64,000 bases of DNA, taken from contig DAIDHX010000179.1 of the NCBI GenBank assembly GCA_027451885.1, forward strand, positions 1 to 64,000, read 5' to 3'. This document shows positions 1 to 64,000 of the stretch, one piece after another (the first letter of the stretch is position 1; each line of letters starts with the position of its first letter). The position numbers and the translations under genes were made by a program. Source of the stretch: Planctomycetales bacterium. GTDB taxonomy: Bacteria > Planctomycetota > Planctomycetia > Isosphaerales > Isosphaeraceae. The notes beneath the pieces were generated by a model. It saw only the letters and a list, made by a program, of their open reading frames with translations, was not told the DNA's origin and searched no databases.

Positions 1-562
1 CCGTGTACCTGCGCTCGCGGCTCTCGGTTCGGTAAACCGGCTTCTGAACGGAATACCTGCGCTCTCGATTCTCCGTGGTAATAACCGGGCGGTAGACCGT
101 GTACCTGCGCTCCTGGTTGACGGTTTCATAAACCGGCTTGCGGACGGTGTAGCGCCGCTCACGCTTCTCGGTCTCAAAGACCGGCTTGCTCACGGTGTAC
201 CTGCGCTCGTGGTTGACCGTCTTGTAGACAGGCCGCGAGACAGTGTACGGGCGCTCGATATAACTCGTCTCCGAAACCGGGCGCTGGACCCTGTAAGTTT
301 CGTTGCGATATTCGAGGCGGTATCGCGTTTCGAGAACGGTGGCTGGAACGTTCTCATAGACCGTCTCGTAAACGGTTTCATAAACCGTTTCGACCCGGGG
401 CTGGAGGGTAACGACCTCATACGAGGTTGCCATCACGGGCGCAGGCGCGCAGGAATGGCACGCTCCCCCGCCATAGGTGGCATACGCCGGGGTCGCGGCC
501 CAGACGGCCACAAACGCCGCCAGGACCCCGAGCGCGGCGGGCGTGGACTTCTTGACCTTCAT
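1..562 (-). CDS. Exported protein with 16-residue Y-T-V repeats, C-terminus outside window
   Basis: Reads from an ATG at 562 with AGGAG about nine bases upstream and stays open to the window edge, so only the first 187 residues are seen. Residues 1-28 are a signal peptide (KVKK, then a hydrophobic run, A-Y-A near 26-28). A CHSC pair follows at 35-38, then a V-Y-E-T rich stretch (50-75). From about residue 104 a 16-residue unit of the form RERRYTVxKPVxETxN repeats at least four times; each unit is 48 bp of near-identical DNA. Proteins of this kind (signal peptide, YTV/KPV repeats) are common in planctomycetes and are presumed cell-surface or periplasmic; no function is known to me. The repeat is tyrosine- and arginine-rich, so a structural or wall-binding role is a guess. 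Confidence 0.8.
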   Translation of the reverse strand, partial: MKVKKSTPAALGVLAAFVAVWAATPAYATYGGGACHSCAPAPVMATSYEVVTLQPRVETVYETVYETVYENVPATVLETRYRLEYRNETYRVQRPVSETSYIERPYTVSRPVYKTVNHERRYTVSKPVFETEKRERRYTVRKPVYETVNQERRYTVYRPVITTENRERRYSVQKPVYRTESRERRYT

Positions 563-1318
563 CGTTCGTCACTCCTGGGCGGGGTCTTCGGCGTCCCTGT
601 CGACGATCCACGCTGGTTACGTTCGCCGTTTCACTTGGCCCGGAGGAGCTACTTCGCGTCCCTGATGACCCCCTCAGGCGGCACAACCGCCAAAGCGGTC
701 GCGCCGGAGACTCAAGTCCCAGGCCCAGCGCGTTCGATAACAAGTCGAATGCGCGGATCGAGCCCGGTGTCTTGGATTCAACTCTACCATCACTGCGGCC
801 GACTGGACTCAAAACTCGAGCGGATTCCGCAAGTCGCGGGTCGGCCTGTACCGATCTTGACGAATAGGCGATCCCTGCCGTTCCGCTGGATGATAATGCC
901 AGCAAACCCCGCGCCCGAGAGATCAAATTCCTGCCCCCCTCACCGCATCGCTCAACCCAGTCGGGAGCTGGGACGAACGGCATCGCACCAGGCCCCCGAC
1001 AAATCGCGCGGTAAATTGTAAAAGCGACAAACCGATGTGACTCGGAGAGACACATCCCTGCGCTTCCACTCTCCTCGATGCGAAGTCGTACGAACGTGCG
1101 ACCTCGTCCGCTCGCCATGCGAGCCGTTTGCACGCCCGCTCCTGATGATCGCTGGCACGAATCTGGGCATTGCTCTTCAACGAGTGAAATCGCATCCCCG
1201 CGGCACAAACCACCCAGTTACTCGGGTGCACTTTCCAGGCTCGACCGTCCCCGCCGATAACCGGCCTCATGATCGAGCGACGACCGCATTCCTCTCTCAC
1301 CGTCACCTCCCGCGCTGA
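563..1318. other. Gene-free stretch upstream of the repeat block
   Basis: About 750 bases between the exported repeat protein and the repeat block. Open frames on both strands lack protein-like composition and known motifs. Apart from the leader of the minus-strand gene starting at 562, nothing recognisable is seen. Confidence 0.5.
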
Positions 1319-1975
1319 CTACGCTTTTTCCGCGCGATGGGTTCGGTTCGCGCAGGCGCAATGGGTTCGGTCCGCGTGGGCGCAATGGGTTCGGTTCGCA
1401 GTCGACGGTTCTCCTTTTCTGGATTCTCGTTACGGATATCTTATGCTCGATTTCGCGCAGCGGTTGTGGCACCACTTTCTGACAAGTTCTGGCTTCACCT
1501 TCTGACGCGCCTGGGTTCGACTTCTGGCGCGTTTGGGTTCGGTTCGTCGGGGCGTGGAAACAACGCCTTCGACTGCGCTGCCGATACGAGCACGCAGCGC
1601 GCTCGTGCGTGCATTCGTGCCAGGTCCGCCCCTCAAAGCCGGCGCTCAGCAGGTCACGCTTTTTCCGCGCGTTGGGTTCGGTTCGCACGGGCGCAATGGG
1701 TTCGGTTCGCAGTCGACGGTTCACGTTTAATGGCTTCATGTTCTGGCGAGCCTCGGCTCGATTTCGCGCAGCGGCTGTGGCACCATTTTCTGACACGCTT
1801 TGGCTTCACTTTCTGACGCGATTGGGTTCGGTTTCTGGCGCGGAAACAACGCCCTCGACAGCGCCTCCGATACGAGCACGCAGCGCAAGCAAGTGCGTGC
1901 ATTCGTGCCCGGTCCGCCCCTCAACGCCGGCGGCCAGCAGGTCACGATTTTTCCGCGCGTTGGGTTCGGTTTGCG
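1319..1975. repeat. Tandem copies of a ~290-330 bp repeat containing 24-bp subrepeats
   Basis: Unit A (about 1319-1651), unit B (about 1652-1938) and the first ~37 bases of a third unit (to 1975) follow one another. Each opens with CTTTTTCCGCGCG or a close variant, then one to three 24-bp subunits built on TGGGTTCGGTTCGC, then a conserved CAGTCGACGGTTC, a GCAGCGG-TGTGGCACCA block, and an end block around TCCGCCCCTCAA. A diverged copy in the same orientation lies at 55240-55650. Read on the plus strand, units A and B keep one open frame over about 45 residues (SRRFxFxGF then WLHxLTRLGS); on the minus strand the subrepeat reads RTEPIAPA or ANRTHCAR. Length differences between copies break any long frame, so I treat it as a DNA repeat rather than a gene. 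Confidence 0.75.
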
Positions 1976-2767
1976 CACACGCGGCCTGTCCGTCGATCCG
2001 GTCGCTCGGACGCGGGACCTGTATAACCGCGCGAAACATGCTGATCCTCGCATCCGTCAACCGCAGCGCGCATGGGCGAATAGGACCCGAGGTTGTTCGT
2101 GGGTCGAGGGGCGTCCGAGTCTGGTCGCGATTGGTGACGATGGGGATGGTCGAAGGTGTTAGAGCGCGGGCGATGGAGAACGAACGCGCCTTGGTGATCT
2201 CTTGCGGTCGAACGAGGCCGTCTCAGGTTGTCACGTCAACTGGTCTCAGAATCAATCTAACGCGCCTCGGCTCCGCGCGAAATTCGCATAGCTGGAATTG
2301 TGGCTGATGGTACCAGCGGACAGGAGCTGCGGGCCGGAGCGACGAGGATCAACGTCCTCACAGGGCTGGGGATTCTCAGGCTGCCGTGGGCCGACCGGCG
2401 TCGACGGCGGAGGGTCCTCATGGTGGGAATCGTCCCACTTCCGGGCCCCTCAATCTCGTCCCTCCTCTCCTTCTCAGAATGCGTCTTGGCGGTGGCCGTG
2501 ACCCCTCACGGGTTTGGAAGGTTCCCGCCGACGCTGAGGCAACTCTTAATCAAGAGGGACACGGCTGTGGCATCGCCCATACACGCAGGATACGATGTGG
2601 GCTTCGGGGCAATCCCGATTGTCCCCGATGGGGGGGGAAAGCGAGAGCCTGACGACACGGCCTCCCAAAGCTGGAATTGCGACGGCGAGGTCAGGACTTG
2701 AGCCTCCAATACTCAGACGATTCCAGCAGTCCACGAGCGCAGATACTCATCTAGGAGAGGAGTTTCC
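1976..2767. other. Gene-free stretch between the repeat block and the Druantia-like genes
   Basis: About 790 bases with no gene I can support. Short open frames exist on both strands but show no known motif. Its last bases carry the strong ribosome binding site (AGGAGAGGAG, 2753-2762) of the next gene, so the promoter of the defence operon should lie here. Confidence 0.5.
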
Positions 2768-5700
2768 TTGAAAGGCAGCTTCTCGTCGTACGGGATACCC
2801 GGCTTAGAGCCGGAACGCAGGGCAATGCTATCCCAAAGTTTTTTCGACAACCCCTATGAATTCGCAGGGCTCGCTGACCTGCCTGAAGATGATGAGTTTT
2901 TAAAGCAGACCTTCATAGATCTTAGAAACTGGCTCGGCTGTCGAACGCTATTAAGCACCGAAGAGGAGCTGGCGGAGGTAATGTTTGCCCTGATTCGAGT
3001 GGCTCAGTCTGATTACGAGGACGGAAGTTATTGGCCCTGTGTGAAGGAACGACTTGGTCTCGTTAGCCTTGTACCGCAAGATCAAGAACGCCTCGGTGAT
3101 TGGTTCCGCCGCGGATTGAACCGCTTCAACTACTTCGTCCCAAAACCGAAAAAGTCTCAAAAGCATTTAACCCCCATACTGATACACGCGGGCGTCCCTC
3201 GTGGCTCCTTGGAGGGGCTCATCCAGTTCGTCACGAGCCAGCTCGAGCGGCATGGCAACTGGCTGGCCGACCCCGCCGAGTCGGCCCCAGACCTGATCCG
3301 ACAGCTCGTGCGTGGATATACAGGTCCCCTACTGCATCGCAACGTCAGGCGGATTTTAAGGAGCAAGCGCCGCGGTGCTGCCGAATTGTGGTCCTCACTC
3401 GCTCGCGTAATCCTCGCGCCGGCCGATTCTCCCGAATCCGAGGAGGCACTTCGCCTGCTTCCTCCCGGAGTTAACCCGAAAACAGTACGTGAGGCCGTCC
3501 GACGAAATGCCACATCAACGACCTATCGGCAAACCAGCCGGCCCCCACAGCTCCGCTACGACCCGGATACCGGTTCCGTGCGTCTCCGCGTGCATCGGGG
3601 CTCCGCGGAAGACTGGGATCTTCAAGCGGGGGAATGCCGGTACAATTGGGATTCATTGCCTGATGGCGCTTCCGCCGAGTTCTTCGATCCGCTCCCCGAA
3701 GATATTTCGATCCGTCCTCTTAACTCGGAACACGGAATCCGCCGCGAATTCTCGCCTCGGCCAGCCGAATGGCCCGGCCTTTGGTTTCGAGCCTCGACGG
3801 GGAATCTGGAACAAGGCACGGCCATTGACGGTAGCGGCGTTGAGCCAGGCCGCTGGTTCGTCCTGTTCGAAGGCACCCCCGACCAACCCGGGGACGCTGT
3901 ACCGAAGCCGTTGAATTGGGCATTCTTCGGCTCGGAGAATTGGTCCGCCTGGGAAGTCGATGTACCAGCGCGTTCAAAAACTCAGCAGAGGTTTGTCTGG
4001 AAGGTTGGTGAGAATGAGTTCAGCGTCCCGTTAGCTCGACGTCCGGGACCTTCTGTACGGATCTCAGATCCGATCCTCTACGCTTCATCACAGGAGGGCG
4101 ACCGCCTTGCCGTTTATGGAGAATGCCCCGTTGTGACCCTCGACCGGGACCGTCCCTACGGTGCCCAGCTTTGGCGACGGATGGGAGATCGCTGGGAGCC
4201 GGGACGAAAACTGGAGCTGTGTCCTGATCAGCAAATGCTCCTGACCCTCGAACTGGCAGGGCTTTATCGTCTGCGGGAAACGCAGGGGATGGGACGCATC
4301 CTCGCGGAATTCGCGTTTGTCCCAGGGCTGAAAGTTAAGGGCCCGACGATCCGAAGCGAGCTAGCTCACGTTGAGGTCGAGGCGGACGCTCAAGCTGGCA
4401 CGATCCGGTCGACGGCAGATTGTGGGGGTACCAAAGTGCACTGCCTGCGGCCAGGGGTCTGGCACGCATCAATCTCTACTGTTGAACCACAGCTCACAAC
4501 CGTCTGGAACTGGCGCGACCAAGAGACTCCCGACCTCTTGTTTCGTTGGGTGATTCCCGGATTTCGCTGGACAATCATGGGGCTGAAGGGAGAGATTCCC
4601 AAATGGACCCGCGAACTGATTGTAGTCGATGAGGCTCGCGTCACTCACGAGGCCGCCCAACTCGAGATCCACATCCCGGAGGGTTCGGACCTTAGAATCA
4701 ATGGCGAGATTGCAATCCTTAAGCCGGGCATCGCGGGCCTCAGGGCCATGCGTAGCCTGAATGCTTACTCGGGACTGATCCGACTAACTCACCATGACAC
4801 CGACCATGACGCGGTCCTCACCACTCGTCGTCCGATTCTCGAACGATTCGAAGTTGAGTTCGACGAGACGGCCGTTATTGCAAGCTGGCAGCCTACACCC
4901 CCAGGCGGAACCGTACTGCTCGCCTGGGACCCGCTTTCGCTTACCGAATCGCCGAAAGTCGTCCAACTCACGGAAGCGGAGTTGAGAGAACCAGGGGAAT
5001 GGGTCGGAACCTGGGAAGCCCTACCGCAATCAGACAACATTGCCGTCGCACTGGCTCGCCGACATTCTTCCTCCGGGCTTAGCTTGGGGCCGTCCACTTA
5101 CGTCCCGGCAATTGACCGTCTTGATCGGAGAAAGGCCAAGGTATGGCTCTGCGAACGTCCCAATGGCCGGTCGGGAGAGATCACACGACTCTGGAGCCGC
5201 CTTGCCTTCGACATTCAGGTCGACCTCCTCTCGCCCAAGCCTCGCGCGGAGATCGACATTGCTGCTCGACTCAAGGAAATTCAGCAGGGAGGACCACTTC
5301 CGCTCCGACAAATCCTGGCATTCGCCTCGGCCCTGGCAACTTCCCCTCTGCTAAGAGTGGCCGATAAAGAATGGGTCCGACGCTATGCCGAGGAGATCCG
5401 CCAGCGTGCAAACTCGCCTACCATGCTCGAGAGCTGGGTCGAATGCGCGTACTCGGTAACAGAGAAGGATGACGCAACTGGCGTTGGCCAGCTCCTACGG
5501 AATGGAATTCATCCGGGTTGGGCTCAGCCAGAATGCCTTCCGTACCGACCGAGTCTTCTGGATTCACTCACACTCCCCTTGAAGTATTACCGCGACCTCT
5601 CGCTGATAAGCACAGCATCAAGCCAAGTTACTTGTATAACTTCGGACTTTGACTTAAGCACCGTCCACGGTCCCACACGCGACGACCGCTTACGCGCGGC

Positions 5701-6523
5701 CAAGAGAGTGCGGAACTTTCATCAGATTTGGGAACTCCCTTCCCCCGAGCTCTTCCTTCCCTGGCGATCCGGCGCGGTCACGGTTCCAGACCGCGAACCC
5801 CATCGTTACCACGAACTGAACTTCAAGCGTCCGGCCGGAGAAGGCGAGGACCATTTTCTCGAAGAGCTTGGTCTCAATTTCCTGGAGATAGACGGGACGG
5901 ATCCAAAGCGAGGGGGGAAGTTCGAGTTGACCTGGGACCCAGGAGAAAATGGCTGGACCATTGAGGCTCGGTGGAATAATCGGTTTACACGCCCCTGGAG
6001 TACCGGGACGACTCCGCTCCTTTGCCCGTACACCGATCCTCTCCGATTGGCCGAGCGGATCGGACTCAGAGACCTTTTGGTTCACTGGGCACCGAAAACA
6101 ACATCCCTCAAGGAGACCCAACAACTCCTTCCCACCGATCCAATCGACGAATTCCTGAAGAGAGAACCCGCTTCTGCTGCTCTCCACTCGTTCGTCCTCG
6201 AACCTCCGCAAGTAGCCGAAAGGCTCTTGCAGGGAGTATCAATCCGCATCGCGACTGACCGCCCTATCCATGACACTGTACACACCGCCTGGAGGATCTC
6301 GTGGGTCGATCGACTCGCGGCGAGGCGGGGAACCGACAAGCTATTCGGACCAGGTGGGCTTCGTTCAATCGAGAAGTCTCAATACCTTGGAGCCTTGGCG
6401 GTCATGCTCGAACGTGAGGAGGGTTTGATGGTACGCACACTCGCACTGGTCGAGCTCCTCATCAGGACGTTGTATGACGGTGGGATCGGCTTCGCTGGAA
6501 AGTTTGCCATAAAGCCTCGCTGA
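2768..6523 (+). CDS. Large protein of unknown fold, DruH-like partner of a Druantia helicase
   Basis: 1251 residues. The start is TTG 2768, five bases after AGGAGAGGAG; the next in-frame ATG is 2825. It has no signal peptide, membrane segment or enzyme motif I recognise. The first ~200 residues look helical (LTPILIHAGVPRGSLEGL near 135-155); residues ~230-800 look beta-rich with many W/G/P turns, as in Ig-like repeats; the last ~170 are helical again. The stop lies just before the helicase gene (GTG 6525, or ATG 6576). A protein of over 1000 residues with no known domain directly before a ~2100-residue DUF1998 helicase is the layout of type III Druantia (druH-druE). That assignment rests mainly on the partner and on length, not on sequence recognition. 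Codons are less GC-biased than in flanking genes, which fits horizontal transfer. Confidence 0.6.
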   Translation: MKGSFSSYGIPGLEPERRAMLSQSFFDNPYEFAGLADLPEDDEFLKQTFIDLRNWLGCRTLLSTEEELAEVMFALIRVAQSDYEDGSYWPCVKERLGLVSLVPQDQERLGDWFRRGLNRFNYFVPKPKKSQKHLTPILIHAGVPRGSLEGLIQFVTSQLERHGNWLADPAESAPDLIRQLVRGYTGPLLHRNVRRILRSKRRGAAELWSSLARVILAPADSPESEEALRLLPPGVNPKTVREAVRRNATSTTYRQTSRPPQLRYDPDTGSVRLRVHRGSAEDWDLQAGECRYNWDSLPDGASAEFFDPLPEDISIRPLNSEHGIRREFSPRPAEWPGLWFRASTGNLEQGTAIDGSGVEPGRWFVLFEGTPDQPGDAVPKPLNWAFFGSENWSAWEVDVPARSKTQQRFVWKVGENEFSVPLARRPGPSVRISDPILYASSQEGDRLAVYGECPVVTLDRDRPYGAQLWRRMGDRWEPGRKLELCPDQQMLLTLELAGLYRLRETQGMGRILAEFAFVPGLKVKGPTIRSELAHVEVEADAQAGTIRSTADCGGTKVHCLRPGVWHASISTVEPQLTTVWNWRDQETPDLLFRWVIPGFRWTIMGLKGEIPKWTRELIVVDEARVTHEAAQLEIHIPEGSDLRINGEIAILKPGIAGLRAMRSLNAYSGLIRLTHHDTDHDAVLTTRRPILERFEVEFDETAVIASWQPTPPGGTVLLAWDPLSLTESPKVVQLTEAELREPGEWVGTWEALPQSDNIAVALARRHSSSGLSLGPSTYVPAIDRLDRRKAKVWLCERPNGRSGEITRLWSRLAFDIQVDLLSPKPRAEIDIAARLKEIQQGGPLPLRQILAFASALATSPLLRVADKEWVRRYAEEIRQRANSPTMLESWVECAYSVTEKDDATGVGQLLRNGIHPGWAQPECLPYRPSLLDSLTLPLKYYRDLSLISTASSQVTCITSDFDLSTVHGPTRDDRLRAAKRVRNFHQIWELPSPELFLPWRSGAVTVPDREPHRYHELNFKRPAGEGEDHFLEELGLNFLEIDGTDPKRGGKFELTWDPGENGWTIEARWNNRFTRPWSTGTTPLLCPYTDPLRLAERIGLRDLLVHWAPKTTSLKETQQLLPTDPIDEFLKREPASAALHSFVLEPPQVAERLLQGVSIRIATDRPIHDTVHTAWRISWVDRLAARRGTDKLFGPGGLRSIEKSQYLGALAVMLEREEGLMVRTLALVELLIRTLYDGGIGFAGKFAIKPR

Positions 6524-6575
6524 CGTGAGTTCATCAGGTTCATCCTTTGCCAGGCCTCGTGCCGGGGAATCATTC

Positions 6576-9500
6576 ATGAATCCCATCGACGTCGCGAACG
6601 CACTACGTCATCGATATATTTCTTATCTGTCGACCATGTTCGGGTTGAGCCAAGCATTTTCCGAATTCGGGCGTGAATTTGAGCGAATCCTTTCGGAGCC
6701 AGGTCAGCTCCTGGCGGGTCCCTTCCTGGAAGCGACCGCGCCTTATAGCTCGAGTGACGACACTCTGGAGAGCCTCGTTGAAATGGGGGTTCTACATGAA
6801 GGGTTCCGAAACCTTTTCGCGGCGTCTGAGGCCGCTGCGCCGAGCGTGACCAATCGTCCCCAGGCTCAACGCTTGGTTTTTCGAATCGGTGGCACTTCGA
6901 CGCCGACCCGTCGGGATAGGCGTGAACGCATTCCTGGTGACCGTAAGCTCTATACTCACCAGGTCCTGGCAATCCGCCGCCTCTGTCGCGAGATTGATCG
7001 GTACGACGTCGACCGGCATACCGTCGTCGCGAGCGGCACGGGCAGCGGGAAAACAGAGTGCTTCCTACTTCCAGCAATCGATTGGGTCCTTCGTCATCCC
7101 ACGCGCAACCGGGAGGGGCAGTCAGTTGTGGGGCGCGGACTTAGGGTACTGCTGGTCTACCCAATGAACGCCCTCGTCAACGACCAGATCCGGCGGCTTA
7201 GGCAGCTCGTAGGCTATCGTTCTGATCGTGGGGATGCCCCGATCCCGATCACCTTTGCACGCTACACAAGCGAGACCCGCGACAATCCCCAAATCGCCCG
7301 ACAGAGGGAACCGGATGCCCCCTCGAACCAGATCTTGACCCGGACAGAGATAATCAACAATCCGCCGGACATCCTGATCACGAACTTCGCAATGCTCGAG
7401 CAAGCCCTTCTGAGACCACAGGAGTCGCCTTTCTTCAATGAAGTAGATGAATTTGCGTGGCGCTTTTTAATCCTTGACGAGGCCCACAGTTACCGAGGCG
7501 CTCAGGCGATCGAGCTTGCCAGGCTGATGCAGAGGGTTCGTGCGGCTGTCCGCCGGGGAAAGCGAAATAAGCGTGTTCCAGAACGTGAACCGGTCTGCAT
7601 CGCGACGAGCGCCACGCTTGTCGATCCGAAAACGCCCCCTACAGAGCAACGTCAAGCCACGGCTCAGTTTGCTGGTGCGCTTTTCGGACTCTCCATCACC
7701 GACGAGTCAGTCATCTTTGCGCAGCGAGAGGACCCTGCGACCTGGGGGGATCCCTGGACGTTCAGGGATCTTGACTCATCCAGGACAGCCGACGAAAGTT
7801 GGTGTCACCTCGATCCGGCTGTCTTCTCTCAGCTAGACCTCCCAGCCGATGAGCCCTTCTGGCAACGCTTTGCCGGAATTGCGATCCCGGAAGTTTACGA
7901 CGCGGCGCGAACCATTGCGGGCAATGATCGAAGAGCTTTCCTGTTCCACCTCCTCAAAGGGCATCCACGATTCCACTGGCTTTGGTCACGCATCAAAGAC
8001 GAACCGGAAAGGGTAGAGATTCTGGCAGACGAGTGGGGCGGTTCAGACGCCAATGCGGTGCTGTCGGCGCTTGAGAATCTCGTTGCTGGCTGCAACGCCG
8101 CGAGGAGACGCCCCGGAGACCAATCGCTACTACCCTGCCGCTACCACCTCTTTGCCAGCGCACTAGAGGGTCTGTTCGTCGACCTCGCCGCCGATGGCGA
8201 AGTCGCGCCACCCGGAAAACCTTGGTCCCTCCCCGAGCTCGCCATCCGAGAACTGGCGGTTCGCCGTTTTCTTCCTTCAGGCCGACTGGCTTTCGAGATC
8301 GCCCACTGCAACGGCTGCGGATATCCACTTGTCGTGACCGAAACCTCCCGAAAGGCCGAAGGCAACCTCGACCAACCTCCTGCCTGGGAACGTCCCGTCC
8401 ACTTCCTGGCTTTCCGGCCCGACCGGTCCGAGGGCGATCCGCTTCCGCCCGCTCGCCTCGACTTGACAACAGGAGGCATTGTTCCAGATATCGGAAGAAG
8501 CTCAACTGGGCTCTATCGTACTCTGTACCAGGTCCCTCTCAGTAAGAATTGCACTGACATTAAGTCATGCCCTTACTGCGGTCGTGACCATCACTTCCCA
8601 TCCGTGGCGTCGCGGATGATGACCGGCCAGGATGCCCCGGTCAGTGTGCTGACCGAGGCTCTCTACGAGCAACTCCCGGGCCTCCGTCCGGACCAACTTG
8701 CCACTCTGCAGGAGAACTATGGACACCGGTGCGGAGCTAATAATGACCCAATCGTCGGAGAGGCCCGCAAACTCCTGATCTTCAGCGACAGCCGGCAAAA
8801 TGCAGCGTTCATGGCGTCGTATCTCCAAGATCACACCAGTACCTATTTGATTCGCAAGGTTGCATTCGATGCTTTCCGCAACAACCCTGGGGTGCTATCT
8901 CTCGGTGACTGGGCGTCTCTCACGGTCAGCGAAATCGGAGCTAAGTCACTTCATATCCCTTTCCTTGAGGATCGAGACCTGGCGGATATCGGAACTGGGG
9001 GACCTTTCCGCGAGTCGTATCTCCGAGAGAATCAGGCCAGGAGAAACCGAATTCTCTCCTGGCTCCTTGACGAAGTCAGCGGTTCTCAGCCACTCGCGCT
9101 CGAAGCACTGGGGCTGCTCCAAGTCGGTGTGCCTTGGGGGGACATCCGTGTTTTGGGCCAACCGCGTGAGACCTCTCTAGAGGCCGAATTCCAGTGGCCT
9201 GGCCCACCGTTAACCATCGGCGATCTCAAGGACTTGATCGACCGCGTCTTTCGCCACATGCGCCGACGGTTTCTCGTAACGGCGCCTTCAGGTGTCGACC
9301 GCCCGGGATTCGGCGGCCCGACCCAACCATACCTGGTCCGCGAGAAAACTCCAGAGCACGATGACCACTTCCACGGTCTGCTCAACGCAAACAATCAGGA
9401 CACGATTTACGTTGAGTTCTTCCGACGTTGGGCGAAACGGCGTAGTGGTGGCCACGATCCGTCTCCGGAAGTGATTCGAGCGATGGGTAGTGCGATTTTC

Positions 9501-12500
9501 TCAATCATGGAGGAGCATCTCACTCCGTGGGTCCATGCCGTTACGGAGCAGGGTGTCAGAGCCCTGGCACTCCGCCATGAGGCAGTCCGTGTCTTCCGCG
9601 CAAAGCAGCTCTGGAAGTGCGACATCTGCGGATCCTATGCCGCAAGCTATCTCGATGGAGTTTGTCCGGAACGAGGGTGTCACGGTTCTCTCAAGGACGT
9701 CCCAGAACAGGACCGTCCGGAACAATCTCCAGATGGTCACATGTTCGTGCAGAGCTATGTAAAAGGTCCGCGACGGGAACTCCGATGCGAGGAACATACA
9801 GCACAGCTCTCGCCCGAGTTTGGCCAGGAGGTCCAGGAAGCCTTCCAATGTGGACAGGTCAACACCCTCTCATGCTCCACGACGTACGAGATGGGCGTAG
9901 ACATCGGATCCCTCCAAGCGATCGTGCTCCGAAACGTCCCGCCGAGCACAGTGAATTACGTTCAGCGGGCGGGTCGGGCCGGCCGCCGAGCGGATACCGT
10001 CGCGTTCGTCCTGACCTTCTGCCAACGCCGTCCTCATGACCGGCATCATTTCCAGTCGCCAAAGGGCATCATCGCCGGACGAATCCGTCCGCCCCAGATC
10101 GACCTCGCCAACCAGAAGATCCTCCAGAGGCACTGCAATGCAGAAATCCTGACGGAATACTGGGGGTGGTTAGACGCTCAGTCCGTGGGCGGAAGGTCCG
10201 ACGCATTTCGAATGGCCGGAAACGTCGGGGCTTTCTTCGACGACCGTCTCGACGGCACGAATACGACGCCGTACGAATATCTCCGGACATGGCTTGCCGA
10301 CGAAGCCAACCGCCTGCGATGCCTCGAGCGGCTCGGGCACGCTTTCAGTCTCACGGCTGAAGACGCTGCCCGCCATTGCCATCGTATGGCTGATTCGGCC
10401 TCGACCGAGTCGAATCCCTTGGCAAGGGCCGCCGAGGATTCGCTCGGCCTCTTGAAGAGCTTTCACGAAGGTATAGAGGAGCATAGGGTCCGAGAGGCCG
10501 ATTGGCGCGAGAAGGCGGCTGAGGCACGAAGGACTGGGGACATCCTGTCTCGGCAACAATTGGCCAAGGAGGAAGACCAAGCGCATAGAGCAGTTAGGTC
10601 CTTCGAGATTCTAGAGCGGCAGCAGAGGGACGAGTTTCTGATCTCGTTCTTGATGTCCCGCGGCGTCTTGCCGAGCTTCGCATTCCCCGTCAACGTTGGG
10701 AAGTTGCACGTCCTTGCTGAGGAAATGCGCGAGAGTCGGAGGGCGAACACACCGACCATGCTCAAGTTCGACCGCGATATGAAGATCGCACTCAGCGAAT
10801 ACGCTCCCGGGGCTGAGATCGTTGCCGGCAAACGCATCTATGGCTCGATTGGGCTTAGGAAATTCCCGGTGCAGGAATTCGATTGGTTCAACTGGTTTCG
10901 CATCTGTCCGAAGTGCAATGGGCTCGAATTGATGTCCGATAGGTCGAGTCTCCCCCAATGCGACCCCGAATGTCGATACTGCGGTGAGATGGTTCCAGCG
11001 AGTCATAGAAGTCCACGACAATGGATCGAGCCCAGATGGGGCTTCGTGACGGACATCAACGCCAAGGCCGGAATCCCCCGAGGGCAAAGACCCTGGCGAA
11101 TCCCAACGGTTCGCGCCTTCTTCATCGGTGGTCGCCCCACACTGCCTGACAGGGAGGCTCCCGCAGATGGACGCCCTCCCGTTGAAACGTTCCCCGCAGT
11201 ACATGAGGAACTCTTCGTAGAGGGGCGTTACGCGAGCGGGCGGAGCCTCCTCGTGCTCAATCTGGGCGTTTTCAGCACAACTAAGGACGGGGTTTCGCTT
11301 CGTGACGGGTTCAAGGTCTGCAACCGTTGCGGGCGGGCTGACTTCAGGGGCCGGATACCGAAGAAAGGGCACCCTGCTCCATACCACCGTTTCGGAGCCG
11401 CATGCACGGGCCCCATTGGCATTGGTCCCTTCACCAGAGGTGAACCCGTCGCCTTGGGCCATCGCTACGAAACTGACGTAGTCTGGTTGGAGTTCCTCGG
11501 CGTGCCTGAAGAGCAAGCAGCTTCCGCGGGCTTCTGGCTCAGTCTCGCTTACGCGCTTACGAACGCCGCCACCGCCGAATTGAACATCGAGAGAAATGAC
11601 CTCGAGGCGACGACCGTCCCGCTCGAGAGGGAAAAAAGGCACGCGATCGTTCTCTACGACGCCGTTCCGGGAGGCGCCGGGCACTGTCGCCAGATCCTCC
11701 ACAACCTCCCCGCGGTCGTACGCCATGCTCGGGACCGGTTGGCCTCGTGCGATTGCGACCCGCAGGTAACGGGTTGCTATGGATGCCTGTGCGATTACCA
11801 AAACCAATTCGCCCACGATCAGTTGTCCCGCGGCGGTGCTCTCAATTACCTCGACCGGCTAGTAGACGAACTCGATCGAGGTGACCCAGCCCCCTGGCGT
11901 CAGCCAAGCCGTTCGCCCTGTCGCGAGATCGTCGACTCGCTTCACGAAGCCACTGGTGTCGTGAGCCTAACCGTTCACTCCATCGAATCCGGCACAATTC
12001 TGGGCCTGAACAAAGACTGGTTCGACATCCTGAAGGAGGTCGCTTCCCGTCCTTGCGGTTCTCGTAAGCTCAATCTCTTCATCGGTTCGTCCCCTGAACC
12101 CGGCAGAGACCCGGGGGCAACTGTGGCCTATCATCGTCTCGCCGAGCTGCAGCAACTAGGAGTCAACCTTCAGCTCTACGGGGAATCCGCACCCGAGTAC
12201 GCGAGTCTTCAGATCGACCTCCACGATCCGCGGGAAGGAATGGTCTGGCGCTGGCCCTGGTCGAACCCCCTCTCGCCCCTGATCGACAACGTCCAGAGAA
12301 GCAGACTCGGCCGCGTGGACATCGCTTTGCAATCGTTGGGAGCGACATCCGAAAGAGGCCCGTTACGTCTTCCAGAATTGAAGGAGTTTCATCATTTCCT
12401 GCTGCACCCAAGGATTCGACAGGACCCATGGGACGAGCGCTACCTCGGGCCGGTTCTGTCTCGACCCATTCATCGCCTGATGCTCATCGACCCGCATTTC

Positions 12501-12920
12501 TTGAGCGGAGCCGAGAAGCGAGACATGCTGGACCGATTCTTGCGTCGAATCGTCCCATCCGACCGCGTCGAAGTACGAGTTAAGACAGGTAGAGCAGCAA
12601 GGTTCGACGAGTTCCACGATCCTCGGACTCAAGACCAGGAGTGTCGCTCTCTGGAGAGTCGTCACCGACGGCTCAATCTTAGTGTCCTTATCCCAGACGG
12701 TATGCTCGAAGAGCACGACCGAACGATCTTGATTCAAACGGGTGACAGTCGCTCGTACCGTATTCTTTTGGGCCAGGGCCTATTTGGCTTCGAAGAGCGC
12801 TGCCGGAAGAGTTCCGAGGCAGTGTGGTTTGAGATCGGAACCCAGGAGTTTGAGGTCGGTTGGAACTCCCATTGGACCAGGTCGCCGAGCAGAATCAATC
12901 AGCCTTCGAGGAGGTACTAG
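6576..12920 (+). CDS. DruE-like superfamily 2 helicase with DUF1998 region, probable anti-phage defence
   Basis: About 2114 residues from ATG 6576 (GGGGA upstream; N-terminus MNPIDVANALRHRYISYL); a GTG at 6525 would add 17. Counting from the ATG: YTHQ at 126-129, Walker A GTGSGKTE at 154-161, YPMNAL near 195, LDEAH at 300-304, TSATL near 344. The second RecA domain has EMGVDIG near 1105 and QRAGRAGR near 1130. Cysteine clusters near 675 (CxYC), 1010 (CxxC) and 1445 (CxxC) look zinc-binding. A DUF1998-type region follows (VPGGAGHC near 1695, then a CDC and CYGCLC cluster near 1725-1740). The last ~300 residues hold an HDRTIL motif that may be a diverged phospholipase D-like fold. Size, domain order and partner gene match DruE of Druantia, an ATP-driven translocase that blocks phage. 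DISARM and Dpd also use DUF1998 helicases but with other partners. Confidence 0.78.
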   Translation: MNPIDVANALRHRYISYLSTMFGLSQAFSEFGREFERILSEPGQLLAGPFLEATAPYSSSDDTLESLVEMGVLHEGFRNLFAASEAAAPSVTNRPQAQRLVFRIGGTSTPTRRDRRERIPGDRKLYTHQVLAIRRLCREIDRYDVDRHTVVASGTGSGKTECFLLPAIDWVLRHPTRNREGQSVVGRGLRVLLVYPMNALVNDQIRRLRQLVGYRSDRGDAPIPITFARYTSETRDNPQIARQREPDAPSNQILTRTEIINNPPDILITNFAMLEQALLRPQESPFFNEVDEFAWRFLILDEAHSYRGAQAIELARLMQRVRAAVRRGKRNKRVPEREPVCIATSATLVDPKTPPTEQRQATAQFAGALFGLSITDESVIFAQREDPATWGDPWTFRDLDSSRTADESWCHLDPAVFSQLDLPADEPFWQRFAGIAIPEVYDAARTIAGNDRRAFLFHLLKGHPRFHWLWSRIKDEPERVEILADEWGGSDANAVLSALENLVAGCNAARRRPGDQSLLPCRYHLFASALEGLFVDLAADGEVAPPGKPWSLPELAIRELAVRRFLPSGRLAFEIAHCNGCGYPLVVTETSRKAEGNLDQPPAWERPVHFLAFRPDRSEGDPLPPARLDLTTGGIVPDIGRSSTGLYRTLYQVPLSKNCTDIKSCPYCGRDHHFPSVASRMMTGQDAPVSVLTEALYEQLPGLRPDQLATLQENYGHRCGANNDPIVGEARKLLIFSDSRQNAAFMASYLQDHTSTYLIRKVAFDAFRNNPGVLSLGDWASLTVSEIGAKSLHIPFLEDRDLADIGTGGPFRESYLRENQARRNRILSWLLDEVSGSQPLALEALGLLQVGVPWGDIRVLGQPRETSLEAEFQWPGPPLTIGDLKDLIDRVFRHMRRRFLVTAPSGVDRPGFGGPTQPYLVREKTPEHDDHFHGLLNANNQDTIYVEFFRRWAKRRSGGHDPSPEVIRAMGSAIFSIMEEHLTPWVHAVTEQGVRALALRHEAVRVFRAKQLWKCDICGSYAASYLDGVCPERGCHGSLKDVPEQDRPEQSPDGHMFVQSYVKGPRRELRCEEHTAQLSPEFGQEVQEAFQCGQVNTLSCSTTYEMGVDIGSLQAIVLRNVPPSTVNYVQRAGRAGRRADTVAFVLTFCQRRPHDRHHFQSPKGIIAGRIRPPQIDLANQKILQRHCNAEILTEYWGWLDAQSVGGRSDAFRMAGNVGAFFDDRLDGTNTTPYEYLRTWLADEANRLRCLERLGHAFSLTAEDAARHCHRMADSASTESNPLARAAEDSLGLLKSFHEGIEEHRVREADWREKAAEARRTGDILSRQQLAKEEDQAHRAVRSFEILERQQRDEFLISFLMSRGVLPSFAFPVNVGKLHVLAEEMRESRRANTPTMLKFDRDMKIALSEYAPGAEIVAGKRIYGSIGLRKFPVQEFDWFNWFRICPKCNGLELMSDRSSLPQCDPECRYCGEMVPASHRSPRQWIEPRWGFVTDINAKAGIPRGQRPWRIPTVRAFFIGGRPTLPDREAPADGRPPVETFPAVHEELFVEGRYASGRSLLVLNLGVFSTTKDGVSLRDGFKVCNRCGRADFRGRIPKKGHPAPYHRFGAACTGPIGIGPFTRGEPVALGHRYETDVVWLEFLGVPEEQAASAGFWLSLAYALTNAATAELNIERNDLEATTVPLEREKRHAIVLYDAVPGGAGHCRQILHNLPAVVRHARDRLASCDCDPQVTGCYGCLCDYQNQFAHDQLSRGGALNYLDRLVDELDRGDPAPWRQPSRSPCREIVDSLHEATGVVSLTVHSIESGTILGLNKDWFDILKEVASRPCGSRKLNLFIGSSPEPGRDPGATVAYHRLAELQQLGVNLQLYGESAPEYASLQIDLHDPREGMVWRWPWSNPLSPLIDNVQRSRLGRVDIALQSLGATSERGPLRLPELKEFHHFLLHPRIRQDPWDERYLGPVLSRPIHRLMLIDPHFLSGAEKRDMLDRFLRRIVPSDRVEVRVKTGRAARFDEFHDPRTQDQECRSLESRHRRLNLSVLIPDGMLEEHDRTILIQTGDSRSYRILLGQGLFGFEERCRKSSEAVWFEIGTQEFEVGWNSHWTRSPSRINQPSRRY

Positions 12921-13363
12921 CGCTAGTAGCCCGTCGAAATTTCCCTCTCACTGTCTTTCAGCATATAAGGACATGCGAAAGACTTATACCTTGCGACAAC
13001 GTATGTCCTGACTCCGACTCGGAAAACGAGGGTCTGGTTCTGGTCCGTGGTTCTGGTCCCCCGTCCAGGAGCCACGTCGCCTGATCATGATCCGCGCGCG
13101 ATTGAACTCGCGAGGAATCGTTGAGCGCTCGGCCTGGCCTGCGGAGAATCGGCCTGGCCAATGGAAAACGGTGTCTAGTTCTGGCCTGGAAACCCTTCCG
13201 CCCGCTGCCAGACAAGCCGGATCAACGCCGCGTCCATCGGCGGCACACGCGTCCGTGGTAGGGCACACGAGCGGACGCTTCGCGGTCGTAATGCGCGGGG
13301 TCGCGCGGAGGTTGCGGGGGCGGGCGCAGCGCCTGGATTGGGACACAGGCGCTTACGTGCACC
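12921..13363. other. Gene-free stretch downstream of the defence genes
   Basis: About 440 bases with no supported gene. It contains short direct repeats (TCGGCCTGGCC twice near 13130-13160; GGTTCTGGTCC twice near 13035-13060). No clear intrinsic terminator follows the helicase gene and no integrase or tRNA fragment marks an island end here. Confidence 0.5.
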
Positions 13364-14722
13364 CTATCGAGCGGCGAGGCGCCGGCCGAACTTGACCAGG
13401 TAATAGACAGGTACGCCCAGGAGAATGCTGGCCAGCGAATAAAGCGAGACCCGCTGCCGCTCCTGAAACGCGGCCCAGGTGAGGAGTGCGGTCACGACCA
13501 GGAAGATCGCCGGGGTGACAGGATAACCCGGGCAACGGAACGGGCGGGACGCATCCGGGCGCTTGATCCTGAGGACGTAGATGGAGCTGATCGCCAGCAT
13601 CGAAAACAGAGACAGGCCCACACTGGCGTAGACGACGATGTTTTCGAACGTGCCCGTCCACAGAATGACGATCGCAACGCTCGATTGCAGCAGCGTGGCG
13701 ATCGCCGGAGTGCCAGCCTTGCGCGTTAAGCGGGCGGCAATCGCCGGGAACTGCCCCGCAACCGCCATCGCGTACACGACCCGGGGACCAATGAGCACAT
13801 AAGCGCTCAAGGTGGAAAGCAAAAGCGCTCCCACAACCACGCTGAAGGCGCTTGAGATCGTGCCGCTGAACAATCTCCGGGCCGCCAGCTCGGCGATCGG
13901 GGCGACGGCGTCGAGCCCGTCCTTGTTTGCTGGATCGGCGATGATCGCCTTCACGTCCGCGGCCGAGAGCGCGAGCCCGTAGACCACGTTGAGGAGCAGG
14001 TAAAGCGCAGCGACCACCGCGACGCCAAGCACGATCGCGCGGGGGAGCATGCGCTCCGGATGCTTGATCTCTCCCGCCAGGTAAGAGGCCGCATTCCAGC
14101 CAATGTACGCGTACGAGATGTAAACCATCGACCCCATCATCGTTGTCAGCATCGCGCCCGTGACGGGCGTGCGATCGAGCAAGTTGGGGTAATGGCTGCT
14201 GCCGGCAAAAAGCCCGGCCAGGCCAAAAACGACCAGGATTCCAAGCTTCAGGATTGTGATCACCCCCTGCACTCTGGCGGAATTGGAACGCCCGGTGACA
14301 TGAATGAGTGAGAACAAAACGATGAGTCCGGAGGCCATGAGCCGCTGAATCAGAACCGCATCGGAATTTGCCGCGAGGAATGGCGTCAGGAAATACTTGG
14401 CGGAACCGAACGCGGCGGCTGCGCTCGGTCCTGAGAATCCGATCAGAAACGACACCCAGCCCGAAAGAAACGCGGGCAAGGGGCCATAGGCTTCATAAAG
14501 GAAGACGTAATCGCCGCCGGTTTTGGGGATCATCGCCGAGAGTTCAGCGAGCGTCAAAGCGCCACAGATCGCGACGACCGCGCCGAGAACCCAGAGCGCG
14601 AGCATCCACTGGTTACTGCCGACCAGCGCGACGGTATATCCCGATGTGGTCAGAACACCCACGCCGACCATGCTTGCGACAACCAGAAACGTTGCCGTGC
14701 CCAGGCCGAACTCGGCTGGCAT
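13364..14722 (-). CDS. APC-family amino acid permease
   Basis: About 452 residues with roughly twelve hydrophobic segments, the usual size and topology of the amino acid-polyamine-organocation superfamily. The N-terminus GLGTATFLVVASMVGVGVL is the first transmembrane helix with its conserved broken-helix glycines; KTGGDYVFLYEAYG near residue 75 and YIGWNAASYLAGEIKHPER in the middle are typical APC signatures. It should import an amino acid by cation symport or exchange across the inner membrane; the substrate cannot be read from the sequence. ATG 14722 is preferred over ATG 14764 because AAGGTGG precedes it and the fourteen extra codons lack the GC-rich third positions of the rest. It stands alone; the next gene on this strand starts beyond a 670-base gap. 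Confidence 0.85.
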   Translation of the reverse strand: MPAEFGLGTATFLVVASMVGVGVLTTSGYTVALVGSNQWMLALWVLGAVVAICGALTLAELSAMIPKTGGDYVFLYEAYGPLPAFLSGWVSFLIGFSGPSAAAAFGSAKYFLTPFLAANSDAVLIQRLMASGLIVLFSLIHVTGRSNSARVQGVITILKLGILVVFGLAGLFAGSSHYPNLLDRTPVTGAMLTTMMGSMVYISYAYIGWNAASYLAGEIKHPERMLPRAIVLGVAVVAALYLLLNVVYGLALSAADVKAIIADPANKDGLDAVAPIAELAARRLFSGTISSAFSVVVGALLLSTLSAYVLIGPRVVYAMAVAGQFPAIAARLTRKAGTPAIATLLQSSVAIVILWTGTFENIVVYASVGLSLFSMLAISSIYVLRIKRPDASRPFRCPGYPVTPAIFLVVTALLTWAAFQERQRVSLYSLASILLGVPVYYLVKFGRRLAAR

Positions 14723-15146
14723 GTTCTGGCCACCTTGCGGACATTCGGTTTCTGCTACGTCCATTTCGAGGTTTTCCGGCGAGGGGAGTGAGTTGGAAGG
14801 GTGGAAAACACGCGGTTTTCAGGCAATCTGTAAGTGGATTCGGTGAAATTCGATCTTGAGTCTGGAAAAATCGTTCTCGGCGCTCGAACAATAACGTATA
14901 GGGAGATCAGGAGAGTCGGCGAACGGATTTTTTCAAGAAGAGGTGACCTGCGGCCGGGGGAGTGTAGCGGTGAGCGACTCGCGGACCCTGAAGAGAGGTC
15001 GTGGTTGGCCTCTTGATCGGTGTGTCCAAGGAAGGCTCTCGATTCAGTTTGGCGACGAGGACGAGACTTCGGTCGCCTCGCGGAATCCGGGGAGGGGTGC
15101 ATCCCCAGCGTCCCGTTCGCGCGGCCAGAAAGCGGATTCTCGGACG
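14723..15146. other. Upstream region of the permease gene, no clear gene
   Basis: Several overlapping frames on both strands, none recognised. A plus-strand frame from GTG 14834 reads DSVKFDLESGKIVLGART before losing protein character; it could be another small remnant but is not strong enough to call. Confidence 0.4.
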
Positions 15147-15329
15147 TTTGCCAGTCATCCGCTGGCATATCGTGAAGTTGTTGCCGACTGGCCGGTTGAA
15201 TACCGTGAGCGTTGGGGCCAGCGTGCCAATGCGCTGCAGGATCGCGGCCTGTCCTGGCGTGATGCCGAGACGCAGGCGTTTGTGGAAACCTGGAAGCACT
15301 TCCGCGATCGGAACTCGCCGGCCAGGTGA
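15147..15329 (+). pseudogene. Probable 3' remnant of a small WPVEYRERWG-type gene
   Basis: The last ~60 codons of an open frame ending at TGA 15329 read as real protein: ADWPVEYRERWGQRAN, then LQDRGLSWRDAETQAF and a basic end. A helical W-P-x-x-x-R-E-x-W-G-x-R-A-N motif of this kind is one I associate with the ends of small accessory proteins on bacterial mobile elements, but I cannot name the family. Upstream the frame reads as arginine/serine-rich noise back to a GTG at 14943 with no ribosome binding site and no start codon close to the protein-like part. I read it as a 5'-truncated gene left by decay or rearrangement; a short expressed protein from the GTG is the alternative. Confidence 0.35.
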
Positions 15330-15388
15330 TTCTGCCCTGGCCGACGAATGAGACCGAGGGTGGCGGTTGATTGCTGCCGCGCAAGCCA

Positions 15389-16153
15389 CTATTTCGAGCG
15401 TTTTGCGGGCTGGGGCTTCTCATCCAGCCTGCGGAACATCAAGAAGAAGTTTTGCTTGAACTTCGGCGGGTTGTCGACGTCCATGGCCTTGAAGCCGGCG
15501 GATTCGATCTCGCTCTTGAAGACCTTCTGGCTCGCCCGCACGTGCTTGAGGACGAACTCAGGGCTTTTCCCTTCGACGCGGTCGAAATCGATCACCACGA
15601 GCCGTCCGCCTGGCACAAGGGCGCGATGGATCGAGCCCAGGATCAGGTCTGGCTTCTCGAAGTGGTGATAGACATCGCTGAGGAAGACCAGGTCGAGTGA
15701 ATTGTGCGGCAGGTTTGTGGAATCCTGTCCGCCGCGGATCACGCTGATTTGCGAGAGTCCCTGCGCCCTGGCGGTTGCCTTGATATGTTCAAGGAATTCG
15801 CTGGATACATCCACGGCGAGGACCTTGCCTTCGGGGCCGACCGCCTCGGCGAACAGCCGGGTGTAGAAACCGGTCCCCGCGCCCACGTCGGCGACCCGGT
15901 TTCCCTTTTTGAGCCCGAGCGCCTTCACGACTTCCTTGCGATGGGCGTATGTCTCGCGTTCGTCCGACTCGAAACGGGTAAGGAAGGATTTGACATTGGC
16001 CTTTTTGAACTGGGCGTTGATCTTGGGGTCAGCGCCGGGCCTGGTCTGGGCTTCCTGCGCCGGCCCGGCGGGAACGAGTGCGGCGGTGAGCAATGCCAAC
16101 GCCGTACCTGCGGCAAGCCCCATTGCGCGGCGGCTGAGATTCGACCTGTGCAT
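15389..16153 (-). CDS. Exported SAM-dependent methyltransferase-like protein
   Basis: 254 residues. The N-terminus (MHRSNLSRRAMGLAAG, then a hydrophobic alanine/leucine run to about residue 30) is a signal peptide, possibly Tat-type since it carries RR. The mature part is a class I methyltransferase fold: motif I VADVGAGTGFYTRLF near 87-101, an acidic residue after the second strand (VLAVDVS), DLVFLSDVYHHF near 155 and the GGRLVVIDF strand. An exported methyltransferase fold is odd because SAM is not expected in the periplasm; similar planctomycete and proteobacterial proteins exist with unknown substrate. The ATG shares one base with the TAA of the FG-GAP gene, so the two are translationally coupled. 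Confidence 0.8.
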   Translation of the reverse strand: MHRSNLSRRAMGLAAGTALALLTAALVPAGPAQEAQTRPGADPKINAQFKKANVKSFLTRFESDERETYAHRKEVVKALGLKKGNRVADVGAGTGFYTRLFAEAVGPEGKVLAVDVSSEFLEHIKATARAQGLSQISVIRGGQDSTNLPHNSLDLVFLSDVYHHFEKPDLILGSIHRALVPGGRLVVIDFDRVEGKSPEFVLKHVRASQKVFKSEIESAGFKAMDVDNPPKFKQNFFLMFRRLDEKPQPAKRSK

Positions 16154-17409
16154 TACTTTTTGACCTCCGCTTTGCTGGTTTGGTTCCAGTAAATCACAAC
16201 GTTATGCGAGGCCCGGCCGCCGGCGATGATTTCTGGGAGCCGGTCGCCATCGAGATCGACGGCGAGGGCGTCCTCGCAGGCGACTCCGCCGTCGTCGATC
16301 GTAATTCGCTTGAAGTTGGGCTGCGGCGCGGGGACTGGGTCGAACACGAAAATCCCGGGTCCGCGCGGGCCTGGGGCGTCGATTGGGTTCGGGTCGCGCT
16401 GGCCGATCACGATCTCCTCATCGCCATCCGCGTCGAGATCCGCACACCACACGGCATGCCCCCATTTAAGGGGCTGTGCGATGACCTTGCGAACCCATGG
16501 GCCACGATTCCGGAGGGTTTGCGGTCCCCGTGAAGCAGGCGGGTGGTAGACCACCACGTTCTGTCCATGCCAGGGCTCGATGGTGGCAATGAAGGGATGC
16601 CCGTCGCGCATCCGGCCGAGCTTGATTTCACTTGCTCCCTTGAAGGGGGTGGCGTCTTCGGCCCCTTTACCGATGCGTTCGCGCGTCCAGTGTCCGTCTT
16701 CACCGCGATCGAGAATGAACACACCTTCCCACGCGGCCGCCAGAATCTCCTTCTGCGGATCGCTGTCCAGATTCACAAGCTGGAGATTATGAACGGTGTG
16801 CAAGCTGTCGCAAACGACCTCGTGGCTCCAGGTATCCTGGGCGGGATTGCGGGGAATGTCGTACACGAGGATTCTGGTGCCGGCGCCTTCGCCCCAGTTG
16901 GGCCCCCTGGTTCCGCGCCCTTGCAGCGGCGCCACGACGAGCTGATCGCGGCCGGTTCCCTTGACGTCGCCAAAGCGAATCCTGTGCAAGGTTGGTTCTT
17001 CGCAAGGGATGGGCGTTACCTTCCACGCACCGGAGGAGTCGCGTGCCACCCACTGGAGCGTGCTGGGCTTTGTGGTATCCGCCGGCCGCCAGCCAGCTCC
17101 CACGACAAAATCGGTGCGGCGGTCGCCGTCGAGATCGTTTGCCTGCACGCAAACGTTATCACGCACAGTGAGGCCGCGAATGATGTCTTGCCTGATCCAG
17201 TTGGGATTGTGGTACCAGACAAGCGCGTCTTCGGAGAGGGCGACGATGTCTCGCCTGCCGTCGCCGTCCACATCGGCGACCGTGAGGGCGTAGCAGACTT
17301 CACCGACGCGGTTGTCGATTTGCTGCCGTTTGAACCTGAGCGGCTCGAGCGCCCAGGCCGAGGTGCCGAGCGTGACCGCAACCACGAACGATGCGCAGAG
17401 GAATTTCAT
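16153..17409 (-). CDS. Secreted FG-GAP/VCBS repeat protein
   Basis: 418 residues. A signal peptide (MKFLCASFVVAVTLGTSAWA) precedes a chain of calcium-binding beta-propeller blades: VADVDGDGRRDIVALS near 42-57, QANDLDGDRRTDFVVGAG, LVNLDSDPQKEILAA, CADLDADGDEEIVIG and AVDLDGDRLPEIIAGG near the end. The DxDGDxxxDI pattern is the FG-GAP/VCBS calcium loop, and about seven blades fit a propeller. It is expected outside the cytoplasm. It starts five bases after the ABC ATPase stop and overlaps the methyltransferase start, so the three form an operon. A role in binding sugars or surfaces would fit, but this is inference. Confidence 0.85.
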   Translation of the reverse strand: MKFLCASFVVAVTLGTSAWALEPLRFKRQQIDNRVGEVCYALTVADVDGDGRRDIVALSEDALVWYHNPNWIRQDIIRGLTVRDNVCVQANDLDGDRRTDFVVGAGWRPADTTKPSTLQWVARDSSGAWKVTPIPCEEPTLHRIRFGDVKGTGRDQLVVAPLQGRGTRGPNWGEGAGTRILVYDIPRNPAQDTWSHEVVCDSLHTVHNLQLVNLDSDPQKEILAAAWEGVFILDRGEDGHWTRERIGKGAEDATPFKGASEIKLGRMRDGHPFIATIEPWHGQNVVVYHPPASRGPQTLRNRGPWVRKVIAQPLKWGHAVWCADLDADGDEEIVIGQRDPNPIDAPGPRGPGIFVFDPVPAPQPNFKRITIDDGGVACEDALAVDLDGDRLPEIIAGGRASHNVVIYWNQTSKAEVKK

Positions 17410-17414
17410 TCAAG

Positions 17415-19025
17415 TCATCCTTTCTGCTCGACTTGCCGGGTGAGCGAGGGAAGACTCGATTCGCCCGTACCTCGATCCAGGAATTTTACCGCCGCGGTCA
17501 TGACCAGTTCCTCCGTGGCAAGGGCGCGGGGAATATCCGCCGTGATTCGGCCTTCGCAGAGTACCAGGATGCGATCGGCCACGGCCAGCAGCTCCGGCAG
17601 CTCGCTCGAGGTCATGATGACTGCGCGTCCTTCGCGCGCCAGCTTGCGAATGAGCTCGTAGATCTCGGCCTTGGCGCCAACATCAACACCCCGTGTGGGC
17701 TCGTCCAGCAAGAGCAGCCGGGGCTCGGTGAGCAGCCAGCGGGCCAGGATGCATTTCTGCTGGTTGCCACCGGAGAGGCTTGTAATCAAGGCTTTTCTGC
17801 CGGCGGTTTTGATTGCGAGGTCCGCGATCGAGCGATCGACCGCGCTGCGCTCGCTTTTGGGATTCACGAACGGCCCGATCGTGAGCCGGGCGAGCCGGGT
17901 CAGCGTGATGTTCTCGGCGACGGTCATTTCCGCGAACAGGCCGAGTGATTTTCGGTCCTCGGTGACGAGCGCGAGCCCGGCCCTGGCGGCTTCGGCGGGG
18001 TGGCGGAAGTGGGCGGGCTGTCCTTCGAGTTTGATCGCCCCTCGTGGGGCTTCGAGGGATGCGCCGAAGAGCGCTTCGAGGAGCTCGGTACGCCCGGAGC
18101 CAAGCAAACCCGCGACTCCGAGTACCTCGCCCGAGCGGACGCGGAAGCAGAGATCCTGAAGCGCGGGGCGGCCGCTGCCGGCCGGACTTGCGAGCGACAG
18201 GCCCTCGACCTCGAGCAAATCCGGGCCGTAGGTTTGGGTGGGGTCGTGGTGGAACTCCGCGATCTGGCGCCCGACCATGGCGCGGACGATTGCATCGGGC
18301 GTGGTCTCTGACCGGGTCGTGCTCGTTACAAAACGCCCATCGCGGAGCACGGTCACGCGATCCGACAGCGTGAAGACCTCGTTCATTTTGTGGCTGATAT
18401 AGAGCACCGCCGCGCCCGAGCGCTTGAGATCGCCGATGACGCGAAAGAGCCGGTCGACCTCGGCGTCGGAAAGGGCGGAGGTTGGCTCGTCCATGATCAC
18501 CACGGCTGCGTCAAAGGCGATTGCCTTGGCGATTTCGACCATCTGCTGGTCGCCGATCCGCAGGTCGCAGACCCTGGCACGGGGCGAGATGGATGCCCCC
18601 AGGCGTTCAAAGAGCGTGCGTGCGCGTGCTTCCATGCCGCGATCGTCGAGCCAGCCGAACCAGCCCCCTTTCACCTGTTCCCGGCCGAGAAAGATATTGG
18701 CCGCGGCCGTGAGCTCGGGCACCAGGTTGAGCTCCTGGTGGATGATCCGGACCCCGGCGTCCTCGGCTTCGCGTGTGCCTGAGAAGCGCTCGGGCGCACC
18801 CCGGAGCACGATTTCGCCTTCGTAGTCGACAATCGCGCCGGCCAGAATTTTCATGAGCGTGCTTTTGCCCGCTCCGTTCTCCCCGCACAAGGCGTGGACC
18901 TCGCCGGCGTGGACCTCGATTGAAACGCCGTCGAGCGCCCGGGCTCCGCCAAAGCTCTTGCCAATCGCGCGCATCACGAGCAGCGGTTCGGAGGGAGACA
19001 CGGCAGCGTGGGGCGTGGTACTCAT
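17415..19025 (-). CDS. Sugar ABC transporter, tandem ATPase subunit of the RbsA/MglA family
   Basis: About 536 residues with two nucleotide-binding domains, as in RbsA, XylG and MglA. The first has Walker A GENGAGKST near 50-58, an atypical signature (LRIGDQQMVEIAKA) and Walker B VVIMDEPTSAL. The second has the degenerate Walker A GLLGSGRTE that marks this family, signature LSGGNQQK near 435 and LLLDEPTRGVD. It would power import of a pentose, hexose or related ligand with two permease subunits and a periplasmic binding protein, none of which is in this window. ATG 19025 is chosen because family homology begins about 14 residues later; an upstream extension to 19193 reads as noise. FG-GAP and methyltransferase genes follow directly. 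Confidence 0.88.
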   Translation of the reverse strand: MSTTPHAAVSPSEPLLVMRAIGKSFGGARALDGVSIEVHAGEVHALCGENGAGKSTLMKILAGAIVDYEGEIVLRGAPERFSGTREAEDAGVRIIHQELNLVPELTAAANIFLGREQVKGGWFGWLDDRGMEARARTLFERLGASISPRARVCDLRIGDQQMVEIAKAIAFDAAVVIMDEPTSALSDAEVDRLFRVIGDLKRSGAAVLYISHKMNEVFTLSDRVTVLRDGRFVTSTTRSETTPDAIVRAMVGRQIAEFHHDPTQTYGPDLLEVEGLSLASPAGSGRPALQDLCFRVRSGEVLGVAGLLGSGRTELLEALFGASLEAPRGAIKLEGQPAHFRHPAEAARAGLALVTEDRKSLGLFAEMTVAENITLTRLARLTIGPFVNPKSERSAVDRSIADLAIKTAGRKALITSLSGGNQQKCILARWLLTEPRLLLLDEPTRGVDVGAKAEIYELIRKLAREGRAVIMTSSELPELLAVADRILVLCEGRITADIPRALATEELVMTAAVKFLDRGTGESSLPSLTRQVEQKG

Positions 19026-19238
19026 GCGTTGTTCGGCTTGCCTCGCCAGCGGGATGGAGCTCGACGACCGATGCTCATGGTACGCCGCCAGCCGCGGGAT
19101 CGGAAGACGCAGGCTCCGGTGTATCTCGGAGTCGTCCCAAACCTTGCCACGCGAGGCTGGACCGCCGCGAACGCCCGTGCGTACGATACGCATCTTTCCT
19201 GGCCGCGATGAATTCGTCCCAGCCGTGAGACATGCGCT

Positions 19239-19694
19239 GTGAGATCACGCGTTGTCGCGTATCCGTGCACGACCTGCCGCGCGCCCTTGCGCTTCGATTG
19301 GATGCAATGGCGGGGCTGGGTCCGCTGCCCGCGCTGCGGCGTTGCTTCACTGCCTCCTGAACCGCTGGAATTCGACACGGACCGTGATCACGGCGACGCG
19401 TCCGAGACCGGCCGTGGACCCGAGCCCTCGCCAGACCACATCGGCGATTCCGCAACGCGTTCTGCTCCCGTGAACGAGTCCCAGCCGGGCAGCTACCGCG
19501 GTCTGCTGATCGCGGGCCTGATCCTGAGACTCTTTCTCGCGCTCATCGCGTTCCTCGACGGAATGTCCACGGCAGACTGGATATTCCGTGTCATCGCGGT
19601 GATCCTCGCCGTGTTGCTTTTTGTGCGCCGGAAGCCAAGCACCCGCGCGGGGCGAACCGCGGGCGAGGATCGCGTGCCCGACCAGGGCGCATGA
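19239..19694 (+). CDS. Small membrane protein with N-terminal zinc ribbon
   Basis: 151 residues. Two CxxC pairs (YPCTTCRAP at about 9-12 and VRCPRCGVA at about 29-32) form a zinc-ribbon knuckle; a charged linker of about 50 residues follows, then two hydrophobic segments (LLIAGLILRLFLALIAF and WIFRVIAVILAVLLFV) and a basic tail. Planctomycetes have many such zinc-ribbon plus transmembrane proteins of unknown function. It is divergent from the ABC transporter operon, leaving about 210 bases for promoters. No enzyme motif is visible. Confidence 0.7.
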   Translation: MRSRVVAYPCTTCRAPLRFDWMQWRGWVRCPRCGVASLPPEPLEFDTDRDHGDASETGRGPEPSPDHIGDSATRSAPVNESQPGSYRGLLIAGLILRLFLALIAFLDGMSTADWIFRVIAVILAVLLFVRRKPSTRAGRTAGEDRVPDQGA

Positions 19695-19838
19695 CGCGTG
19701 CGAATCTGGGCCGATTGCGTTTCCAGAAGCGGATCGACATAATCCGGAACCGGCCGCTCGGGATCGGGCGCATGCGGCAACGAGCCCGCACGAGCCGGCT
19801 TCACATCGAACGTTCACAAATTAAGGGAGTGGTGCGCG

Positions 19839-20309
19839 ATGGCGAGCTGGTCAAGTCGGAGATGGTTGCGATTGGATTCGGGGCTTGGCGTTCTCCTGGC
19901 GGCGCTGGTGGCCGTGGGGGCGTCGGCGTTTCAGGCTGGTGCAGTCCCGGTGGACGAAAAGTCCAGGGCGGATGTCATCAAGTCGTTCCAGGGGGACTGG
20001 GGCTCAGGCGAAGAAGGCATTGAGTCGAAGTGGTCGTTCGACGGCGAGACCGTCAAGACCATGGTCGCCGGGATGGACTACACGTCAAAACTCGTGATCG
20101 ATCCTGCGGCCAAGCCCCATCCCACGCTCGATCTGAAGATCGAGGACGGACCGGAAGAAGCGAAGGGCAAGGTTTCGAAGGCGATCTACAAGCTCGAAGG
20201 CGACAAGCTGACGATCTGCGTGGCCATGCCCGGGCTCGATCGCCCCAAGGATTTCGAGCAGGTCGAGGACCAGTGCTACCTCTTCCAGCTCACCCGGGAT
20301 AAGAAATAA
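19839..20309 (+). CDS. TIGR03067 domain exported protein
   Basis: 156 residues starting at ATG 19839 with GGGAG about nine bases upstream. Residues 1-35 hold a signal peptide (LRLDSGLGVLLAALVAVGASAFQAGA). The mature domain shows the planctomycete TIGR03067 pattern: SFQGDWGSGEEG at the start, TSKLVIDPAAKPHPTLDL in the middle, then AIYKLEGDKLTICVAMPG and RPKDFE near the end. This family is hugely expanded in planctomycetes and acidobacteria; its role is unknown and it is often compared to lipocalin-like beta barrels. Single-gene unit. Confidence 0.85.
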   Translation: MASWSSRRWLRLDSGLGVLLAALVAVGASAFQAGAVPVDEKSRADVIKSFQGDWGSGEEGIESKWSFDGETVKTMVAGMDYTSKLVIDPAAKPHPTLDLKIEDGPEEAKGKVSKAIYKLEGDKLTICVAMPGLDRPKDFEQVEDQCYLFQLTRDKK

Positions 20310-20360
20310 TCACGTTCTTGCGAGTGCCGCGCCGATTCCCGGGACGCATCAACGCGCGTC

Positions 20361-22028
20361 TTAATCAGACTCGCGGAAAAGGATCTTGAGATCGCCCCGG
20401 GCTCGGCCAGGCTTGAACCATTTCTCAGCGATCGACTCGAGCCCTCGATCTGACTTCCAGACCAGGAGCACGTCGATTTCGTCCACGTGTTTCTCCAGAA
20501 GCGCCCGCCATTTCTCAGCGCGATCGCCGGCCTCGGACTCGCCTTCCATGATCGAGATGCGTTCCAGGTCGCCGGGCAAGGGCCTCTTGATGGATTTCTT
20601 GAACTGGACGGGGAAGTAATAGTGCGAGGTTTCGTAGTCGCTCCAGATGATGTTCCCGGCGTCGACTCCCACCCAGCTATCGGCGTGCAAGATCGGGTTG
20701 GCGCGGAACCGTGATCGCGTGCGCACGAGGAGCGTCGCCACGCGCTGACCCTCCCCGACATCGCTCCGTGCCTGAATAAACCAGGAGGTTGTCTGATCGC
20801 AGTACAGGGCGTAGTCCCAAACCAGAGCAGACTGCACGAGGAGAGCGAAAACCAGGGCGCCGGCGGCGGCCTTGCCTGCCTTGCCGGTGTCAAGATCGAG
20901 AATGGGCACAAGCGCGACGAGGCCGAGCAGGAGCACGCGGTGGGGCAAATACTGGCCGTGTGCGGCGCCGAGGGAGTCTGGCAAGATCAACCCCAGGAGA
21001 AACAGGAAGCCTGCGAGCGCGGCCCATCCCTCGCGTCCTGGCGCTTTTGGCGCGTGCATGCGCCCGTACCACCAGCAAGCGAGGGCAATGCTGAGCCAGA
21101 CCGCGGGCGCGAAGAGCGCGTAGAGCTTCGAGACGTGGTCCGTGAACGGGAGGCCGTCCTTGATGGCGATGGTGATCGGATCGATCGCGGAGAGCCGCTC
21201 GGCCCAGCCCGTGGGTGACCAGGGGGTCTTGAGATGCTCCCATTCCGGGTGCATCGCCCCGCCGCTACGGGAGATTCTGAGATAGACAATTCCGAGAGCC
21301 AGGACCGGCGGCATCGCAACGCCGGTTCGAATCAGGCGTGAGAAACGCATTCGTGCCGAGGCGGGTTCACCGCTGGATGCGGGGGCGAAGAGCGCGAGAA
21401 TCCCCAGGCCGAACAGCGTGATGCCGAGACTCACGAGGTGGCAGAAATAGCCAGCGACGAGCAAGAGCGCCAGAATCGCGATGCGGAGGGGCGAGAGCGC
21501 ATCTCGGTAAGTCCACCAGTATCCGAGCGTGATGGGGAAGAGACAGGCGCCTAGCACGAAGCTTGTGAAGCCCATGATCCAGGTGAAGTTGATGGCGAGC
21601 AGGACGGAGGCAACAGCCGTGAAGGGGAGTCCGCGCGCGCCTGCGGTGCGTGTTCTGAGCCAGAACACGCTGGCGGCGAAGCCGGCGAAGGTGACGGTTG
21701 TCATGACCCGGTCGGCGAACCAGGCGGGGAAAACCGAGACCAGGAGAGCCAGGGTGGCATGTCCGGTCCAGTTGGGGATGGGGTCCCAGTGGACCTCGAA
21801 GGTCTCGGCGAGGGGTGATGAACCGCCAAGGACCGCCGCCAGGATCTGGGCGTTATAAAGGTGCGCGGGCCCGTCCTGGGTTGAGAATGCCTGCGCATAC
21901 CAGATGGCGAGCAGGACAGGGGCGGCAGCCATTCCCAGGATCAACCAGCCGCGGCGGAGCTGCCGCGCAGGGGTGATGTTTGCGGCCTGGGTCTCGCTGC
22001 GCTCTATGCTACTTCCGAGTCCAGCCAC
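20361..22028 (-). CDS. Polytopic membrane protein of unknown function
   Basis: About 555 residues from GTG 22028, which has AAGGA six bases upstream; a frame to 22283 exists but the extra part is arginine/serine-rich and unlike a protein. Around ten transmembrane helices run from residue ~25 to ~420, with a soluble C-terminal domain of about 130 residues (near SDYETSHYYFPVQF). The motif STQDGPAHLYNAQIL in the first extracytoplasmic loop is typical of large planctomycete and proteobacterial membrane proteins that resemble PMT/ArnT-type glycosyltransferases; the acidic DGPAH could be a catalytic or metal site. I cannot assign a substrate. Divergent from zwf with a 535-base gap. Confidence 0.7.
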   Translation of the reverse strand: MAGLGSSIERSETQAANITPARQLRRGWLILGMAAAPVLLAIWYAQAFSTQDGPAHLYNAQILAAVLGGSSPLAETFEVHWDPIPNWTGHATLALLVSVFPAWFADRVMTTVTFAGFAASVFWLRTRTAGARGLPFTAVASVLLAINFTWIMGFTSFVLGACLFPITLGYWWTYRDALSPLRIAILALLLVAGYFCHLVSLGITLFGLGILALFAPASSGEPASARMRFSRLIRTGVAMPPVLALGIVYLRISRSGGAMHPEWEHLKTPWSPTGWAERLSAIDPITIAIKDGLPFTDHVSKLYALFAPAVWLSIALACWWYGRMHAPKAPGREGWAALAGFLFLLGLILPDSLGAAHGQYLPHRVLLLGLVALVPILDLDTGKAGKAAAGALVFALLVQSALVWDYALYCDQTTSWFIQARSDVGEGQRVATLLVRTRSRFRANPILHADSWVGVDAGNIIWSDYETSHYYFPVQFKKSIKRPLPGDLERISIMEGESEAGDRAEKWRALLEKHVDEIDVLLVWKSDRGLESIAEKWFKPGRARGDLKILFRESD

Positions 22029-22563
22029 TTCGATCCTTCGCGGATAGTTTGGCTCGACCGCGGGAAAGGCCCATCCTTGACCATCGCGGCTGCGAGCGAC
22101 TCTCCCGGACCGGCCGGATCGCGAGGCAGCCTTGCGGCCATGACCTCGGAGTGAGCCGGACGGCCCGGGATCGGGGGCGTGACGAACGGACTGACGACCG
22201 TCGGTTGTACCAGGAGCGGACGAAAACTCGGACGAATCTCCGCCGATCTCCTTGACACGATCGCGGCCGCTGTTGTGCGGCAAGGTCCAAAATCAAGTTC
22301 AACCCGCTCCACGCTCACGCGAGGAGAGTCACCGGGCATCAAGATGGCCCGGCCTGGCGTTAGGGAGACTATAACGCACGATCCCGGGCCGCGCCAAAAA
22401 AAAACGAACGGCCGGAAAAAGCTCGCGACGAGCTTGACATGGCCTCTTGATCCGCAGCGCCCCGCCGATGATACTTCGCCATGCTCAAATCGTGGATCGA
22501 CCCTGGGCCCGCCGTTCGAGAGGCGTTCTCAAAGGCGCCGACCCCGAATCCGAGGACGTTCTC
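22029..22563. other. Divergent intergenic region between the membrane protein and zwf
   Basis: About 535 bases with only noise frames; it must carry both divergent promoters. A run of nine A residues near 22398-22406 and a TTGACA at 22434-22439 are visible, but no matching -10 box at normal spacing is seen. Confidence 0.4.
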
Positions 22564-24111
22564 ATGTCTCTTGCCGCCGATCCCGAGTCGAATCCCCTCC
22601 TCGAGGCGCTCCCGACCACCCGGGCCGCCGCACCCTGCGCGGTCGTGCTGTTCGGCGTCACAGGCGACCTGGCGCACCGCAAGCTCATGCCCGCGCTCTT
22701 CGAGCACGCGCGGGCTGGGCGCTTGCCCGCGGACTTCGCCATCGTCGGCTTCGCACGCCGTGAATGGACCGATCACGACTTCCGCGCCGATTACGAACCC
22801 GTGCTCGCCAAACGTGGCGGCCGCGATTTTGCCGAGGTCTGGGCCCGATTCGCACCCCGACTCGTCTTCGCTCCCGGAAAGTTCGACGACATCGAGTCCT
22901 ATCACAATCTGCGCAAAACGCTCGATCGGCTCGACCAGACACACGGCACCGCGGGCAACCGCGTTTTTTATCTCGCGGTCTCGCCTGAGTATTTCGCGCC
23001 CATCATCACGCGCCTGGGCGAAGCCGGGCTCATCTACCCTCGCCGCCAGGAGACGCCGTTCAGCCGTGTCGTGATTGAGAAACCCTTCGGCCACGACCTG
23101 GCCACCGCCCACGCGCTCAATCGCGACGTCTCCCAGGTTCTCGATGAAAACCAGGTCTATCGCATCGATCACTACCTGGGCAAGGAAACGGTCCAGAACA
23201 TCCTGGCCCTGCGTTTCGGGAATAGCATCTTCGAGCCGATCTGGAATCGGCGCCACGTTCGGTCGGTTCAACTAGTCGTCGCGGAGGAGGTCGGCATGCC
23301 TGGCGGCCGCGGCGGTTACTACGACACGTCGGGCGCGCTTCGGGACATGGTGCAAAACCACATGATGCAGCTCCTTTCGCTGGTGGCGATGGAGCCGCCG
23401 GCCGATCTCTCGGCTGACGCCGTGCGCAATGAGAAGGTGAAGGTGCTCGAATCGCTCCCGCGCTGGTCGGCCGGCGACGTCTATCGCAACGTGGTTCGCG
23501 CCCAGTACACAAACGGCTCGATGCAAGGCGAGGAGGTTGTTGGCTACCACCAGGAAAAAGGCGTCGCGTCTGACTCGACCACCGAGACCTATGTGGCGAT
23601 CCGGCTCGAGCTCAACAACTGGCGGTGGGCGGGCGTGCCGTTCTTGCTTCGGACCGGTAAGCGGCTGCCCAAACGCGCGACGGAGATCGCCATCCAGTTC
23701 GACAAGCCCCCGACCGCGCTTTTCGAGCCTGAGGACGGCAGCCTTGGCGGCGCGAATGAGCTTGTGCTGCGGATTCAGCCCGACGAGGGTGCAAGCCTGC
23801 GGTTCGAGGCCAAGGTGCCCGGCTCGCGTAGAAGGCTCCAGGCGGTGCGGATGGACTTTCGCTACGGCGCGGCCTTTGCCACGCCCAGCCCCGAAGCCTA
23901 CGAGCGGCTCCTGCTCGATGTGATGCTCGGCGATCCCACGCTCTTCACGCGCACCGACGAGGTTGAAAGCGCCTGGCGGTTCGTGTCGCAAATTCACGAG
24001 GCCTGGGCGCAGCCGGGCGCGCCCTTGCCTGACCTCTATCCCGCCGGCTCCTACGGCCCGGCCTCGGCCGATCGCCTGATCGAGGACGTTGGCCGCTGGC
24101 GCAGGCTCTGA
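22564..24111 (+). CDS. zwf: Glucose-6-phosphate 1-dehydrogenase
   Basis: About 515 residues from ATG 22564 (GAGGA seven bases upstream); an in-frame extension to 22447 is not needed by the family. It oxidises glucose 6-phosphate to 6-phosphogluconolactone with NAD(P), the first step of the oxidative pentose phosphate pathway, in the cytoplasm. Visible motifs: dinucleotide-binding GVTGDLAHRKLMPAL at 31-45, EKPFGHD near 172 and the substrate/catalytic RIDHYLGKE near 200-208. Length is normal. opcA follows after 48 bases on the same strand, a pairing known from cyanobacteria, actinobacteria and planctomycetes, where OpcA promotes activity of the dehydrogenase. Confidence 0.96.
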   Translation: MSLAADPESNPLLEALPTTRAAAPCAVVLFGVTGDLAHRKLMPALFEHARAGRLPADFAIVGFARREWTDHDFRADYEPVLAKRGGRDFAEVWARFAPRLVFAPGKFDDIESYHNLRKTLDRLDQTHGTAGNRVFYLAVSPEYFAPIITRLGEAGLIYPRRQETPFSRVVIEKPFGHDLATAHALNRDVSQVLDENQVYRIDHYLGKETVQNILALRFGNSIFEPIWNRRHVRSVQLVVAEEVGMPGGRGGYYDTSGALRDMVQNHMMQLLSLVAMEPPADLSADAVRNEKVKVLESLPRWSAGDVYRNVVRAQYTNGSMQGEEVVGYHQEKGVASDSTTETYVAIRLELNNWRWAGVPFLLRTGKRLPKRATEIAIQFDKPPTALFEPEDGSLGGANELVLRIQPDEGASLRFEAKVPGSRRRLQAVRMDFRYGAAFATPSPEAYERLLLDVMLGDPTLFTRTDEVESAWRFVSQIHEAWAQPGAPLPDLYPAGSYGPASADRLIEDVGRWRRL

Positions 24112-24159
24112 ACCCCCACTCCGCACTCAATCGCTGAATCCAATGGCAGGGAGCGTTCC

Positions 24160-25323
24160 ATGACCGCTCAACAATCGAGCCCGTTCCTGGACGGCACCGG
24201 TGTATCCGTTGCGCTTGGCGACATCGAGGCCGAGCTCCTGCGTCTGTGGGGCCCAGCCGCGGTTGAGGCGGGCGGCGACGCGGACGAGTCGAATGTCACG
24301 CGGGTGGTCCTCGCGAACCTGCTTGTCGAGGTGCTTGAGGACCCGCGCAGGGTCTCCGGTGTACTTGAGACGGTGATGGCGCGCCATCCTTGCCGTGCGA
24401 TCGTGCTGCGCCCTGGGGCATCCGCCCCCAGGCGCATTGAGGCCGATGTCTCAGCTCTCTGTCATCTACCCGCGCCGGGGCTGCCCCAGGTGTGCTCCGA
24501 GCAGATCAACTTGCGCACCGGCGCGGAAGCAGCCGGCCTGCTCCCAGGCGCGGTACGCCCGCTTCTGGAATCCGACCTGCCGCTTATCCTCTGGTGGACG
24601 AGCGATCCCTCGGGCCGCGTTGAACTCTTCCACCAGCTCGCGCACGAAGCCACGCGCATCATCGTCGATCTGCCCGACCCCGCACCCGCGCGTGCGATTG
24701 CCACCGCGCTCGACCGCGCGATCCACCCTTACAGCCGCGACGCCGTCTGGTTCACGGCCACAAGCTGGCGTACCTTGCTCGCCCAGCTCTTTGATCCTTC
24801 GTGCTTGAAGGACGCGCTTGGCCGCATCGCGCGCGTGGATGTCGAGGTGGAATCACCCGACTCCAGCCGGCCGCCCCGCGCGGGCGTGTGGCTCGCGGCA
24901 TGGCTGGCAGGCCAGCTCGGCTGGAACCCGTTCGGCAAGCCCGCCGTCGAACGCTCGAGCTCGGAATGCAGGCTCGATGCCAGCTTTCACGCGGGCCACG
25001 GCGTCGTGAGTGCAGCGGTGCTCTGGCGCACGAATCCCGATCTTGCCCTGGCCGCTCCCCGGATCGTCGCCGTCACACTCACTTGCCAGGGAATCGACGG
25101 CGACACGACGATTCATCTGGCACGCACCCGCGCGGATTCCCCGGCCGTGCGCGTTGACGTCACCACTCCCACGGCATGCCATCTGCCTCGCCTGGTGGAA
25201 GCGCCCGAACCCGACCAGACGCTCTGCATCGCCGCCGCGCTTGAATCATCGCGCACCGACCCCCCATTCGACCGGGCCCGCCCGATCGCGCTCTGGATGC
25301 TCGAGGCCGGCGAGCCGGCCTAG
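24160..25323 (+). CDS. opcA: Glucose-6-phosphate dehydrogenase assembly protein OpcA
   Basis: 387 residues. It has the OpcA layout: an N-terminal helical segment (VALGDIEAELLRLWG), NVTRVVLANLLVEV near 45-58, a HPCRAIVLRP strand near 90-99, LLESDLPLILWWTSDP near 135-150 and a less conserved C-terminal half. OpcA acts as an allosteric effector or assembly factor for the Zwf enzyme just upstream, as shown in cyanobacteria. It lies 48 bases after zwf in the same direction, so co-transcription is expected. It converges on nikR with only six bases between stops and no room for a separate terminator. Confidence 0.9.
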   Translation: MTAQQSSPFLDGTGVSVALGDIEAELLRLWGPAAVEAGGDADESNVTRVVLANLLVEVLEDPRRVSGVLETVMARHPCRAIVLRPGASAPRRIEADVSALCHLPAPGLPQVCSEQINLRTGAEAAGLLPGAVRPLLESDLPLILWWTSDPSGRVELFHQLAHEATRIIVDLPDPAPARAIATALDRAIHPYSRDAVWFTATSWRTLLAQLFDPSCLKDALGRIARVDVEVESPDSSRPPRAGVWLAAWLAGQLGWNPFGKPAVERSSSECRLDASFHAGHGVVSAAVLWRTNPDLALAAPRIVAVTLTCQGIDGDTTIHLARTRADSPAVRVDVTTPTACHLPRLVEAPEPDQTLCIAAALESSRTDPPFDRARPIALWMLEAGEPA

Positions 25324-25329
25324 CCCAGG

Positions 25330-25824
25330 CTAATCATGTCGATGCGGGTGAACGTGCCGCCCCCTCGTGTGCTTATGGGGATGCGCGTGCTCTTGAGACG
25401 CGGAACCTGGAAGCGCCTTGGCCGAGGCCAGTACGAGCCGGCCGGTTTCCACGCCCCGCGTTCCAATCAGGTCATCGGCCAGGGAACGCACCAGCCCCGC
25501 CGGCCCGCGCAGCAGGATCACTTCCAGACAGCGCTCGTGATCCAGATGCACGTGCGTTGTTGTGACCACGCGCTCCAGGTGCTCGTGCTGAAGGTCAGTC
25601 AACCGTTTGGCGACCTGCGAGACGTGGTGGTCGTAGATGAGCGTGAGCACGCCCATGGCCTCGTTTTCATCATGGGTGACGGCTTCCTCAATGAGGGCGT
25701 CGCGCATCAGGGCGCGCACCGCGGCGCTGCGGTTGGGGTGGCTGTGAAGTGCGCGATAGCGGTCGAATCGCCGGAGCAATTCGCCGCCGATCGCCACGCT
25801 GAAGCGAACCAGGGAATCCTTCAT
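25330..25824 (-). CDS. nikR: Nickel-responsive transcriptional regulator NikR
   Basis: 164 residues from ATG 25824 (AGGAG eight bases upstream). N-terminal ribbon-helix-helix (VRFSVAIGGELLRRFD, then NRSAAVRALMRDALIEEA) and a C-terminal ACT-like nickel domain. The four nickel ligands of E. coli NikR (His76, His87, His89, Cys95) line up, offset by four, with His80, His91, His93 and Cys99, inside HVHLDHERCLE. As a tetramer it should bind DNA when loaded with Ni(II), usually repressing nickel import or controlling urease and hydrogenase genes; no such target is in the window. The last ~20 residues form an added histidine-rich tail (HAHPHKHTRGRHVHPHRH) not found in the E. coli protein, possibly extra metal buffering. 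Confidence 0.92.
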   Translation of the reverse strand: MKDSLVRFSVAIGGELLRRFDRYRALHSHPNRSAAVRALMRDALIEEAVTHDENEAMGVLTLIYDHHVSQVAKRLTDLQHEHLERVVTTTHVHLDHERCLEVILLRGPAGLVRSLADDLIGTRGVETGRLVLASAKALPGSASQEHAHPHKHTRGRHVHPHRHD

Positions 25825-25890
25825 GGGCAAAGCTCCTGGGCGGCCGATTGGGCGCGGGTGGAAACCGGACTCCCTGGCTCGCGGATGAGC

Positions 25891-27051
25891 TTAGATCGCG
25901 GGCACCGCGGTCCACGCGCCCTCGCGTGCCGAGCTGGCCACGGCGGCCTCAATAAACGCCATCCCCGCCGCGCCGGCGTCGATTCCTGGATGTTCAAACG
26001 GCGCGGGGGCGGTTTCCCCCATCCGGGCGCGGATCGTCCATTCCAGAGTTCTGTGCAGGTTGCCGAGCGCTTCGTGAAAGCCCTCAGGATGACCCGACGG
26101 GAGCCGCAAATACGGCTTGATCGAGCCCGGGAAGTAGCCGTACTCCGCCCCCTGGCGATAGAGCATGAGCGGCTGCCCGCCGGTGAAGCGCTTGAGAGTT
26201 TGATGGTCGGTAATCGACCATTCCAGCGTGCCCTTCGTGCCAATGATACGGAAGCCGTTGTCATTCTGGGCGCCGATGGTCACCTGCGAGGCCGTGATTG
26301 TGGCGATCGCCCCTTCGGTGAGTTCGGCCAGCACGGTAAAGTCGTCGTCGAGCGCGCGGCCGGAGACGAACGTCTTGAGTCTCGCCGAGACCTTGGTGGC
26401 CGCCAGCCCGGTCACGAACAGCACGAACTCATAAGCATGAGTGCCAATATCCCCGCCGCAGCCCGAACCCCCCGCCCGGCTGGGATCGACGCGCCAGGCG
26501 GCCTGCTTTTGATTGTCGGCTTCAAGCCTGGTGGCCAGCCAGCCCTGCGGGTACCAGGCCTCGACCTTGCGGATGGCGCCGATGTCGCCGCCGCGCACCA
26601 GCTCACGCGCAAGCATCACCATGGGGAACCCAGTGTATGTGTACGCGGTCACGAACGGCGTCTTGTTGGCGATGACCGTGGCGCGGAGAGCCCTGGCTTC
26701 CTCGAGCGTGGTCGTGAGCGGCTTCTCGCACAGCACGCCGATGCCCGCCCTGGCCGCGGCCTCGGCCGGACCAAAGTGTGCGTCGTTGGGTGTGACGATC
26801 GTTACATAGTCGATCCGCTCGCCGGCGGGAAGCGCTGCCTCTCCCGCGATCATCGATCGCCAGTCGCCGTAGCCCCGCGGAATGAAGAGCTCCCGCGCGG
26901 ATGCCTTCGATTCCTCGGGATTGCTTCGAAGCGCGCCGGCGGTCAATTCCGCCGAGTTGTCCATCAAGATACCCCGGCGGTGGGGTGCTCCAAAGAAGTT
27001 CGCCGGTCCGCCCCCGCCGATCATGCCCACCCGCAGCTTTCGCGCGCTCAT
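25891..27051 (-). CDS. Gfo/Idh/MocA family NAD(P)-dependent oxidoreductase
   Basis: About 386 residues from ATG 27051 (GGGAG seven bases upstream; ATG 27069 lacks a site). N-terminal Rossmann motif VGMIGGGGPANFFGAPHR near 8-25, the family CEKPLTTT motif near 113-120, and a C-terminal alpha/beta domain with GCGGDIGTHAYEFVLF near 205-220, where the GGDxxxH pattern carries the usual catalytic residues. Such enzymes oxidise or reduce sugars, inositols and related compounds with NAD(P). The substrate is unknown; planctomycetes carry dozens of paralogues. It precedes nikR on the same strand by 66 bases, which may or may not be functional. Confidence 0.88.
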   Translation of the reverse strand: MSARKLRVGMIGGGGPANFFGAPHRRGILMDNSAELTAGALRSNPEESKASARELFIPRGYGDWRSMIAGEAALPAGERIDYVTIVTPNDAHFGPAEAAARAGIGVLCEKPLTTTLEEARALRATVIANKTPFVTAYTYTGFPMVMLARELVRGGDIGAIRKVEAWYPQGWLATRLEADNQKQAAWRVDPSRAGGSGCGGDIGTHAYEFVLFVTGLAATKVSARLKTFVSGRALDDDFTVLAELTEGAIATITASQVTIGAQNDNGFRIIGTKGTLEWSITDHQTLKRFTGGQPLMLYRQGAEYGYFPGSIKPYLRLPSGHPEGFHEALGNLHRTLEWTIRARMGETAPAPFEHPGIDAGAAGMAFIEAAVASSAREGAWTAVPAI

Positions 27052-27231
27052 CGCAATCTCCCTCGCCATTAGCCGACCCAGGCTCTCACGTCTCGCCAGT
27101 ATAGCCCGCTCAACCGCCCTCTCAAGAGGCGGGCGGCCTCACGCGGCGATCCCCAAATGCAATCGCCCTCGCCGCACGGTCGATCCGCACGGCGAGGGCG
27201 CGCAGGCAAAAGCGCGGTTCTCACGATTCGG

Positions 27232-27990
27232 TTAACGGCGGTTGTCCGCCATCTTGCGCAACAGCCGAAGCACCTCGAGATAGATCCACACCAGCGTGAC
27301 CATCAGCCCAAACGCGCCATACCACTCCATGTACCTGGGTGCGGAGGACTCGGCCGCACGCTCGATGAAGTCAAAATCGAGCAGCAGGTTAAAGGCCGCA
27401 AGGCCGATCACGAACAGGCTAAAACCGATGCCGAAGGTCGAGCTGGAGTGAATCAACGGGACTTCGTAACCGAACATCCGCGCCACCATCGCGACCAGGT
27501 AAAAGATCGCAACCGCGCCTGTGGCGGCGACAATGCCCATCGTGAGCTTCTCTGTCACGCGAATGATCCGCGTGGCATAGAGCGCAAGCATCACGAAGAG
27601 CACGCCGCAGGTCAGGCAGACCGCCTGAAGCGCGATGCCTGGCATCCGCTCGTGGTACCGCAACTCGACAACCTGCGAGATCGCGCCGAGCAAAACGCCC
27701 TCACACGCGGCGTAAATCGGCGCTGACCATGGGGCCGACACCGGACGAAGGATGGTGACAACGGCCACCGCGAACGCACCAATGCCCGAAACAGCCAGAA
27801 TCCCCATCGAGATCCCATTCGCCGCGGTCGCGTTCCACGACCACGCCGCGGTTGCGAGCAGGATCGCGAGCAGGATGAACGTCTTGCCCACGGTCCCCTG
27901 CACCGTCATCGTCAGAGAACGGGGAACGCCATAGATTTGCTCATATCCCGCGAACATTTCCTGCGAAAACGCAGGATTGCTGGTATGCAC
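27232..27990 (-). CDS. Bax inhibitor-1/YccA family membrane protein
   Basis: 252 residues from GTG 27990, chosen because the family N-terminus reads (M/V)xTSNPAF and AGGGAG lies nine bases upstream; a TTG at 28026 gives a poorer fit. Seven hydrophobic segments follow a short cytoplasmic N-terminus (KTFILLAILLATAAW, ISMGILAVSGIGAFAVAVV, LQAVCLTCGVLFVMLALYA and others), ending in VTLVWIYLEVLRLL. This is the YccA/DUF4203-like branch of the Bax1-I fold. Characterised relatives are pH-gated calcium leak channels or regulators of membrane proteases; the role here is not known. Monocistronic. Confidence 0.85.
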   Translation of the reverse strand: MHTSNPAFSQEMFAGYEQIYGVPRSLTMTVQGTVGKTFILLAILLATAAWSWNATAANGISMGILAVSGIGAFAVAVVTILRPVSAPWSAPIYAACEGVLLGAISQVVELRYHERMPGIALQAVCLTCGVLFVMLALYATRIIRVTEKLTMGIVAATGAVAIFYLVAMVARMFGYEVPLIHSSSTFGIGFSLFVIGLAAFNLLLDFDFIERAAESSAPRYMEWYGAFGLMVTLVWIYLEVLRLLRKMADNRR

Positions 27991-28104
27991 GATCCGGAAC
28001 TCCCTAGAAAAGCCATCGAGCGGCAAGCATTGCCACCCTGTGAGTATTCTAACGTGCAGCCCAGGACTTGTCCTCGCAAATCGACCGGATTCGATCGCAA
28101 CTCA

Positions 28105-29811
28105 CTATCTGGGCGTGATCTTGGGCCATTCGAGCTCAGCGCCCATGGACCGCAAAAGGGATTGAAACGCAGCCAGCCGTTTTGGACCTGAGCGAATACC
28201 GCGGGGGATTTCATGGGTTTCGAGGCAGAACGCGGCCAGAGCACCCGCGGCCTCGCCGATCGCCCACTCCACGGGATGAAGACGATAGCATCCGTTTGAG
28301 AGATGCGTTGTGCCCAGGTTCTTGCAAGCGGGTAGGAGGTTTTCGACCCTGCGTGGAATGAGCGCTCCGAGGGGGATCTGAAACGGCAGCGAGCCGATGT
28401 CGATGTAGTTATCGCCGCCGGTGCTGGGATGCAGGTCGATGCGGTAGGCGCCAGTACCGACGCTATCAGTGAACGGTGCGGCCGTGACGTCCTGGCGTTT
28501 GAGCTCCGTCCGACGTGCGTCAAGGCCGACGTGCTGCTCGAGAACGGTGAATTCAGCCAGGATGCGACGGGATTCGCGGATGTAGAGCGCCTGTGCCAGA
28601 CCATCGTCGCTGCCCAGGAGATCGCCGCGCAGCTTGAGCCCGCGCCAGCCGGTCTTGCCATCCGGGCGCGGGCATTCGGTCTGGAGCCAGTGAAACAGCG
28701 ACAGGCTGAGCTGCCGGGCACGCGCAGCGTGGCGCGCGGCTGCCTCCGCCGTCACGCCGGGTCCAATCAACGGCCCCAGCATGTAGTCGTTCTGCGGCCA
28801 GTTCACGAGCGTCACGCCCGAGCTGCCGGCGTATGCGCCAGGCTCGAAATTGCGCGGGTCGACAATGCGCCTGTAAACCCACAATCCCGCGCCTTCACCT
28901 TGCGGATTGAAACCGCGATCGACCGGCTTGCGCGTCACTGGGTCCGTGGTCAGCCGATCGAGCAGCTTGCCAGGCCAGGCTGGGCTCAGCCCGGGGGCGT
29001 AATCTCTCCAGAAGGCGTACTCCGCCGGCGGATCGCCGACGTGGTCTTCTCCTTCACGGTATTCCATCGCGAAGCACGCGGTGACCGATTGCTGGTTGAG
29101 CGGCTGACGAGTCGCGGCCGCGTGAGGCTCCCCCGTTTCCGACTGAGCCTCAGCGCCCACGACGTGCTCCACGCCCGCAAGCGGAAGCAGATCACCCAGC
29201 TCGGTCGCGTCGAGAAAATAGGGGGCGATGATTGCGCGCCTGGCGCCAGAGCGCTGCGCAACAACGTCGACGCTCCGCACCCGGTCCCCCTCGACACTCG
29301 CCGCGGCCACGTCATGCTCGAGCAAGATCACCAGCCGGCCGCTCGACAAATAGGGAGCAAACCGCTCGACGAGCGCCATGAGCGCAACCCGCGGCTCATG
29401 GCACAGCCGCGACACCGATCCATTGCCGGGATTCAGCCTGGCGTTCCGCGCGGCCCTGGCTGTAAGCGGAAACGACCGGCGGTAAATCTGGCGAATCTCC
29501 TGCCGCAACGCTCGGTACGAGGCATTGGCTCCAAATTGCTCGATCCAGGGGTGCTCGTCGGGTGGAACGGCCTGGGAGGTCCACTGCCCGCCGATCCAGC
29601 GCGTGGGCTCGGTCATGACCACCGAGCGCCCGCGGCTCAACGCCGCCAATGCCGCGGCGCAGCCCCCCACGCCCCCGCCCAGGATCGCCACATCCGCGTG
29701 GATTTCGCGCGGATTCGCTCCGAAAGCGACTCTCGCTCCAACGGTCTCGACCGAGGCGAGCAACGCCGCAAGGCTCGCCCCCGAACTCTGGAGAAACGTT
29801 CTGCGTCTCAC
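28105..29811 (-). CDS. Tat-exported FAD-dependent oxidoreductase
   Basis: About 568 residues from GTG 29811, six bases after AAGGGG. The N-terminus RRRTFLQSSGASLAALLA is a Tat signal (RRxFL). Mature protein starts with an FAD-binding Rossmann motif (VAILGGGVGGCAAALAALSRG near 43-63) followed by RWIGGQWTSQAVPPDEHPWIE, the pattern of FAD_oxidored (PF12831) proteins common in planctomycetes. GSLPFQIPLGALIPRRVENLLPACKNLG and SNGCYRLHPVEWAIGEAAG near the C-terminus form the second flavin-contact region. The substrate is unknown; folding with FAD before export explains Tat use. A longer frame to 29982 would run antisense through the tRNA gene and is rejected. Confidence 0.87.
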   Translation of the reverse strand: MRRRTFLQSSGASLAALLASVETVGARVAFGANPREIHADVAILGGGVGGCAAALAALSRGRSVVMTEPTRWIGGQWTSQAVPPDEHPWIEQFGANASYRALRQEIRQIYRRSFPLTARAARNARLNPGNGSVSRLCHEPRVALMALVERFAPYLSSGRLVILLEHDVAAASVEGDRVRSVDVVAQRSGARRAIIAPYFLDATELGDLLPLAGVEHVVGAEAQSETGEPHAAATRQPLNQQSVTACFAMEYREGEDHVGDPPAEYAFWRDYAPGLSPAWPGKLLDRLTTDPVTRKPVDRGFNPQGEGAGLWVYRRIVDPRNFEPGAYAGSSGVTLVNWPQNDYMLGPLIGPGVTAEAAARHAARARQLSLSLFHWLQTECPRPDGKTGWRGLKLRGDLLGSDDGLAQALYIRESRRILAEFTVLEQHVGLDARRTELKRQDVTAAPFTDSVGTGAYRIDLHPSTGGDNYIDIGSLPFQIPLGALIPRRVENLLPACKNLGTTHLSNGCYRLHPVEWAIGEAAGALAAFCLETHEIPRGIRSGPKRLAAFQSLLRSMGAELEWPKITPR

Positions 29812-29888
29812 GGTCGACCCCTTGGCAAGTGATTCGCCGGAACCGATAATCCTTGAACGTTCGAGCACCAAAGGCGCAGGGCCACAAT

Positions 29889-29971
29889 GGCCTCGTGGCG
29901 GAATGGCAGACGCGTCGGTCTTAGGAGCCGATGCCCGACAGGGCGTGGGAGTTCGAGTCTCCCCGAGGCCA
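29889..29971 (+). tRNA. tRNA-Leu (anticodon UAG)
   Basis: An 83-base cloverleaf: acceptor stem GGCCTCG/CGAGGCC, D-arm around TGGCGGAATGGCAGACGC, anticodon loop CTTAGGA with anticodon TAG between GTCGG and CCGAT-type stems, a long class II variable arm (GCCCGACAGGGC region) as in leucine tRNAs, and a T-arm with GGGAGTTCGAGTCTCCC. Discriminator base is A. The CCA end is not encoded. It reads CUA and other CUN codons. It lies between the start of the FAD oxidoreductase gene and the Tat-like genes; no integrase or att-like duplication of its 3' end is seen nearby. Confidence 0.95.
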
Positions 29972-30248
29972 CTTGCTCGCAAGCCCGTAAAACTTCAGAC
30001 ATCTTAATGGCGCCCGTGCGCAAGGGAAACCGTTTGACAGCAGCCCTGGCCGCGGTACCATAAAGGTGTTGAACCTGCCCCGCGTCGTCCCTGTCGAGAC
30101 GCTCAGGCCCTGGTTGGCGTCGATCTGTCGGCCCATCCTCCGCTTATGGCTGAGATCGTCGTGTTTCTCCCCCCTGGGCCGTCATCCAGGCGCCCGCTCG
30201 TGCCGGCTCGGCTGCATGGCCTGATCCCGGCCCTGGAGCAGCTTCCCC

Positions 30249-30506
30249 ATGCTCGGCCTGAAGGAGCTCGCGCTCATCGCCGCGGTGGTCTTCGTTCTTT
30301 ACGGGCGATCAGGCGTGTTCAAGGATCCGCGCTTCCAGCGGATTCAACCCTACCTGAGCCCCGTTCGGCGCGGACCTTCCCGGCCCCCCACACGCAAGAC
30401 ATGGCTGACAGGCAGCCGCATTTACTGGTTCCTAACCATCCTGGCCGCAACCGCCATCGCCGCCTGGATCATCGGCCGAGCCTTGATTCTGCGAGGCCCG
30501 TCCTGA
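30249..30506 (+). CDS. Small two-helix membrane protein with TatA-like N-terminus
   Basis: 85 residues. The first helix MLGLKELALIAAVVFVLYGRSGV resembles the TatA/TatB start (a short hydrophobic helix, then a hinge) but the amphipathic helix and the FG hinge motif are lacking; a second transmembrane helix spans about 60-80 (FLTILAATAIAAWIIGRAL). GGAGC lies upstream. It sits 67 bases before a true tatA-like gene on the same strand, so it may be a diverged member of the Tat cluster or a planctomycete-specific accessory. No function can be assigned with certainty. Confidence 0.6.
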   Translation: MLGLKELALIAAVVFVLYGRSGVFKDPRFQRIQPYLSPVRRGPSRPPTRKTWLTGSRIYWFLTILAATAIAAWIIGRALILRGPS

Positions 30507-30573
30507 CTCACTGACTCGCCATAAACCCCAGACCTGAAACGCTTTCACTTTCTCTCCCAGGAGCGCCTCGATC

Positions 30574-30786
30574 ATGAACACGCTTGCTTTCCTCCCCAGC
30601 GTCGGCGGAACGGAACTCTTCGTCATCGCCTTCGTCGCACTGCTGATCTTCGGCAACAGGCTCCCGAGCGTGATGCGCTCGCTCGGTAAGAGCGTCACCG
30701 AGTTCAAGAAGGGCGTCGCCGGGATCGAGGATGAAATCGATCAGGCCGTGACGGCGGACAAGAAGTCGACCCCGCCCAGCCCTTGA
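30574..30786 (+). CDS. tatA: Sec-independent translocase TatA-like protein
   Basis: 70 residues, the normal TatA size. An N-terminal helix (TELFVIAFVALLIFGNRLP, about 13-31) ends in the FGxxxLP hinge, followed by an amphipathic helix (MRSLGKSVTEFKKGV) and a charged tail with DEIDQAV. TatA oligomers form the passage through which folded Tat substrates cross the inner membrane together with TatC, which is not in this window. A second TatA/B-like gene follows. The Tat-exported FAD enzyme just upstream is a plausible client, as are other proteins with RR signals here. Confidence 0.9.
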   Translation: MNTLAFLPSVGGTELFVIAFVALLIFGNRLPSVMRSLGKSVTEFKKGVAGIEDEIDQAVTADKKSTPPSP

Positions 30787-30842
30787 TCGCGGACGCGGGT
30801 CGTCGTACTTACCTGTTCGCCTTAACCCTGGGAGACTTCCCC

Positions 30843-31166
30843 ATGTTCGGTCTTGGCCCGATCGAAATGGTCATCGTGATGGGAATTGCCGTGATGCTCT
30901 TTGGCAAGCGCCTGCCTGAGGTCGGACGCTCGCTGGGGCGTGGCATTATTGAGTTCAAGAAGGGGCTCAATGGCGCAATCGACGACGTCGACCTGACCAC
31001 GGGCGCTCGTCACAATGGTTACCGCGATCCTTCATGGCACTCGAGCGAAAGCGAGACCACGAGCGAGTCCGCCTACTCGAGCACGAGCGCGCCGAAATTC
31101 GAGCTTCCTCCCGCACCGTCGGAGAAATCGCCTGAAACGGCGGGCCAGACCGTTCCCCGAGACTAA
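30843..31166 (+). CDS. TatA/TatB-like protein with serine-rich tail
   Basis: 107 residues from ATG 30843 (GGGAG about nine bases upstream; a frame to 30783 is an artefact). Helix MFGLGPIEMVIVMGIAVMLFGKRLPEVGRSLGRGIIEFKKGLNG matches the TatA/TatB core: short membrane helix, FGxxLP hinge, amphipathic helix. The tail of about 60 residues (DDVDLTTGARHNGY, then serine- and proline-rich) is longer than in most TatA and could make this the TatB-role protein. It lies 56 bases after tatA in the same direction, so a two-gene Tat unit is likely. Confidence 0.88.
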   Translation: MFGLGPIEMVIVMGIAVMLFGKRLPEVGRSLGRGIIEFKKGLNGAIDDVDLTTGARHNGYRDPSWHSSESETTSESAYSSTSAPKFELPPAPSEKSPETAGQTVPRD

Positions 31167-31202
31167 TTTTCAGCGTCGCCCGGGCCTTGCGCGGATGATT
31201 TC

Positions 31203-31742
31203 ATGATCGAATCCGACCTCCTTGAGATCGTCGACCGCGCACTCCTGGCGGCAGGCGCGATTCTCGAGGAGGGTGAAGCCTTCTCAACCCCTCGGCTTGA
31301 GATCGTGCGTTACTACCGCAAGCCCGAACGTCTGAGCCCGATCCCGATCGTGGGCCGTGCACTCCAGGTGGTCGCCGTCGTGCGTCAACCAGGCGACCTC
31401 GTGGGTGATCGAGGGGGCCTGCGGACCTTGCTCGGCCGGCTGGCGATGGCTGTCAACGGCCGCTATCCACCACGCGCAGCATGGGTCGTCGGCCTCTTGC
31501 CGCTCTTCCTTACGGCGGAGCCGATCACACCCGAGGATGACGCGCTTACGCGAGACTCGACCGCAATCACGCTTCCGCCCCGGCGCGTGCTACTCACCGG
31601 CCTGTTCCGCCTGAATCTCGGCCAGGAGGCGATGTCCTTCGCTGTCACCAGGGGAGACGACAATCCCTTTGCCCTGGCCGAGACAATCGCCGACGCCCTG
31701 GCTCCCAACCTGCGCCGATTCGTCCCGCTCGTGGAAGGATGA
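31203..31742 (+). CDS. Conserved-looking hypothetical protein
   Basis: 179 residues from ATG 31203, 36 bases after the TatB-like gene and on the same strand. It lacks a signal peptide or membrane helix. Visible stretches are LLEIVDRALLAAGAILEEGEAF at the start, RLEIVRYYRKPERLSPIPIVGRALQVVAVVRQPGDL in the middle and FALAETIADALAPNLRRFVPLV at the end, with GC-biased codons as in true genes. I do not recognise a family. Its place suggests co-transcription with the Tat genes but nothing more. Confidence 0.6.
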   Translation: MIESDLLEIVDRALLAAGAILEEGEAFSTPRLEIVRYYRKPERLSPIPIVGRALQVVAVVRQPGDLVGDRGGLRTLLGRLAMAVNGRYPPRAAWVVGLLPLFLTAEPITPEDDALTRDSTAITLPPRRVLLTGLFRLNLGQEAMSFAVTRGDDNPFALAETIADALAPNLRRFVPLVEG

Positions 31743-31794
31743 ACGATCACGCGCCCGGCGGTGCAAATCCGCGCACACCTTGCGGCAGGCATTC

Positions 31795-32454
31795 CTAGGA
31801 GCTGTTCGCGCCCTTGAAATCCCAGTCAAAGCTCACATCAAAGGGAGCCCACCAGGGAGCAACGCCGGTTGCCGCGTCGGAATGCCGGCCGGCGGCAGGA
31901 GGTTCAAAATGATACGTCAGGCGATAACGGCCGGGGCCGGGCATCAGGATCGTCGCGCCATAGTGCCAGCCATCGCGCGCAACCATCGGCATCAGCTCGC
32001 CGTGCATCGGTTCGACCCCCTGGGCGGTTGGAGAATCCCCGATCGCAGCGATGGTGTAAGTCACGGGTAAGTACGGCACGAACTCATCGCGCGGAAAGCC
32101 GTTGGGATTACCCTCGGCGGCATGAACGTCCGCCTCGAGGTGAACGCGATTGGCGGCGTCCGCCGCGGATGTGGGATCGCCAGCCATTTGAACCATTGCC
32201 AACCAGACAGCGCCGATGCGCATGCCGTTGCGCTCGACATCATCGCCGATCTGATGCTCGCGAAAACCCGCGGGCCGGGCTCCCGACGGCGCGGTGGACT
32301 CGAGCGGCTTGAGACCGCCGGTGGGCGCGACCGCGGGATTAACCCCGGATGGAGCCTTCCCCGAATCGCTCAGGTTCAAGTTCAGACCAAGGACGACAAC
32401 CACGCCGAGCAGGATAAGCCCGATCACGGCTGGACCCGACCATCGACCACGCAC
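31795..32454 (-). CDS. Periplasmic iron-binding protein of the P19/Tp34 family
   Basis: 219 residues. Residues 10-30 form a signal anchor or signal peptide (VIGLILLGVVVVLGLNLNL). The mature domain carries the P19/Tp34 (PF10634) pattern: MRIGAVWLAMVQM, VHLEADVHAAEGNPNGFPRDEFVPYLPVTYTI, MHGELMPMVARDGWHYGATILM and GRYRLTYHFEPP; the HLEADVHA, PM and HYG residues are those used for Cu/Fe binding in P19. Such proteins bind ferrous/ferric iron with copper and pass it to an FTR1 permease. The gene follows the FTR1 gene by 24 bases on the same strand, the known ftr-type operon order, so it should work with it. Confidence 0.88.
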   Translation of the reverse strand: MRGRWSGPAVIGLILLGVVVVLGLNLNLSDSGKAPSGVNPAVAPTGGLKPLESTAPSGARPAGFREHQIGDDVERNGMRIGAVWLAMVQMAGDPTSAADAANRVHLEADVHAAEGNPNGFPRDEFVPYLPVTYTIAAIGDSPTAQGVEPMHGELMPMVARDGWHYGATILMPGPGRYRLTYHFEPPAAGRHSDAATGVAPWWAPFDVSFDWDFKGANSS

Positions 32455-32478
32455 GCTCAGGACCCCCCACTCGGGCTT

Positions 32479-34800
32479 TCAAACGCCGGCTCTGGCTGCC
32501 TGACCGGGTCCGCTGCTCGGCGCATCGGCACGCAACATCAGCCAGGCCGCGATCGCACCCAGGAGCATGAGCCCCTGCACCGACGCCACCTGCACATTCG
32601 GGTACAGGCCCGCCCACGGAATTCCCGACCCCAGCCAACGCAAAGCCGTGGTCTTGAGTAGCCCAGCGTTCTGAAGGGCGAAAACGGCGTCCCCCGCGAA
32701 CACGATCGCCATCGCGAATAAAAACAGCCCACTCACCGTGAAGAACGCCCGGATCGGAAGGCGAACGCTCGTGACGCGAATCACAAATGCCACAGCCGCC
32801 AGGACCACAAGTCCAACCAGAAGCCCCACGCCGATCCCAAACGCGCCTTCGCTCGTGCGACCTTCGCTCCCAAGCAGGGCCTGATACATGAGCGCTGTCT
32901 CCGCGCCTTCCCGATAGACCGCCAGGAACGCCGTGAGCGCCAATGTGCCACGCCCGGAAAGCTCAAGCCCACGCTTCGCATGCGCTTTCAGATACTCCAT
33001 CCAGCGCCTGGCTTCAACCTGAGAGACCAGCCAGTAACTCACATAGAAGAGTACAAATGAGGCAGCGAGCATCACACCGCCTTCGAAAAGCTCACGCGTC
33101 CGCCCCTGGGCGGAGGCGACGATCCGATTGAGCAGCGCTGCCGTACCCAGGCTCAGAACAATCGCCAGGCCGACTCCACTCCAGACCGAACGAATACCCT
33201 GCCGCCGCGAACGCTCGCGAACCCTCGCCTCCTCATCCGACGTCACGCCCGTGCCACCCTGGGCCGCGCGGGACACAAGCGCTAGCAGCATCGCCACAAC
33301 CAGAATCACCTCGACGCCTTCACGCACAATCGTGATCAAGGACGCCGTAAAGGCCGAGCCAAAACCCACCGCACCGCGCGATTCCAGCTTGCCCAGACGG
33401 CTCTCGACCTCCGCCTGAAGCGCAAGCAGACGAGCTTCCAGTTCAGGACCCTTGAGCCCCGACGCCACCTCGCCACGCAAGTTGCTAAAGCGAATCTCAA
33501 GTGGCCGGATCGCCTGCGGCTCACGCCCCATCAGGTAGCGTTCAATCGGCTCGAAATCGGTCATGTAGACGGTGGTCAGCTCAGCCGCGGCGCGATCCCC
33601 ACCGGCGCGATCGGATTCCTCGGCCACGCGCCTGAGCCCACGCTTAAGCCCCTGCAACAGCAGCGCGGGATCCTGTTCGCTCGTGCTCGATGCGAACTCC
33701 GCGGGCGCTGTTCCCACCCCCACGGCAACGGTTACCTTGCTCGAATCCGTGATGCCCTTCGCATTCAACTCCTGCGCAGCACCCACCAGGTCGAGCAGAA
33801 GGGTGTGAATCAGCTCCTGAGCACGGTCGGGCGACGAACGCTTATCCGCAACCTCGCCGATCGCCGAGCGAATCGCACGAAACTGTCGCTCGATCGAACC
33901 AGCCCGGGAGAATCCCTGATACTTGAGAATCGCAGTCTCAAAATCCGATGCCTCGAGCTCGGCCCAGTACGCATCGTCCGCAAGCCGCCGAGCCTTGTTC
34001 AGCCCCCCCGGTTGCCGGGCGGCGTCCACGCTCGCGGCCAACGTCACGCTGATCCGGTCCAGCACCTCCGACCAGGGTCGCGGCTGCGCGACCGCCCCAG
34101 GTGCGATTTGAGCTGCGCTCGCCGTCACCGCCAGCGAAATCTCCGCGGTATCTCCCGAGCCAACCTCAATCTCCCGGGTCGCAGGATCACCCATCTCATG
34201 CCACACGTGCAGAACGTAGCGCCCCGCGGGAACATCACGCAGCCGAAACCGGCCTTCACGATTACAAACCGCGGCCCACGCCGTCGGCGAAACCACAACA
34301 AATCCACGCATGTGCAAATGTATGTCGCACGCCAGTTGAACAACGCCAGCGTGGTCAGGCACAAAGTCCTGTGTCTGCCCTGGGGCCATCGACTGGTTAA
34401 ACGTAAAGCCGCGGGACACGACGTGCACGTTGTGCGTCTCAGAATCCTGATTGCCAAATCGAATCCGCCCGCCCAACGGCAAGACCTGAACGCGGGGGCT
34501 GAACGCCAGATTCCTCTGATTCACAAGCACGACTTCAGCAAGACTCGAACCAGCCCGGCTCGTCGCGTCTTTTGAGACTGACTCTCGCTTCGCAGGCTCA
34601 AGATAGACCACGGCAGGGCTGATGGACGGCGAGCAAATCTCGGGCATCTGAATCTGCCCCTTGACCTCGCCCGTGCCTGCGCTTGCAGTTCCAACACACG
34701 CCACAACCCCAATCACAGCAAGACACAACGCAAATCCTACGGATCGCGGCGGGAGCGCGCGAAACGCACGATCAAGGGAAAACAGTCGGAGGGAGGTCAC
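32479..34800 (-). CDS. FTR1 family iron permease fused to an N-terminal cupredoxin-like domain
   Basis: About 773 residues from GTG 34800 (a TTG at 34824 is the alternative). Order: signal peptide to ~41; a cupredoxin-like domain (~45-170) with the type-1 copper set His123/126, Cys158, His161, Met164 in THNVH and CDIHLHM; a carboxypeptidase-regulatory-like beta domain (~175-225, FRLRDVPAGRYVLHVWHE); a helical region (~240-480); then the FTR1 permease of seven helices with REGVE near 495 and REGAE near 630, the glutamate motifs that carry iron. Ferric iron would cross the inner membrane, with oxidation perhaps at the copper domain. Bacterial systems usually encode the cupredoxin (FtrB) and the permease (FtrC) separately, so the fusion is notable. 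The P19-like gene is 24 bases downstream. Confidence 0.9.
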   Translation of the reverse strand: MTSLRLFSLDRAFRALPPRSVGFALCLAVIGVVACVGTASAGTGEVKGQIQMPEICSPSISPAVVYLEPAKRESVSKDATSRAGSSLAEVVLVNQRNLAFSPRVQVLPLGGRIRFGNQDSETHNVHVVSRGFTFNQSMAPGQTQDFVPDHAGVVQLACDIHLHMRGFVVVSPTAWAAVCNREGRFRLRDVPAGRYVLHVWHEMGDPATREIEVGSGDTAEISLAVTASAAQIAPGAVAQPRPWSEVLDRISVTLAASVDAARQPGGLNKARRLADDAYWAELEASDFETAILKYQGFSRAGSIERQFRAIRSAIGEVADKRSSPDRAQELIHTLLLDLVGAAQELNAKGITDSSKVTVAVGVGTAPAEFASSTSEQDPALLLQGLKRGLRRVAEESDRAGGDRAAAELTTVYMTDFEPIERYLMGREPQAIRPLEIRFSNLRGEVASGLKGPELEARLLALQAEVESRLGKLESRGAVGFGSAFTASLITIVREGVEVILVVAMLLALVSRAAQGGTGVTSDEEARVRERSRRQGIRSVWSGVGLAIVLSLGTAALLNRIVASAQGRTRELFEGGVMLAASFVLFYVSYWLVSQVEARRWMEYLKAHAKRGLELSGRGTLALTAFLAVYREGAETALMYQALLGSEGRTSEGAFGIGVGLLVGLVVLAAVAFVIRVTSVRLPIRAFFTVSGLFLFAMAIVFAGDAVFALQNAGLLKTTALRWLGSGIPWAGLYPNVQVASVQGLMLLGAIAAWLMLRADAPSSGPGQAARAGV

Positions 34801-34976
34801 GGCAGGCGGGGCTCCGAGGAGCAATTGAGACTCAGTGTCAACGAGTCGGATTATAGTCGGATTCGACTGGCTGCGTCAATGAGTCGAAACCGAAACCGGC
34901 TCCAGGTTGTACGCGGGAATCGCTACGGTGGGACGGGGTAAGGAGCAGGACTGCGTGGGAACGTGGTGGGTAACGG

Positions 34977-35789
34977 ATGAAGACGAACTATCAAGGGCCG
35001 ATCGAGGTGGAGGAGGTCAAGGTTGGGCCGGTTGTAATCCGCCAGGTGCGCCCGGCTGATCCCGACCAGCTACTCGACGATCCGTGGGTTGAGGCATGGA
35101 ATCGGCGTGACGGTTACATGCCATACTGGGCGTATGCCTGGCCCAGCGCGTTGGTGCTGGCGGAGGAATGTCTGCGGCGGGAGACGATCCTTGCGGCGGC
35201 GGACACTGAAGTGCTCGAGATCGGCTGCGGACTCGGCCTGCCGGGACTTGTCTCACTGAAGCTCGGAGCCAGGGTGGTCTTCAGCGACGTGGACGCGGAG
35301 TCGTTCCGATTCGTCGCACGTTCGATCGCCGAGAACGGCCTCGACGCGACCCGCGCTGAGTTTCTCACCCTCGATTGGAGGCAACCGCCTCCGCGTCCAT
35401 TTCCTTTCATTCTTGGGTCAGACTTGCTTTATGAACCCGCGCTCTGCTGCGTCCTGGCAAGATTCCTCCAGCTCGCCCTTGCTCCCGCCGGCCAGGCGCT
35501 CATCGCCACGCCACCCAGGACCGCGGCGGAGGGATTCCCGGCGGTTGTAAAAAGCCATGGTCTCTTGTGTCGGATCCATGAAGACGCCTCGAACGCCGCA
35601 AGCCCCACAAGTTCCAATGGCTGTTTTATTTACGAAATCACTCGGCCTCCCAAGAGCGACGCTCAGAAAGCACTAGACGGAACGATTCCATTCGGAAACG
35701 GAACGCGTCATCTGCCCTCGCCGAGCGGCCCATCACTGAAACTTCACAAAAGTCACACTGAATCCTCCCCTGGGCACAATGAAATCTAA
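34977..35789 (+). CDS. Class I methyltransferase, METTL/lysine methyltransferase type
   Basis: 270 residues. The order MPYWAYAWPSALVLAEECLRR near 47-67, then motif I VLEIGCGLGLPGLVSLKLGARVVFSDVD near 80-107 and FILGSDLLYEPA near 143-154 is that of Methyltransf_16 proteins (METTL18/20/21, ETF-beta lysine methyltransferases), where W-P-S-A and the D-L-L-Y motif bind SAM and the target. It probably methylates a protein lysine in the cytoplasm; the partner is unknown. The last ~50 residues are low complexity and may extend past the domain. Divergent from the iron operon. Confidence 0.8.
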   Translation: MKTNYQGPIEVEEVKVGPVVIRQVRPADPDQLLDDPWVEAWNRRDGYMPYWAYAWPSALVLAEECLRRETILAAADTEVLEIGCGLGLPGLVSLKLGARVVFSDVDAESFRFVARSIAENGLDATRAEFLTLDWRQPPPRPFPFILGSDLLYEPALCCVLARFLQLALAPAGQALIATPPRTAAEGFPAVVKSHGLLCRIHEDASNAASPTSSNGCFIYEITRPPKSDAQKALDGTIPFGNGTRHLPSPSGPSLKLHKSHTESSPGHNEI

Positions 35790-35907
35790 ATATGAACCGA
35801 GAGAATTCGGTAGTCGTTTGTCGGCGGCGTTGGGTCGGCCGCTGGCGATGTGATGCCTGGGGCAAAACGCCCTGGGCGACGAAGACTGAATATCTTTCGA
35901 GGCACCT

Positions 35908-37011
<1,104 letters not shown>

Positions 37012-37033
37012 GATCCCCGTTCCATCGCATCCC

Positions 37034-37083
37034 GCGGCTTTCCCACCTGAATCGCGCGATCGGGTGCGAAAGCCGCTTTTTTT
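37034..37083 (+). terminator. Intrinsic terminator after the DUF1559 gene
   Basis: A nine-base stem GCGGCTTTC (37034-37042) pairs with GAAAGCCGC (37068-37076), with a 25-base loop that contains a second small GC hairpin, followed at once by seven T residues (37077-37083). It ends the DUF1559 transcript 23 bases after its stop codon, so the next gene needs its own promoter or read-through. Confidence 0.85.
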
Positions 37084-37124
37084 CAAGTTCGGACAGCAAC
37101 CTCAATCCGAGGATTCTCTCCACC

Positions 37125-37517
37125 ATGATCATGAATCGGAAACACGTACTCCTCGCAAGCATCTACACTGCGTTCGCCATGCTGGGTCTCGCCAGCACGG
37201 GATGCAGCTCCAGCACATCCGCCGGCAGCGGAGTCGCCATCGCCAGGCCGGAGCTCGAGAACAGCGATTCGATCACGGCCTGTCTCCCCGCGGGCGTCAC
37301 GCTGGACTCGAAGACGACCGACAAGGAAGGCGACAGCGAGACCGTGAAGGATACGCTCGCCCGGCTGAAGGCCACGGTCAAAGGGGGCAAGCTCTACGAT
37401 CTCAACAAGCGTGAGATCCACTTCTACACGCCCACAACCAAGGGGCTCGAGATCCTGCGCGAGCCGGAATATCGGAAGCTGAGCAAGAAATATAGCCTGG
37501 TCCTGCTCGGCTCCTAG
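37125..37517 (+). CDS. Small lipoprotein of unknown function
   Basis: 130 residues from ATG 37125 (GAGG twelve bases upstream; ATG 37131 also possible). An N-terminal basic/hydrophobic signal ends in LASTGCSSS, a lipobox whose cysteine would be lipidated. The mature part (~105 residues) is charged with segments DSETVKDTLARLKATVKGGKLYDLNKREIHFY and GLEILREPEYRKLSKKYSLVLL. Small lipoproteins like this often follow DUF1559 genes in planctomycetes and may work beside them; here a terminator separates the two. No domain recognised. Confidence 0.75.
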   Translation: MIMNRKHVLLASIYTAFAMLGLASTGCSSSTSAGSGVAIARPELENSDSITACLPAGVTLDSKTTDKEGDSETVKDTLARLKATVKGGKLYDLNKREIHFYTPTTKGLEILREPEYRKLSKKYSLVLLGS

Positions 37518-37556
37518 AACGCTTCGAGACCGCGTTCAAGAGAAGCGCCACGCCGT

Positions 37557-38489
37557 TCAAACTGGGCCACGGTTTGAGCGTAACGTGCCTATCATGGATC
37601 GCACGCTGGCGACGCCCGTGTTCGCCAGCGTCGACCCAATCTCGGCCACCAGTCGTCCCGCGGCGCCGGGGTCGAAGAACGTCGTCGTGCCCACCTGCAC
37701 TGCGCTTGCGCCCGCGACGAGAAACTCCAGCACGTCGTCGACCGTGGCAATTCCCCCCACGCCGATAATCGCCAGACCTGGCAAGGCACGCGCGGTTTCC
37801 CAAACCATGCGCAGGGCGATCGGCTTGATCGCGGGCCCTGACAGCCCGCCGTAGTCATAAGCCAGGATCGGCCTGCGCTTCCGCCAGTCCAGGGCGAGTC
37901 CGCGCAGGGTGTTGATGAGGCTCACGGCGTCCGCGCCTCCGTCGGCCGCCGCGCGTGCGATTGCCACCACGTCGGTCACGTTCGGTGTCAGCTTGGCAAT
38001 GATCGGCAGCGCGCAACGCGCTCGCACCTGGCTGACCACTTCCCGCACAGCCGCCGGATCAATGCCCAGGTCGAGCCCGTGACTCACGTTCGGGCATGAG
38101 ATGTTCAGCTCCACGGCCGCCAGGCCGGGCTCGCTCGCCAGCCGTTCCGCCATCTGGGCGAATTGCTCGATGCTCTCGCCGGCGATGTTGGCGATGATCG
38201 CCGTCCCGACTGTGCGCAAATAGGGCAAATGATGGGTGCAAAAGTGTTCGAGGCCGTCGTTGTCGAGCCCAATCGCGTTGAGCATTCCCGCGGCCGTTTC
38301 CACGGTACGCGGAGTGGGATTCCCCGCGCGCGGGCGCAGGGTCACCGTCTTGGGAATCACGCCGCCGAGACTCGCCAGCTCGACAAATCCCGCCATCTCA
38401 CGCACGTACCCAAACGTTCCCGAGGCTGTCAGCACGGGATTCTTGAGCCGCAGCCGTCCCAGGTTTACCTCGAGATCCACCGTCGCCAC
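37557..38489 (-). CDS. pyrD: Dihydroorotate dehydrogenase, class 1 type
   Basis: About 310 residues from GTG 38489 (GGGGAG ten bases upstream; GTG 38480 is nearly as good). FMN-binding TIM barrel that oxidises dihydroorotate to orotate in pyrimidine synthesis. Motifs: LKNPVLTASGTFGY near 13-26, PRTVETAAGMLNAIGLDNDG near 52-71, AAVELNISCPNV near 120-131 (the class 1 cysteine base), IIAKLTPNVTD, GVGGIATVDDVLEFLVAGASAVQVGTT for phosphate and flavin. The sequence VxLxxxLxNPxxxASG at the start is typical of class 1B, which needs a PyrK partner for electrons; pyrK is not in the window. The longer frame to 38780 overlaps the divergent gene and is rejected. Confidence 0.93.
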   Translation of the reverse strand: MATVDLEVNLGRLRLKNPVLTASGTFGYVREMAGFVELASLGGVIPKTVTLRPRAGNPTPRTVETAAGMLNAIGLDNDGLEHFCTHHLPYLRTVGTAIIANIAGESIEQFAQMAERLASEPGLAAVELNISCPNVSHGLDLGIDPAAVREVVSQVRARCALPIIAKLTPNVTDVVAIARAAADGGADAVSLINTLRGLALDWRKRRPILAYDYGGLSGPAIKPIALRMVWETARALPGLAIIGVGGIATVDDVLEFLVAGASAVQVGTTTFFDPGAAGRLVAEIGSTLANTGVASVRSMIGTLRSNRGPV

Positions 38490-38535
38490 GCGCGTGTGCT
38501 CCCCTTGTCGCCATCTTGATCGTTCGTCTAGGCTA

Positions 38536-39396
38536 ATGAAACGCATGAAAGACGTCGATCCTCCTGAGCGATCGCGCTCGACTCCAGAGACCATGAACTT
38601 GCCGATGACGAGCCACGCCGACCTTGCCCGCGACCTGGACTTTGTGAAAGAGCTCGCACGCGAGTGCGCCGAGATCGCGATTGCCCGGCGCGGGCGTGTT
38701 TTGCCCTCCGAAAAAGCGAATCTGAGCTTTGTGACCGATCTCGACACCGACCTCGAACGCCTGATTCGAGGGCGGCTCAAGCAGCGCTTTCCCGACGATC
38801 AGATCACCGGCGAGGAGTACGACTCCGAAGGCGGCGACGGGCCGAGACGCTGGTCGATCGATCCCATCGACGGCACCGGCAACCTGGTGCACGGCCTGCC
38901 GCTCTGGGCGGTCAGCATCGGCCTCATCGACGACGGCCAACCGGTGCTCGGCGTGATTGCGATCCCGCCCCTCGGCGAGCTTTACTGGGCCACGCATGGC
39001 TCGGGCGCCTGGCGCGATGGCGAACGACTGCACGCGCTCGATGCCGATTTTATTCACGATCAGGACAACATTTGCGTGGGCACCAATGCCCTTCGGGCCG
39101 TCGATCCGCGGAGTTTGAAAGGCCGGTTGCGCGACCTGGGAAGCGCCTGCTGCGAGCAGGCGTTCGTGGCGTCAAACCGGCTCCAGGCGTCAATTCTGCT
39201 GGGCGAGCACGCGCACGATGTGGCCGCCGGGGTAGTGCTTGCCACCGAAGCCGGCTGCCACTACGCCGCGATCACCGGCGAACGACTCTCGCCGGCTGAG
39301 GTCGTGCGCTCTACGCCGATCTCCCGGCCCGTGTTGCTCGCGCCTCCACAAAGGCTCGAAATCTTGCTTGGAATGGCCCGCCAGTACTCTTCGTGA
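38536..39396 (+). CDS. Inositol monophosphatase family phosphatase
   Basis: 286 residues from ATG 38536; ATGs at 38545, 38593 and 38605 are possible starts. The metal sites are visible: DLDTDLE near 68-74, GEEYD near 92-96, and the signature IDPIDGTGNLVHG near 108-120; the late motif HDVAAGVVLATEAG replaces the usual WDxAA with a histidine before the aspartate. Members remove phosphate from inositol, histidinol, PAP or fructose-1,6-bisphosphate with two or three Mg ions. The substrate here is not decided; the lineage is close to histidinol-phosphatase-like proteins in my reading. It is divergent from pyrD and followed by the DUF4259 gene after 22 bases. Confidence 0.85.
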   Translation: MKRMKDVDPPERSRSTPETMNLPMTSHADLARDLDFVKELARECAEIAIARRGRVLPSEKANLSFVTDLDTDLERLIRGRLKQRFPDDQITGEEYDSEGGDGPRRWSIDPIDGTGNLVHGLPLWAVSIGLIDDGQPVLGVIAIPPLGELYWATHGSGAWRDGERLHALDADFIHDQDNICVGTNALRAVDPRSLKGRLRDLGSACCEQAFVASNRLQASILLGEHAHDVAAGVVLATEAGCHYAAITGERLSPAEVVRSTPISRPVLLAPPQRLEILLGMARQYSS

Positions 39397-39418
39397 AATA
39401 CGCACGTTTGGATCTAAC

Positions 39419-39880
39419 ATGGGAAGCTGGGGCGTCAAAAGCTACGAAAACGACGAGGCAGCCGACGCGATCGACGCCGGCTATGATCAGGTCCATGGCG
39501 CAGAATATGAGGCGCTTATGGATGATCGGAATCCCCTCTCGTTCGATGAGGTCCAGAAGCGGCTCGCGAGTCCCGAGACCCTGAGCGCTGCGATCGACGC
39601 CCTCGTGGAATCGCTGCCGCCCGGTCTTGAGCCCGAGTTGTGGGACGCCCATGCTCGGCTGGCCTTTGTGGGAATTGTGGTGCGCCACGCCGAGTTCCGC
39701 GTGCCGATCCCTCCCGCGCTTGGCATACGCGCGCTCGAGTGGCTCGAGCAGGAAACCCTGGACTGGGACGAGGCCACTCTACGCAGGCTGGCGCGGGAGC
39801 GAGAAATCAAGCTTCTGAGGCGAATCCTCGCTCGAGATCAAACCAGCCCGGACCTGGGACCCATCACGGAGCAGACGTAG
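39419..39880 (+). CDS. DUF4259 family protein
   Basis: 153 residues from ATG 39419. The start MGSWGVKSYENDEAADAI is the diagnostic N-terminus of DUF4259 (MGxWGxxxxENDxAxD), a family of small soluble proteins of unknown function in diverse bacteria. The rest is helical and acidic (FDEVQKRLASPETLSAAIDALVES, AFVGIVVRHAEFRVP). It lies 22 bases downstream of the phosphatase and its 3' end overlaps the end of the opposite-strand TPR gene by 17 bases. Confidence 0.8.
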   Translation: MGSWGVKSYENDEAADAIDAGYDQVHGAEYEALMDDRNPLSFDEVQKRLASPETLSAAIDALVESLPPGLEPELWDAHARLAFVGIVVRHAEFRVPIPPALGIRALEWLEQETLDWDEATLRRLAREREIKLLRRILARDQTSPDLGPITEQT

Positions 39881-41339
39881 CCGGCCGCGCCTCGGTGAAT
39901 TCCTGACGAAGCGTGGCCGCCATGCGTTCGAAGACGCCAGCCCAGTCGCCTGGCCCTGTCTGACGGAAGAGCCTGAGCGTGGGATACCACGGCGAATCTT
40001 CGCGATCACTCTGCCAGCGCCAGTCGGCTGCATGGGCGAGGGCGACCCAGGTACGCACGCCCGTCGCACCCGCGAGATGCACGATCGCGGTGTCAGGCGC
40101 GATGACCAGGTCAAGGCTTTGCATCGCGGCGGCCGTGTCGGCCAGATCGGCGAATTCCGGACCCAGCTCGAGCAGCTTGATCCGATCGCGCAGCGGCGAG
40201 GCTTGCTCGCTGCCGGCCCCTTTTTGCAGGCTCACGAGCGAAATATTCGGGATCCGCGCGATGGGTTCGAGCTGTTCGAGCCGAAACGAACGCTGGGTGT
40301 CTCGCACGAAGGCTGGGTTGCCTTGCCAGACAACGCCGACTCGAAGCCCAGGCAACGCCAAAAGCCGCGCGCGATGGCGGAGCACAGCCTCGCGATCAGG
40401 GTGGAGATAAGGCACGCACGCTCGCTCGGGGATCTGAGTTTCACCGAGAATCCGGGGCATGCTCATGAGCGGGGCATGCACGTCGAGGGCGGGAAGATTT
40501 TCACCCTCGCCTACAACAGTGTCGAGCCCAGGCGCGCTCGCCGCCAGCCGCACGAGCGGTTGCCGGCAAGCCAGGATCACCCGCCCACCACGTCCGGCCG
40601 CCTGTTTGGCGTAACGTAGAAACTGAATTCCATCGCCAAGCCCCGAATCGGCGTAGAGCAGGATTGTGCGACCCTCCAGGAGCGATCCATCCCAGAGGAG
40701 ACCAGGCAGGGCTGGGATGGCGTGCTCCGGGCACTTGAGGCGCCATTCGTACTCCGGCCAGCCGCGCGTGAAGTCTCCCATCTGAAGCCACGCAAGCGCT
40801 CGCGCCAGCCGAATCCTGGGATCGTCAGGCGCAAGAGCGAGCGCGCGTTCATAGGTCGCCACGGCGTCCGCGAGTCGACCCAGAGAGCGTTCTGCGTTGC
40901 CCAGATTATGGATGGCGTCAACGAATCCCGGCCGGAGCTCGATCGCGCGTTGGTAGCAGGCAGTGGCTTCGCCTGGACGACCCTGCCTCTGCCGCACATT
41001 CCCCAGATTATTGAGGCCGTCGGGATAGTCCGGGCGTAGACCGAGCACACCTTCGAGCGCCGCCGCGGCCTCGTCGACACGCCCCACCGCGCAAAGCGCA
41101 GCGCCCAGGTTATTCCGTGCTTCGAGATACGCCGGAGCGAGCGCAAGCGAGCTTTCGTAGGCGGTGATCGCGTCCGATGGGCGGCCCTGGATTTGTTGTG
41201 CGGCGCCGAGCAAAAACCAGAGCTCGGGTGATCGCGGGTACTCGGTGACGCCCCGGCGGCAGACAGACTCCGCGAGCACGAACTGCCGTGATTCCAGTAA
41301 TTGCGTGGCCAGCCGCACTGCCTCCCGTAAAAGATCCAT
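39864..41339 (-). CDS. TPR protein with GT9-like glycosyltransferase domain
   Basis: About 491 residues from ATG 41339 (AAGGA nine bases upstream; a frame to 41660 runs antisense through pilT and is rejected). Residues ~1-215 are five to six tetratricopeptide repeats (SPELWFLLGAAQQIQGRPSDAI, YLEARNNLGAALCAVGRVDEA, YPDGLNNLGNVRQRQGRPGEA, FVDAIHNLGNAERSLGRLADA). The C-terminal ~250 residues start with ILLYADSGLGDGIQFLRYAKQA and contain RVGVVWQGNP and LVIAPDTAIVHLAGATGVRTWVAL, a heptosyltransferase/GT9-like half-pair seen in many TPR glycosyltransferase proteins. It may glycosylate a cell-surface polymer or protein. It follows pilT by 31 bases, and so is probably co-transcribed. Confidence 0.85.
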   Translation of the reverse strand: MDLLREAVRLATQLLESRQFVLAESVCRRGVTEYPRSPELWFLLGAAQQIQGRPSDAITAYESSLALAPAYLEARNNLGAALCAVGRVDEAAAALEGVLGLRPDYPDGLNNLGNVRQRQGRPGEATACYQRAIELRPGFVDAIHNLGNAERSLGRLADAVATYERALALAPDDPRIRLARALAWLQMGDFTRGWPEYEWRLKCPEHAIPALPGLLWDGSLLEGRTILLYADSGLGDGIQFLRYAKQAAGRGGRVILACRQPLVRLAASAPGLDTVVGEGENLPALDVHAPLMSMPRILGETQIPERACVPYLHPDREAVLRHRARLLALPGLRVGVVWQGNPAFVRDTQRSFRLEQLEPIARIPNISLVSLQKGAGSEQASPLRDRIKLLELGPEFADLADTAAAMQSLDLVIAPDTAIVHLAGATGVRTWVALAHAADWRWQSDREDSPWYPTLRLFRQTGPGDWAGVFERMAATLRQEFTEARPATSAP

Positions 41340-41370
41340 GCAAAACGTCCTTGACGGGCGTGCCAGCCGA

Positions 41371-42432
41371 TCAGTGAATGCCGCGCAAGCCAAGTGCAAC
41401 GGCCTCAGCATTCGTCGCCAGACGCAACGCCTCGGTTCCTGAGATCTCCTTGCTCTTGTAGAGATCGAGCAGATGTTGATCAAACCTCTGCATGCCGCGC
41501 TCGCGCCCGGCCATGTAGTCAGCGAGCTCTCCCAGGCGATTCTCCAAAATGTACTTCGACGTGACAGCGCCTCCGCGGAGGACCTCCATCGCCGCTCGCA
41601 TGCCCCCCTGTTGCGCAACCGCCAGGCGCTGGGAGATGATCGCCTCAAGCGATGTTGCAAGCTGTGAAGTCGCGATCGAACGCTCCTCGGGCGGAATCAT
41701 GGCCAGGATTCGCTCGATCGTCTGTGACGCGTTCGTGCTGTGCACCGTCGCAAATACCTGGTGCCCCGTGTCGGCAGCTCGGAGCGCCATTCGCATTGTC
41801 TCGCTGTCGCGGAGCTCGCCGACAAGAATCACGTCGGGATCTTGCCGCAGCGACTGACGCAGGCCGTGTTCGAACGAAGGCGTGTCACGCCCGAGCTCAA
41901 GATGCGCGATCAGAGCCCTGTCGTTCGTGTGCATGTATTCGACCGGGTCCTCGATGGTGATGATCTTGCAGCGGTGGGTGTGATTGATCAGATCGACCAT
42001 CGCCGCAAGCGTCGTGCTCTTGCCGCTGCCCGTCGTGCCGGTGAGCAGAATCAAACCCCGCTGCGCGAGCGCAATGTCGTGCAGTACCGGCGGGAGCTTG
42101 AGCTCCTCGATCGATCGAACCTTGAGCTTGATCACACGCATCACAAGCGCTGGCCGGCTGTTCTGGCTGTAGATATTGCAACGAAACCGCGACAGGCCCG
42201 GAATCTCATAGGAAAAGTCGAGCCCGTTGTAGAGCGCCTGCGCGAGCTCCTCGGCCTTCAGCGCGGGGCGCAGCGAGAGAATGAAGCGGCGGAGCTCGGC
42301 CTCGTCAACGGCGGGTGCGTCAACCGCGCGGATCTGGCCGTTGATCCGCAAAAGCGGCATCGCCGCGGTCTGGAGATGAACGTCCGACGCCCCCTGCTCC
42401 ACAGCGAAGCGAACAAGTTGATCGAAGCTCAT
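41371..42432 (-). CDS. pilT: Type IV pilus retraction ATPase PilT
   Basis: 353 residues from ATG 42432 (GAGGG six bases upstream). N-terminal PAS-like segment (QGASDVHLQTAAMPLLRINGQI), Walker A GTTGSGKST at 132-140, Asp box ITIEDPVEYMH, Walker B DVILVGELRD, His box TGHQVFATVHSTNA and the PilT-type AIISQRL segment. It is a hexameric ATPase that retracts type IV pili. Core T4P assembly genes are not in the window, but type II/IV-like pseudopilins are, and pilT genes often stand away from them. It is divergent from the GH88 gene. Confidence 0.92.
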   Translation of the reverse strand: MSFDQLVRFAVEQGASDVHLQTAAMPLLRINGQIRAVDAPAVDEAELRRFILSLRPALKAEELAQALYNGLDFSYEIPGLSRFRCNIYSQNSRPALVMRVIKLKVRSIEELKLPPVLHDIALAQRGLILLTGTTGSGKSTTLAAMVDLINHTHRCKIITIEDPVEYMHTNDRALIAHLELGRDTPSFEHGLRQSLRQDPDVILVGELRDSETMRMALRAADTGHQVFATVHSTNASQTIERILAMIPPEERSIATSQLATSLEAIISQRLAVAQQGGMRAAMEVLRGGAVTSKYILENRLGELADYMAGRERGMQRFDQHLLDLYKSKEISGTEALRLATNAEAVALGLRGIH

Positions 42433-42574
42433 AACCATCCCTCGAAATGCGCGGCTGTCGCTCGATGACGTTCGGCGGGCGAATTTGTATCCTAGCACAC
42501 CCACAGGCGCTCCTGAATCCCCGGGAAGCATGAGCTCGCCTGAGCTGGATCCGCTCTTTTGGGAACGAATTATC

Positions 42575-43756
42575 ATGAACACAATTCCAGGCGCCAAGCT
42601 GGAAACAAACTCCCAGACGCTCGCGGCTCGCGTCGACCGCCTGTTCGACTTCTCTGCCGGTCAGGTTGAGCGCCTGATTGCGAATCATCCCGGACTGTTT
42701 CCGATCTACACCCAAAACGGCCGCTGGGCCCACAAGGGCGAGGGCTGGACCGAATGGTGCGGCGGCTTCCTGGCGGGCATGGCCTGGTTGATTGCAAATC
42801 GAACCGGGTCCGCAGACTGGCGCAATCGCGCAATCGCGCTTTCAAGCCAGCTTGAGCCCCGCAAGCTCGATCGCGACGTCCACGACCTCGGGTTCATCTT
42901 TCTGAATTCGTACCGGCCCTGGTATCAGACAACCGGAGATCCCGCGCCAGGCGAAGTGCTGATCACAGCCGGGCGCACGCTCGCGCTCCGCTTCAATGAA
43001 CGCGGGCGCTTCTTGCGTTCGTTCCTGGCTCCAGAGAGCCTGTTCATCGATATCATGATGAATGTGCCGATCATCTTTCTGGCGGCGCGGGCAAGCGGCG
43101 ATCAATCGCTTTTTGAGATCGCTTCGGCCCATTGCCGAACCACCGAACGCACGCTCATCCGCGAGGATGGTTCCACCGCACACGAGGGGATCTTCGACCT
43201 GGCAACCGGCCGTTTCCTTCGCCAGAGCACCCAGCAAGGCGTCGCCGCGGAATCGACCTGGAGCCGAGGGCTCGCCTGGTCCCTTTATGGTTTCTGCCAG
43301 GTTTATGCGTTTACGCAAGATCGGGCCGACCTCGAGGTTTCGTGGCGCAACGCCGACTGTTTTCTCCGCAGACTGGGTGCGGATCGCATCCCGCCGTGGG
43401 ACTTCGACGCCCCAGCCGGCGCCCGGCACGACGACAGCTCGGCCGGGGCAATCGCGGCGTCCGGGCTGTTCGAGCTCGCGCGCGCCACAGCCGCGATCGA
43501 TCAGGCGCGCGCAACCCGTTACGAAGCAGCAGCGACCGAGTTGCTCTCCGCCCTGCTCTGCGATCACTACATCGCCTGGAACACCCCCGCCTGGGAGGGT
43601 GTGCTCAAGCACGGAATCTATCATTTTCACAAACGCCTTGGCGTTGATGAATCGGTCATGTGGGGTGATTTTTTTGTGCTCGAGGCGGCGGCAAAACTGC
43701 TCCAGGCGCAGGCTTCGCCACGGTCCTGGCCTGCGCAGTCCCATGCACGCGATTGA
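42575..43756 (+). CDS. Glycoside hydrolase family 88, unsaturated uronyl hydrolase-like
   Basis: About 393 residues from ATG 42575 (GGGAA nine bases upstream; ATG 42530 with GGGAAGC is an alternative). The (alpha/alpha)6 barrel of GH88 is seen in RWAHKGEGWTEWCGGFLAGMAWL near 48-70, the catalytic HDLGFIFL near 100-107, IDIMMNVP near 157-164, WSRGLAWSLYGF near 230-241, DDSSAGAIAASGLFEL near 287-302 and DESVMWGDFFVLEA near 362-375. It would hydrate and cleave the unsaturated uronic acid left at the end of oligosaccharides by a lyase, on glycosaminoglycans, ulvan, xanthan or pectin-type substrates. No signal peptide, so it acts in the cytoplasm. A uronate dehydrogenase-like gene follows. Confidence 0.88.
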   Translation: MNTIPGAKLETNSQTLAARVDRLFDFSAGQVERLIANHPGLFPIYTQNGRWAHKGEGWTEWCGGFLAGMAWLIANRTGSADWRNRAIALSSQLEPRKLDRDVHDLGFIFLNSYRPWYQTTGDPAPGEVLITAGRTLALRFNERGRFLRSFLAPESLFIDIMMNVPIIFLAARASGDQSLFEIASAHCRTTERTLIREDGSTAHEGIFDLATGRFLRQSTQQGVAAESTWSRGLAWSLYGFCQVYAFTQDRADLEVSWRNADCFLRRLGADRIPPWDFDAPAGARHDDSSAGAIAASGLFELARATAAIDQARATRYEAAATELLSALLCDHYIAWNTPAWEGVLKHGIYHFHKRLGVDESVMWGDFFVLEAAAKLLQAQASPRSWPAQSHARD

Positions 43757-43830
43757 GGTGCGCGGTATGCTCAATTGAAGCGCACCGGCGCCCGGCGCGT
43801 TTCCTGTGCCTCTCCACCGGGAGTCCGACC

Positions 43831-44742
43831 ATGCGTCCTGAAAGCAATTCGGGCGAACACGTACCGTTCGACCAGGATCCAGACCGCGAGCCGATGGCTG
43901 GCTTCTTCGATCGAGACCAGCTTCGGCCTCTGGACGAGGATGCCTCGTTCCCGGAAGACGAATCCGAACTCGACCAGCTCGACTCGCTGCCGCGGGTGGT
44001 GCTGATCACAGGCGCGTCGGGCAACATTGGACGCAAGCTCCGAGCTGCCTGGGCCGACGAGTACGAACTCGTGCTCCTCGACAAGGACAACCAGAATGAC
44101 CCGGACATCATCCGGGCCGATCTTTCCGTCATGGACGACGAGTGGCTTACGCATTTCCACGGTGTCGACGCCGTCGTGCATCTGGCGGCCAATCCCAACG
44201 AGTTTTCCCCCTGGGACGAGCTCATCGGCCCCAATCTCGACACCCAGGCCAACGTGTTCAACGCGGCTGCGCTCGCCGGCGTGGAACGCATCGTCTTCGC
44301 GAGCTCGAACCATGTCATGGGCCTCTACGAGAAAATCGGCACTGCGCCCATCACGGTCGAATTACCGCCGCGGCCAGACTCGCCTTACGGCATTACCAAG
44401 CTGGTCGGCGAACGGCTGGGCAAGAGTCTCTCACGCGCGTTCGATCTCACATTCATTGCGCTCCGGCTGGGCTGGATTCAACCAGGGCGGAATCGGCCCG
44501 AGACCCTGCCGCACGAGTGGGCGCGCAAGATGTGGCTCTCAAACGCCGACCTGGTTCACCTGTTCGATTGCGCCATCGAGGCCGAGATCGAGGATCGCTC
44601 ATTCGTGCTGGCAAACGGCATGTCCAGGAATCACGGCATGCGTTGGGATCTTTCCGTCACGGCCGAGCTGCTCGGCTTTTTGCCCAAGGACGACGCCTAC
44701 GCCGAACCACCCCATGCACCGGCGCACGAAGCATCAAGCTGA
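43831..44742 (+). CDS. NAD-dependent uronate dehydrogenase-like SDR epimerase
   Basis: 303 residues from ATG 43831 (GGGAG eight bases upstream). About 50 acidic N-terminal residues precede an extended SDR Rossmann fold: GASGNIGRKLRAAW near 61-74, DAVVHLAANPNEFSPWDELIGPNLD near 112-136, VFASSNHVMGLYEK near 156-169 and RPDSPYGITKLVGE near 181-194 with the catalytic YxxxK. The SSNHVxGxY stretch together with RPDSxYG is characteristic of uronate dehydrogenase, which oxidises galacturonate or glucuronate to the aldarolactone; UDP-sugar epimerases lack it. It comes 74 bases after the GH88 gene, supporting a two-step uronate route. Confidence 0.78.
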   Translation: MRPESNSGEHVPFDQDPDREPMAGFFDRDQLRPLDEDASFPEDESELDQLDSLPRVVLITGASGNIGRKLRAAWADEYELVLLDKDNQNDPDIIRADLSVMDDEWLTHFHGVDAVVHLAANPNEFSPWDELIGPNLDTQANVFNAAALAGVERIVFASSNHVMGLYEKIGTAPITVELPPRPDSPYGITKLVGERLGKSLSRAFDLTFIALRLGWIQPGRNRPETLPHEWARKMWLSNADLVHLFDCAIEAEIEDRSFVLANGMSRNHGMRWDLSVTAELLGFLPKDDAYAEPPHAPAHEASS

Positions 44743-44864
44743 TCGCGGCTTCCTGGCTCCTCTGACAACTCGCGAAAAGCGTTCTAGGGTGCTAGAGCGA
44801 ATCCAGATGGCCTGCCGTGCGTGACGGGTGCGCCTGGCGGCCTTCCCGGCCGGAGCTTGATGCG

Positions 44865-44942
44865 ATGAATCCGCGCGCCTACCTGGCGTTGATCGTCATT
44901 GTGATCATGATCGTCCCGGCGTGGACGAACCTGGTTGCTTGA
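44865..44942 (+). CDS. Possible 25-residue hydrophobic peptide
   Basis: A short frame MNPRAYLALIVIVIMIVPAWTNLVA with one predicted transmembrane stretch, ATG 44865 and TGA 44940-44942, preceded by GGAG about ten bases upstream. It fills most of the gap between the SDR gene and the opposite-strand DUF2721 gene. A single-helix membrane peptide is possible; at this length an accidental frame cannot be excluded. Confidence 0.4.
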   Translation: MNPRAYLALIVIVIMIVPAWTNLVA

Positions 44943-44960
44943 AGACGCCGCCTTGACCGC

Positions 44961-45482
44961 TTATGACTCGGGTGCGGTTTGTTTGAGCCTGCGCTCGTGC
45001 AAACCGCGGTAGAAACTCAACTCAGCACGATTGCTCACGAGCGCGCCACGCGCCTCCAGGGCGAGATTCAAGCTGGCGGCGAGCAACAGGCATACGCCTG
45101 CAACGGCGAGAAGCTCGGGCAGAACCGCGAGCCAGTTCGAGAGCAGGGTGTCGATGGCAAGCGCCAGGCTCGTGCCCACGAAGAGAACGAACGCCAGGTA
45201 GAGCGCCCCCAGTGCGCTCCGGATGCGGTCGGCGCGCGTTTGCAGAAGGTCGAGCTGTTCGTGCACGTGGCCGATACGCTCCTCTTGAAAGTCGACGTCG
45301 AGCGCACTCCGGCTGAGCTGGTCGCCCAGCTCATCGAGCACGCGGATGCGATCCACGATCCGCGCCATCCGGTTCGAGGTCGAAATCAGAAGCGACGCAT
45401 TCGCGGTCATGAAGATGGCCGGCGTGATCATGGCCGAGAGCGCGGCGTAAGTGCTCGACTCGACCGAACCTGGCATGGGCAT
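44961..45482 (-). CDS. DUF2721 family membrane protein
   Basis: 173 residues from ATG 45482 (GAGAG six bases upstream; ATG 45476 also possible). Three hydrophobic segments: ALSAMITPAIFMTANASLLI near 13-32, ALYLAFVLFVGTSLALAI near 92-109 and VLPELLAVAGVCLLLAASLNLAL near 118-140. NRMARIVDRIRVLDE right after the first helix is the DUF2721 signature. Function unknown. It is divergent from the HAD phosphatase gene. Confidence 0.85.
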   Translation of the reverse strand: MPMPGSVESSTYAALSAMITPAIFMTANASLLISTSNRMARIVDRIRVLDELGDQLSRSALDVDFQEERIGHVHEQLDLLQTRADRIRSALGALYLAFVLFVGTSLALAIDTLLSNWLAVLPELLAVAGVCLLLAASLNLALEARGALVSNRAELSFYRGLHERRLKQTAPES

Positions 45483-45656
45483 GGTAACTCTCTCGCTGGG
45501 AAAACCGCCTGAAAAGCCAGCCTGCGAACCAACGGCTCGGATGGTCTTCATCTTAGTTTGGCGCCGGCTTCGGCCAAAGCCTCTGGTCTGGCAAGCCAGA
45601 GACCCACTAGGATGGGCGGGAATGGAGAGACTTGCGACACGGATAGGACCAATTTC

Positions 45657-46496
45657 ATGCCTGCGCCTCGCTTTAAGCTGCTTGCCCTCGACGTCGACGG
45701 AACTCTGCTCGACTCCGAGGGGTTGCTGCGGCCGCGAACGCGTGCGGCCGTGGCCCGGGCTCGCAGCGCGGGGATGCTCGTGATCCTCTGCACGGGGCGC
45801 CGCTACCGCCGAGCTCGACCTATTGCCGATGAGCTCTTGCTCGACTCCCCGCTCGTTTGTAACTCAGGCGCGATTATCAAGGATCCGCGTGATCATTCGA
45901 CCCGCTGGCGCGCGGATTTCGAGCCCATCCTCGCCAGCCAGATCCATGAGCTGTTCCAGGAGCACCGAGAGCCCATCGTCGTTTATCGCGATCACGCGCC
46001 CGACGAGCACGACTTCGTAGTCTCGCGATTCCCCACCGAGTGTGCCTACTTCAATCACTATGTCGAGCGCAACCAGGAGCATATCCGCGTCGATCCCGAG
46101 ATCCACGCCTCGACCGACGAGATTTTCCACGTCTGCGCGGTCGGCACCGTGCCGGAGATGACACGCTTCGAGCAGCTCGTTCACGAACGCCTGAACGGGT
46201 CCGCGACCACGTGCGTTCAGCGCGGTCCTCGATACCGCTGGACCATGTGCGAGATCCTCCGCCACGATGCAAATAAGTGGACTGCGCTCGAGCAGATCGC
46301 GCGGGAGCGTGGGATCGCGAAAGAGGCAATTTGCGCCATCGGCGACGACGCCAACGACCTGGCCATGATCCAGGGCGCGGGCCTGGGCGTGGCCATGGCG
46401 CACGCGCCCAGCGACATCCGCGCCCATGCGGATCATGTGGCCGAATCCCACGAAGACGCCCTGGCGGAGTTCATTGAGAATCAATTACTTGCCTGA
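45657..46496 (+). CDS. HAD superfamily Cof-type phosphatase
   Basis: 279 residues from ATG 45657. HAD motif I is LALDVDGTLLDSEG near 9-22 (nucleophile and acid/base Asp), motif II ILCTGRRYRRARPI near 43-56, motif III lysine NKW near 206 and motif IV AICAIGDDANDLAMIQGAGLGVAM near 220-243. The Cof/type IIB cap (residues ~85-195) is of normal size. These enzymes dephosphorylate sugar phosphates, flavin mononucleotide or pyridoxal phosphate; the substrate is not visible. Its last 12 bases overlap the end of the opposite-strand sigma factor gene. Confidence 0.88.
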   Translation: MPAPRFKLLALDVDGTLLDSEGLLRPRTRAAVARARSAGMLVILCTGRRYRRARPIADELLLDSPLVCNSGAIIKDPRDHSTRWRADFEPILASQIHELFQEHREPIVVYRDHAPDEHDFVVSRFPTECAYFNHYVERNQEHIRVDPEIHASTDEIFHVCAVGTVPEMTRFEQLVHERLNGSATTCVQRGPRYRWTMCEILRHDANKWTALEQIARERGIAKEAICAIGDDANDLAMIQGAGLGVAMAHAPSDIRAHADHVAESHEDALAEFIENQLLA

Positions 46497-47759
46497 AACC
46501 TTGTTGCAAAGGCCGATTCTGCGCTCGATCAAGGCGCGGTCAAAGCGTGACCTTGCCCTGGCGTACGCGGACTCAAAACACCCCCGCGCGCGGTCGAGAT
46601 CCCCCGCCCGGCGGTAAAGCTCGCCGCGGGCGGAATCATACAGGTGATACTCGCGGAGCAACGGATCGGATCCCGCTTCCTCGAGCGCAGCGAGAGCAGC
46701 CCGAGGCCCTTCCAGCTCCGCGAGCACGATCGCTCGATTGAGCAGATAAACAGGTGATCCATGCATCGCCACGAGCGCATCATAAAGCCGCAGAATTGAT
46801 CGCCAGTCTGTGTCGGCGTAGCTCTTCGCGCTACAGTGATAGAATGCAATTCCTGCCTCGAGATGATAAGGTGAGACGTTCATTCCGCGGGCGGATTGAT
46901 CGAGAAAGTCCTGGGCGCGGCGGATCAGCCGCTGATCCCAGCGCGAGCGGTCTTGCTCCTCCATGAAAAGCAGGGCGCCTCCCTGATCGAGCCGCGCAAA
47001 AAGGCGGGCGGCGTGAAACAGCATGAGCGCGAGCAAGGCCAACGTGGCCGGCGTGCTCGTGCATTCGTGACTGACAAGAAGATGGCAAAGTCGAGCGGCC
47101 TCTTCGCACAAATCTTCCCGCACAGCGCGGTCGCTGTCGGTGGCATGAAACCCCTCGTTGAACAGCAAATAAAGCACACGATGCACCGACTCGAGCCGGG
47201 CGCCTGGCTCCAGTGCGGCGGGTAAATCGAACGTAACTCGAGCGTCCGCAAGCGCACGCGTCGCACGCTGGAGACGCTTCTTGATCGTCTCGTCCTTCAC
47301 CAGCAAGGCTCGGCCGATTTCCGGAATGCTGAAGCCGCAAAGGCTCTTGAGCGTGAGCGCGATCTGCATCTCGGGTGCAAGCCGGGGATGGCAGCACGCG
47401 AACATCATCCGGAGCTGGCTGTCCGCAAACCCTGAATCGCAAAAGAGTTCATCGATCTGTTCAACGCCAGTGTGACGATTCGCCCATTGCTCGAGCGCCT
47501 TTTGCTTGAACTTCTCACGCCTCAGGGCGTCGAGAATCCTGTTCCGCGCGCAGCGATGAACCCAGGCCGAAGGGTTTTCAGGCAGATGGATTCGCCACGC
47601 CTGAAGCGCATCGACCAGGGTGGCCTGAACCATGTCCTCCACCAGGTCGAAATGGCGCCAACCGAAGATCCGGGTCAGCACTGATGTCAGCCGCCCCGCC
47701 TCGTAGCGGAAGAAATGCTCCACGAGCGGGGCCGCCTGTTCGCCTTGCTCAGCCAGCAT
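46485..47759 (-). CDS. ECF42-type RNA polymerase sigma factor with C-terminal extension
   Basis: 424 residues from ATG 47759. Sigma region 2 (FDLVEDMVQATLVDALQAW near 38-56, then NPSAWVHRCARNRILDALRR) and region 4 (FSIPEIGRALLVKDETIKKRLQRATRAL near 150-177) are followed by a ~230-residue helical extension (SVHRVLYLLFNEGF, LLNRAIVLAELEGPRAALAAL, RAGDLDRARGCFESAYARA) of the TPR/DUF6596 type. This is the layout of ECF42 sigma factors, which typically sit with DGPF-domain genes instead of an anti-sigma factor; such a gene starts the same operon (48726-48370). The extension is thought to control activity. Confidence 0.9.
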   Translation of the reverse strand: MLAEQGEQAAPLVEHFFRYEAGRLTSVLTRIFGWRHFDLVEDMVQATLVDALQAWRIHLPENPSAWVHRCARNRILDALRREKFKQKALEQWANRHTGVEQIDELFCDSGFADSQLRMMFACCHPRLAPEMQIALTLKSLCGFSIPEIGRALLVKDETIKKRLQRATRALADARVTFDLPAALEPGARLESVHRVLYLLFNEGFHATDSDRAVREDLCEEAARLCHLLVSHECTSTPATLALLALMLFHAARLFARLDQGGALLFMEEQDRSRWDQRLIRRAQDFLDQSARGMNVSPYHLEAGIAFYHCSAKSYADTDWRSILRLYDALVAMHGSPVYLLNRAIVLAELEGPRAALAALEEAGSDPLLREYHLYDSARGELYRRAGDLDRARGCFESAYARARSRFDRALIERRIGLCNKVSGK

Positions 47760-47776
47760 GGCGCGCACTCCAGCCG

Positions 47777-48307
47777 TTACTTCTTGCGTCTCAGCATGAT
47801 CGTCTCTTCCCGCGCGGGCTTGCCGTTGTCGTAGAGCACCCATCTCGCCTGCATCGTATCTTTATCTATGAATGTAAATGTGGCGTCATGCATATGCATT
47901 GCCTTTTCCGACTTCAGGTTCGTGACGCGGACGAACTTGAAGGCGACGGACTTACCGTCGCCAGCAGTGCTGGCTCGCATCTGGGGCTGGTTGCCCAGCA
48001 TACAGTAATGCGTCAGGACGAGGTCCTCGCCGTCTGGATGGATGACCGTGACCATCTCGTGCGCGGTTCCCACGCCTGTGGTCTCCACCACTGCACTGCC
48101 GCCGGCGGTCACATGGTATTTGACGTGAGCCATGTGGTTCTCGCCCCCCTTGACCTCGCCCTCCCATTCGCCCGCGAGCGCCTTGAAGTTCTCGAATGCA
48201 GGGCTCTTGAGTGCGTTGCCGCTCGCATGATGCGCATCATCTCCCAGAACAGGAATGGCGGCGAATGCAATCACAAATCCGGCCGATAGAATCATACGCG
48301 AACACAT
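47777..48307 (-). CDS. Exported DUF1579-like protein
   Basis: 176 residues from ATG 48307 (GAGGAG eight bases upstream). Signal peptide MCSRMILSAGFVIAFAAIPVLGDD, then a lipocalin-like beta domain: AFENFKALAGEWEGEVKGG near 38-56, YHVTAGGSAVVETTGVGTAHEMVTVIHPDG and ATFTFIDKDTMQARWVLYDNGKPAREETIMLRRK. The LxGxWxG start is that of DUF1579/lipocalin-like proteins that sense or carry small ligands. It lies between the DGPF gene and the ECF42 sigma gene, 17 bases before the latter, so all three should be one transcript. Confidence 0.8.
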   Translation of the reverse strand: MCSRMILSAGFVIAFAAIPVLGDDAHHASGNALKSPAFENFKALAGEWEGEVKGGENHMAHVKYHVTAGGSAVVETTGVGTAHEMVTVIHPDGEDLVLTHYCMLGNQPQMRASTAGDGKSVAFKFVRVTNLKSEKAMHMHDATFTFIDKDTMQARWVLYDNGKPAREETIMLRRKK

Positions 48308-48369
48308 ACTGAATTCTCCTCATGATGGGCAACGAATCTCATCGCAAGAAAGCGCTGATCCTACATCCA

Positions 48370-48726
48370 TCAGCGATTCTGGTTTTCCATCACGCAGGCG
48401 AGCCTGCGCACCTCCACCGCCCCACCGACGAGCAATCCAGGGCACGATTCGGCCAGCCTGGCGGCGGCGGCGAGGTCGCCCGCCTCGACAATCGAAAAGC
48501 CACCGACGATTTCTTTCGATTCCACAAACGGGCCGTCCGTCACAACATTGGTACGAACCGTGCAGCCTTCTTCGGTCAGGGCGTCGCCAGGATCCTTCAT
48601 CCATCCTTCCTGCATCGCTCGACCGATCCACTCGCCCCAGCGGGCCATGTGCTGCTGAATCTCCTCCGGTGACAGTCTGGCCATCTCGTCGGTTGGCCCC
48701 CGGTAGACAAACAGAAACTTCGCCAT
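48370..48726 (-). CDS. DGPF-domain (YCII-related) protein of an ECF42 system
   Basis: 118 residues from ATG 48726 (GGGAG six bases upstream). MAKFLFVYRG at the start, LSPEEIQQHMARWGEWI near 18-34, VVTDGPFVESKEIVGGFSIVEAGDLAAAARLAESCPG near 61-97 and an EVRRL end; the (T)DGPF motif is diagnostic of the YCII-related DGPF family. ECF42 sigma factors are nearly always encoded with DGPF proteins and switch on the same genes. It is the first gene of the DGPF / DUF1579 / ECF42 operon. Confidence 0.9.
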   Translation of the reverse strand: MAKFLFVYRGPTDEMARLSPEEIQQHMARWGEWIGRAMQEGWMKDPGDALTEEGCTVRTNVVTDGPFVESKEIVGGFSIVEAGDLAAAARLAESCPGLLVGGAVEVRRLACVMENQNR

Positions 48727-48935
48727 TGGATTCTCCCAGTTGGTTTGAGCATCGACTCGCGCTGCGAGACCACTCCCAGCGCGTTCTGGTACTGTGACGA
48801 ACGAGATCTGGGCGCGGGGACAGGAATTGCAGAATATGCTCGTGACCGACCTCATGCAATCGATGCATGAACCTCGGCATCAGCAAGAGGAACAAGTGAG
48901 TACTCGTCTAAACGGTTATCCAAGGGCTCGAACGC

Positions 48936-49526
48936 ATGTCGCAACGCGCAGGCAAGGAAGATGTTCTGTCATCGTGGGAGCGTCCAGAGGACGGCATCCC
49001 AGGCGAGCTCGTTTACGGCTGCTGGCTGTTTCAATTGCGCAAGGAGCGTTATCGCTCGCGTGTCTCGGGCCGGAGTCATGATTTTTTTGTGGTCGACCTG
49101 GCTGATGGCGTTCACGTGATCGCGGTAACCCCGGATGACCAGATCGTTTGTGTGCGGCAATTCCGAGCGGGGTCGGGACTCGACAGCCTGGAAACGCCCG
49201 GTGGTCTGCTCGAGCCTGAGGAGGATCCAATCACGGCGGGCGCCCGAGAGCTTTATGAGGAAACGGGTTACGCCGGCGATCCGGGAAAGCTGATCGGTGT
49301 TTTGCGTCCGAACCCAGCCCTGCTGACCATGAAGATCAGCACGGTGGTGATCGAGAACGCGCGAAGAGTTGGCGAGCCGGAGCCTGATCCTGGCGAGGAA
49401 CTCACGCTTGAGCTGATCCAGGCGGGCGACGTTGAGCGATTGATCGAGGAGGGGCGGATCGACCATGCCGTGTGTGCGGCGGGGTTGCTCCAGTGGCTGG
49501 GCACTCGGCGTCGAGCCCGGGACTGA
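48936..49526 (+). CDS. Nudix hydrolase, ADP-ribose pyrophosphatase-like
   Basis: 196 residues from ATG 48936. The Nudix box GGLLEPEEDPITAGARELYEETGY (about residues 88-111; G-x5-E-x7-REx2EExG) is intact, with VRQFRAGSGLDSLETPGG before it as in ADP-ribose and related NDP-sugar pyrophosphatases. It would split a nucleoside diphosphate linked to another moiety using Mg. Its last 125 bases overlap, tail to tail, the end of the cyclase-like gene on the other strand. Confidence 0.9.
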   Translation: MSQRAGKEDVLSSWERPEDGIPGELVYGCWLFQLRKERYRSRVSGRSHDFFVVDLADGVHVIAVTPDDQIVCVRQFRAGSGLDSLETPGGLLEPEEDPITAGARELYEETGYAGDPGKLIGVLRPNPALLTMKISTVVIENARRVGEPEPDPGEELTLELIQAGDVERLIEEGRIDHAVCAAGLLQWLGTRRRARD

Positions 49527-50628
49527 ATGATCGCATTGAGGTCTTGATCTCGGCGGGCCTGGGATTGGGGGTCGTGGAGTAGCCGCACGACTCGAGCGCG
49601 AGCACGGCATAGGCGCTGCCAGCGCGGGAGATGTAGTGCTCGCCATCGCGGTTGAGCGACGGTGTGAACCAGAGCCCTGACGAGCGCTGATTTGCCAGCA
49701 GCCAGCCAACGCCGCGGACAATCGCCGGATCGCTGGCGGGAACTCCTGCCTGCCGGAGCGTGTAAATAACGAGCCCTGTCGCGTAACCATCGCTGGGCGC
49801 GTCGGGGGGGTTGAGTGAGCCATCCCGCCGCTTCCAGGATCCCAGTGAGGCGAGCGTCCAGCCGCCGCCGGGGCGTTCGAGCGCGCGGACCTGGGCGATG
49901 ATCCGTGACCGGTCATCGTCGCTGATCAATTTGCCGACACGAGTCGATGCCCAGAGCAAGACGAGTCCGTGGTGCAGGTCAGGCGCCTGGTTTTTTGCGA
50001 AGTAGCGCTTGAGGCGCTCGATGCCCGCGCGTGCGAGTGGAGTATGAGCGTAGTCGCCGGGCGCGTGCCCCACAGCGAGCGCGGCGACAATGGCTCCCAG
50101 GTAGTCGTCGTGTTCGAGCGGGGGCCAGCCGCACTTGAGCCAGGTAAATCCGCCGTCTGCCTTTTGAAGCGTCCACATCCGATCGAGCGCCCGCCGCGTG
50201 GTCTCGTGCAGGCCCGCGCCGAGCGCCAGGTCGCTGCGGGCAAGCGCATCGGCCGTGGCGATTACCTCCGCATCCCAACGCGGACGTGCGCCTGCCTGCG
50301 CGTCATCCCAGTGCGCCACGCGATCCTCGAAGAACGCGCGGACCTGCGCGTAAGAATCGCTGAGGTTGCCCAGCTTCGCCCTCGCGGCCAGATAGGGATA
50401 ATTCGTATGGCAGGTACCGCATTTCCGCTCGCTGGTCCAGGCCACGGCCACCCGGTCAAGCGCACGGGCCGCCTTCTCAAGCGACGGAACCGCGGCAAAC
50501 GGCTCCTCAGCCAGGCTGGACTCGGCTTCAACCGCACTCTGAAATGCCTGGGCCGACTCGATCAAGGCCAGGTTTATCGCGGCGATCAGCATGCCGAATC
50601 GGAGAATCGTGCGATTCGATCGAAGCAT
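49402..50628 (-). CDS. Exported cyclase-like alpha/alpha-barrel protein with a CxxCH motif
   Basis: 408 residues from ATG 50628 (GGAG nine bases upstream). Signal peptide to about residue 29 (LIAAINLALIESAQAFQ), a single CGTCH heme-like motif at 70-74 in SERKCGTCHTNYPYL, then prenyltransferase/squalene-cyclase-type repeats: ALDRMWTLQKADGGFTWL near 148-165, RALERPGGGWTLASLGSW and GVGWLLANQRSSGLWFT. The DxDD motif of squalene-hopene cyclase is absent, so cyclisation is doubtful; such planctomycete proteins are of unknown function. The CxxCH could bind heme c or be a structural pair. The last ~40 residues (rich in S/P/R) are encoded antisense to the Nudix gene and look like read-through past the domain end. 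Confidence 0.78.
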   Translation of the reverse strand: MLRSNRTILRFGMLIAAINLALIESAQAFQSAVEAESSLAEEPFAAVPSLEKAARALDRVAVAWTSERKCGTCHTNYPYLAARAKLGNLSDSYAQVRAFFEDRVAHWDDAQAGARPRWDAEVIATADALARSDLALGAGLHETTRRALDRMWTLQKADGGFTWLKCGWPPLEHDDYLGAIVAALAVGHAPGDYAHTPLARAGIERLKRYFAKNQAPDLHHGLVLLWASTRVGKLISDDDRSRIIAQVRALERPGGGWTLASLGSWKRRDGSLNPPDAPSDGYATGLVIYTLRQAGVPASDPAIVRGVGWLLANQRSSGLWFTPSLNRDGEHYISRAGSAYAVLALESCGYSTTPNPRPAEIKTSMRSFSPGLDAECPATGATPPHTRHGRSAPPRSIAQRRPPGSAQA

Positions 50629-50652
50629 GGTGCACGGCTCCTGCAAATCGAA

Positions 50653-51231
50653 TTAGCGAGCGAGCGGTTCGACGCCCAGATCGCGAATGGTGAGCAGCGA
50701 CTGAAACGGGAGACCCCGTTCCGAGAACGCGGCCGACGCGCCTTCAAGCCGATCCAGCACAGCGATCACGACCGCGACCCGGCACCCCATCGCCTGGACG
50801 GCATCGACCGCCTGGAGCGAGGATCCCCCTGTCGTGGCCACGTCATCCACGATTGCCACGGTCGCTCCCGGCTCGAGCGGACCCTCGACGCGGGAGCCGG
50901 TGCCGTGCGCCTTGGCTTCCTTGCGCACCAGGAACCCCTTGAGCCCCGCGCGGCCGCCAGGCGCGGCTCTGCCAAGCACAGCGCCGACGATCGGATCAGC
51001 GCCCATGGTCAGACCCCCAATCGCTTCAACTTCAGGATAATGCGCCAGGATCTCAAGCACGCCATCCGCAATCACCGCCGCGCCTGATGCGCTGAGTGTC
51101 ACCCGCCGGCCATCCACGTAGTAATGTGAGCTCCGGCCGCTCGCCAGTGTAAATGAACCCACCTTGAGCGCATCCCGCTTGAGCACCTCGATCAACCGCT
51201 CACGATCGTACCCTGCCGGCACCACGCTCAT
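50653..51231 (-). CDS. pyrE: Orotate phosphoribosyltransferase
   Basis: 192 residues from ATG 51231 (AAGGG nine bases upstream; frame extends to 51279). It joins orotate and PRPP to give OMP, the fifth step of pyrimidine synthesis. Visible: FTLASGRSSHYYVDGRRVTL near 27-46, GLTMGADPIVGAVLG near 73-87, FLVRKEAKAHGTGSRVEGPL near 99-118 (the flexible lysine loop) and the PRPP-binding VAIVDDVATTGGSSLQAVD near 124-142. Normal length. pyrD lies 13 kb away on the same strand, so they are not one operon. Confidence 0.95.
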   Translation of the reverse strand: MSVVPAGYDRERLIEVLKRDALKVGSFTLASGRSSHYYVDGRRVTLSASGAAVIADGVLEILAHYPEVEAIGGLTMGADPIVGAVLGRAAPGGRAGLKGFLVRKEAKAHGTGSRVEGPLEPGATVAIVDDVATTGGSSLQAVDAVQAMGCRVAVVIAVLDRLEGASAAFSERGLPFQSLLTIRDLGVEPLAR

Positions 51232-51574
51232 CCCATTTACCCTTTCCTGCAACGCCTGAGCCCAGCATCTTCCCTGCACATCTCGTAAACCCGCGACCGC
51301 CAGTATAGGTGCGTTCCCAGTCTGACGTTAGCTCCTTGCGATTCTACGCCCGCAACACCGCCCCCCAGTCCAGGGCAAAAACGTCCAGACCACCCCACCA
51401 AAACGACCAAATCGTTCACACGAATCGCACAGCACACCCAGGCACATCCATGCTAACAACTCGCCTCCATGGCGCTAATATATGGAAAATTCGAGACAAA
51501 ACGACTTCACCCCTTTTCCAGGGCGGCTGATGCGGATACCATGAAATCGTCCAATTCGTCCAAGAGGTCCATCG
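51232..51574. other. Divergent intergenic region between pyrE and the CarH-like regulator
   Basis: About 340 bases with no gene. Just upstream of the regulator a nine-base pattern TCGTCCAAT / TCGTCCAAG / AGGTCCATC (about 51547-51573) ends next to its start codon; it could be part of an operator for this HTH protein, but the match is short. Confidence 0.35.
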
Positions 51575-52498
51575 ATGTCTGTCGCTGAATCGTATTTGAA
51601 GACGCAGAGAGTCGCCGACGCCCTCGGCGTGAGCGTCAGCACGGTCAAGCGCTGGGTCGATTCTGGGATGATTCGTGCTGCAAGGACGCAGGGTCGGCAC
51701 CGCTTGATCCCGATGTCCGAGGCGATTCGTCTGGCGCAGGAGCAAGGACTCAAGATCGCCCCCGCGGAAGTCATGGCCGCGATCGGTCCGGTTCCTGTGA
51801 AGCGGGCGCCGTCCGAGTTGCTTTACATGCTCGAGGATTCGCTCCGGTCGGGGCGTACTGAAGAAGCGCAGCGGCTCGTGCTTGCCTTGTATGCATCGGG
51901 ATGCAGCGCGGTCGAGCTGGCGGATGGTGTCATACGCGTGGTGATGGGGCGAATCGGCCATGCCTGGCAGGTGGGCTCGATCGACGTATTCAACGAGCAT
52001 CAGGCCACGCGGACGCTTGAATCCGCGCTCATGGAACTGAATCAACGGGTTCGATCTCGGCAGGATGCATCAGGCCCGCTGGCGATTGGAGCTGCGCCGG
52101 CGGGTGATCCGTACACGCTGCCCGCGCTTCTTGGCGAGCTTGTTTTACGCGAGGAAGGCTATCGGGTTCGCAATCTCGGGGTGAACTTGCCGCTGCGGTC
52201 GCTTGCTCAGGCCGTGTTGGAGTATCGCCCCAGCTTGATTTTTCTCTCGGTGAGCCATCTCGAAGATCCCGAGCGTTTCGTCGAGGAATTTGCTGATCTC
52301 GAGCGTGCGGTCGAGCAGACCAGAAGCGCCCTCATCGTCGGCGGCCGTGCCCTGGGCGAGGAGCTTCGGGCGCGTCTGGTCTTCACTGCGCACGGTGATT
52401 CGATGGCACATCTGGCGCAATTTGCCCGCGGTTTCGCGCGGCTCTCGGCGCCCGCGACCAATCCGACCGCTCATTCCGGTGAGTCTTCTACCCAGTGA
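51575..52498 (+). CDS. CarH-like HTH regulator with B12-binding fold
   Basis: 307 residues from ATG 51575 (AGAGG eight bases upstream). Residues 7-50 are a MerR/excisionase-like winged HTH (LKTQRVADALGVSVSTVKRWVDSGMI, then GRHRLIP). Residues ~78-160 are the four-helix B12 cap with W131, then nine residues, then E141-H142: the Wx9EH motif of the CarA/CarH/LitR photoreceptors. The Rossmann-like domain follows (~168-285), but the cobalamin-binding DxHxxG reads DPYTLP: the axial histidine is a tyrosine. CarH-type proteins repress carotenoid genes in the dark using adenosylcobalamin. With the histidine lost, ligand binding may differ or be absent, as in the B12-independent CarA paralogue described in Myxococcus. 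A sigma factor gene follows 39 bases later. Confidence 0.82.
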   Translation: MSVAESYLKTQRVADALGVSVSTVKRWVDSGMIRAARTQGRHRLIPMSEAIRLAQEQGLKIAPAEVMAAIGPVPVKRAPSELLYMLEDSLRSGRTEEAQRLVLALYASGCSAVELADGVIRVVMGRIGHAWQVGSIDVFNEHQATRTLESALMELNQRVRSRQDASGPLAIGAAPAGDPYTLPALLGELVLREEGYRVRNLGVNLPLRSLAQAVLEYRPSLIFLSVSHLEDPERFVEEFADLERAVEQTRSALIVGGRALGEELRARLVFTAHGDSMAHLAQFARGFARLSAPATNPTAHSGESSTQ

Positions 52499-52537
52499 TG
52501 TTTTTTTCAACGATCGCCGACCGAGAAAGGATCGACC

Positions 52538-53497
52538 ATGTCATCGCGGAGGCCTGGACTGGATACGCCGCGGTACCGGTATCTGAATGTGGCGGACGAT
52601 GCTGCTGAAGTCCTCTCGCCGGAAAACGAACGGCGGCTGCTCCACGAGCTTGCGGAATGCAAGCAAAAGCTGGGCGAGGCACTTGTCACGCTCCGGGGCG
52701 TGCAGGCCAATTCCGCTCCGTCCGATCCCCGAGCACTCGCTGAGTTCATTGCTGCATCCTATGTCGATTCTGGGCCGGATCAGGCCCGGCTGGGTGCGGT
52801 CTACCGCAAATACTGCACGGTTCGCGACAAGCTCGCCCTTGCCAACTTGAAGCTCGTCGCTCATGTCGCCAAGCGGTTTCGTGACCGTGGCGTGCCACTT
52901 TCCGACCTGATGCAGGACGGTTTTTGCGGACTCCTGGAAGCCATTGATCGCTTCGATCTCAATCATGAAACGAAGCTTGCCACTTATGCGACATGGTGGA
53001 TTCGCCAGTCGATGCAGCGGTCTGTTGCGTCGGGGGCTTACCCGGTTCGGCTGACGCCCCGTCACCTGCGCCAGCTTGCCCAGAATCAGGAGCAGCAGGG
53101 CGATTCCGCCTCGATTTCTCCCGCTCATTCGAGTCACGGTCATGGCGGGGGCGACCTGATCGATCGAATTCAAACCGCTGTCCGCCCGACGATCTCGCTC
53201 GACGCCGCGCTTTCCAGGAATTCCGAGCTCACTCTCATTCAGACGATGAGCGATCCTGACGGAGACCGGACGACCGACGTGGATGACGACGAGACGATCG
53301 AGAAGATGCTTGAGACGCTCCGGCCCCGCGAGCAACAGGTCTTGCGGCTCCGTTTCGGGCTCGGTGGCCAGGAACGGCTCTCGCTGACCCAGGTTGGGAA
53401 GATGCTGGAAGTCTCGAAGGAACGGGTGCGGCAGATCGAGGAACGGGCACTCAGCAAGCTCCGGGCGTCGGTCGCATGCCCGCTTTCGCCGAATTGA
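52538..53497 (+). CDS. Group 2 sigma-70 RNA polymerase sigma factor
   Basis: 319 residues from ATG 52538. Region 1.2 (LSPENERRLLHELAECK), region 2 (NLKLVAHVAKRFRDRGVPLSDLMQDGFCGLLEAIDRFD near 103-140, TKLATYATWWIRQSMQRSV), region 3 (VRLTPRHLRQLAQNQ) and region 4 (LRPREQQVLRLRFGLGGQERLSLTQVGKMLEVSKERVRQIEERALSKLR near 263-311) are all present. It lacks the long region 1.1 of the housekeeping factor, so it is an alternative group 2 sigma. It is next to the CarH-like gene, as ECF sigma LitS is next to LitR in Streptomyces, which makes regulation by light or cobalamin a good guess. Confidence 0.92.
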   Translation: MSSRRPGLDTPRYRYLNVADDAAEVLSPENERRLLHELAECKQKLGEALVTLRGVQANSAPSDPRALAEFIAASYVDSGPDQARLGAVYRKYCTVRDKLALANLKLVAHVAKRFRDRGVPLSDLMQDGFCGLLEAIDRFDLNHETKLATYATWWIRQSMQRSVASGAYPVRLTPRHLRQLAQNQEQQGDSASISPAHSSHGHGGGDLIDRIQTAVRPTISLDAALSRNSELTLIQTMSDPDGDRTTDVDDDETIEKMLETLRPREQQVLRLRFGLGGQERLSLTQVGKMLEVSKERVRQIEERALSKLRASVACPLSPN

Positions 53498-53603
53498 CCG
53501 TTCTTGACGACGCCGGACGCGAACTCTGACTCGAGATGGAGGGGAAATGCGGTCGATTTTAGAAGCAGGATCATGAAAACCCGCTGCGAGCTGGAAGATT
53601 CAA

Positions 53604-54542
53604 ATGCCAACGCGTTCAGCCCGGGCCGAGGATGGGCGCGAGTCGATTGGTGCGTTCCTGCACTATCTGATGGCGGAATGTGGCGCCTCGTCCCACACGC
53701 TTGCCGCCTACCGGTCGGATGCCATGAAGTTCATCCGCTGGCGTTCCTCGGCCTTTCCGGGGCGGAAGCCGGAAATCAATCTGGCCATGCTGGTCCAGTA
53801 TGTTGACTGGCTGAAGGGACGCGGTCTCGCCCCAGCATCGATCGGGCGCCATATCGCTAGCCTGTCGACCTACCTTCGCTTTCTGGTCATTGAGGGTTTG
53901 CTCGACGAGAATCCGGCCCGATTGCTGCGTGCCCCCGCGGTGTGGGATCGGTTGCCCACTGTGCTTGGTCCCGCCGCGGTCGAGCGACTGCTCGAAGCTC
54001 CAGGCGAGAGCACCAGGCTTGGGCGTCGAGATCGAGCATTGCTCGAGACCCTGTATGCCACCGGCTGCCGCGCGTCCGAAGTCGTGGGGTTGCGTCCTCA
54101 GGATGTGGACCTTGTCAGCCGCACGGCCCGGTGTGTCGGCAAGGGAGACAAGGAGCGCATCGTGCCGCTTGGCTCGCGTGCCATCGCCGCAATTTCTCGT
54201 TATCTCAACGAGGATCGGCCTGCGCTCACCGCCGGTCGACAGCTTGCCGAAACCATCTTCGTCTCGAGATCGGGCCGCTCGCTTTCACGTACTGCCCTCT
54301 GGTCCATCGTACGCAAATACGCACTCCAGGCGGGTATCACATCAAACGTCAGTCCGCACACGCTACGACATAGTTTTGCCACTCACCTCCTTGCAGGAGG
54401 CGCGGATCTCCGCGCTGTGCAGGAATTACTAGGCCACGCCTCGATCTCGACAACGCAGATTTACACACGTGTTGAGTTGTCACGGCTCCGCCAGGTGCAC
54501 TCGCAATTCCATCCCCGCTCCAGACCGCAGGATTCGGACTAA
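53604..54542 (+). CDS. xerD: Site-specific tyrosine recombinase XerD-like
   Basis: 312 residues. The N-terminal SAM-like DNA-binding domain (IGAFLHYLMAECGASSHTLAAYRSDAMKF) and the catalytic domain are full length, with R156 (GCRASEV), K180, H252 and R255 (HTLRHSFA), H278 (GHAS) and Y287 (TQIYTRV). It would resolve chromosome dimers at dif as half of the XerCD pair. Whether it is XerC, XerD or a lone Xer cannot be decided; XerD is the nearest in length and motifs. Downstream of the sigma factor by 106 bases, probably independent. Confidence 0.88.
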   Translation: MPTRSARAEDGRESIGAFLHYLMAECGASSHTLAAYRSDAMKFIRWRSSAFPGRKPEINLAMLVQYVDWLKGRGLAPASIGRHIASLSTYLRFLVIEGLLDENPARLLRAPAVWDRLPTVLGPAAVERLLEAPGESTRLGRRDRALLETLYATGCRASEVVGLRPQDVDLVSRTARCVGKGDKERIVPLGSRAIAAISRYLNEDRPALTAGRQLAETIFVSRSGRSLSRTALWSIVRKYALQAGITSNVSPHTLRHSFATHLLAGGADLRAVQELLGHASISTTQIYTRVELSRLRQVHSQFHPRSRPQDSD

Positions 54543-54545
54543 GAC

Positions 54546-54866
54546 TCAGCCGGCCGAATCCGCCGCACGCGCGCCCTCGCTCCCGAATCGCTCGGTGAGC
54601 TTGTTCTGAATGACCGATCGGTAACCAGCGGGGTCAGTCCCCTTGGGGCTCGCCACGCCGATCCCAGTGCATTCGTGCACAGGCATGATTCGCACGATCT
54701 TGCGGTCCTGATCGGCCAGAAGCGCGACTCGCACCGAGCCGACGAGCGCTGTCTCGTCCCAGTGGCAACGACTCGCTGAGCCGTCCGCCAGATACAGCAT
54801 CACTTCCGGCATGCCGGCGTCCTTCATACCGGCCCAGATCTGCGAGATGAGGTCGTTCATGGGCAT
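54546..54866 (-). CDS. Small conserved-looking hypothetical protein
   Basis: About 106 residues from ATG 54866 (ATG 54860 is equally possible). The sequence MNDLISQIWAGMKDAGMPEVMLYLADGSASRCHWDE, then VGSVRVALLADQDRKIVRIMPVHECTGIGVASPKG and YRSVIQNKLTERFG, reads as a compact alpha/beta protein with two cysteines; family not recognised. It ends three bases before the xerD stop on the other strand. The 29-base region that includes its start codon is duplicated just upstream, so translation initiation may be affected. Confidence 0.55.
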   Translation of the reverse strand: MPMNDLISQIWAGMKDAGMPEVMLYLADGSASRCHWDETALVGSVRVALLADQDRKIVRIMPVHECTGIGVASPKGTDPAGYRSVIQNKLTERFGSEGARAADSAG

Positions 54867-54908
54867 TCGCTCGTCGAAAGGTCGTTCATGGGCATTCGCT
54901 CGTCGAAC
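54851..54908. repeat. 29-bp perfect-type tandem duplication over a start codon
   Basis: GGTCGTTCATGGGCATTCGC and the nine bases after it occur at 54851-54879 and again at 54880-54908, differing only at the last base. On the minus strand each copy contains ATGCCCATG, so the small gene starting at 54866 has a second set of ATGs about 29 bases upstream, in another frame because 29 is not a multiple of three. It looks like a recent slippage event. Confidence 0.85.
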
Positions 54909-55239
54909 CTGCAAAACCAATCCCACACTTCTCCAGCATAGAACGAGAACAGCCCGACTGGTTCCACGTCAGCCTCTTGAGGATCTCTGTCGCGAATCTG
55001 GATAGCGGACGTCGACTGGTGAAGGCACAACCCCACGTCACGAACCGCTCAACCGGAAACGTGCACCTTCTCAGCACAACCCGCCTTGCCCGATACCGAA
55101 GGCACGATCAAGCGACCGCCGTATCCGAAATCTCACCGTCAGATCCCGCGCGGGCGTGGCGGCTTCGTTTCGGCTCCCGGCGCGTTGGCTTCGTTCTGCG
55201 CGTGTAGTAAACTCCGCTCCAAGCAAGTGATTCGGTTCG
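54909..55239. other. Gene-free stretch upstream of the second repeat copy
   Basis: No supported gene. Frames crossing it on both strands continue into the repeat and lack protein-like composition outside it. It should contain the promoter of the small minus-strand gene at 54866. Confidence 0.45.
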
Positions 55240-55650
55240 CTCCGCGAGCGCGTTGGCTTCGGTTCGCGCCAGGCCGTTGGCTGCGGTTTTTCGGCGCGTT
55301 GGCTTCGCTTCGCGCGGGCACAATGGCTTCGCTTCGCGCGGGCACAATGGCTTCGCTTCGCGCGGGCACAATGGCTTCGCTTCGCGCGGGCGCAATGGGT
55401 TCGGTTCGCAGTCGACGGTTCTCCTGTGATGGCTTCATGTTCTGGCGAGCCGGAACTCGGATTTGCGCAGCGGTTGTGGCACCAATTTCTGACACGCTTT
55501 GGCTTCACTTTCTGACACGCCTGGGTTCGCTTCGTCGGGGCGGAAACAACACCCTCGACCGCGTCTCCGATACGAGCACGTAGCGCGCGCTCGTGTGTGC
55601 ATTTGTGCCAGGTCCGCCCCTCAACGCCGGCGCCCAGCCGGTCACAAAAC
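55240..55650. repeat. Second copy of the 1319-1975 repeat family with four 24-bp subrepeats
   Basis: Four near-perfect 24-bp units starting TGGCTTCGCTTCGCGCGG lie at 55300-55395, followed by CAGTCGACGGTTC, the GCAGCGG-TGTGGCACCA block (near 55467) and the TCCGCCCCTCAACGCCGG end block (near 55613), in the same order and orientation as in units A and B at 1319-1938. Relative to those, TGGGTTCGG has drifted to TGGCTTCGC across all four subrepeats, which points to local homogenisation. The plus-strand frame SRRFSCDGFMFWRAG to WLHFLTRLGS stays open. Confidence 0.75.
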
Positions 55651-56148
55651 GAACACGAATCGCGGGCGAGGTGCTCACACCCGCCCCGCATCAGCCTTAC
55701 GGATTCATCGACTCGGGAATCGCCGAGGTGCTTTGCGTGAGTCGTGGAAGGTGGAGGACGGAAGGCTCGGACGCCGTTCCAGGTTCTTCTCACCCTGAAT
55801 CTAACGCCCGTTGGCGCGACTCGAATGAAGAAGCTTCCATTTTCTGCACGACCTGGTTGGCCTGCGCAAGGAGTGAGGATTCTCACGATAATCCCCATCG
55901 TGACGCCCCTGGCCGCGCCCCAGGACTGGGCGTTGCCACCGCGGGCAGCGGCGTCCATTTCCATCGTCCCAGCGCCCGCGTGTGGGACGGCCTCTCGAGG
56001 CACCAGGCGGCCGCGGTCGGCCAGCCGATCGGTAGGTTCTCCGCCCTGATGTTTTGGAGGGTGGCGCGAGGAACGCAATCGCTGGCGCCCCGCCAGGCCG
56101 AGCGCCGTCGTGGCCGGAGAGAAACACGCGGAGAGTCTGCCCGCTGAG
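55651..56148. other. Gene-free stretch downstream of the kinase gene
   Basis: About 500 bases between the repeat copy and the end of the minus-strand kinase gene. Overlapping frames are present but none shows a motif. No intrinsic terminator was found for the kinase transcript. Confidence 0.45.
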
Positions 56149-58722
56149 TTAGAGCTCGGTGGCCGCGGCGGACTGAATCGACGCGCCGTCCAGATTGCGT
56201 TCTCCCAGCTTTTTGAGATCCGCGTCGAGGCGATTGCAGACCTCTCGCTGGTACTTCCGGTCAAATCCCAGGACCCGGGCTCGGTCCTGGAATTTACGCC
56301 GGATGGCGTGGGCGCGGACGAGATGGCGCTCGGCGTCTTCTGGGCGATTGAGCTCGAGCTCAACCTCGCCCAGTGTCACGAGTGTGCGCAGGGTGTCGCG
56401 CCAGAGATAGAACTCCTTGCGCTGCGGGTCGTTGAAATTCCAGATTTCAAAAAACGCCTTGCAGCGCTCGAGGTCGTCCTCCGCGCGGGTCATGAGCGCG
56501 AGTGCGTCCTGGGCGGACAGGCTGGCGTCTTTCTCGGCATGGTCAACATAGGTCGTGGCGGCCCAGGCTCTCATGAGCTGAGCGTAGTAGATCTCCTGAT
56601 AGGCACCAACCTGGGTATCCGGCAGTTTGAGTTTTTCGATCACGGCCGAGAGCCGATCGAGAGCCGAGGTGTAGAATCCGAGCAAGGTCTCGACACGCGC
56701 GATCCTGCGCTGAATCACGAACGAGCCGGGATTGAGCTTCTCGGCGATGCGCAGCCCTTCGAGTGCCAGTTGATAGAAGGGAATGCGCGTGGATTCGGAG
56801 GAGAAGGCATCATCGTCGGGATAGGCGAGATCGAACCGGCTGGCGGCGAATTCCTCAAGTTTGAGCGCGACCTCGGGGTGGAGCCTGGCGAAGGGGACAA
56901 GCGCGGTCTCCACGTCCGAAAGCTTGAGCGCGGCTCGGAACCGGCTCTCTGCATCGTACGTTTGCTTGCCGGCATCAAGCGCGAGCGCGAGGCAGAGCTT
57001 GACGACCGAGGACGCGGGATAGCGTGACTCGAGATCGATGAGGGCGGGGATCGCTGCCGCGCCCTGGCCGCGTTCGATGGTTGCGGCGGCCTCGTGCAAC
57101 GCCGGGAGCGAGGCGATGTTTGGCTTGATGCTGTCGGAGACGGGGCGGTAGAGCAGCGTTCCCGCGACCATGAGGGCAGCGGCTGTAACGAACAGCCGCC
57201 TGCGCCGCCTGACGCACCAGTTGGCGATGGCCTCGGCCTGAGATGTATTGCGCGTGTGTCGAAGCGGCTTGCGCTCCAGGAAACAGTCGAGATCCTCGGC
57301 GAGGTCGAGGGCGGTTGGATAACGATCGGCTGGGGCGAACGCGAGCGCCCTGGCCACAATGGCGTCGAGCGCGTGGGGCACGTTGGGATTGAGCTTGCGC
57401 ACCGACGTCTCAAGCGATGAGCGGCGATCCAGCAGCTCGATCATGGCGAGCGCGGCGATCGAACGTGAAGGCGGCAGCGTGGGCGTCTGCCCCGTCAGCA
57501 GCTCGCGCAACACCAGTCCGAGCGAGTACACATCGGCCGATGCGCTCACCCGGCCCCAGAGCTCGGGGTTCAAAAATGCCTGGAGCTGCTCGGGCGCCAT
57601 GTACGGCGGCGTCCCGCCTCGCAGCACGCTTTGGGCGCGATCGGCCGAATAAGGAGACTCAGCGAGATTGAAGTCAAGAAGCTGTGGACCGCGGGTGAGT
57701 GTCACGAGCACGTTGCCGGGCTTGACGTCGCGGTGGTACGTTTCCATCGAGTGGGCGTAGTCGAGTGCTTCCGCCAGAATCTTGCCGATCCAGGCGACGC
57801 CGCGGGCGTAGCTGCTCTTCATGGGGAAGCCGCGCCAGCCGTCGCCGCCTGGCCCTGTACGCAGCAGCTCTTCACGCAAAAGCGCGGCCTTGCGGCCCGT
57901 CGATCCGGCCACCAGTCCGGTGGCCGAGCCCTCCACCAGCACCCGCCACAGATCGCTCGCCTTGCGCGGGCGCGACTGCGGGTTCAGACGCGTGAGAATC
58001 ACATCCAGCGGCAAGCCCGGCTCGAGCGGCATCGCCAACCCGACCATGCGCTTGTCGGACGCGATCGCCACGCCATTCACCGGGACGATGTGGGGATGGT
58101 CCAACCGCCCCTGAGCCTTGGCTTCGTCACCCCGGTTGAGCGAAATCTTGAGCACGACCTGCTTGCCGCCGAGTCGTTCGTCACGCGCCACAAACACGCG
58201 TGAGGCTCCCCCTTCGCCCACAAGCGCGCTGAGCTCGTAATGCTCGAACGTCTCACCCACACGGGGAAATCGCGGCGGCGGCGGCGGCCCCACGTTCGCC
58301 TGACTGAAGAGACGGTGGTATTCAAGCTGCGAAAGCAGCGAATCTTTCCAGTCGGGATAACGGTCGCAGAAGGAGTCGAGATCCGGCCTCGCGCCGAGCT
58401 CCTCGCGCAGGCAAAACTCCTCATAAATCAGACTGACGACACGCTCTTTCTCAAGGCAAAGCTGGGGAAATCGCTCGAGGTAATCGGCGACTTCGGGCGT
58501 TTCCCCCGAATCGAAGCGGCGTCTCAGGTCGGCCTTGACGAGCGCGGGCAGCAGTTCCGCCGCCTCACCAACTTCGCCCAGATCCGAACCCTGGGTGCGG
58601 GCAAGAATCCGTCCTAGATCGACCGTGCCGTAGCGCCTTCGCTCGTCATCGAGCAGCCGAACGGCCTGGTCCACGCCGTCCGATCCGCTCTCGTCGCGGA
58701 CCGAAGCGAGGAGGGATTTCAT
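56149..58722 (-). CDS. Transmembrane serine/threonine protein kinase, PknB type
   Basis: 857 residues from ATG 58722 (AGGAG eight bases upstream). Residues 1-145 are a helical N-terminal module typical of planctomycete kinases. The kinase domain runs from ~160 to ~470: GEGGASRVFVA at 169-179, lysine K192 in VLKIS, HRDVKPGNVL at 330-339, an activation segment starting LLDFNLAE at 348-355 with DFN in place of DFG, TPPYMAPEQ at 371-379. A membrane helix (LFVTAAALMVAGTLLY) lies near residue 510, then ~330 residues of TPR-like helices that would be outside the cytoplasm. It follows an ECF sigma gene by two bases, so the pair is translationally coupled and may form one signalling unit. Confidence 0.92.
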   Translation of the reverse strand: MKSLLASVRDESGSDGVDQAVRLLDDERRRYGTVDLGRILARTQGSDLGEVGEAAELLPALVKADLRRRFDSGETPEVADYLERFPQLCLEKERVVSLIYEEFCLREELGARPDLDSFCDRYPDWKDSLLSQLEYHRLFSQANVGPPPPPRFPRVGETFEHYELSALVGEGGASRVFVARDERLGGKQVVLKISLNRGDEAKAQGRLDHPHIVPVNGVAIASDKRMVGLAMPLEPGLPLDVILTRLNPQSRPRKASDLWRVLVEGSATGLVAGSTGRKAALLREELLRTGPGGDGWRGFPMKSSYARGVAWIGKILAEALDYAHSMETYHRDVKPGNVLVTLTRGPQLLDFNLAESPYSADRAQSVLRGGTPPYMAPEQLQAFLNPELWGRVSASADVYSLGLVLRELLTGQTPTLPPSRSIAALAMIELLDRRSSLETSVRKLNPNVPHALDAIVARALAFAPADRYPTALDLAEDLDCFLERKPLRHTRNTSQAEAIANWCVRRRRRLFVTAAALMVAGTLLYRPVSDSIKPNIASLPALHEAAATIERGQGAAAIPALIDLESRYPASSVVKLCLALALDAGKQTYDAESRFRAALKLSDVETALVPFARLHPEVALKLEEFAASRFDLAYPDDDAFSSESTRIPFYQLALEGLRIAEKLNPGSFVIQRRIARVETLLGFYTSALDRLSAVIEKLKLPDTQVGAYQEIYYAQLMRAWAATTYVDHAEKDASLSAQDALALMTRAEDDLERCKAFFEIWNFNDPQRKEFYLWRDTLRTLVTLGEVELELNRPEDAERHLVRAHAIRRKFQDRARVLGFDRKYQREVCNRLDADLKKLGERNLDGASIQSAAATEL

Positions 58723-58724
58723 TC

Positions 58725-59324
58725 TCAATCTCCTGAGACAGTCAGCGCGTGGCGAAGCTCCTGAAAGAATCGTTGAACGGTCCGCAGGGTCCATCCTGTC
58801 CGCTCGGCGATGTCCTGATTCGTGTAGCCCATCGTCCGAAGCTCGAACGCCTGCCGCCCAGTCTCATCAAGTGCGGCCATGATACGCTCCTGCTCCTCGA
58901 CCGCCACCGCGAACTTGCTCGCAGTCGGCGAATCCGACGCTACCTGAATCATTCCATTATTCTCTTCATTACCAGTCGAAAGCGAGCAGACCTGGTCGCT
59001 CTTTCGCTTCGCCGCCTGCTGGCGGCGGTGCTCGTCAATCACCTTCTGCCTGGCAACCTTCGCCAGGAACGCAACCAGCGATCCCTCCGTCGGAAAGTCC
59101 AGTTGATGAAGATGTGCAGCGAGTTCATTCATCGCTTCGTTGGCGAAATCGGTCGAGTCAAAAATCGTTCGCATCGATCGATCCATCCGGCGGCGGACCA
59201 CTCGGCGAACCTTGGGATAACAATCCTGGAAAAGCTTCATCCAGGCTTGCTGGTTTCCATTCCGCGCTTCGAGCAATAAACTCGTGAGATCCTCCTCGAT
59301 CTCGATTTGAGGCGTCGGTGTCAT
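58725..59324 (-). CDS. ECF sigma factor coupled to the downstream kinase
   Basis: 199 residues from ATG 59324 (GGAGGGG six bases upstream; a frame to 59429 is an artefact). Region 2: QQAWMKLFQDCYPKVRRVVRRRMDRSMRTIFDSTDFANEAM near 25-65, VAFLAKVARQKVIDEHRR; a linker with a polar insert; region 4: MAALDETGRQAFELRTMGYTNQDIAERTGWTLRTVQRFFQELR near 149-191. No anti-sigma gene is next to it. Planctomycetes have large ECF groups encoded directly before a Ser/Thr kinase, in which the kinase is believed to control the sigma factor. The stop lies two bases before the kinase ATG. Confidence 0.92.
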   Translation of the reverse strand: MTPTPQIEIEEDLTSLLLEARNGNQQAWMKLFQDCYPKVRRVVRRRMDRSMRTIFDSTDFANEAMNELAAHLHQLDFPTEGSLVAFLAKVARQKVIDEHRRQQAAKRKSDQVCSLSTGNEENNGMIQVASDSPTASKFAVAVEEQERIMAALDETGRQAFELRTMGYTNQDIAERTGWTLRTVQRFFQELRHALTVSGD

Positions 59325-59584
59325 CGAAAACCCCTCCGCTAGGAACAGGCGCCGATCTGAACGTGACTGGATCGCCATTGGCCAAGCGACGGAAATCGGA
59401 ACCTTCTTGCCCCCCAATTCTAAACTCATCCATTTTTAGATTCGAGTGCGGAATCTCTAAAAATGGCAGTCGCGACTGAGAAAATAGCGTAACAATAGGA
59501 AGTATGCGAAGTCTACGCTGAATATCTGGGCGTTTTGTGGAAAAGCGGCCGTCGAAGTGAAGCCATGAAGGCTTGAGCCGGCTT

Positions 59585-59620
59585 AAAAATGAAAACGTCC
59601 CGCGAGGGCACTCGCGGGAC
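59585..59620 (-). terminator. Intrinsic terminator for the minus-strand short protein gene
   Basis: A perfect ten-base stem GTCCCGCGAG (59597-59606) and CTCGCGGGAC (59611-59620) around the loop GGCA, followed on the minus strand by TTTTCATTTTT (59595-59585). It lies about 105 bases after the stop codon of the gene at 59727-59954 and isolates it from the sigma/kinase operon. Confidence 0.85.
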
Positions 59621-59726
59621 GAAGGCGAACCTGGAGTTCGGTTTTGAGTGGCAGAGTTATGGAGAATTCGTGAACAACCTCCCCGACGGCAACCGCGAGC
59701 CAGTTGGCCAGTTTCGGCCGGACGCT

Positions 59727-59954
59727 TTAGCAAGGGAGGGTTGTGGGCGGTCCGGGCGGGATCGGCGAAATGATGATCGGTCCACTGGTACCCGAGTCTT
59801 CGCCAGGCTCGGTGGAGTTATCGAGCGGTGACGCCGTGATGACCTGCGGCGTTGCCACGAGAGCGTGTGCAGCAATGGCGATTCCGGCGGTCGTGGGCGC
59901 GATCCGATAAGGCATGGCGTCGAGCGTCGGGACGAACTGAAAACGGGTACGCAT
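59727..59954 (-). CDS. Short proline-rich peptide with planctomycete N-terminal motif
   Basis: 75 residues from ATG 59954 (GGAG ten bases upstream). It starts MRTRFQFVPTLDAMPYRIAP, which follows the pattern P-x-L-(E/D)-x-(L/M)-x-x-R-x-x-P/S seen at the N-termini of many planctomycete secreted or surface proteins; then TTAGIAIAAHALVATPQ and a P/S/G-rich C-terminus (GPIIISPIPPGPPTTLPC) with one terminal cysteine. A clear terminator follows. No function known. Its codons and N-terminus make a real gene more likely than chance. Confidence 0.6.
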   Translation of the reverse strand: MRTRFQFVPTLDAMPYRIAPTTAGIAIAAHALVATPQVITASPLDNSTEPGEDSGTSGPIIISPIPPGPPTTLPC

Positions 59955-60265
59955 GGAAGACGACTCCTTAATCATGAAGGAAAGTAATAAGGACGGAAGT
60001 CATCGAATCGAGGGGAATCGCCGCCCGGAGTCCGCGCGCAGGCGCAGACGTGAGCAGCCCGCACCGCGCCGAGACGCGGCGGTCTAAAACGGGAACAGCG
60101 CTGCCCTGCGCTCGAAAGCAAGGACGTGCGCAACCACGCCCCAGATTCCGTGGGTCAACGAAGCGGCGAGCGGAGGAATCGAGGTCGGACTTCGACCTCA
60201 CCCTTCTGTTCGGCACGCTCAACGGGCGAACGCGACAGATTTTCGTGTCAAAAGCCGCTATTCGC
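59955..60265. other. Intergenic region, no gene seen
   Basis: About 310 bases between two minus-strand genes; only noise frames. It should hold the promoter of the short protein gene at 59954; no clear terminator of the upstream gene was found. Confidence 0.4.
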
Positions 60266-60871
60266 TTAGTTTAGCGAAAGAGCGGCAAAATTCATCCGAG
60301 GCACAAACTCGGTGCGACGCATGGGATCGCCAAGCTCGATTGGATAAAGTTCACCTGGAATCAAGGTCGCGGCGGCAATACGATACAGCGGGCACGAATC
60401 GTGCTGACACCTGGCCGGGGCAGCGAATCGAGCCGCCAGTTCGGGGAGGTCGCGGCGAACCGCCGCGATGTAACATCCCAGCGGAGAGAAGCGTTCGTCT
60501 CCCGACAGTCGTTCTTCCGCATCCTTGGCGGTGCAGAGCCGTTCGGCCCGCTTCACTTCCAGCCGGAGTTCGCGTGACAGACTTCGAACGATGCGGCGAA
60601 CCTGGCCACGAAACCGCCTGGCTGCTGCCGGGCAGGCCAGTTCGGACCAGGGATCTCGGAATCCTTCGTCCCGCGGCTGGCTCGCCACATAGAGCTCCGG
60701 ATCGAGCGGGATCATGGCGGGGTCACTGGCGTGTATCCGCCAGAGCTGGAACGCGGCTTCTTGCCACACACGCGATGTCGAACATCCCCGCCGCCACTCG
60801 GTTCCACGCAGGTAGTAAGCGGACTCGATGCGGCCGGCTAGGTCGTCGATCTGTCGTAGGCTTGGCAACAC
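60266..60871 (-). CDS. Hypothetical protein with several cysteines
   Basis: 201 residues from GTG 60871 with GAGG about nine bases upstream. IDDLAGRIESAYYLRGTEWRRGCSTSRVWQEAAFQLWRIHASDP at the start and SPLGCYIAAVRRDLPELAARFAAPARCQHDSCPLYRIA near 130-168 give a protein-like pattern; a CQHDSCPLY cluster could bind metal. No family recognised; no signal peptide. The GC-biased codon use supports a real gene. Confidence 0.6.
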   Translation of the reverse strand: MLPSLRQIDDLAGRIESAYYLRGTEWRRGCSTSRVWQEAAFQLWRIHASDPAMIPLDPELYVASQPRDEGFRDPWSELACPAAARRFRGQVRRIVRSLSRELRLEVKRAERLCTAKDAEERLSGDERFSPLGCYIAAVRRDLPELAARFAAPARCQHDSCPLYRIAAATLIPGELYPIELGDPMRRTEFVPRMNFAALSLN

Positions 60872-61324
60872 GGGCTCGACCTCGTTAAGCGACTCTGCTT
60901 GGATTCATGGCTTCGTCGTCTACTGGGCCTGTCTTCAACGCCCGGGAGTTGGGAACGGATTTCTGAGCGCGACACGACACGGACTTGAGAAAAAATCTTT
61001 TTTTTTCGGACGGAGGGTGCTTGGATGCGGGGGCTTTGCTCGATCTTGCGCGTCTAGGGTCGTCTTGCGTTCGGGTTCGAAACCCACGCGAACGATCCCC
61101 TACAAGAACCCTAGAACACGAATGCTTCCGGCGTGCGACGCAGCACGCCCCAGCGAGCGTGCTGATCAGGCTTCTCGGCCTGCCAGTGCGTGGCAATCCC
61201 GAGACATCTTGCAATTCGGCTTCCAAATGATCTGGAATTCACTTGCGCGAGCGCTGATAATCCGCCTCTGTGACCAGGTCATCAATGACTGCTCGACGGC
61301 GAGCAAAGTTGGACATGCCCACAG
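60872..61324. other. Divergent intergenic region, no gene seen
   Basis: About 450 bases with noise frames only. A run of nine T residues at about 60998-61006 and a small hairpin around GGGTTCGAAACCC (near 61072) are the only visible structures. Confidence 0.4.
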
Positions 61325-61603
61325 ATGGAAAAACCACACCCCGAATCGGACTGGCGGGCTGTGAAGAGCGACCTTTCAAGGCGCCTGCGTGAAATCCGGG
61401 TCGCGATCTACGGCGAGCATGGCGGGCCGATCCTGGCGAAGGAGCTCGGGATTCCGTATCGCACCTTGCACAATTACGAGACGGGTTGCACGATCCCAGC
61501 GCATGCGATCCTGCGATTTATCGAGGTCACGGGGGCGCACCCGCACTGGCTGCTCACGGGGGAGGGTGAGCGGTTTGCGGAGAGCGATTCCTTGCTGAGC
61601 TAA
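61325..61603 (+). CDS. Small XRE-like helix-turn-helix protein
   Basis: 92 residues. [68 protein letters not shown] is a phage-repressor-like HTH: the second helix of the fold is [17 protein letters not shown], and WLLTGEG is the usual end of CI/XRE domains of this type. It likely binds DNA as a dimer. Many planctomycete genomes carry this stand-alone HTH; target unknown. No strong ribosome binding site is seen. Confidence 0.8.
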
Positions 61604-61660
61604 GGGAGCCCGAGCGCCCGGTCATGGCCAGGCGCCCGGCCGGTCACGCGGCGGCCGGAT

Positions 61661-64000
61661 TCATGGCCCTGCGCGCCTGGCAGCGGGTTCACGCGGATCC
61701 ACGCCCAGGCTCTCGGGCAGCGGCTCGCGGGTGTGGATCTCAAGGCTGGGATCGATCGGTAGCTCGCCCGACTCCGCGCCATGGACGCAAAGCCCGCCCA
61801 CATGCTCTGCACCCGCGGGGATCGACAACCGGAACACAAGCGGCTCACCTGCTTCCAGAAGCTGGCGATCGGCGTCCGTGAGCCGGATCAAACCATCAAC
61901 CAGCTCACCGTGGCTCCCATGGTCGACTCGCCTGAGATGCGACAGCACTCCACGCGCATCCGCCGGATCGTCAGGCAAGGTGATCCGCTCGGCTTCCCGC
62001 CCATTCAAGAACACAGCCAGGGTTGACGGCCAGGTTCGCGCGGCGTCGGTTTGGGGATTGTCTTGCTTGCTGACGCGCTCAGGCCAGTCGACACGCTCGC
62101 GCCTGGCCTTCGAACTCGCCTCGAACAGGTAGTAAATGGATTCAGGGTGGGCCTTCACCACGCTCTCAGGCACATGAATGCGGTACTCGAAAAATCCCTT
62201 GCCGTAGCCGTACACCTTCCCCGGCTGCTGAGGCCCCTGTTCTTGCCAGCTCGCGCGTGAGAAATCGCCAGGTGCGAACCGGATCACCACATCTTGTTTG
62301 CCGCGCTTTTCGACCCGCGGCAGGGGCGACTCCGGCTTCACAACCAGATTCACAAAGTTGGACGCGAAGCGGCGATTCTCGGGATCTCGCAGCGTGATCA
62401 GCACCGCTCCCGTGAAGGGATACCGGGGCGCCACGATCTCGAGCGGTTCAAGTTGCACGACATCGTATTGCTTCCACGTGATCGGGATGCTTTTCGGCTG
62501 CACCACCATGCGGATATCGGCACGATCGTCGTAGCCGCTCACCCAGTACCGCAGCTTGACAGGGTGGTTTCGGTCGGAAAAATGACTCACGAAAATGGGA
62601 ATGCGCACCCGCTCCCCGGGTTTGGCCACGATCGCGGGGGGGGCGTCGTAGCCCACGAAATCGGCCCCAAAAAGCTCGCTCGGGCGCATGTCCGGCAGCC
62701 AGGCGTCATAGCCAAACAGCTTGGGCGTCCGGTCGTAGTTCACAAGACCGTTGTGCTCCCACTCGATGTCGGAGAGCTCGGTGTAAACAAAGCCCTGGAT
62801 CTTGGCATGGCGGCGGATCTGGGTGGTCAGGTCGCGTAGACCCCACGAGATGTCCCGATCGCCGCCCCCCGCCGAAACCGCGCCATATTCCGAATTGATG
62901 AGCGGCAACGCCGTCTGCTTCTGCCCCGGGCAGTAATTGAAGCCCTCGCCAGGCTGAGTACGATCGACCACCGACTGAATATGTTTCCGCGCCTGGTCAT
63001 GATCATCAATATAAAAGTGCCAGCTATTGATGTCGGAGCCGGCGACGTGGTCGTAATTGCAGGGAGAATTGTCCTCGACCAGCCGTTTGCCATGGTCGAG
63101 CTGGCGGATTTCTTGCACCATTCTCGTGACCCAGGCCTGGGTATCGTGGTCTTTCTTGTAGTCTTCGGGCCGGCCCAGGCCCCAGGTTTCATTGAAGGCG
63201 ATCCAGGCGATGATCGCCGGGTGATTCTGGTCGCGGGCCACGATCTCGCGCATGGTGGATTCCCACGCTCTGCGCGCGCGGGGCGATTGCCGCCAGGTAT
63301 TGGGCATATCTTCAAGAATGAGAACGCCAATGCGATCGGCCCAGTAAAGCCTGCGCGGTTCGTCCGGTTTGATGTGGATCCGCAGCCCGTTCAGGCCCAT
63401 CTCCCTGGCGATGATCATGTCGCGTTTGAGAAAATCGTCGTCTGGGGCGGTGTAAATTCCCCTGGGGTTGAACGACTGATCGAGGGCGGTGCGGAGGTAA
63501 AGGGGCTTGCCATTGAGGAGAATTCGTTCGTACGGCGCGCCTGGGTACACGCCGCGTGAAATGGTCCGCAGTCCGAAATAGGTATCGAGGGAGTCGATGA
63601 TCTTGCCCGCGGCATTCTTGAGCTCGAGCGTGGTCTCATAGAGCTCGGGGGTTTCGGGGGTCCAGAGCCTGGGTTCGCTGACCTTGCAAAGGAGCTCCGC
63701 GGTTGTTTGCCCGGCGGGAATGGCCGCCGGCTCGCAGGTCGCCGTGCGGTCGTGAGTGCGGGCCACGACGCGGAAAGCGGTTCCATCGGCGCCCGCGATT
63801 TCCACATGGATCCGCGCCTCGGCGGGTGCGATTGAGGTCTCGATGCGAAATCGAGCGATGTGAGCGCCCGGGCGTGACTCAAGCCAGACCGTCTGCCAGA
63901 TGCCGGAGGTCGTTGTGTACCAGCCGATTTGCTTGCCGGTCGGCAGTTCGGGATCGGTGGGGTCGAATGCGCGAACCACGAGCGTGTTCTCGCCGCCGCG
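61661..64000 (-). CDS. Glycoside hydrolase family 2 protein, N-terminus outside window
   Basis: The frame is open from the right edge (GENTLVVRAFDPTDPELPTGKQIGWYTTTSGIWQTVW at the start of the visible part) for about 779 residues; the sugar-binding N-terminus is missing. After the Ig-like domain comes the catalytic TIM barrel: MGLNGLRIHIKPDEPRRLYWADRIGVLILEDMPN, HPAIIAWIAFNETWGLGR with the acid/base glutamate of the N-E motif, INSEYGAVSAGG with the probable nucleophile glutamate. A C-terminal beta domain (~300 residues) follows. It would cleave beta-galactosides, mannosides or glucuronides; the visible portion does not decide which. Likely part of the polysaccharide-degrading equipment of the cell. 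Confidence 0.9.
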   Translation of the reverse strand, partial: RGGENTLVVRAFDPTDPELPTGKQIGWYTTTSGIWQTVWLESRPGAHIARFRIETSIAPAEARIHVEIAGADGTAFRVVARTHDRTATCEPAAIPAGQTTAELLCKVSEPRLWTPETPELYETTLELKNAAGKIIDSLDTYFGLRTISRGVYPGAPYERILLNGKPLYLRTALDQSFNPRGIYTAPDDDFLKRDMIIAREMGLNGLRIHIKPDEPRRLYWADRIGVLILEDMPNTWRQSPRARRAWESTMREIVARDQNHPAIIAWIAFNETWGLGRPEDYKKDHDTQAWVTRMVQEIRQLDHGKRLVEDNSPCNYDHVAGSDINSWHFYIDDHDQARKHIQSVVDRTQPGEGFNYCPGQKQTALPLINSEYGAVSAGGGDRDISWGLRDLTTQIRRHAKIQGFVYTELSDIEWEHNGLVNYDRTPKLFGYDAWLPDMRPSELFGADFVGYDAPPAIVAKPGERVRIPIFVSHFSDRNHPVKLRYWVSGYDDRADIRMVVQPKSIPITWKQYDVVQLEPLEIVAPRYPFTGAVLITLRDPENRRFASNFVNLVVKPESPLPRVEKRGKQDVVIRFAPGDFSRASWQEQGPQQPGKVYGYGKGFFEYRIHVPESVVKAHPESIYYLFEASSKARRERVDWPERVSKQDNPQTDAARTWPSTLAVFLNGREAERITLPDDPADARGVLSHLRRVDHGSHGELVDGLIRLTDADRQLLEAGEPLVFRLSIPAGAEHVGGLCVHGAESGELPIDPSLEIHTREPLPESLGVDPREPAARRAGP

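What the first reader, a model, noticed from the sequence alone, without database searches (positions are those of the whole stretch)
2768..12920. Candidate type III Druantia anti-phage locus in a planctomycete
A 1251-residue protein of unknown fold is followed almost at once by a ~2100-residue helicase with Walker A, LDEAH, QRAGRAGR and a DUF1998-type cysteine cluster (CDC ... CYGCLC). This size and order match the DruH-DruE pair of type III Druantia. The pair is flanked by gene-free DNA and uses less GC-biased codons than its neighbours, as expected for a transferred defence module. The first protein is not recognisable by sequence to me, so it may be a new DruH type.
Basis: partly seen in the sequence, partly recalled or inferred. 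Interest (0 to 1): 0.82.

Follow-up and report, generated by a model that had tools for sequence, protein, structure and literature searches.

The report
Divergent two-gene Druantia-like phage defence
A planctomycete carries a probable two-gene anti-phage system: a DNA helicase of the Druantia family next to a large partner protein that no database recognises, probably a far-diverged relative of the known infection sensor DruH, so it is a new variant of a known kind of bacterial immunity rather than a new kind.

Summary
In detail: two adjacent plus-strand genes of 1251 and 2131 codons, 1 nt apart, with every quoted motif present and lower GC3 than nearly all neighbours. The helicase (P0002) belongs to the Druantia branch of YprA helicases, but not to type III. 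It scores about equally against the DruE1 and DruE3 models (556/537 bits; a true planctomycete type III DruE scores 2135), and grouping it with type III DruE is rejected (p-AU 5e-6). It sits in its own supported clade with two planctomycetes that carry relatives of the first protein, a third planctomycete and a phage. It keeps a recognisable remnant of the type III C-terminal PLD tail. The first protein (P0001) matches no DruH, Pfam or NCBIfam model. Its only close relatives (2 of 391 other planctomycetes) sit immediately upstream of sister helicases. A combined partner profile is remotely and collinearly similar to DruH in two stretches: an N-terminal (H/E)GG(I/L)P-type motif and the start of the beta-rich region. 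Both structure predictions failed, so the fold is unproven. Verdict: a divergent, Druantia III-like two-gene system with a remote DruH-type partner, probably sensor plus helicase(-nuclease). New variant of a known kind; 'type III Druantia' is only partly supported.

The parts
2753..2762 (+). Shine-Dalgarno-like sequence AGGAGAGGAG in front of the TTG start
   Evidence: Direct reading
2768..6523 (+). P0001, 1251 aa partner gene, proposed remote DruH-type protein
   Evidence: ORF; relatives only immediately upstream of sister DruE-like helicases; no hit in PADLOC, NCBIfam, or Pfam above cut-off
2768..3535 (+). N-terminal helical module (residues 1-256), with Y-x5-W near residues 83-89 and HAGVP at 140-144 (nt 3185-3199), the counterpart of EGGLP in DruH
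   Evidence: Alignments; hhalign match of the partner profile to DruH L061 in this stretch; helical secondary structure in a low-confidence model
3548..5140 (+). Beta-rich middle region (about residues 261-791), position of the Ig-like domains in DruH; near its start a shared signature 'EW...EG...P-x-L-x-F-D-x-x-T-G', reduced in P0001
   Evidence: hhalign partner profile vs DruH profile, score 51.4; L059 DruH match; hmmsearch to cyanobacterial partners
6525..12920 (+). P0002, 2131 aa DruE-like YprA-family SF2 helicase (probable start ATG 6576)
   Evidence: PADLOC DruE1 556 / DruE3 537 bits; Pfam DEAD, Helicase_C, MZB; tree
7035..7058 (+). Walker A GTGSGKTE
   Evidence: Conserved in the alignments of DruE-like helicases
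7473..7487 (+). Walker B LDEAH
   Evidence: DEAH invariant
9963..9986 (+). Motif VI QRAGRAGR
11544..11789 (+). MZB/DUF1998 zinc-binding domain with the four-cysteine cluster
   Evidence: Pfam PF09369 62-67 bits
11865..12917 (+). C-terminal tail similar to the PLD-type tail of type III DruE; H2064-x-R2066 at nt 12714-12722
   Evidence: hmmsearch E 0.0014 against a reversed control at E 2.6; hhalign score 35.8; H2064, R2066 and G2085 nearly invariant

Best explanation
The locus is a two-gene operon of the Druantia lineage of anti-phage systems, in a clade separate from types I and III. Gene 2 is a DruE-like helicase: two RecA domains, a zinc-binding MZB domain and a PLD-type tail that may or may not be active. 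Gene 1 is a highly diverged partner in the place of DruH, sharing with it an N-terminal helical module and the start of a beta-rich (in DruH, Ig-like) region. By analogy with Druantia III, P0001 senses an infection, probably a phage structural protein, and licenses the helicase, which loads on single-stranded phage replication intermediates, unwinds them and, through its own tail or the partner, damages them. Shown here: gene pair, helicase family, clade, co-occurrence of the two genes, remote sequence similarity of the partner family to DruH. Inferred: sensing, activation, DNA damage and phage protection.
For: The DruE models are the best hits, by 450 bits or more over DpdJ/DrmA. The helicase lies within a Druantia branch separate from ARMADA, 100/100 support, and in a 5-member clade with 99/98 support. 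Both relatives of P0001 found in 392 genomes lie directly upstream of a sister helicase, overlapping its start by 3-18 nt. The best non-family hits of the P0001-family profile among about 550 ORFs are the partner proteins upstream of other DruE-like helicases in three cyanobacteria and a phage (E 0.001-0.045). The combined partner profile matches the DruH profile at score 51.4, against at most 21 for 30 column shuffles and 15.8 for the reversed profile. Against about 200 long proteins, the two best distinct matches are DruH proteins, in two different collinear stretches. The tail matches the type III PLD tail. Mechanism by analogy: PMC13192584, PMC13316683.
Against: No pairwise or HMM similarity of P0001 itself to DruH. 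In the reciprocal search P0001 ranks only 129th of 197, although its relative L036 ranks 2nd. Structure prediction failed (pLDDT 35 and 34). Two of the three P0001-type helicases keep the tail and one has lost it. No defence island is visible: the right neighbours look like housekeeping genes and the left flank ends with the contig. No phage-protection data are known to me for this clade.
Confidence: 0.68

Rival explanations
1. It is a canonical type III Druantia (true DruH-DruE) that has diverged too far for the models.
For: Same two-gene order, sizes and spacing as true DruH-DruE loci; PLD-like tail; remote similarity of the partner to DruH.
Against: A true type III system in a planctomycete is easily recognised (L041: DruH 228 bits, YjiT 475 bits, DruE3 2135 bits), whereas P0001 gives nothing. 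Placing P0002 with type III DruE is rejected, p-AU 5.4e-6. Type III's nearest sister clade has different partners (L040, L072).
Confidence: 0.1
2. P0001 is an unrelated partner recruited by a DruE-like helicase; the DruH similarity is chance or convergence. Still a defence pair, but with its own sensor fold.
For: P0001 alone shows no detectable similarity to DruH; AF2 gave no usable fold; partners in this branch are diverse (a coiled-coil protein in L035).
Against: Two collinear matches of the combined profile to DruH rank first among about 200 proteins; shuffle and reversal controls; the spacing from W to (H/E)GGxP is 47-51 residues in both L041 DruH and P0001.
Confidence: 0.17
3. The helicase is a DNA-repair YprA/MrfA-type enzyme and the neighbour is incidental.
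For: YprA-family helicases include repair enzymes (PMC12458937); no defence genes next door.
Against: The Druantia-branch placement, the size and the PLD-like tail do not fit the repair branch as described in PMC12458937; the partner gene is kept next to sister helicases in other families.
Confidence: 0.05

Closest known systems
Druantia type III (DruH-DruE; E. coli and Mycolicibacterium smegmatis systems, PMC13192584, PMC13316683)
   Same: Two genes, large partner first, helicase of about 2000 aa second; MZB domain; PLD-type tail; remote similarity of the partner in two stretches.
   Different: Partner not recognised by any DruH/YjiT model; helicase in another clade (p-AU 5e-6 against grouping).
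'Druantia Type III-like' branch of YprA helicases (PMC12458937)
   Same: A Druantia-branch helicase outside type III; tail sometimes PLD, mostly absent, as seen among P0002, L037 (tail) and L036, L035, L070 (none).
   Different: The paper's text does not describe the partner genes or planctomycete members; whether its yellow branch is this clade could not be checked, as its tables were not readable here.
Cyanobacterial plasmid operons (Nostoc linckia L068, Pseudanabaena L067, Tolypothrix L066)
   Same: DruE-like helicase with tail; large upstream partner with the same two signatures.
   Different: Three genes (an extra 310-aa gene); helicases form their own clade.
Druantia type I (L047: DruA, 963 aa protein, DruD, DruE)
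   Same: Same helicase branch; the 963-aa protein is the best single-sequence match of the DruH profile at its N-terminus and has an H-x-I-L-P motif in the same place.
   Different: Four or more genes with DruA and DruD; helicase clade distinct.
ARMADA / DISARM / Dpd
   Same: YprA-type helicase core.
   Different: No methyltransferase or BrxHII-like gene beside the pair; helicase outside the ARMADA side of the tree.

Membership tests
Druantia (DruE helicase lineage) | Helicase groups with DruE proteins apart from ARMADA and other YprA helicases | tested here: met
   100/100 support for the 19-member Druantia side; DruE models best in PADLOC. The root was set on an assumed outgroup.
Druantia type III | Upstream DruH (PADLOC DruH3, NCBIfam NF038336/YjiT) | tested here: not met
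   P0001: no DruH hit at E up to 1, while L041 gives 228 and 475 bits
Druantia type III | DruE of the type III clade | tested here: not met
   p-AU 5.4e-6; 537 against 2135 bits
Druantia type III | Two PLD-like domains at the DruE C-terminus | tested here: inconclusive
   The C-terminal PLD-like segment is recognisable with the HxR motif; the first, inactive PLD was not resolved; the model failed
Druantia type III | Two-gene order, large partner then DruE | tested here: met
   1-nt gap, same strand, similar sizes
DruH superfamily (remote) | N-terminal helical module with the (H/E)GG(I/L)P motif, followed by Ig-like domains | tested here: inconclusive
   Motif and collinear profile similarity found; fold not obtained
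Druantia type I | DruA, DruB, DruC and DruD genes beside DruE | tested here: not met
   No gene between the pair and its flanks matches a known family of that kind; helicase clade distinct. DruA has a Pfam domain (DUF4338) that was not seen among the ORFs tested.
Druantia | Protection against phage | not testable with these tools
   Needs an experiment

The most novel reading that the evidence does not exclude
The clade is a distinct Druantia type, and its partner, DruH, the large type I Druantia protein and the cyanobacterial partner descend from one ancestral sensor whose N-terminal module has been kept while the rest diverged beyond recognition; one sensor lineage would then underlie several Druantia types.
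Probability: 0.35. Interest if true: 0.6.

Novelty: new variant of a known kind. Interest (0 to 1): 0.45.

Why it matters
The PADLOC models used here recognise only the helicase and miss the partner. If P0001 is a remote DruH, the Druantia sensor is older and more widespread than the YjiT family, and the conserved N-terminal motif gives a handle for finding more. The clade also offers natural variants with and without the PLD tail, useful for asking whether DruE needs its own nuclease.

Tried and rejected
Relatives of P0001 by pattern scan in genome contigs and viral contigs, and by tblastn in plasmids and phages: none. PDB sequence search of P0001 and its family profile: nothing meaningful. 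AlphaFold2 of P0001 1-801 and of the P0002 tail, each with a 3-row alignment: pLDDT 35 and 34, too poor, so no Foldseek search was made on them. The LmuB (Lamassu) hit of the L035 partner is probably coiled-coil similarity, since other coiled-coil families hit weakly too. Sigma-70 promoters: none found, uninformative in this phylum. Rfam: nothing. Pfam scans of neighbours of L036 and L037 showed no defence genes. Whether all type III-like helicases plus type III form one clade without type I is undecided (p-AU 0.056).

Full report
OBSERVATION. The first has a strong ribosome-binding site. The helicase probably starts at ATG 6576 (MNPIDVANALRHRYISYLSTMF...), because its relatives align from there. 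All quoted motifs are present. The pair has GC3 0.61/0.65, against 0.66-0.80 for 14 of 15 other ORFs measured. 'Gene-free flanks' is only partly informative: the window starts at the end of contig C179, and the left flank holds a repeat family with 114 matching pieces in this genome. The right neighbours are a permease, a methyltransferase, an FG-GAP protein and an ABC protein.

THE HELICASE. PADLOC gives DruE1 556 and DruE3 537 bits, against DpdJ 86 and DrmA 61; Pfam gives DEAD, Helicase_C and MZB. These scores need calibration. A true planctomycete type III DruE (L041) scores 2135 on DruE3, a true type I DruE (L047) scores 1979 on DruE1, and L043, which falls outside the Druantia branch, still scores 501. 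So the score alone does not assign a type. A maximum-likelihood tree of the helicase core puts P0002 on the Druantia side (100/100) and in a clade of five (99/98) with L036 and L037 (planctomycetes G061, G134), L035 (planctomycete G114) and L070 (a Ruminococcus phage). Forcing P0002 together with type III DruE is rejected (p-AU 5.4e-6). Whether all type III-like helicases join type III to the exclusion of type I is undecided (p 0.056). After the MZB domain, P0002 has a tail of about 350 residues. An HMM of type III DruE tails finds it weakly (E 0.0014, reversed control 2.6), L037 more clearly (7e-6) and the cyanobacterial helicases best; ARMADA-side tails do not match. L036, L035 and L070 lack the tail. 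This agrees with the published remark that type III-like helicases only occasionally keep the PLD domains (PMC12458937).

THE PARTNER. P0001 has no hit in PADLOC or NCBIfam and none above cut-off in Pfam, and no relative in plasmids, phages or the scanned contigs. Inspecting the upstream gene of each related helicase found two relatives, L037 (1381 aa) and L036 (1176 aa), both overlapping the start of a sister helicase by 3-18 nt. L036 and L037 are clearly homologous (E 1e-39), and P0001 matches them at E 4e-6 and 6e-5. A profile search found the family in 3 of 392 planctomycete genomes, all at these loci; a fourth hit at E 0.009 is not credible. The family profile, run against about 550 ORFs plus shuffled controls, next finds the large proteins upstream of DruE-like helicases in three cyanobacteria (E 0.001-0.03) and in the phage (0.045), although it does not find DruH.

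IS IT A DruH? True DruH proteins were collected from plasmids and from L041; all sit just upstream of DruE except in L060, where an IS element interrupts the locus. A seven-member partner profile against the DruH profile gives an hhalign score of 51.4 (probability 53%, E 1.4e-4 for one comparison); 30 column shuffles reach at most 21 and the reversed profile 15.8. Against about 200 long proteins, the two best distinct matches are DruH proteins: L061 in the N-terminal motif region and L059 in the first beta-rich region. The motifs read 'TPILIHAGVP' in P0001, 'TPILLHGGIP' in L037, 'STLWLQSGIP' in cyanobacteria and 'VTIACEGGLP' in DruH, with similar spacing to an upstream W. In the reciprocal test the DruH profile ranks L047's type I Druantia protein first and L036 second, both at their N-termini, but P0001 only 129th of 197. 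So the link runs through intermediates and is remote. Structure prediction could not settle it. The helical-then-beta order with a boundary near residue 256-261 resembles the published DruH layout (Ig-like domains from residue 257; PMC13192584), but the model is too poor to count.

MECHANISM. [quoted passage not shown] In M. smegmatis the DruH-DruE interaction is needed and a phage minor tail protein activates the system (PMC13316683). The most likely working of the present pair is the same: P0001 senses, and P0002 unwinds and damages. Everything beyond gene content and sequence similarity is inference.

NOVELTY. A type III-like branch of helicases is already reported (PMC12458937). New here are a planctomycete two-gene member, its unrecognised partner family, and the remote link of that partner to DruH and possibly to a type I Druantia protein. 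New variant of a known kind.

Noticed in passing
window 1321-1998 (also C179:55372-55645 and many other contigs): A dispersed repeat with a unit of about 290-310 bp; a 711-bp query matches 114 pieces at 73-97% identity over many contigs of this genome, several near contig ends.
   Followed up: partly
window 95-222 and 347-392: Tandem repeats of 48 and 24 bp at the contig start.
   Followed up: no
L070 (Ruminococcus phage NatCom_28274), 4251-11674: A phage genome carries a two-gene DruE-like operon (916 aa partner plus 1558 aa helicase without PLD tail) between an endolysin gene and DNA-replication genes.
   Followed up: partly
L066, L067, L068 (cyanobacterial plasmids): A three-gene operon: large partner (in Nostoc annotated as 'chromosome segregation ATPase-like'), a 310-aa protein, and a DruE-like helicase with PLD tail; in Tolypothrix the large partner is split into two ORFs.
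   Followed up: partly
L035 (G114), 5155-9441 minus: A sister helicase is preceded by a coiled-coil protein of at least 1428 aa with weak LmuB (Lamassu) similarity, cut by the contig end.
   Followed up: partly
L040 724-3552 and L072 2845-6822: Helicases sister to type III DruE have unrecognised upstream partners (942 and 1325 aa) weakly similar to each other (E 0.003), another possible Druantia variant.
   Followed up: no
L047 2566-5457: The 963-aa protein between DruA and DruD of a type I Druantia has no PADLOC hit but is the top match of the DruH profile among 197 proteins, at its N-terminus.
   Followed up: partly
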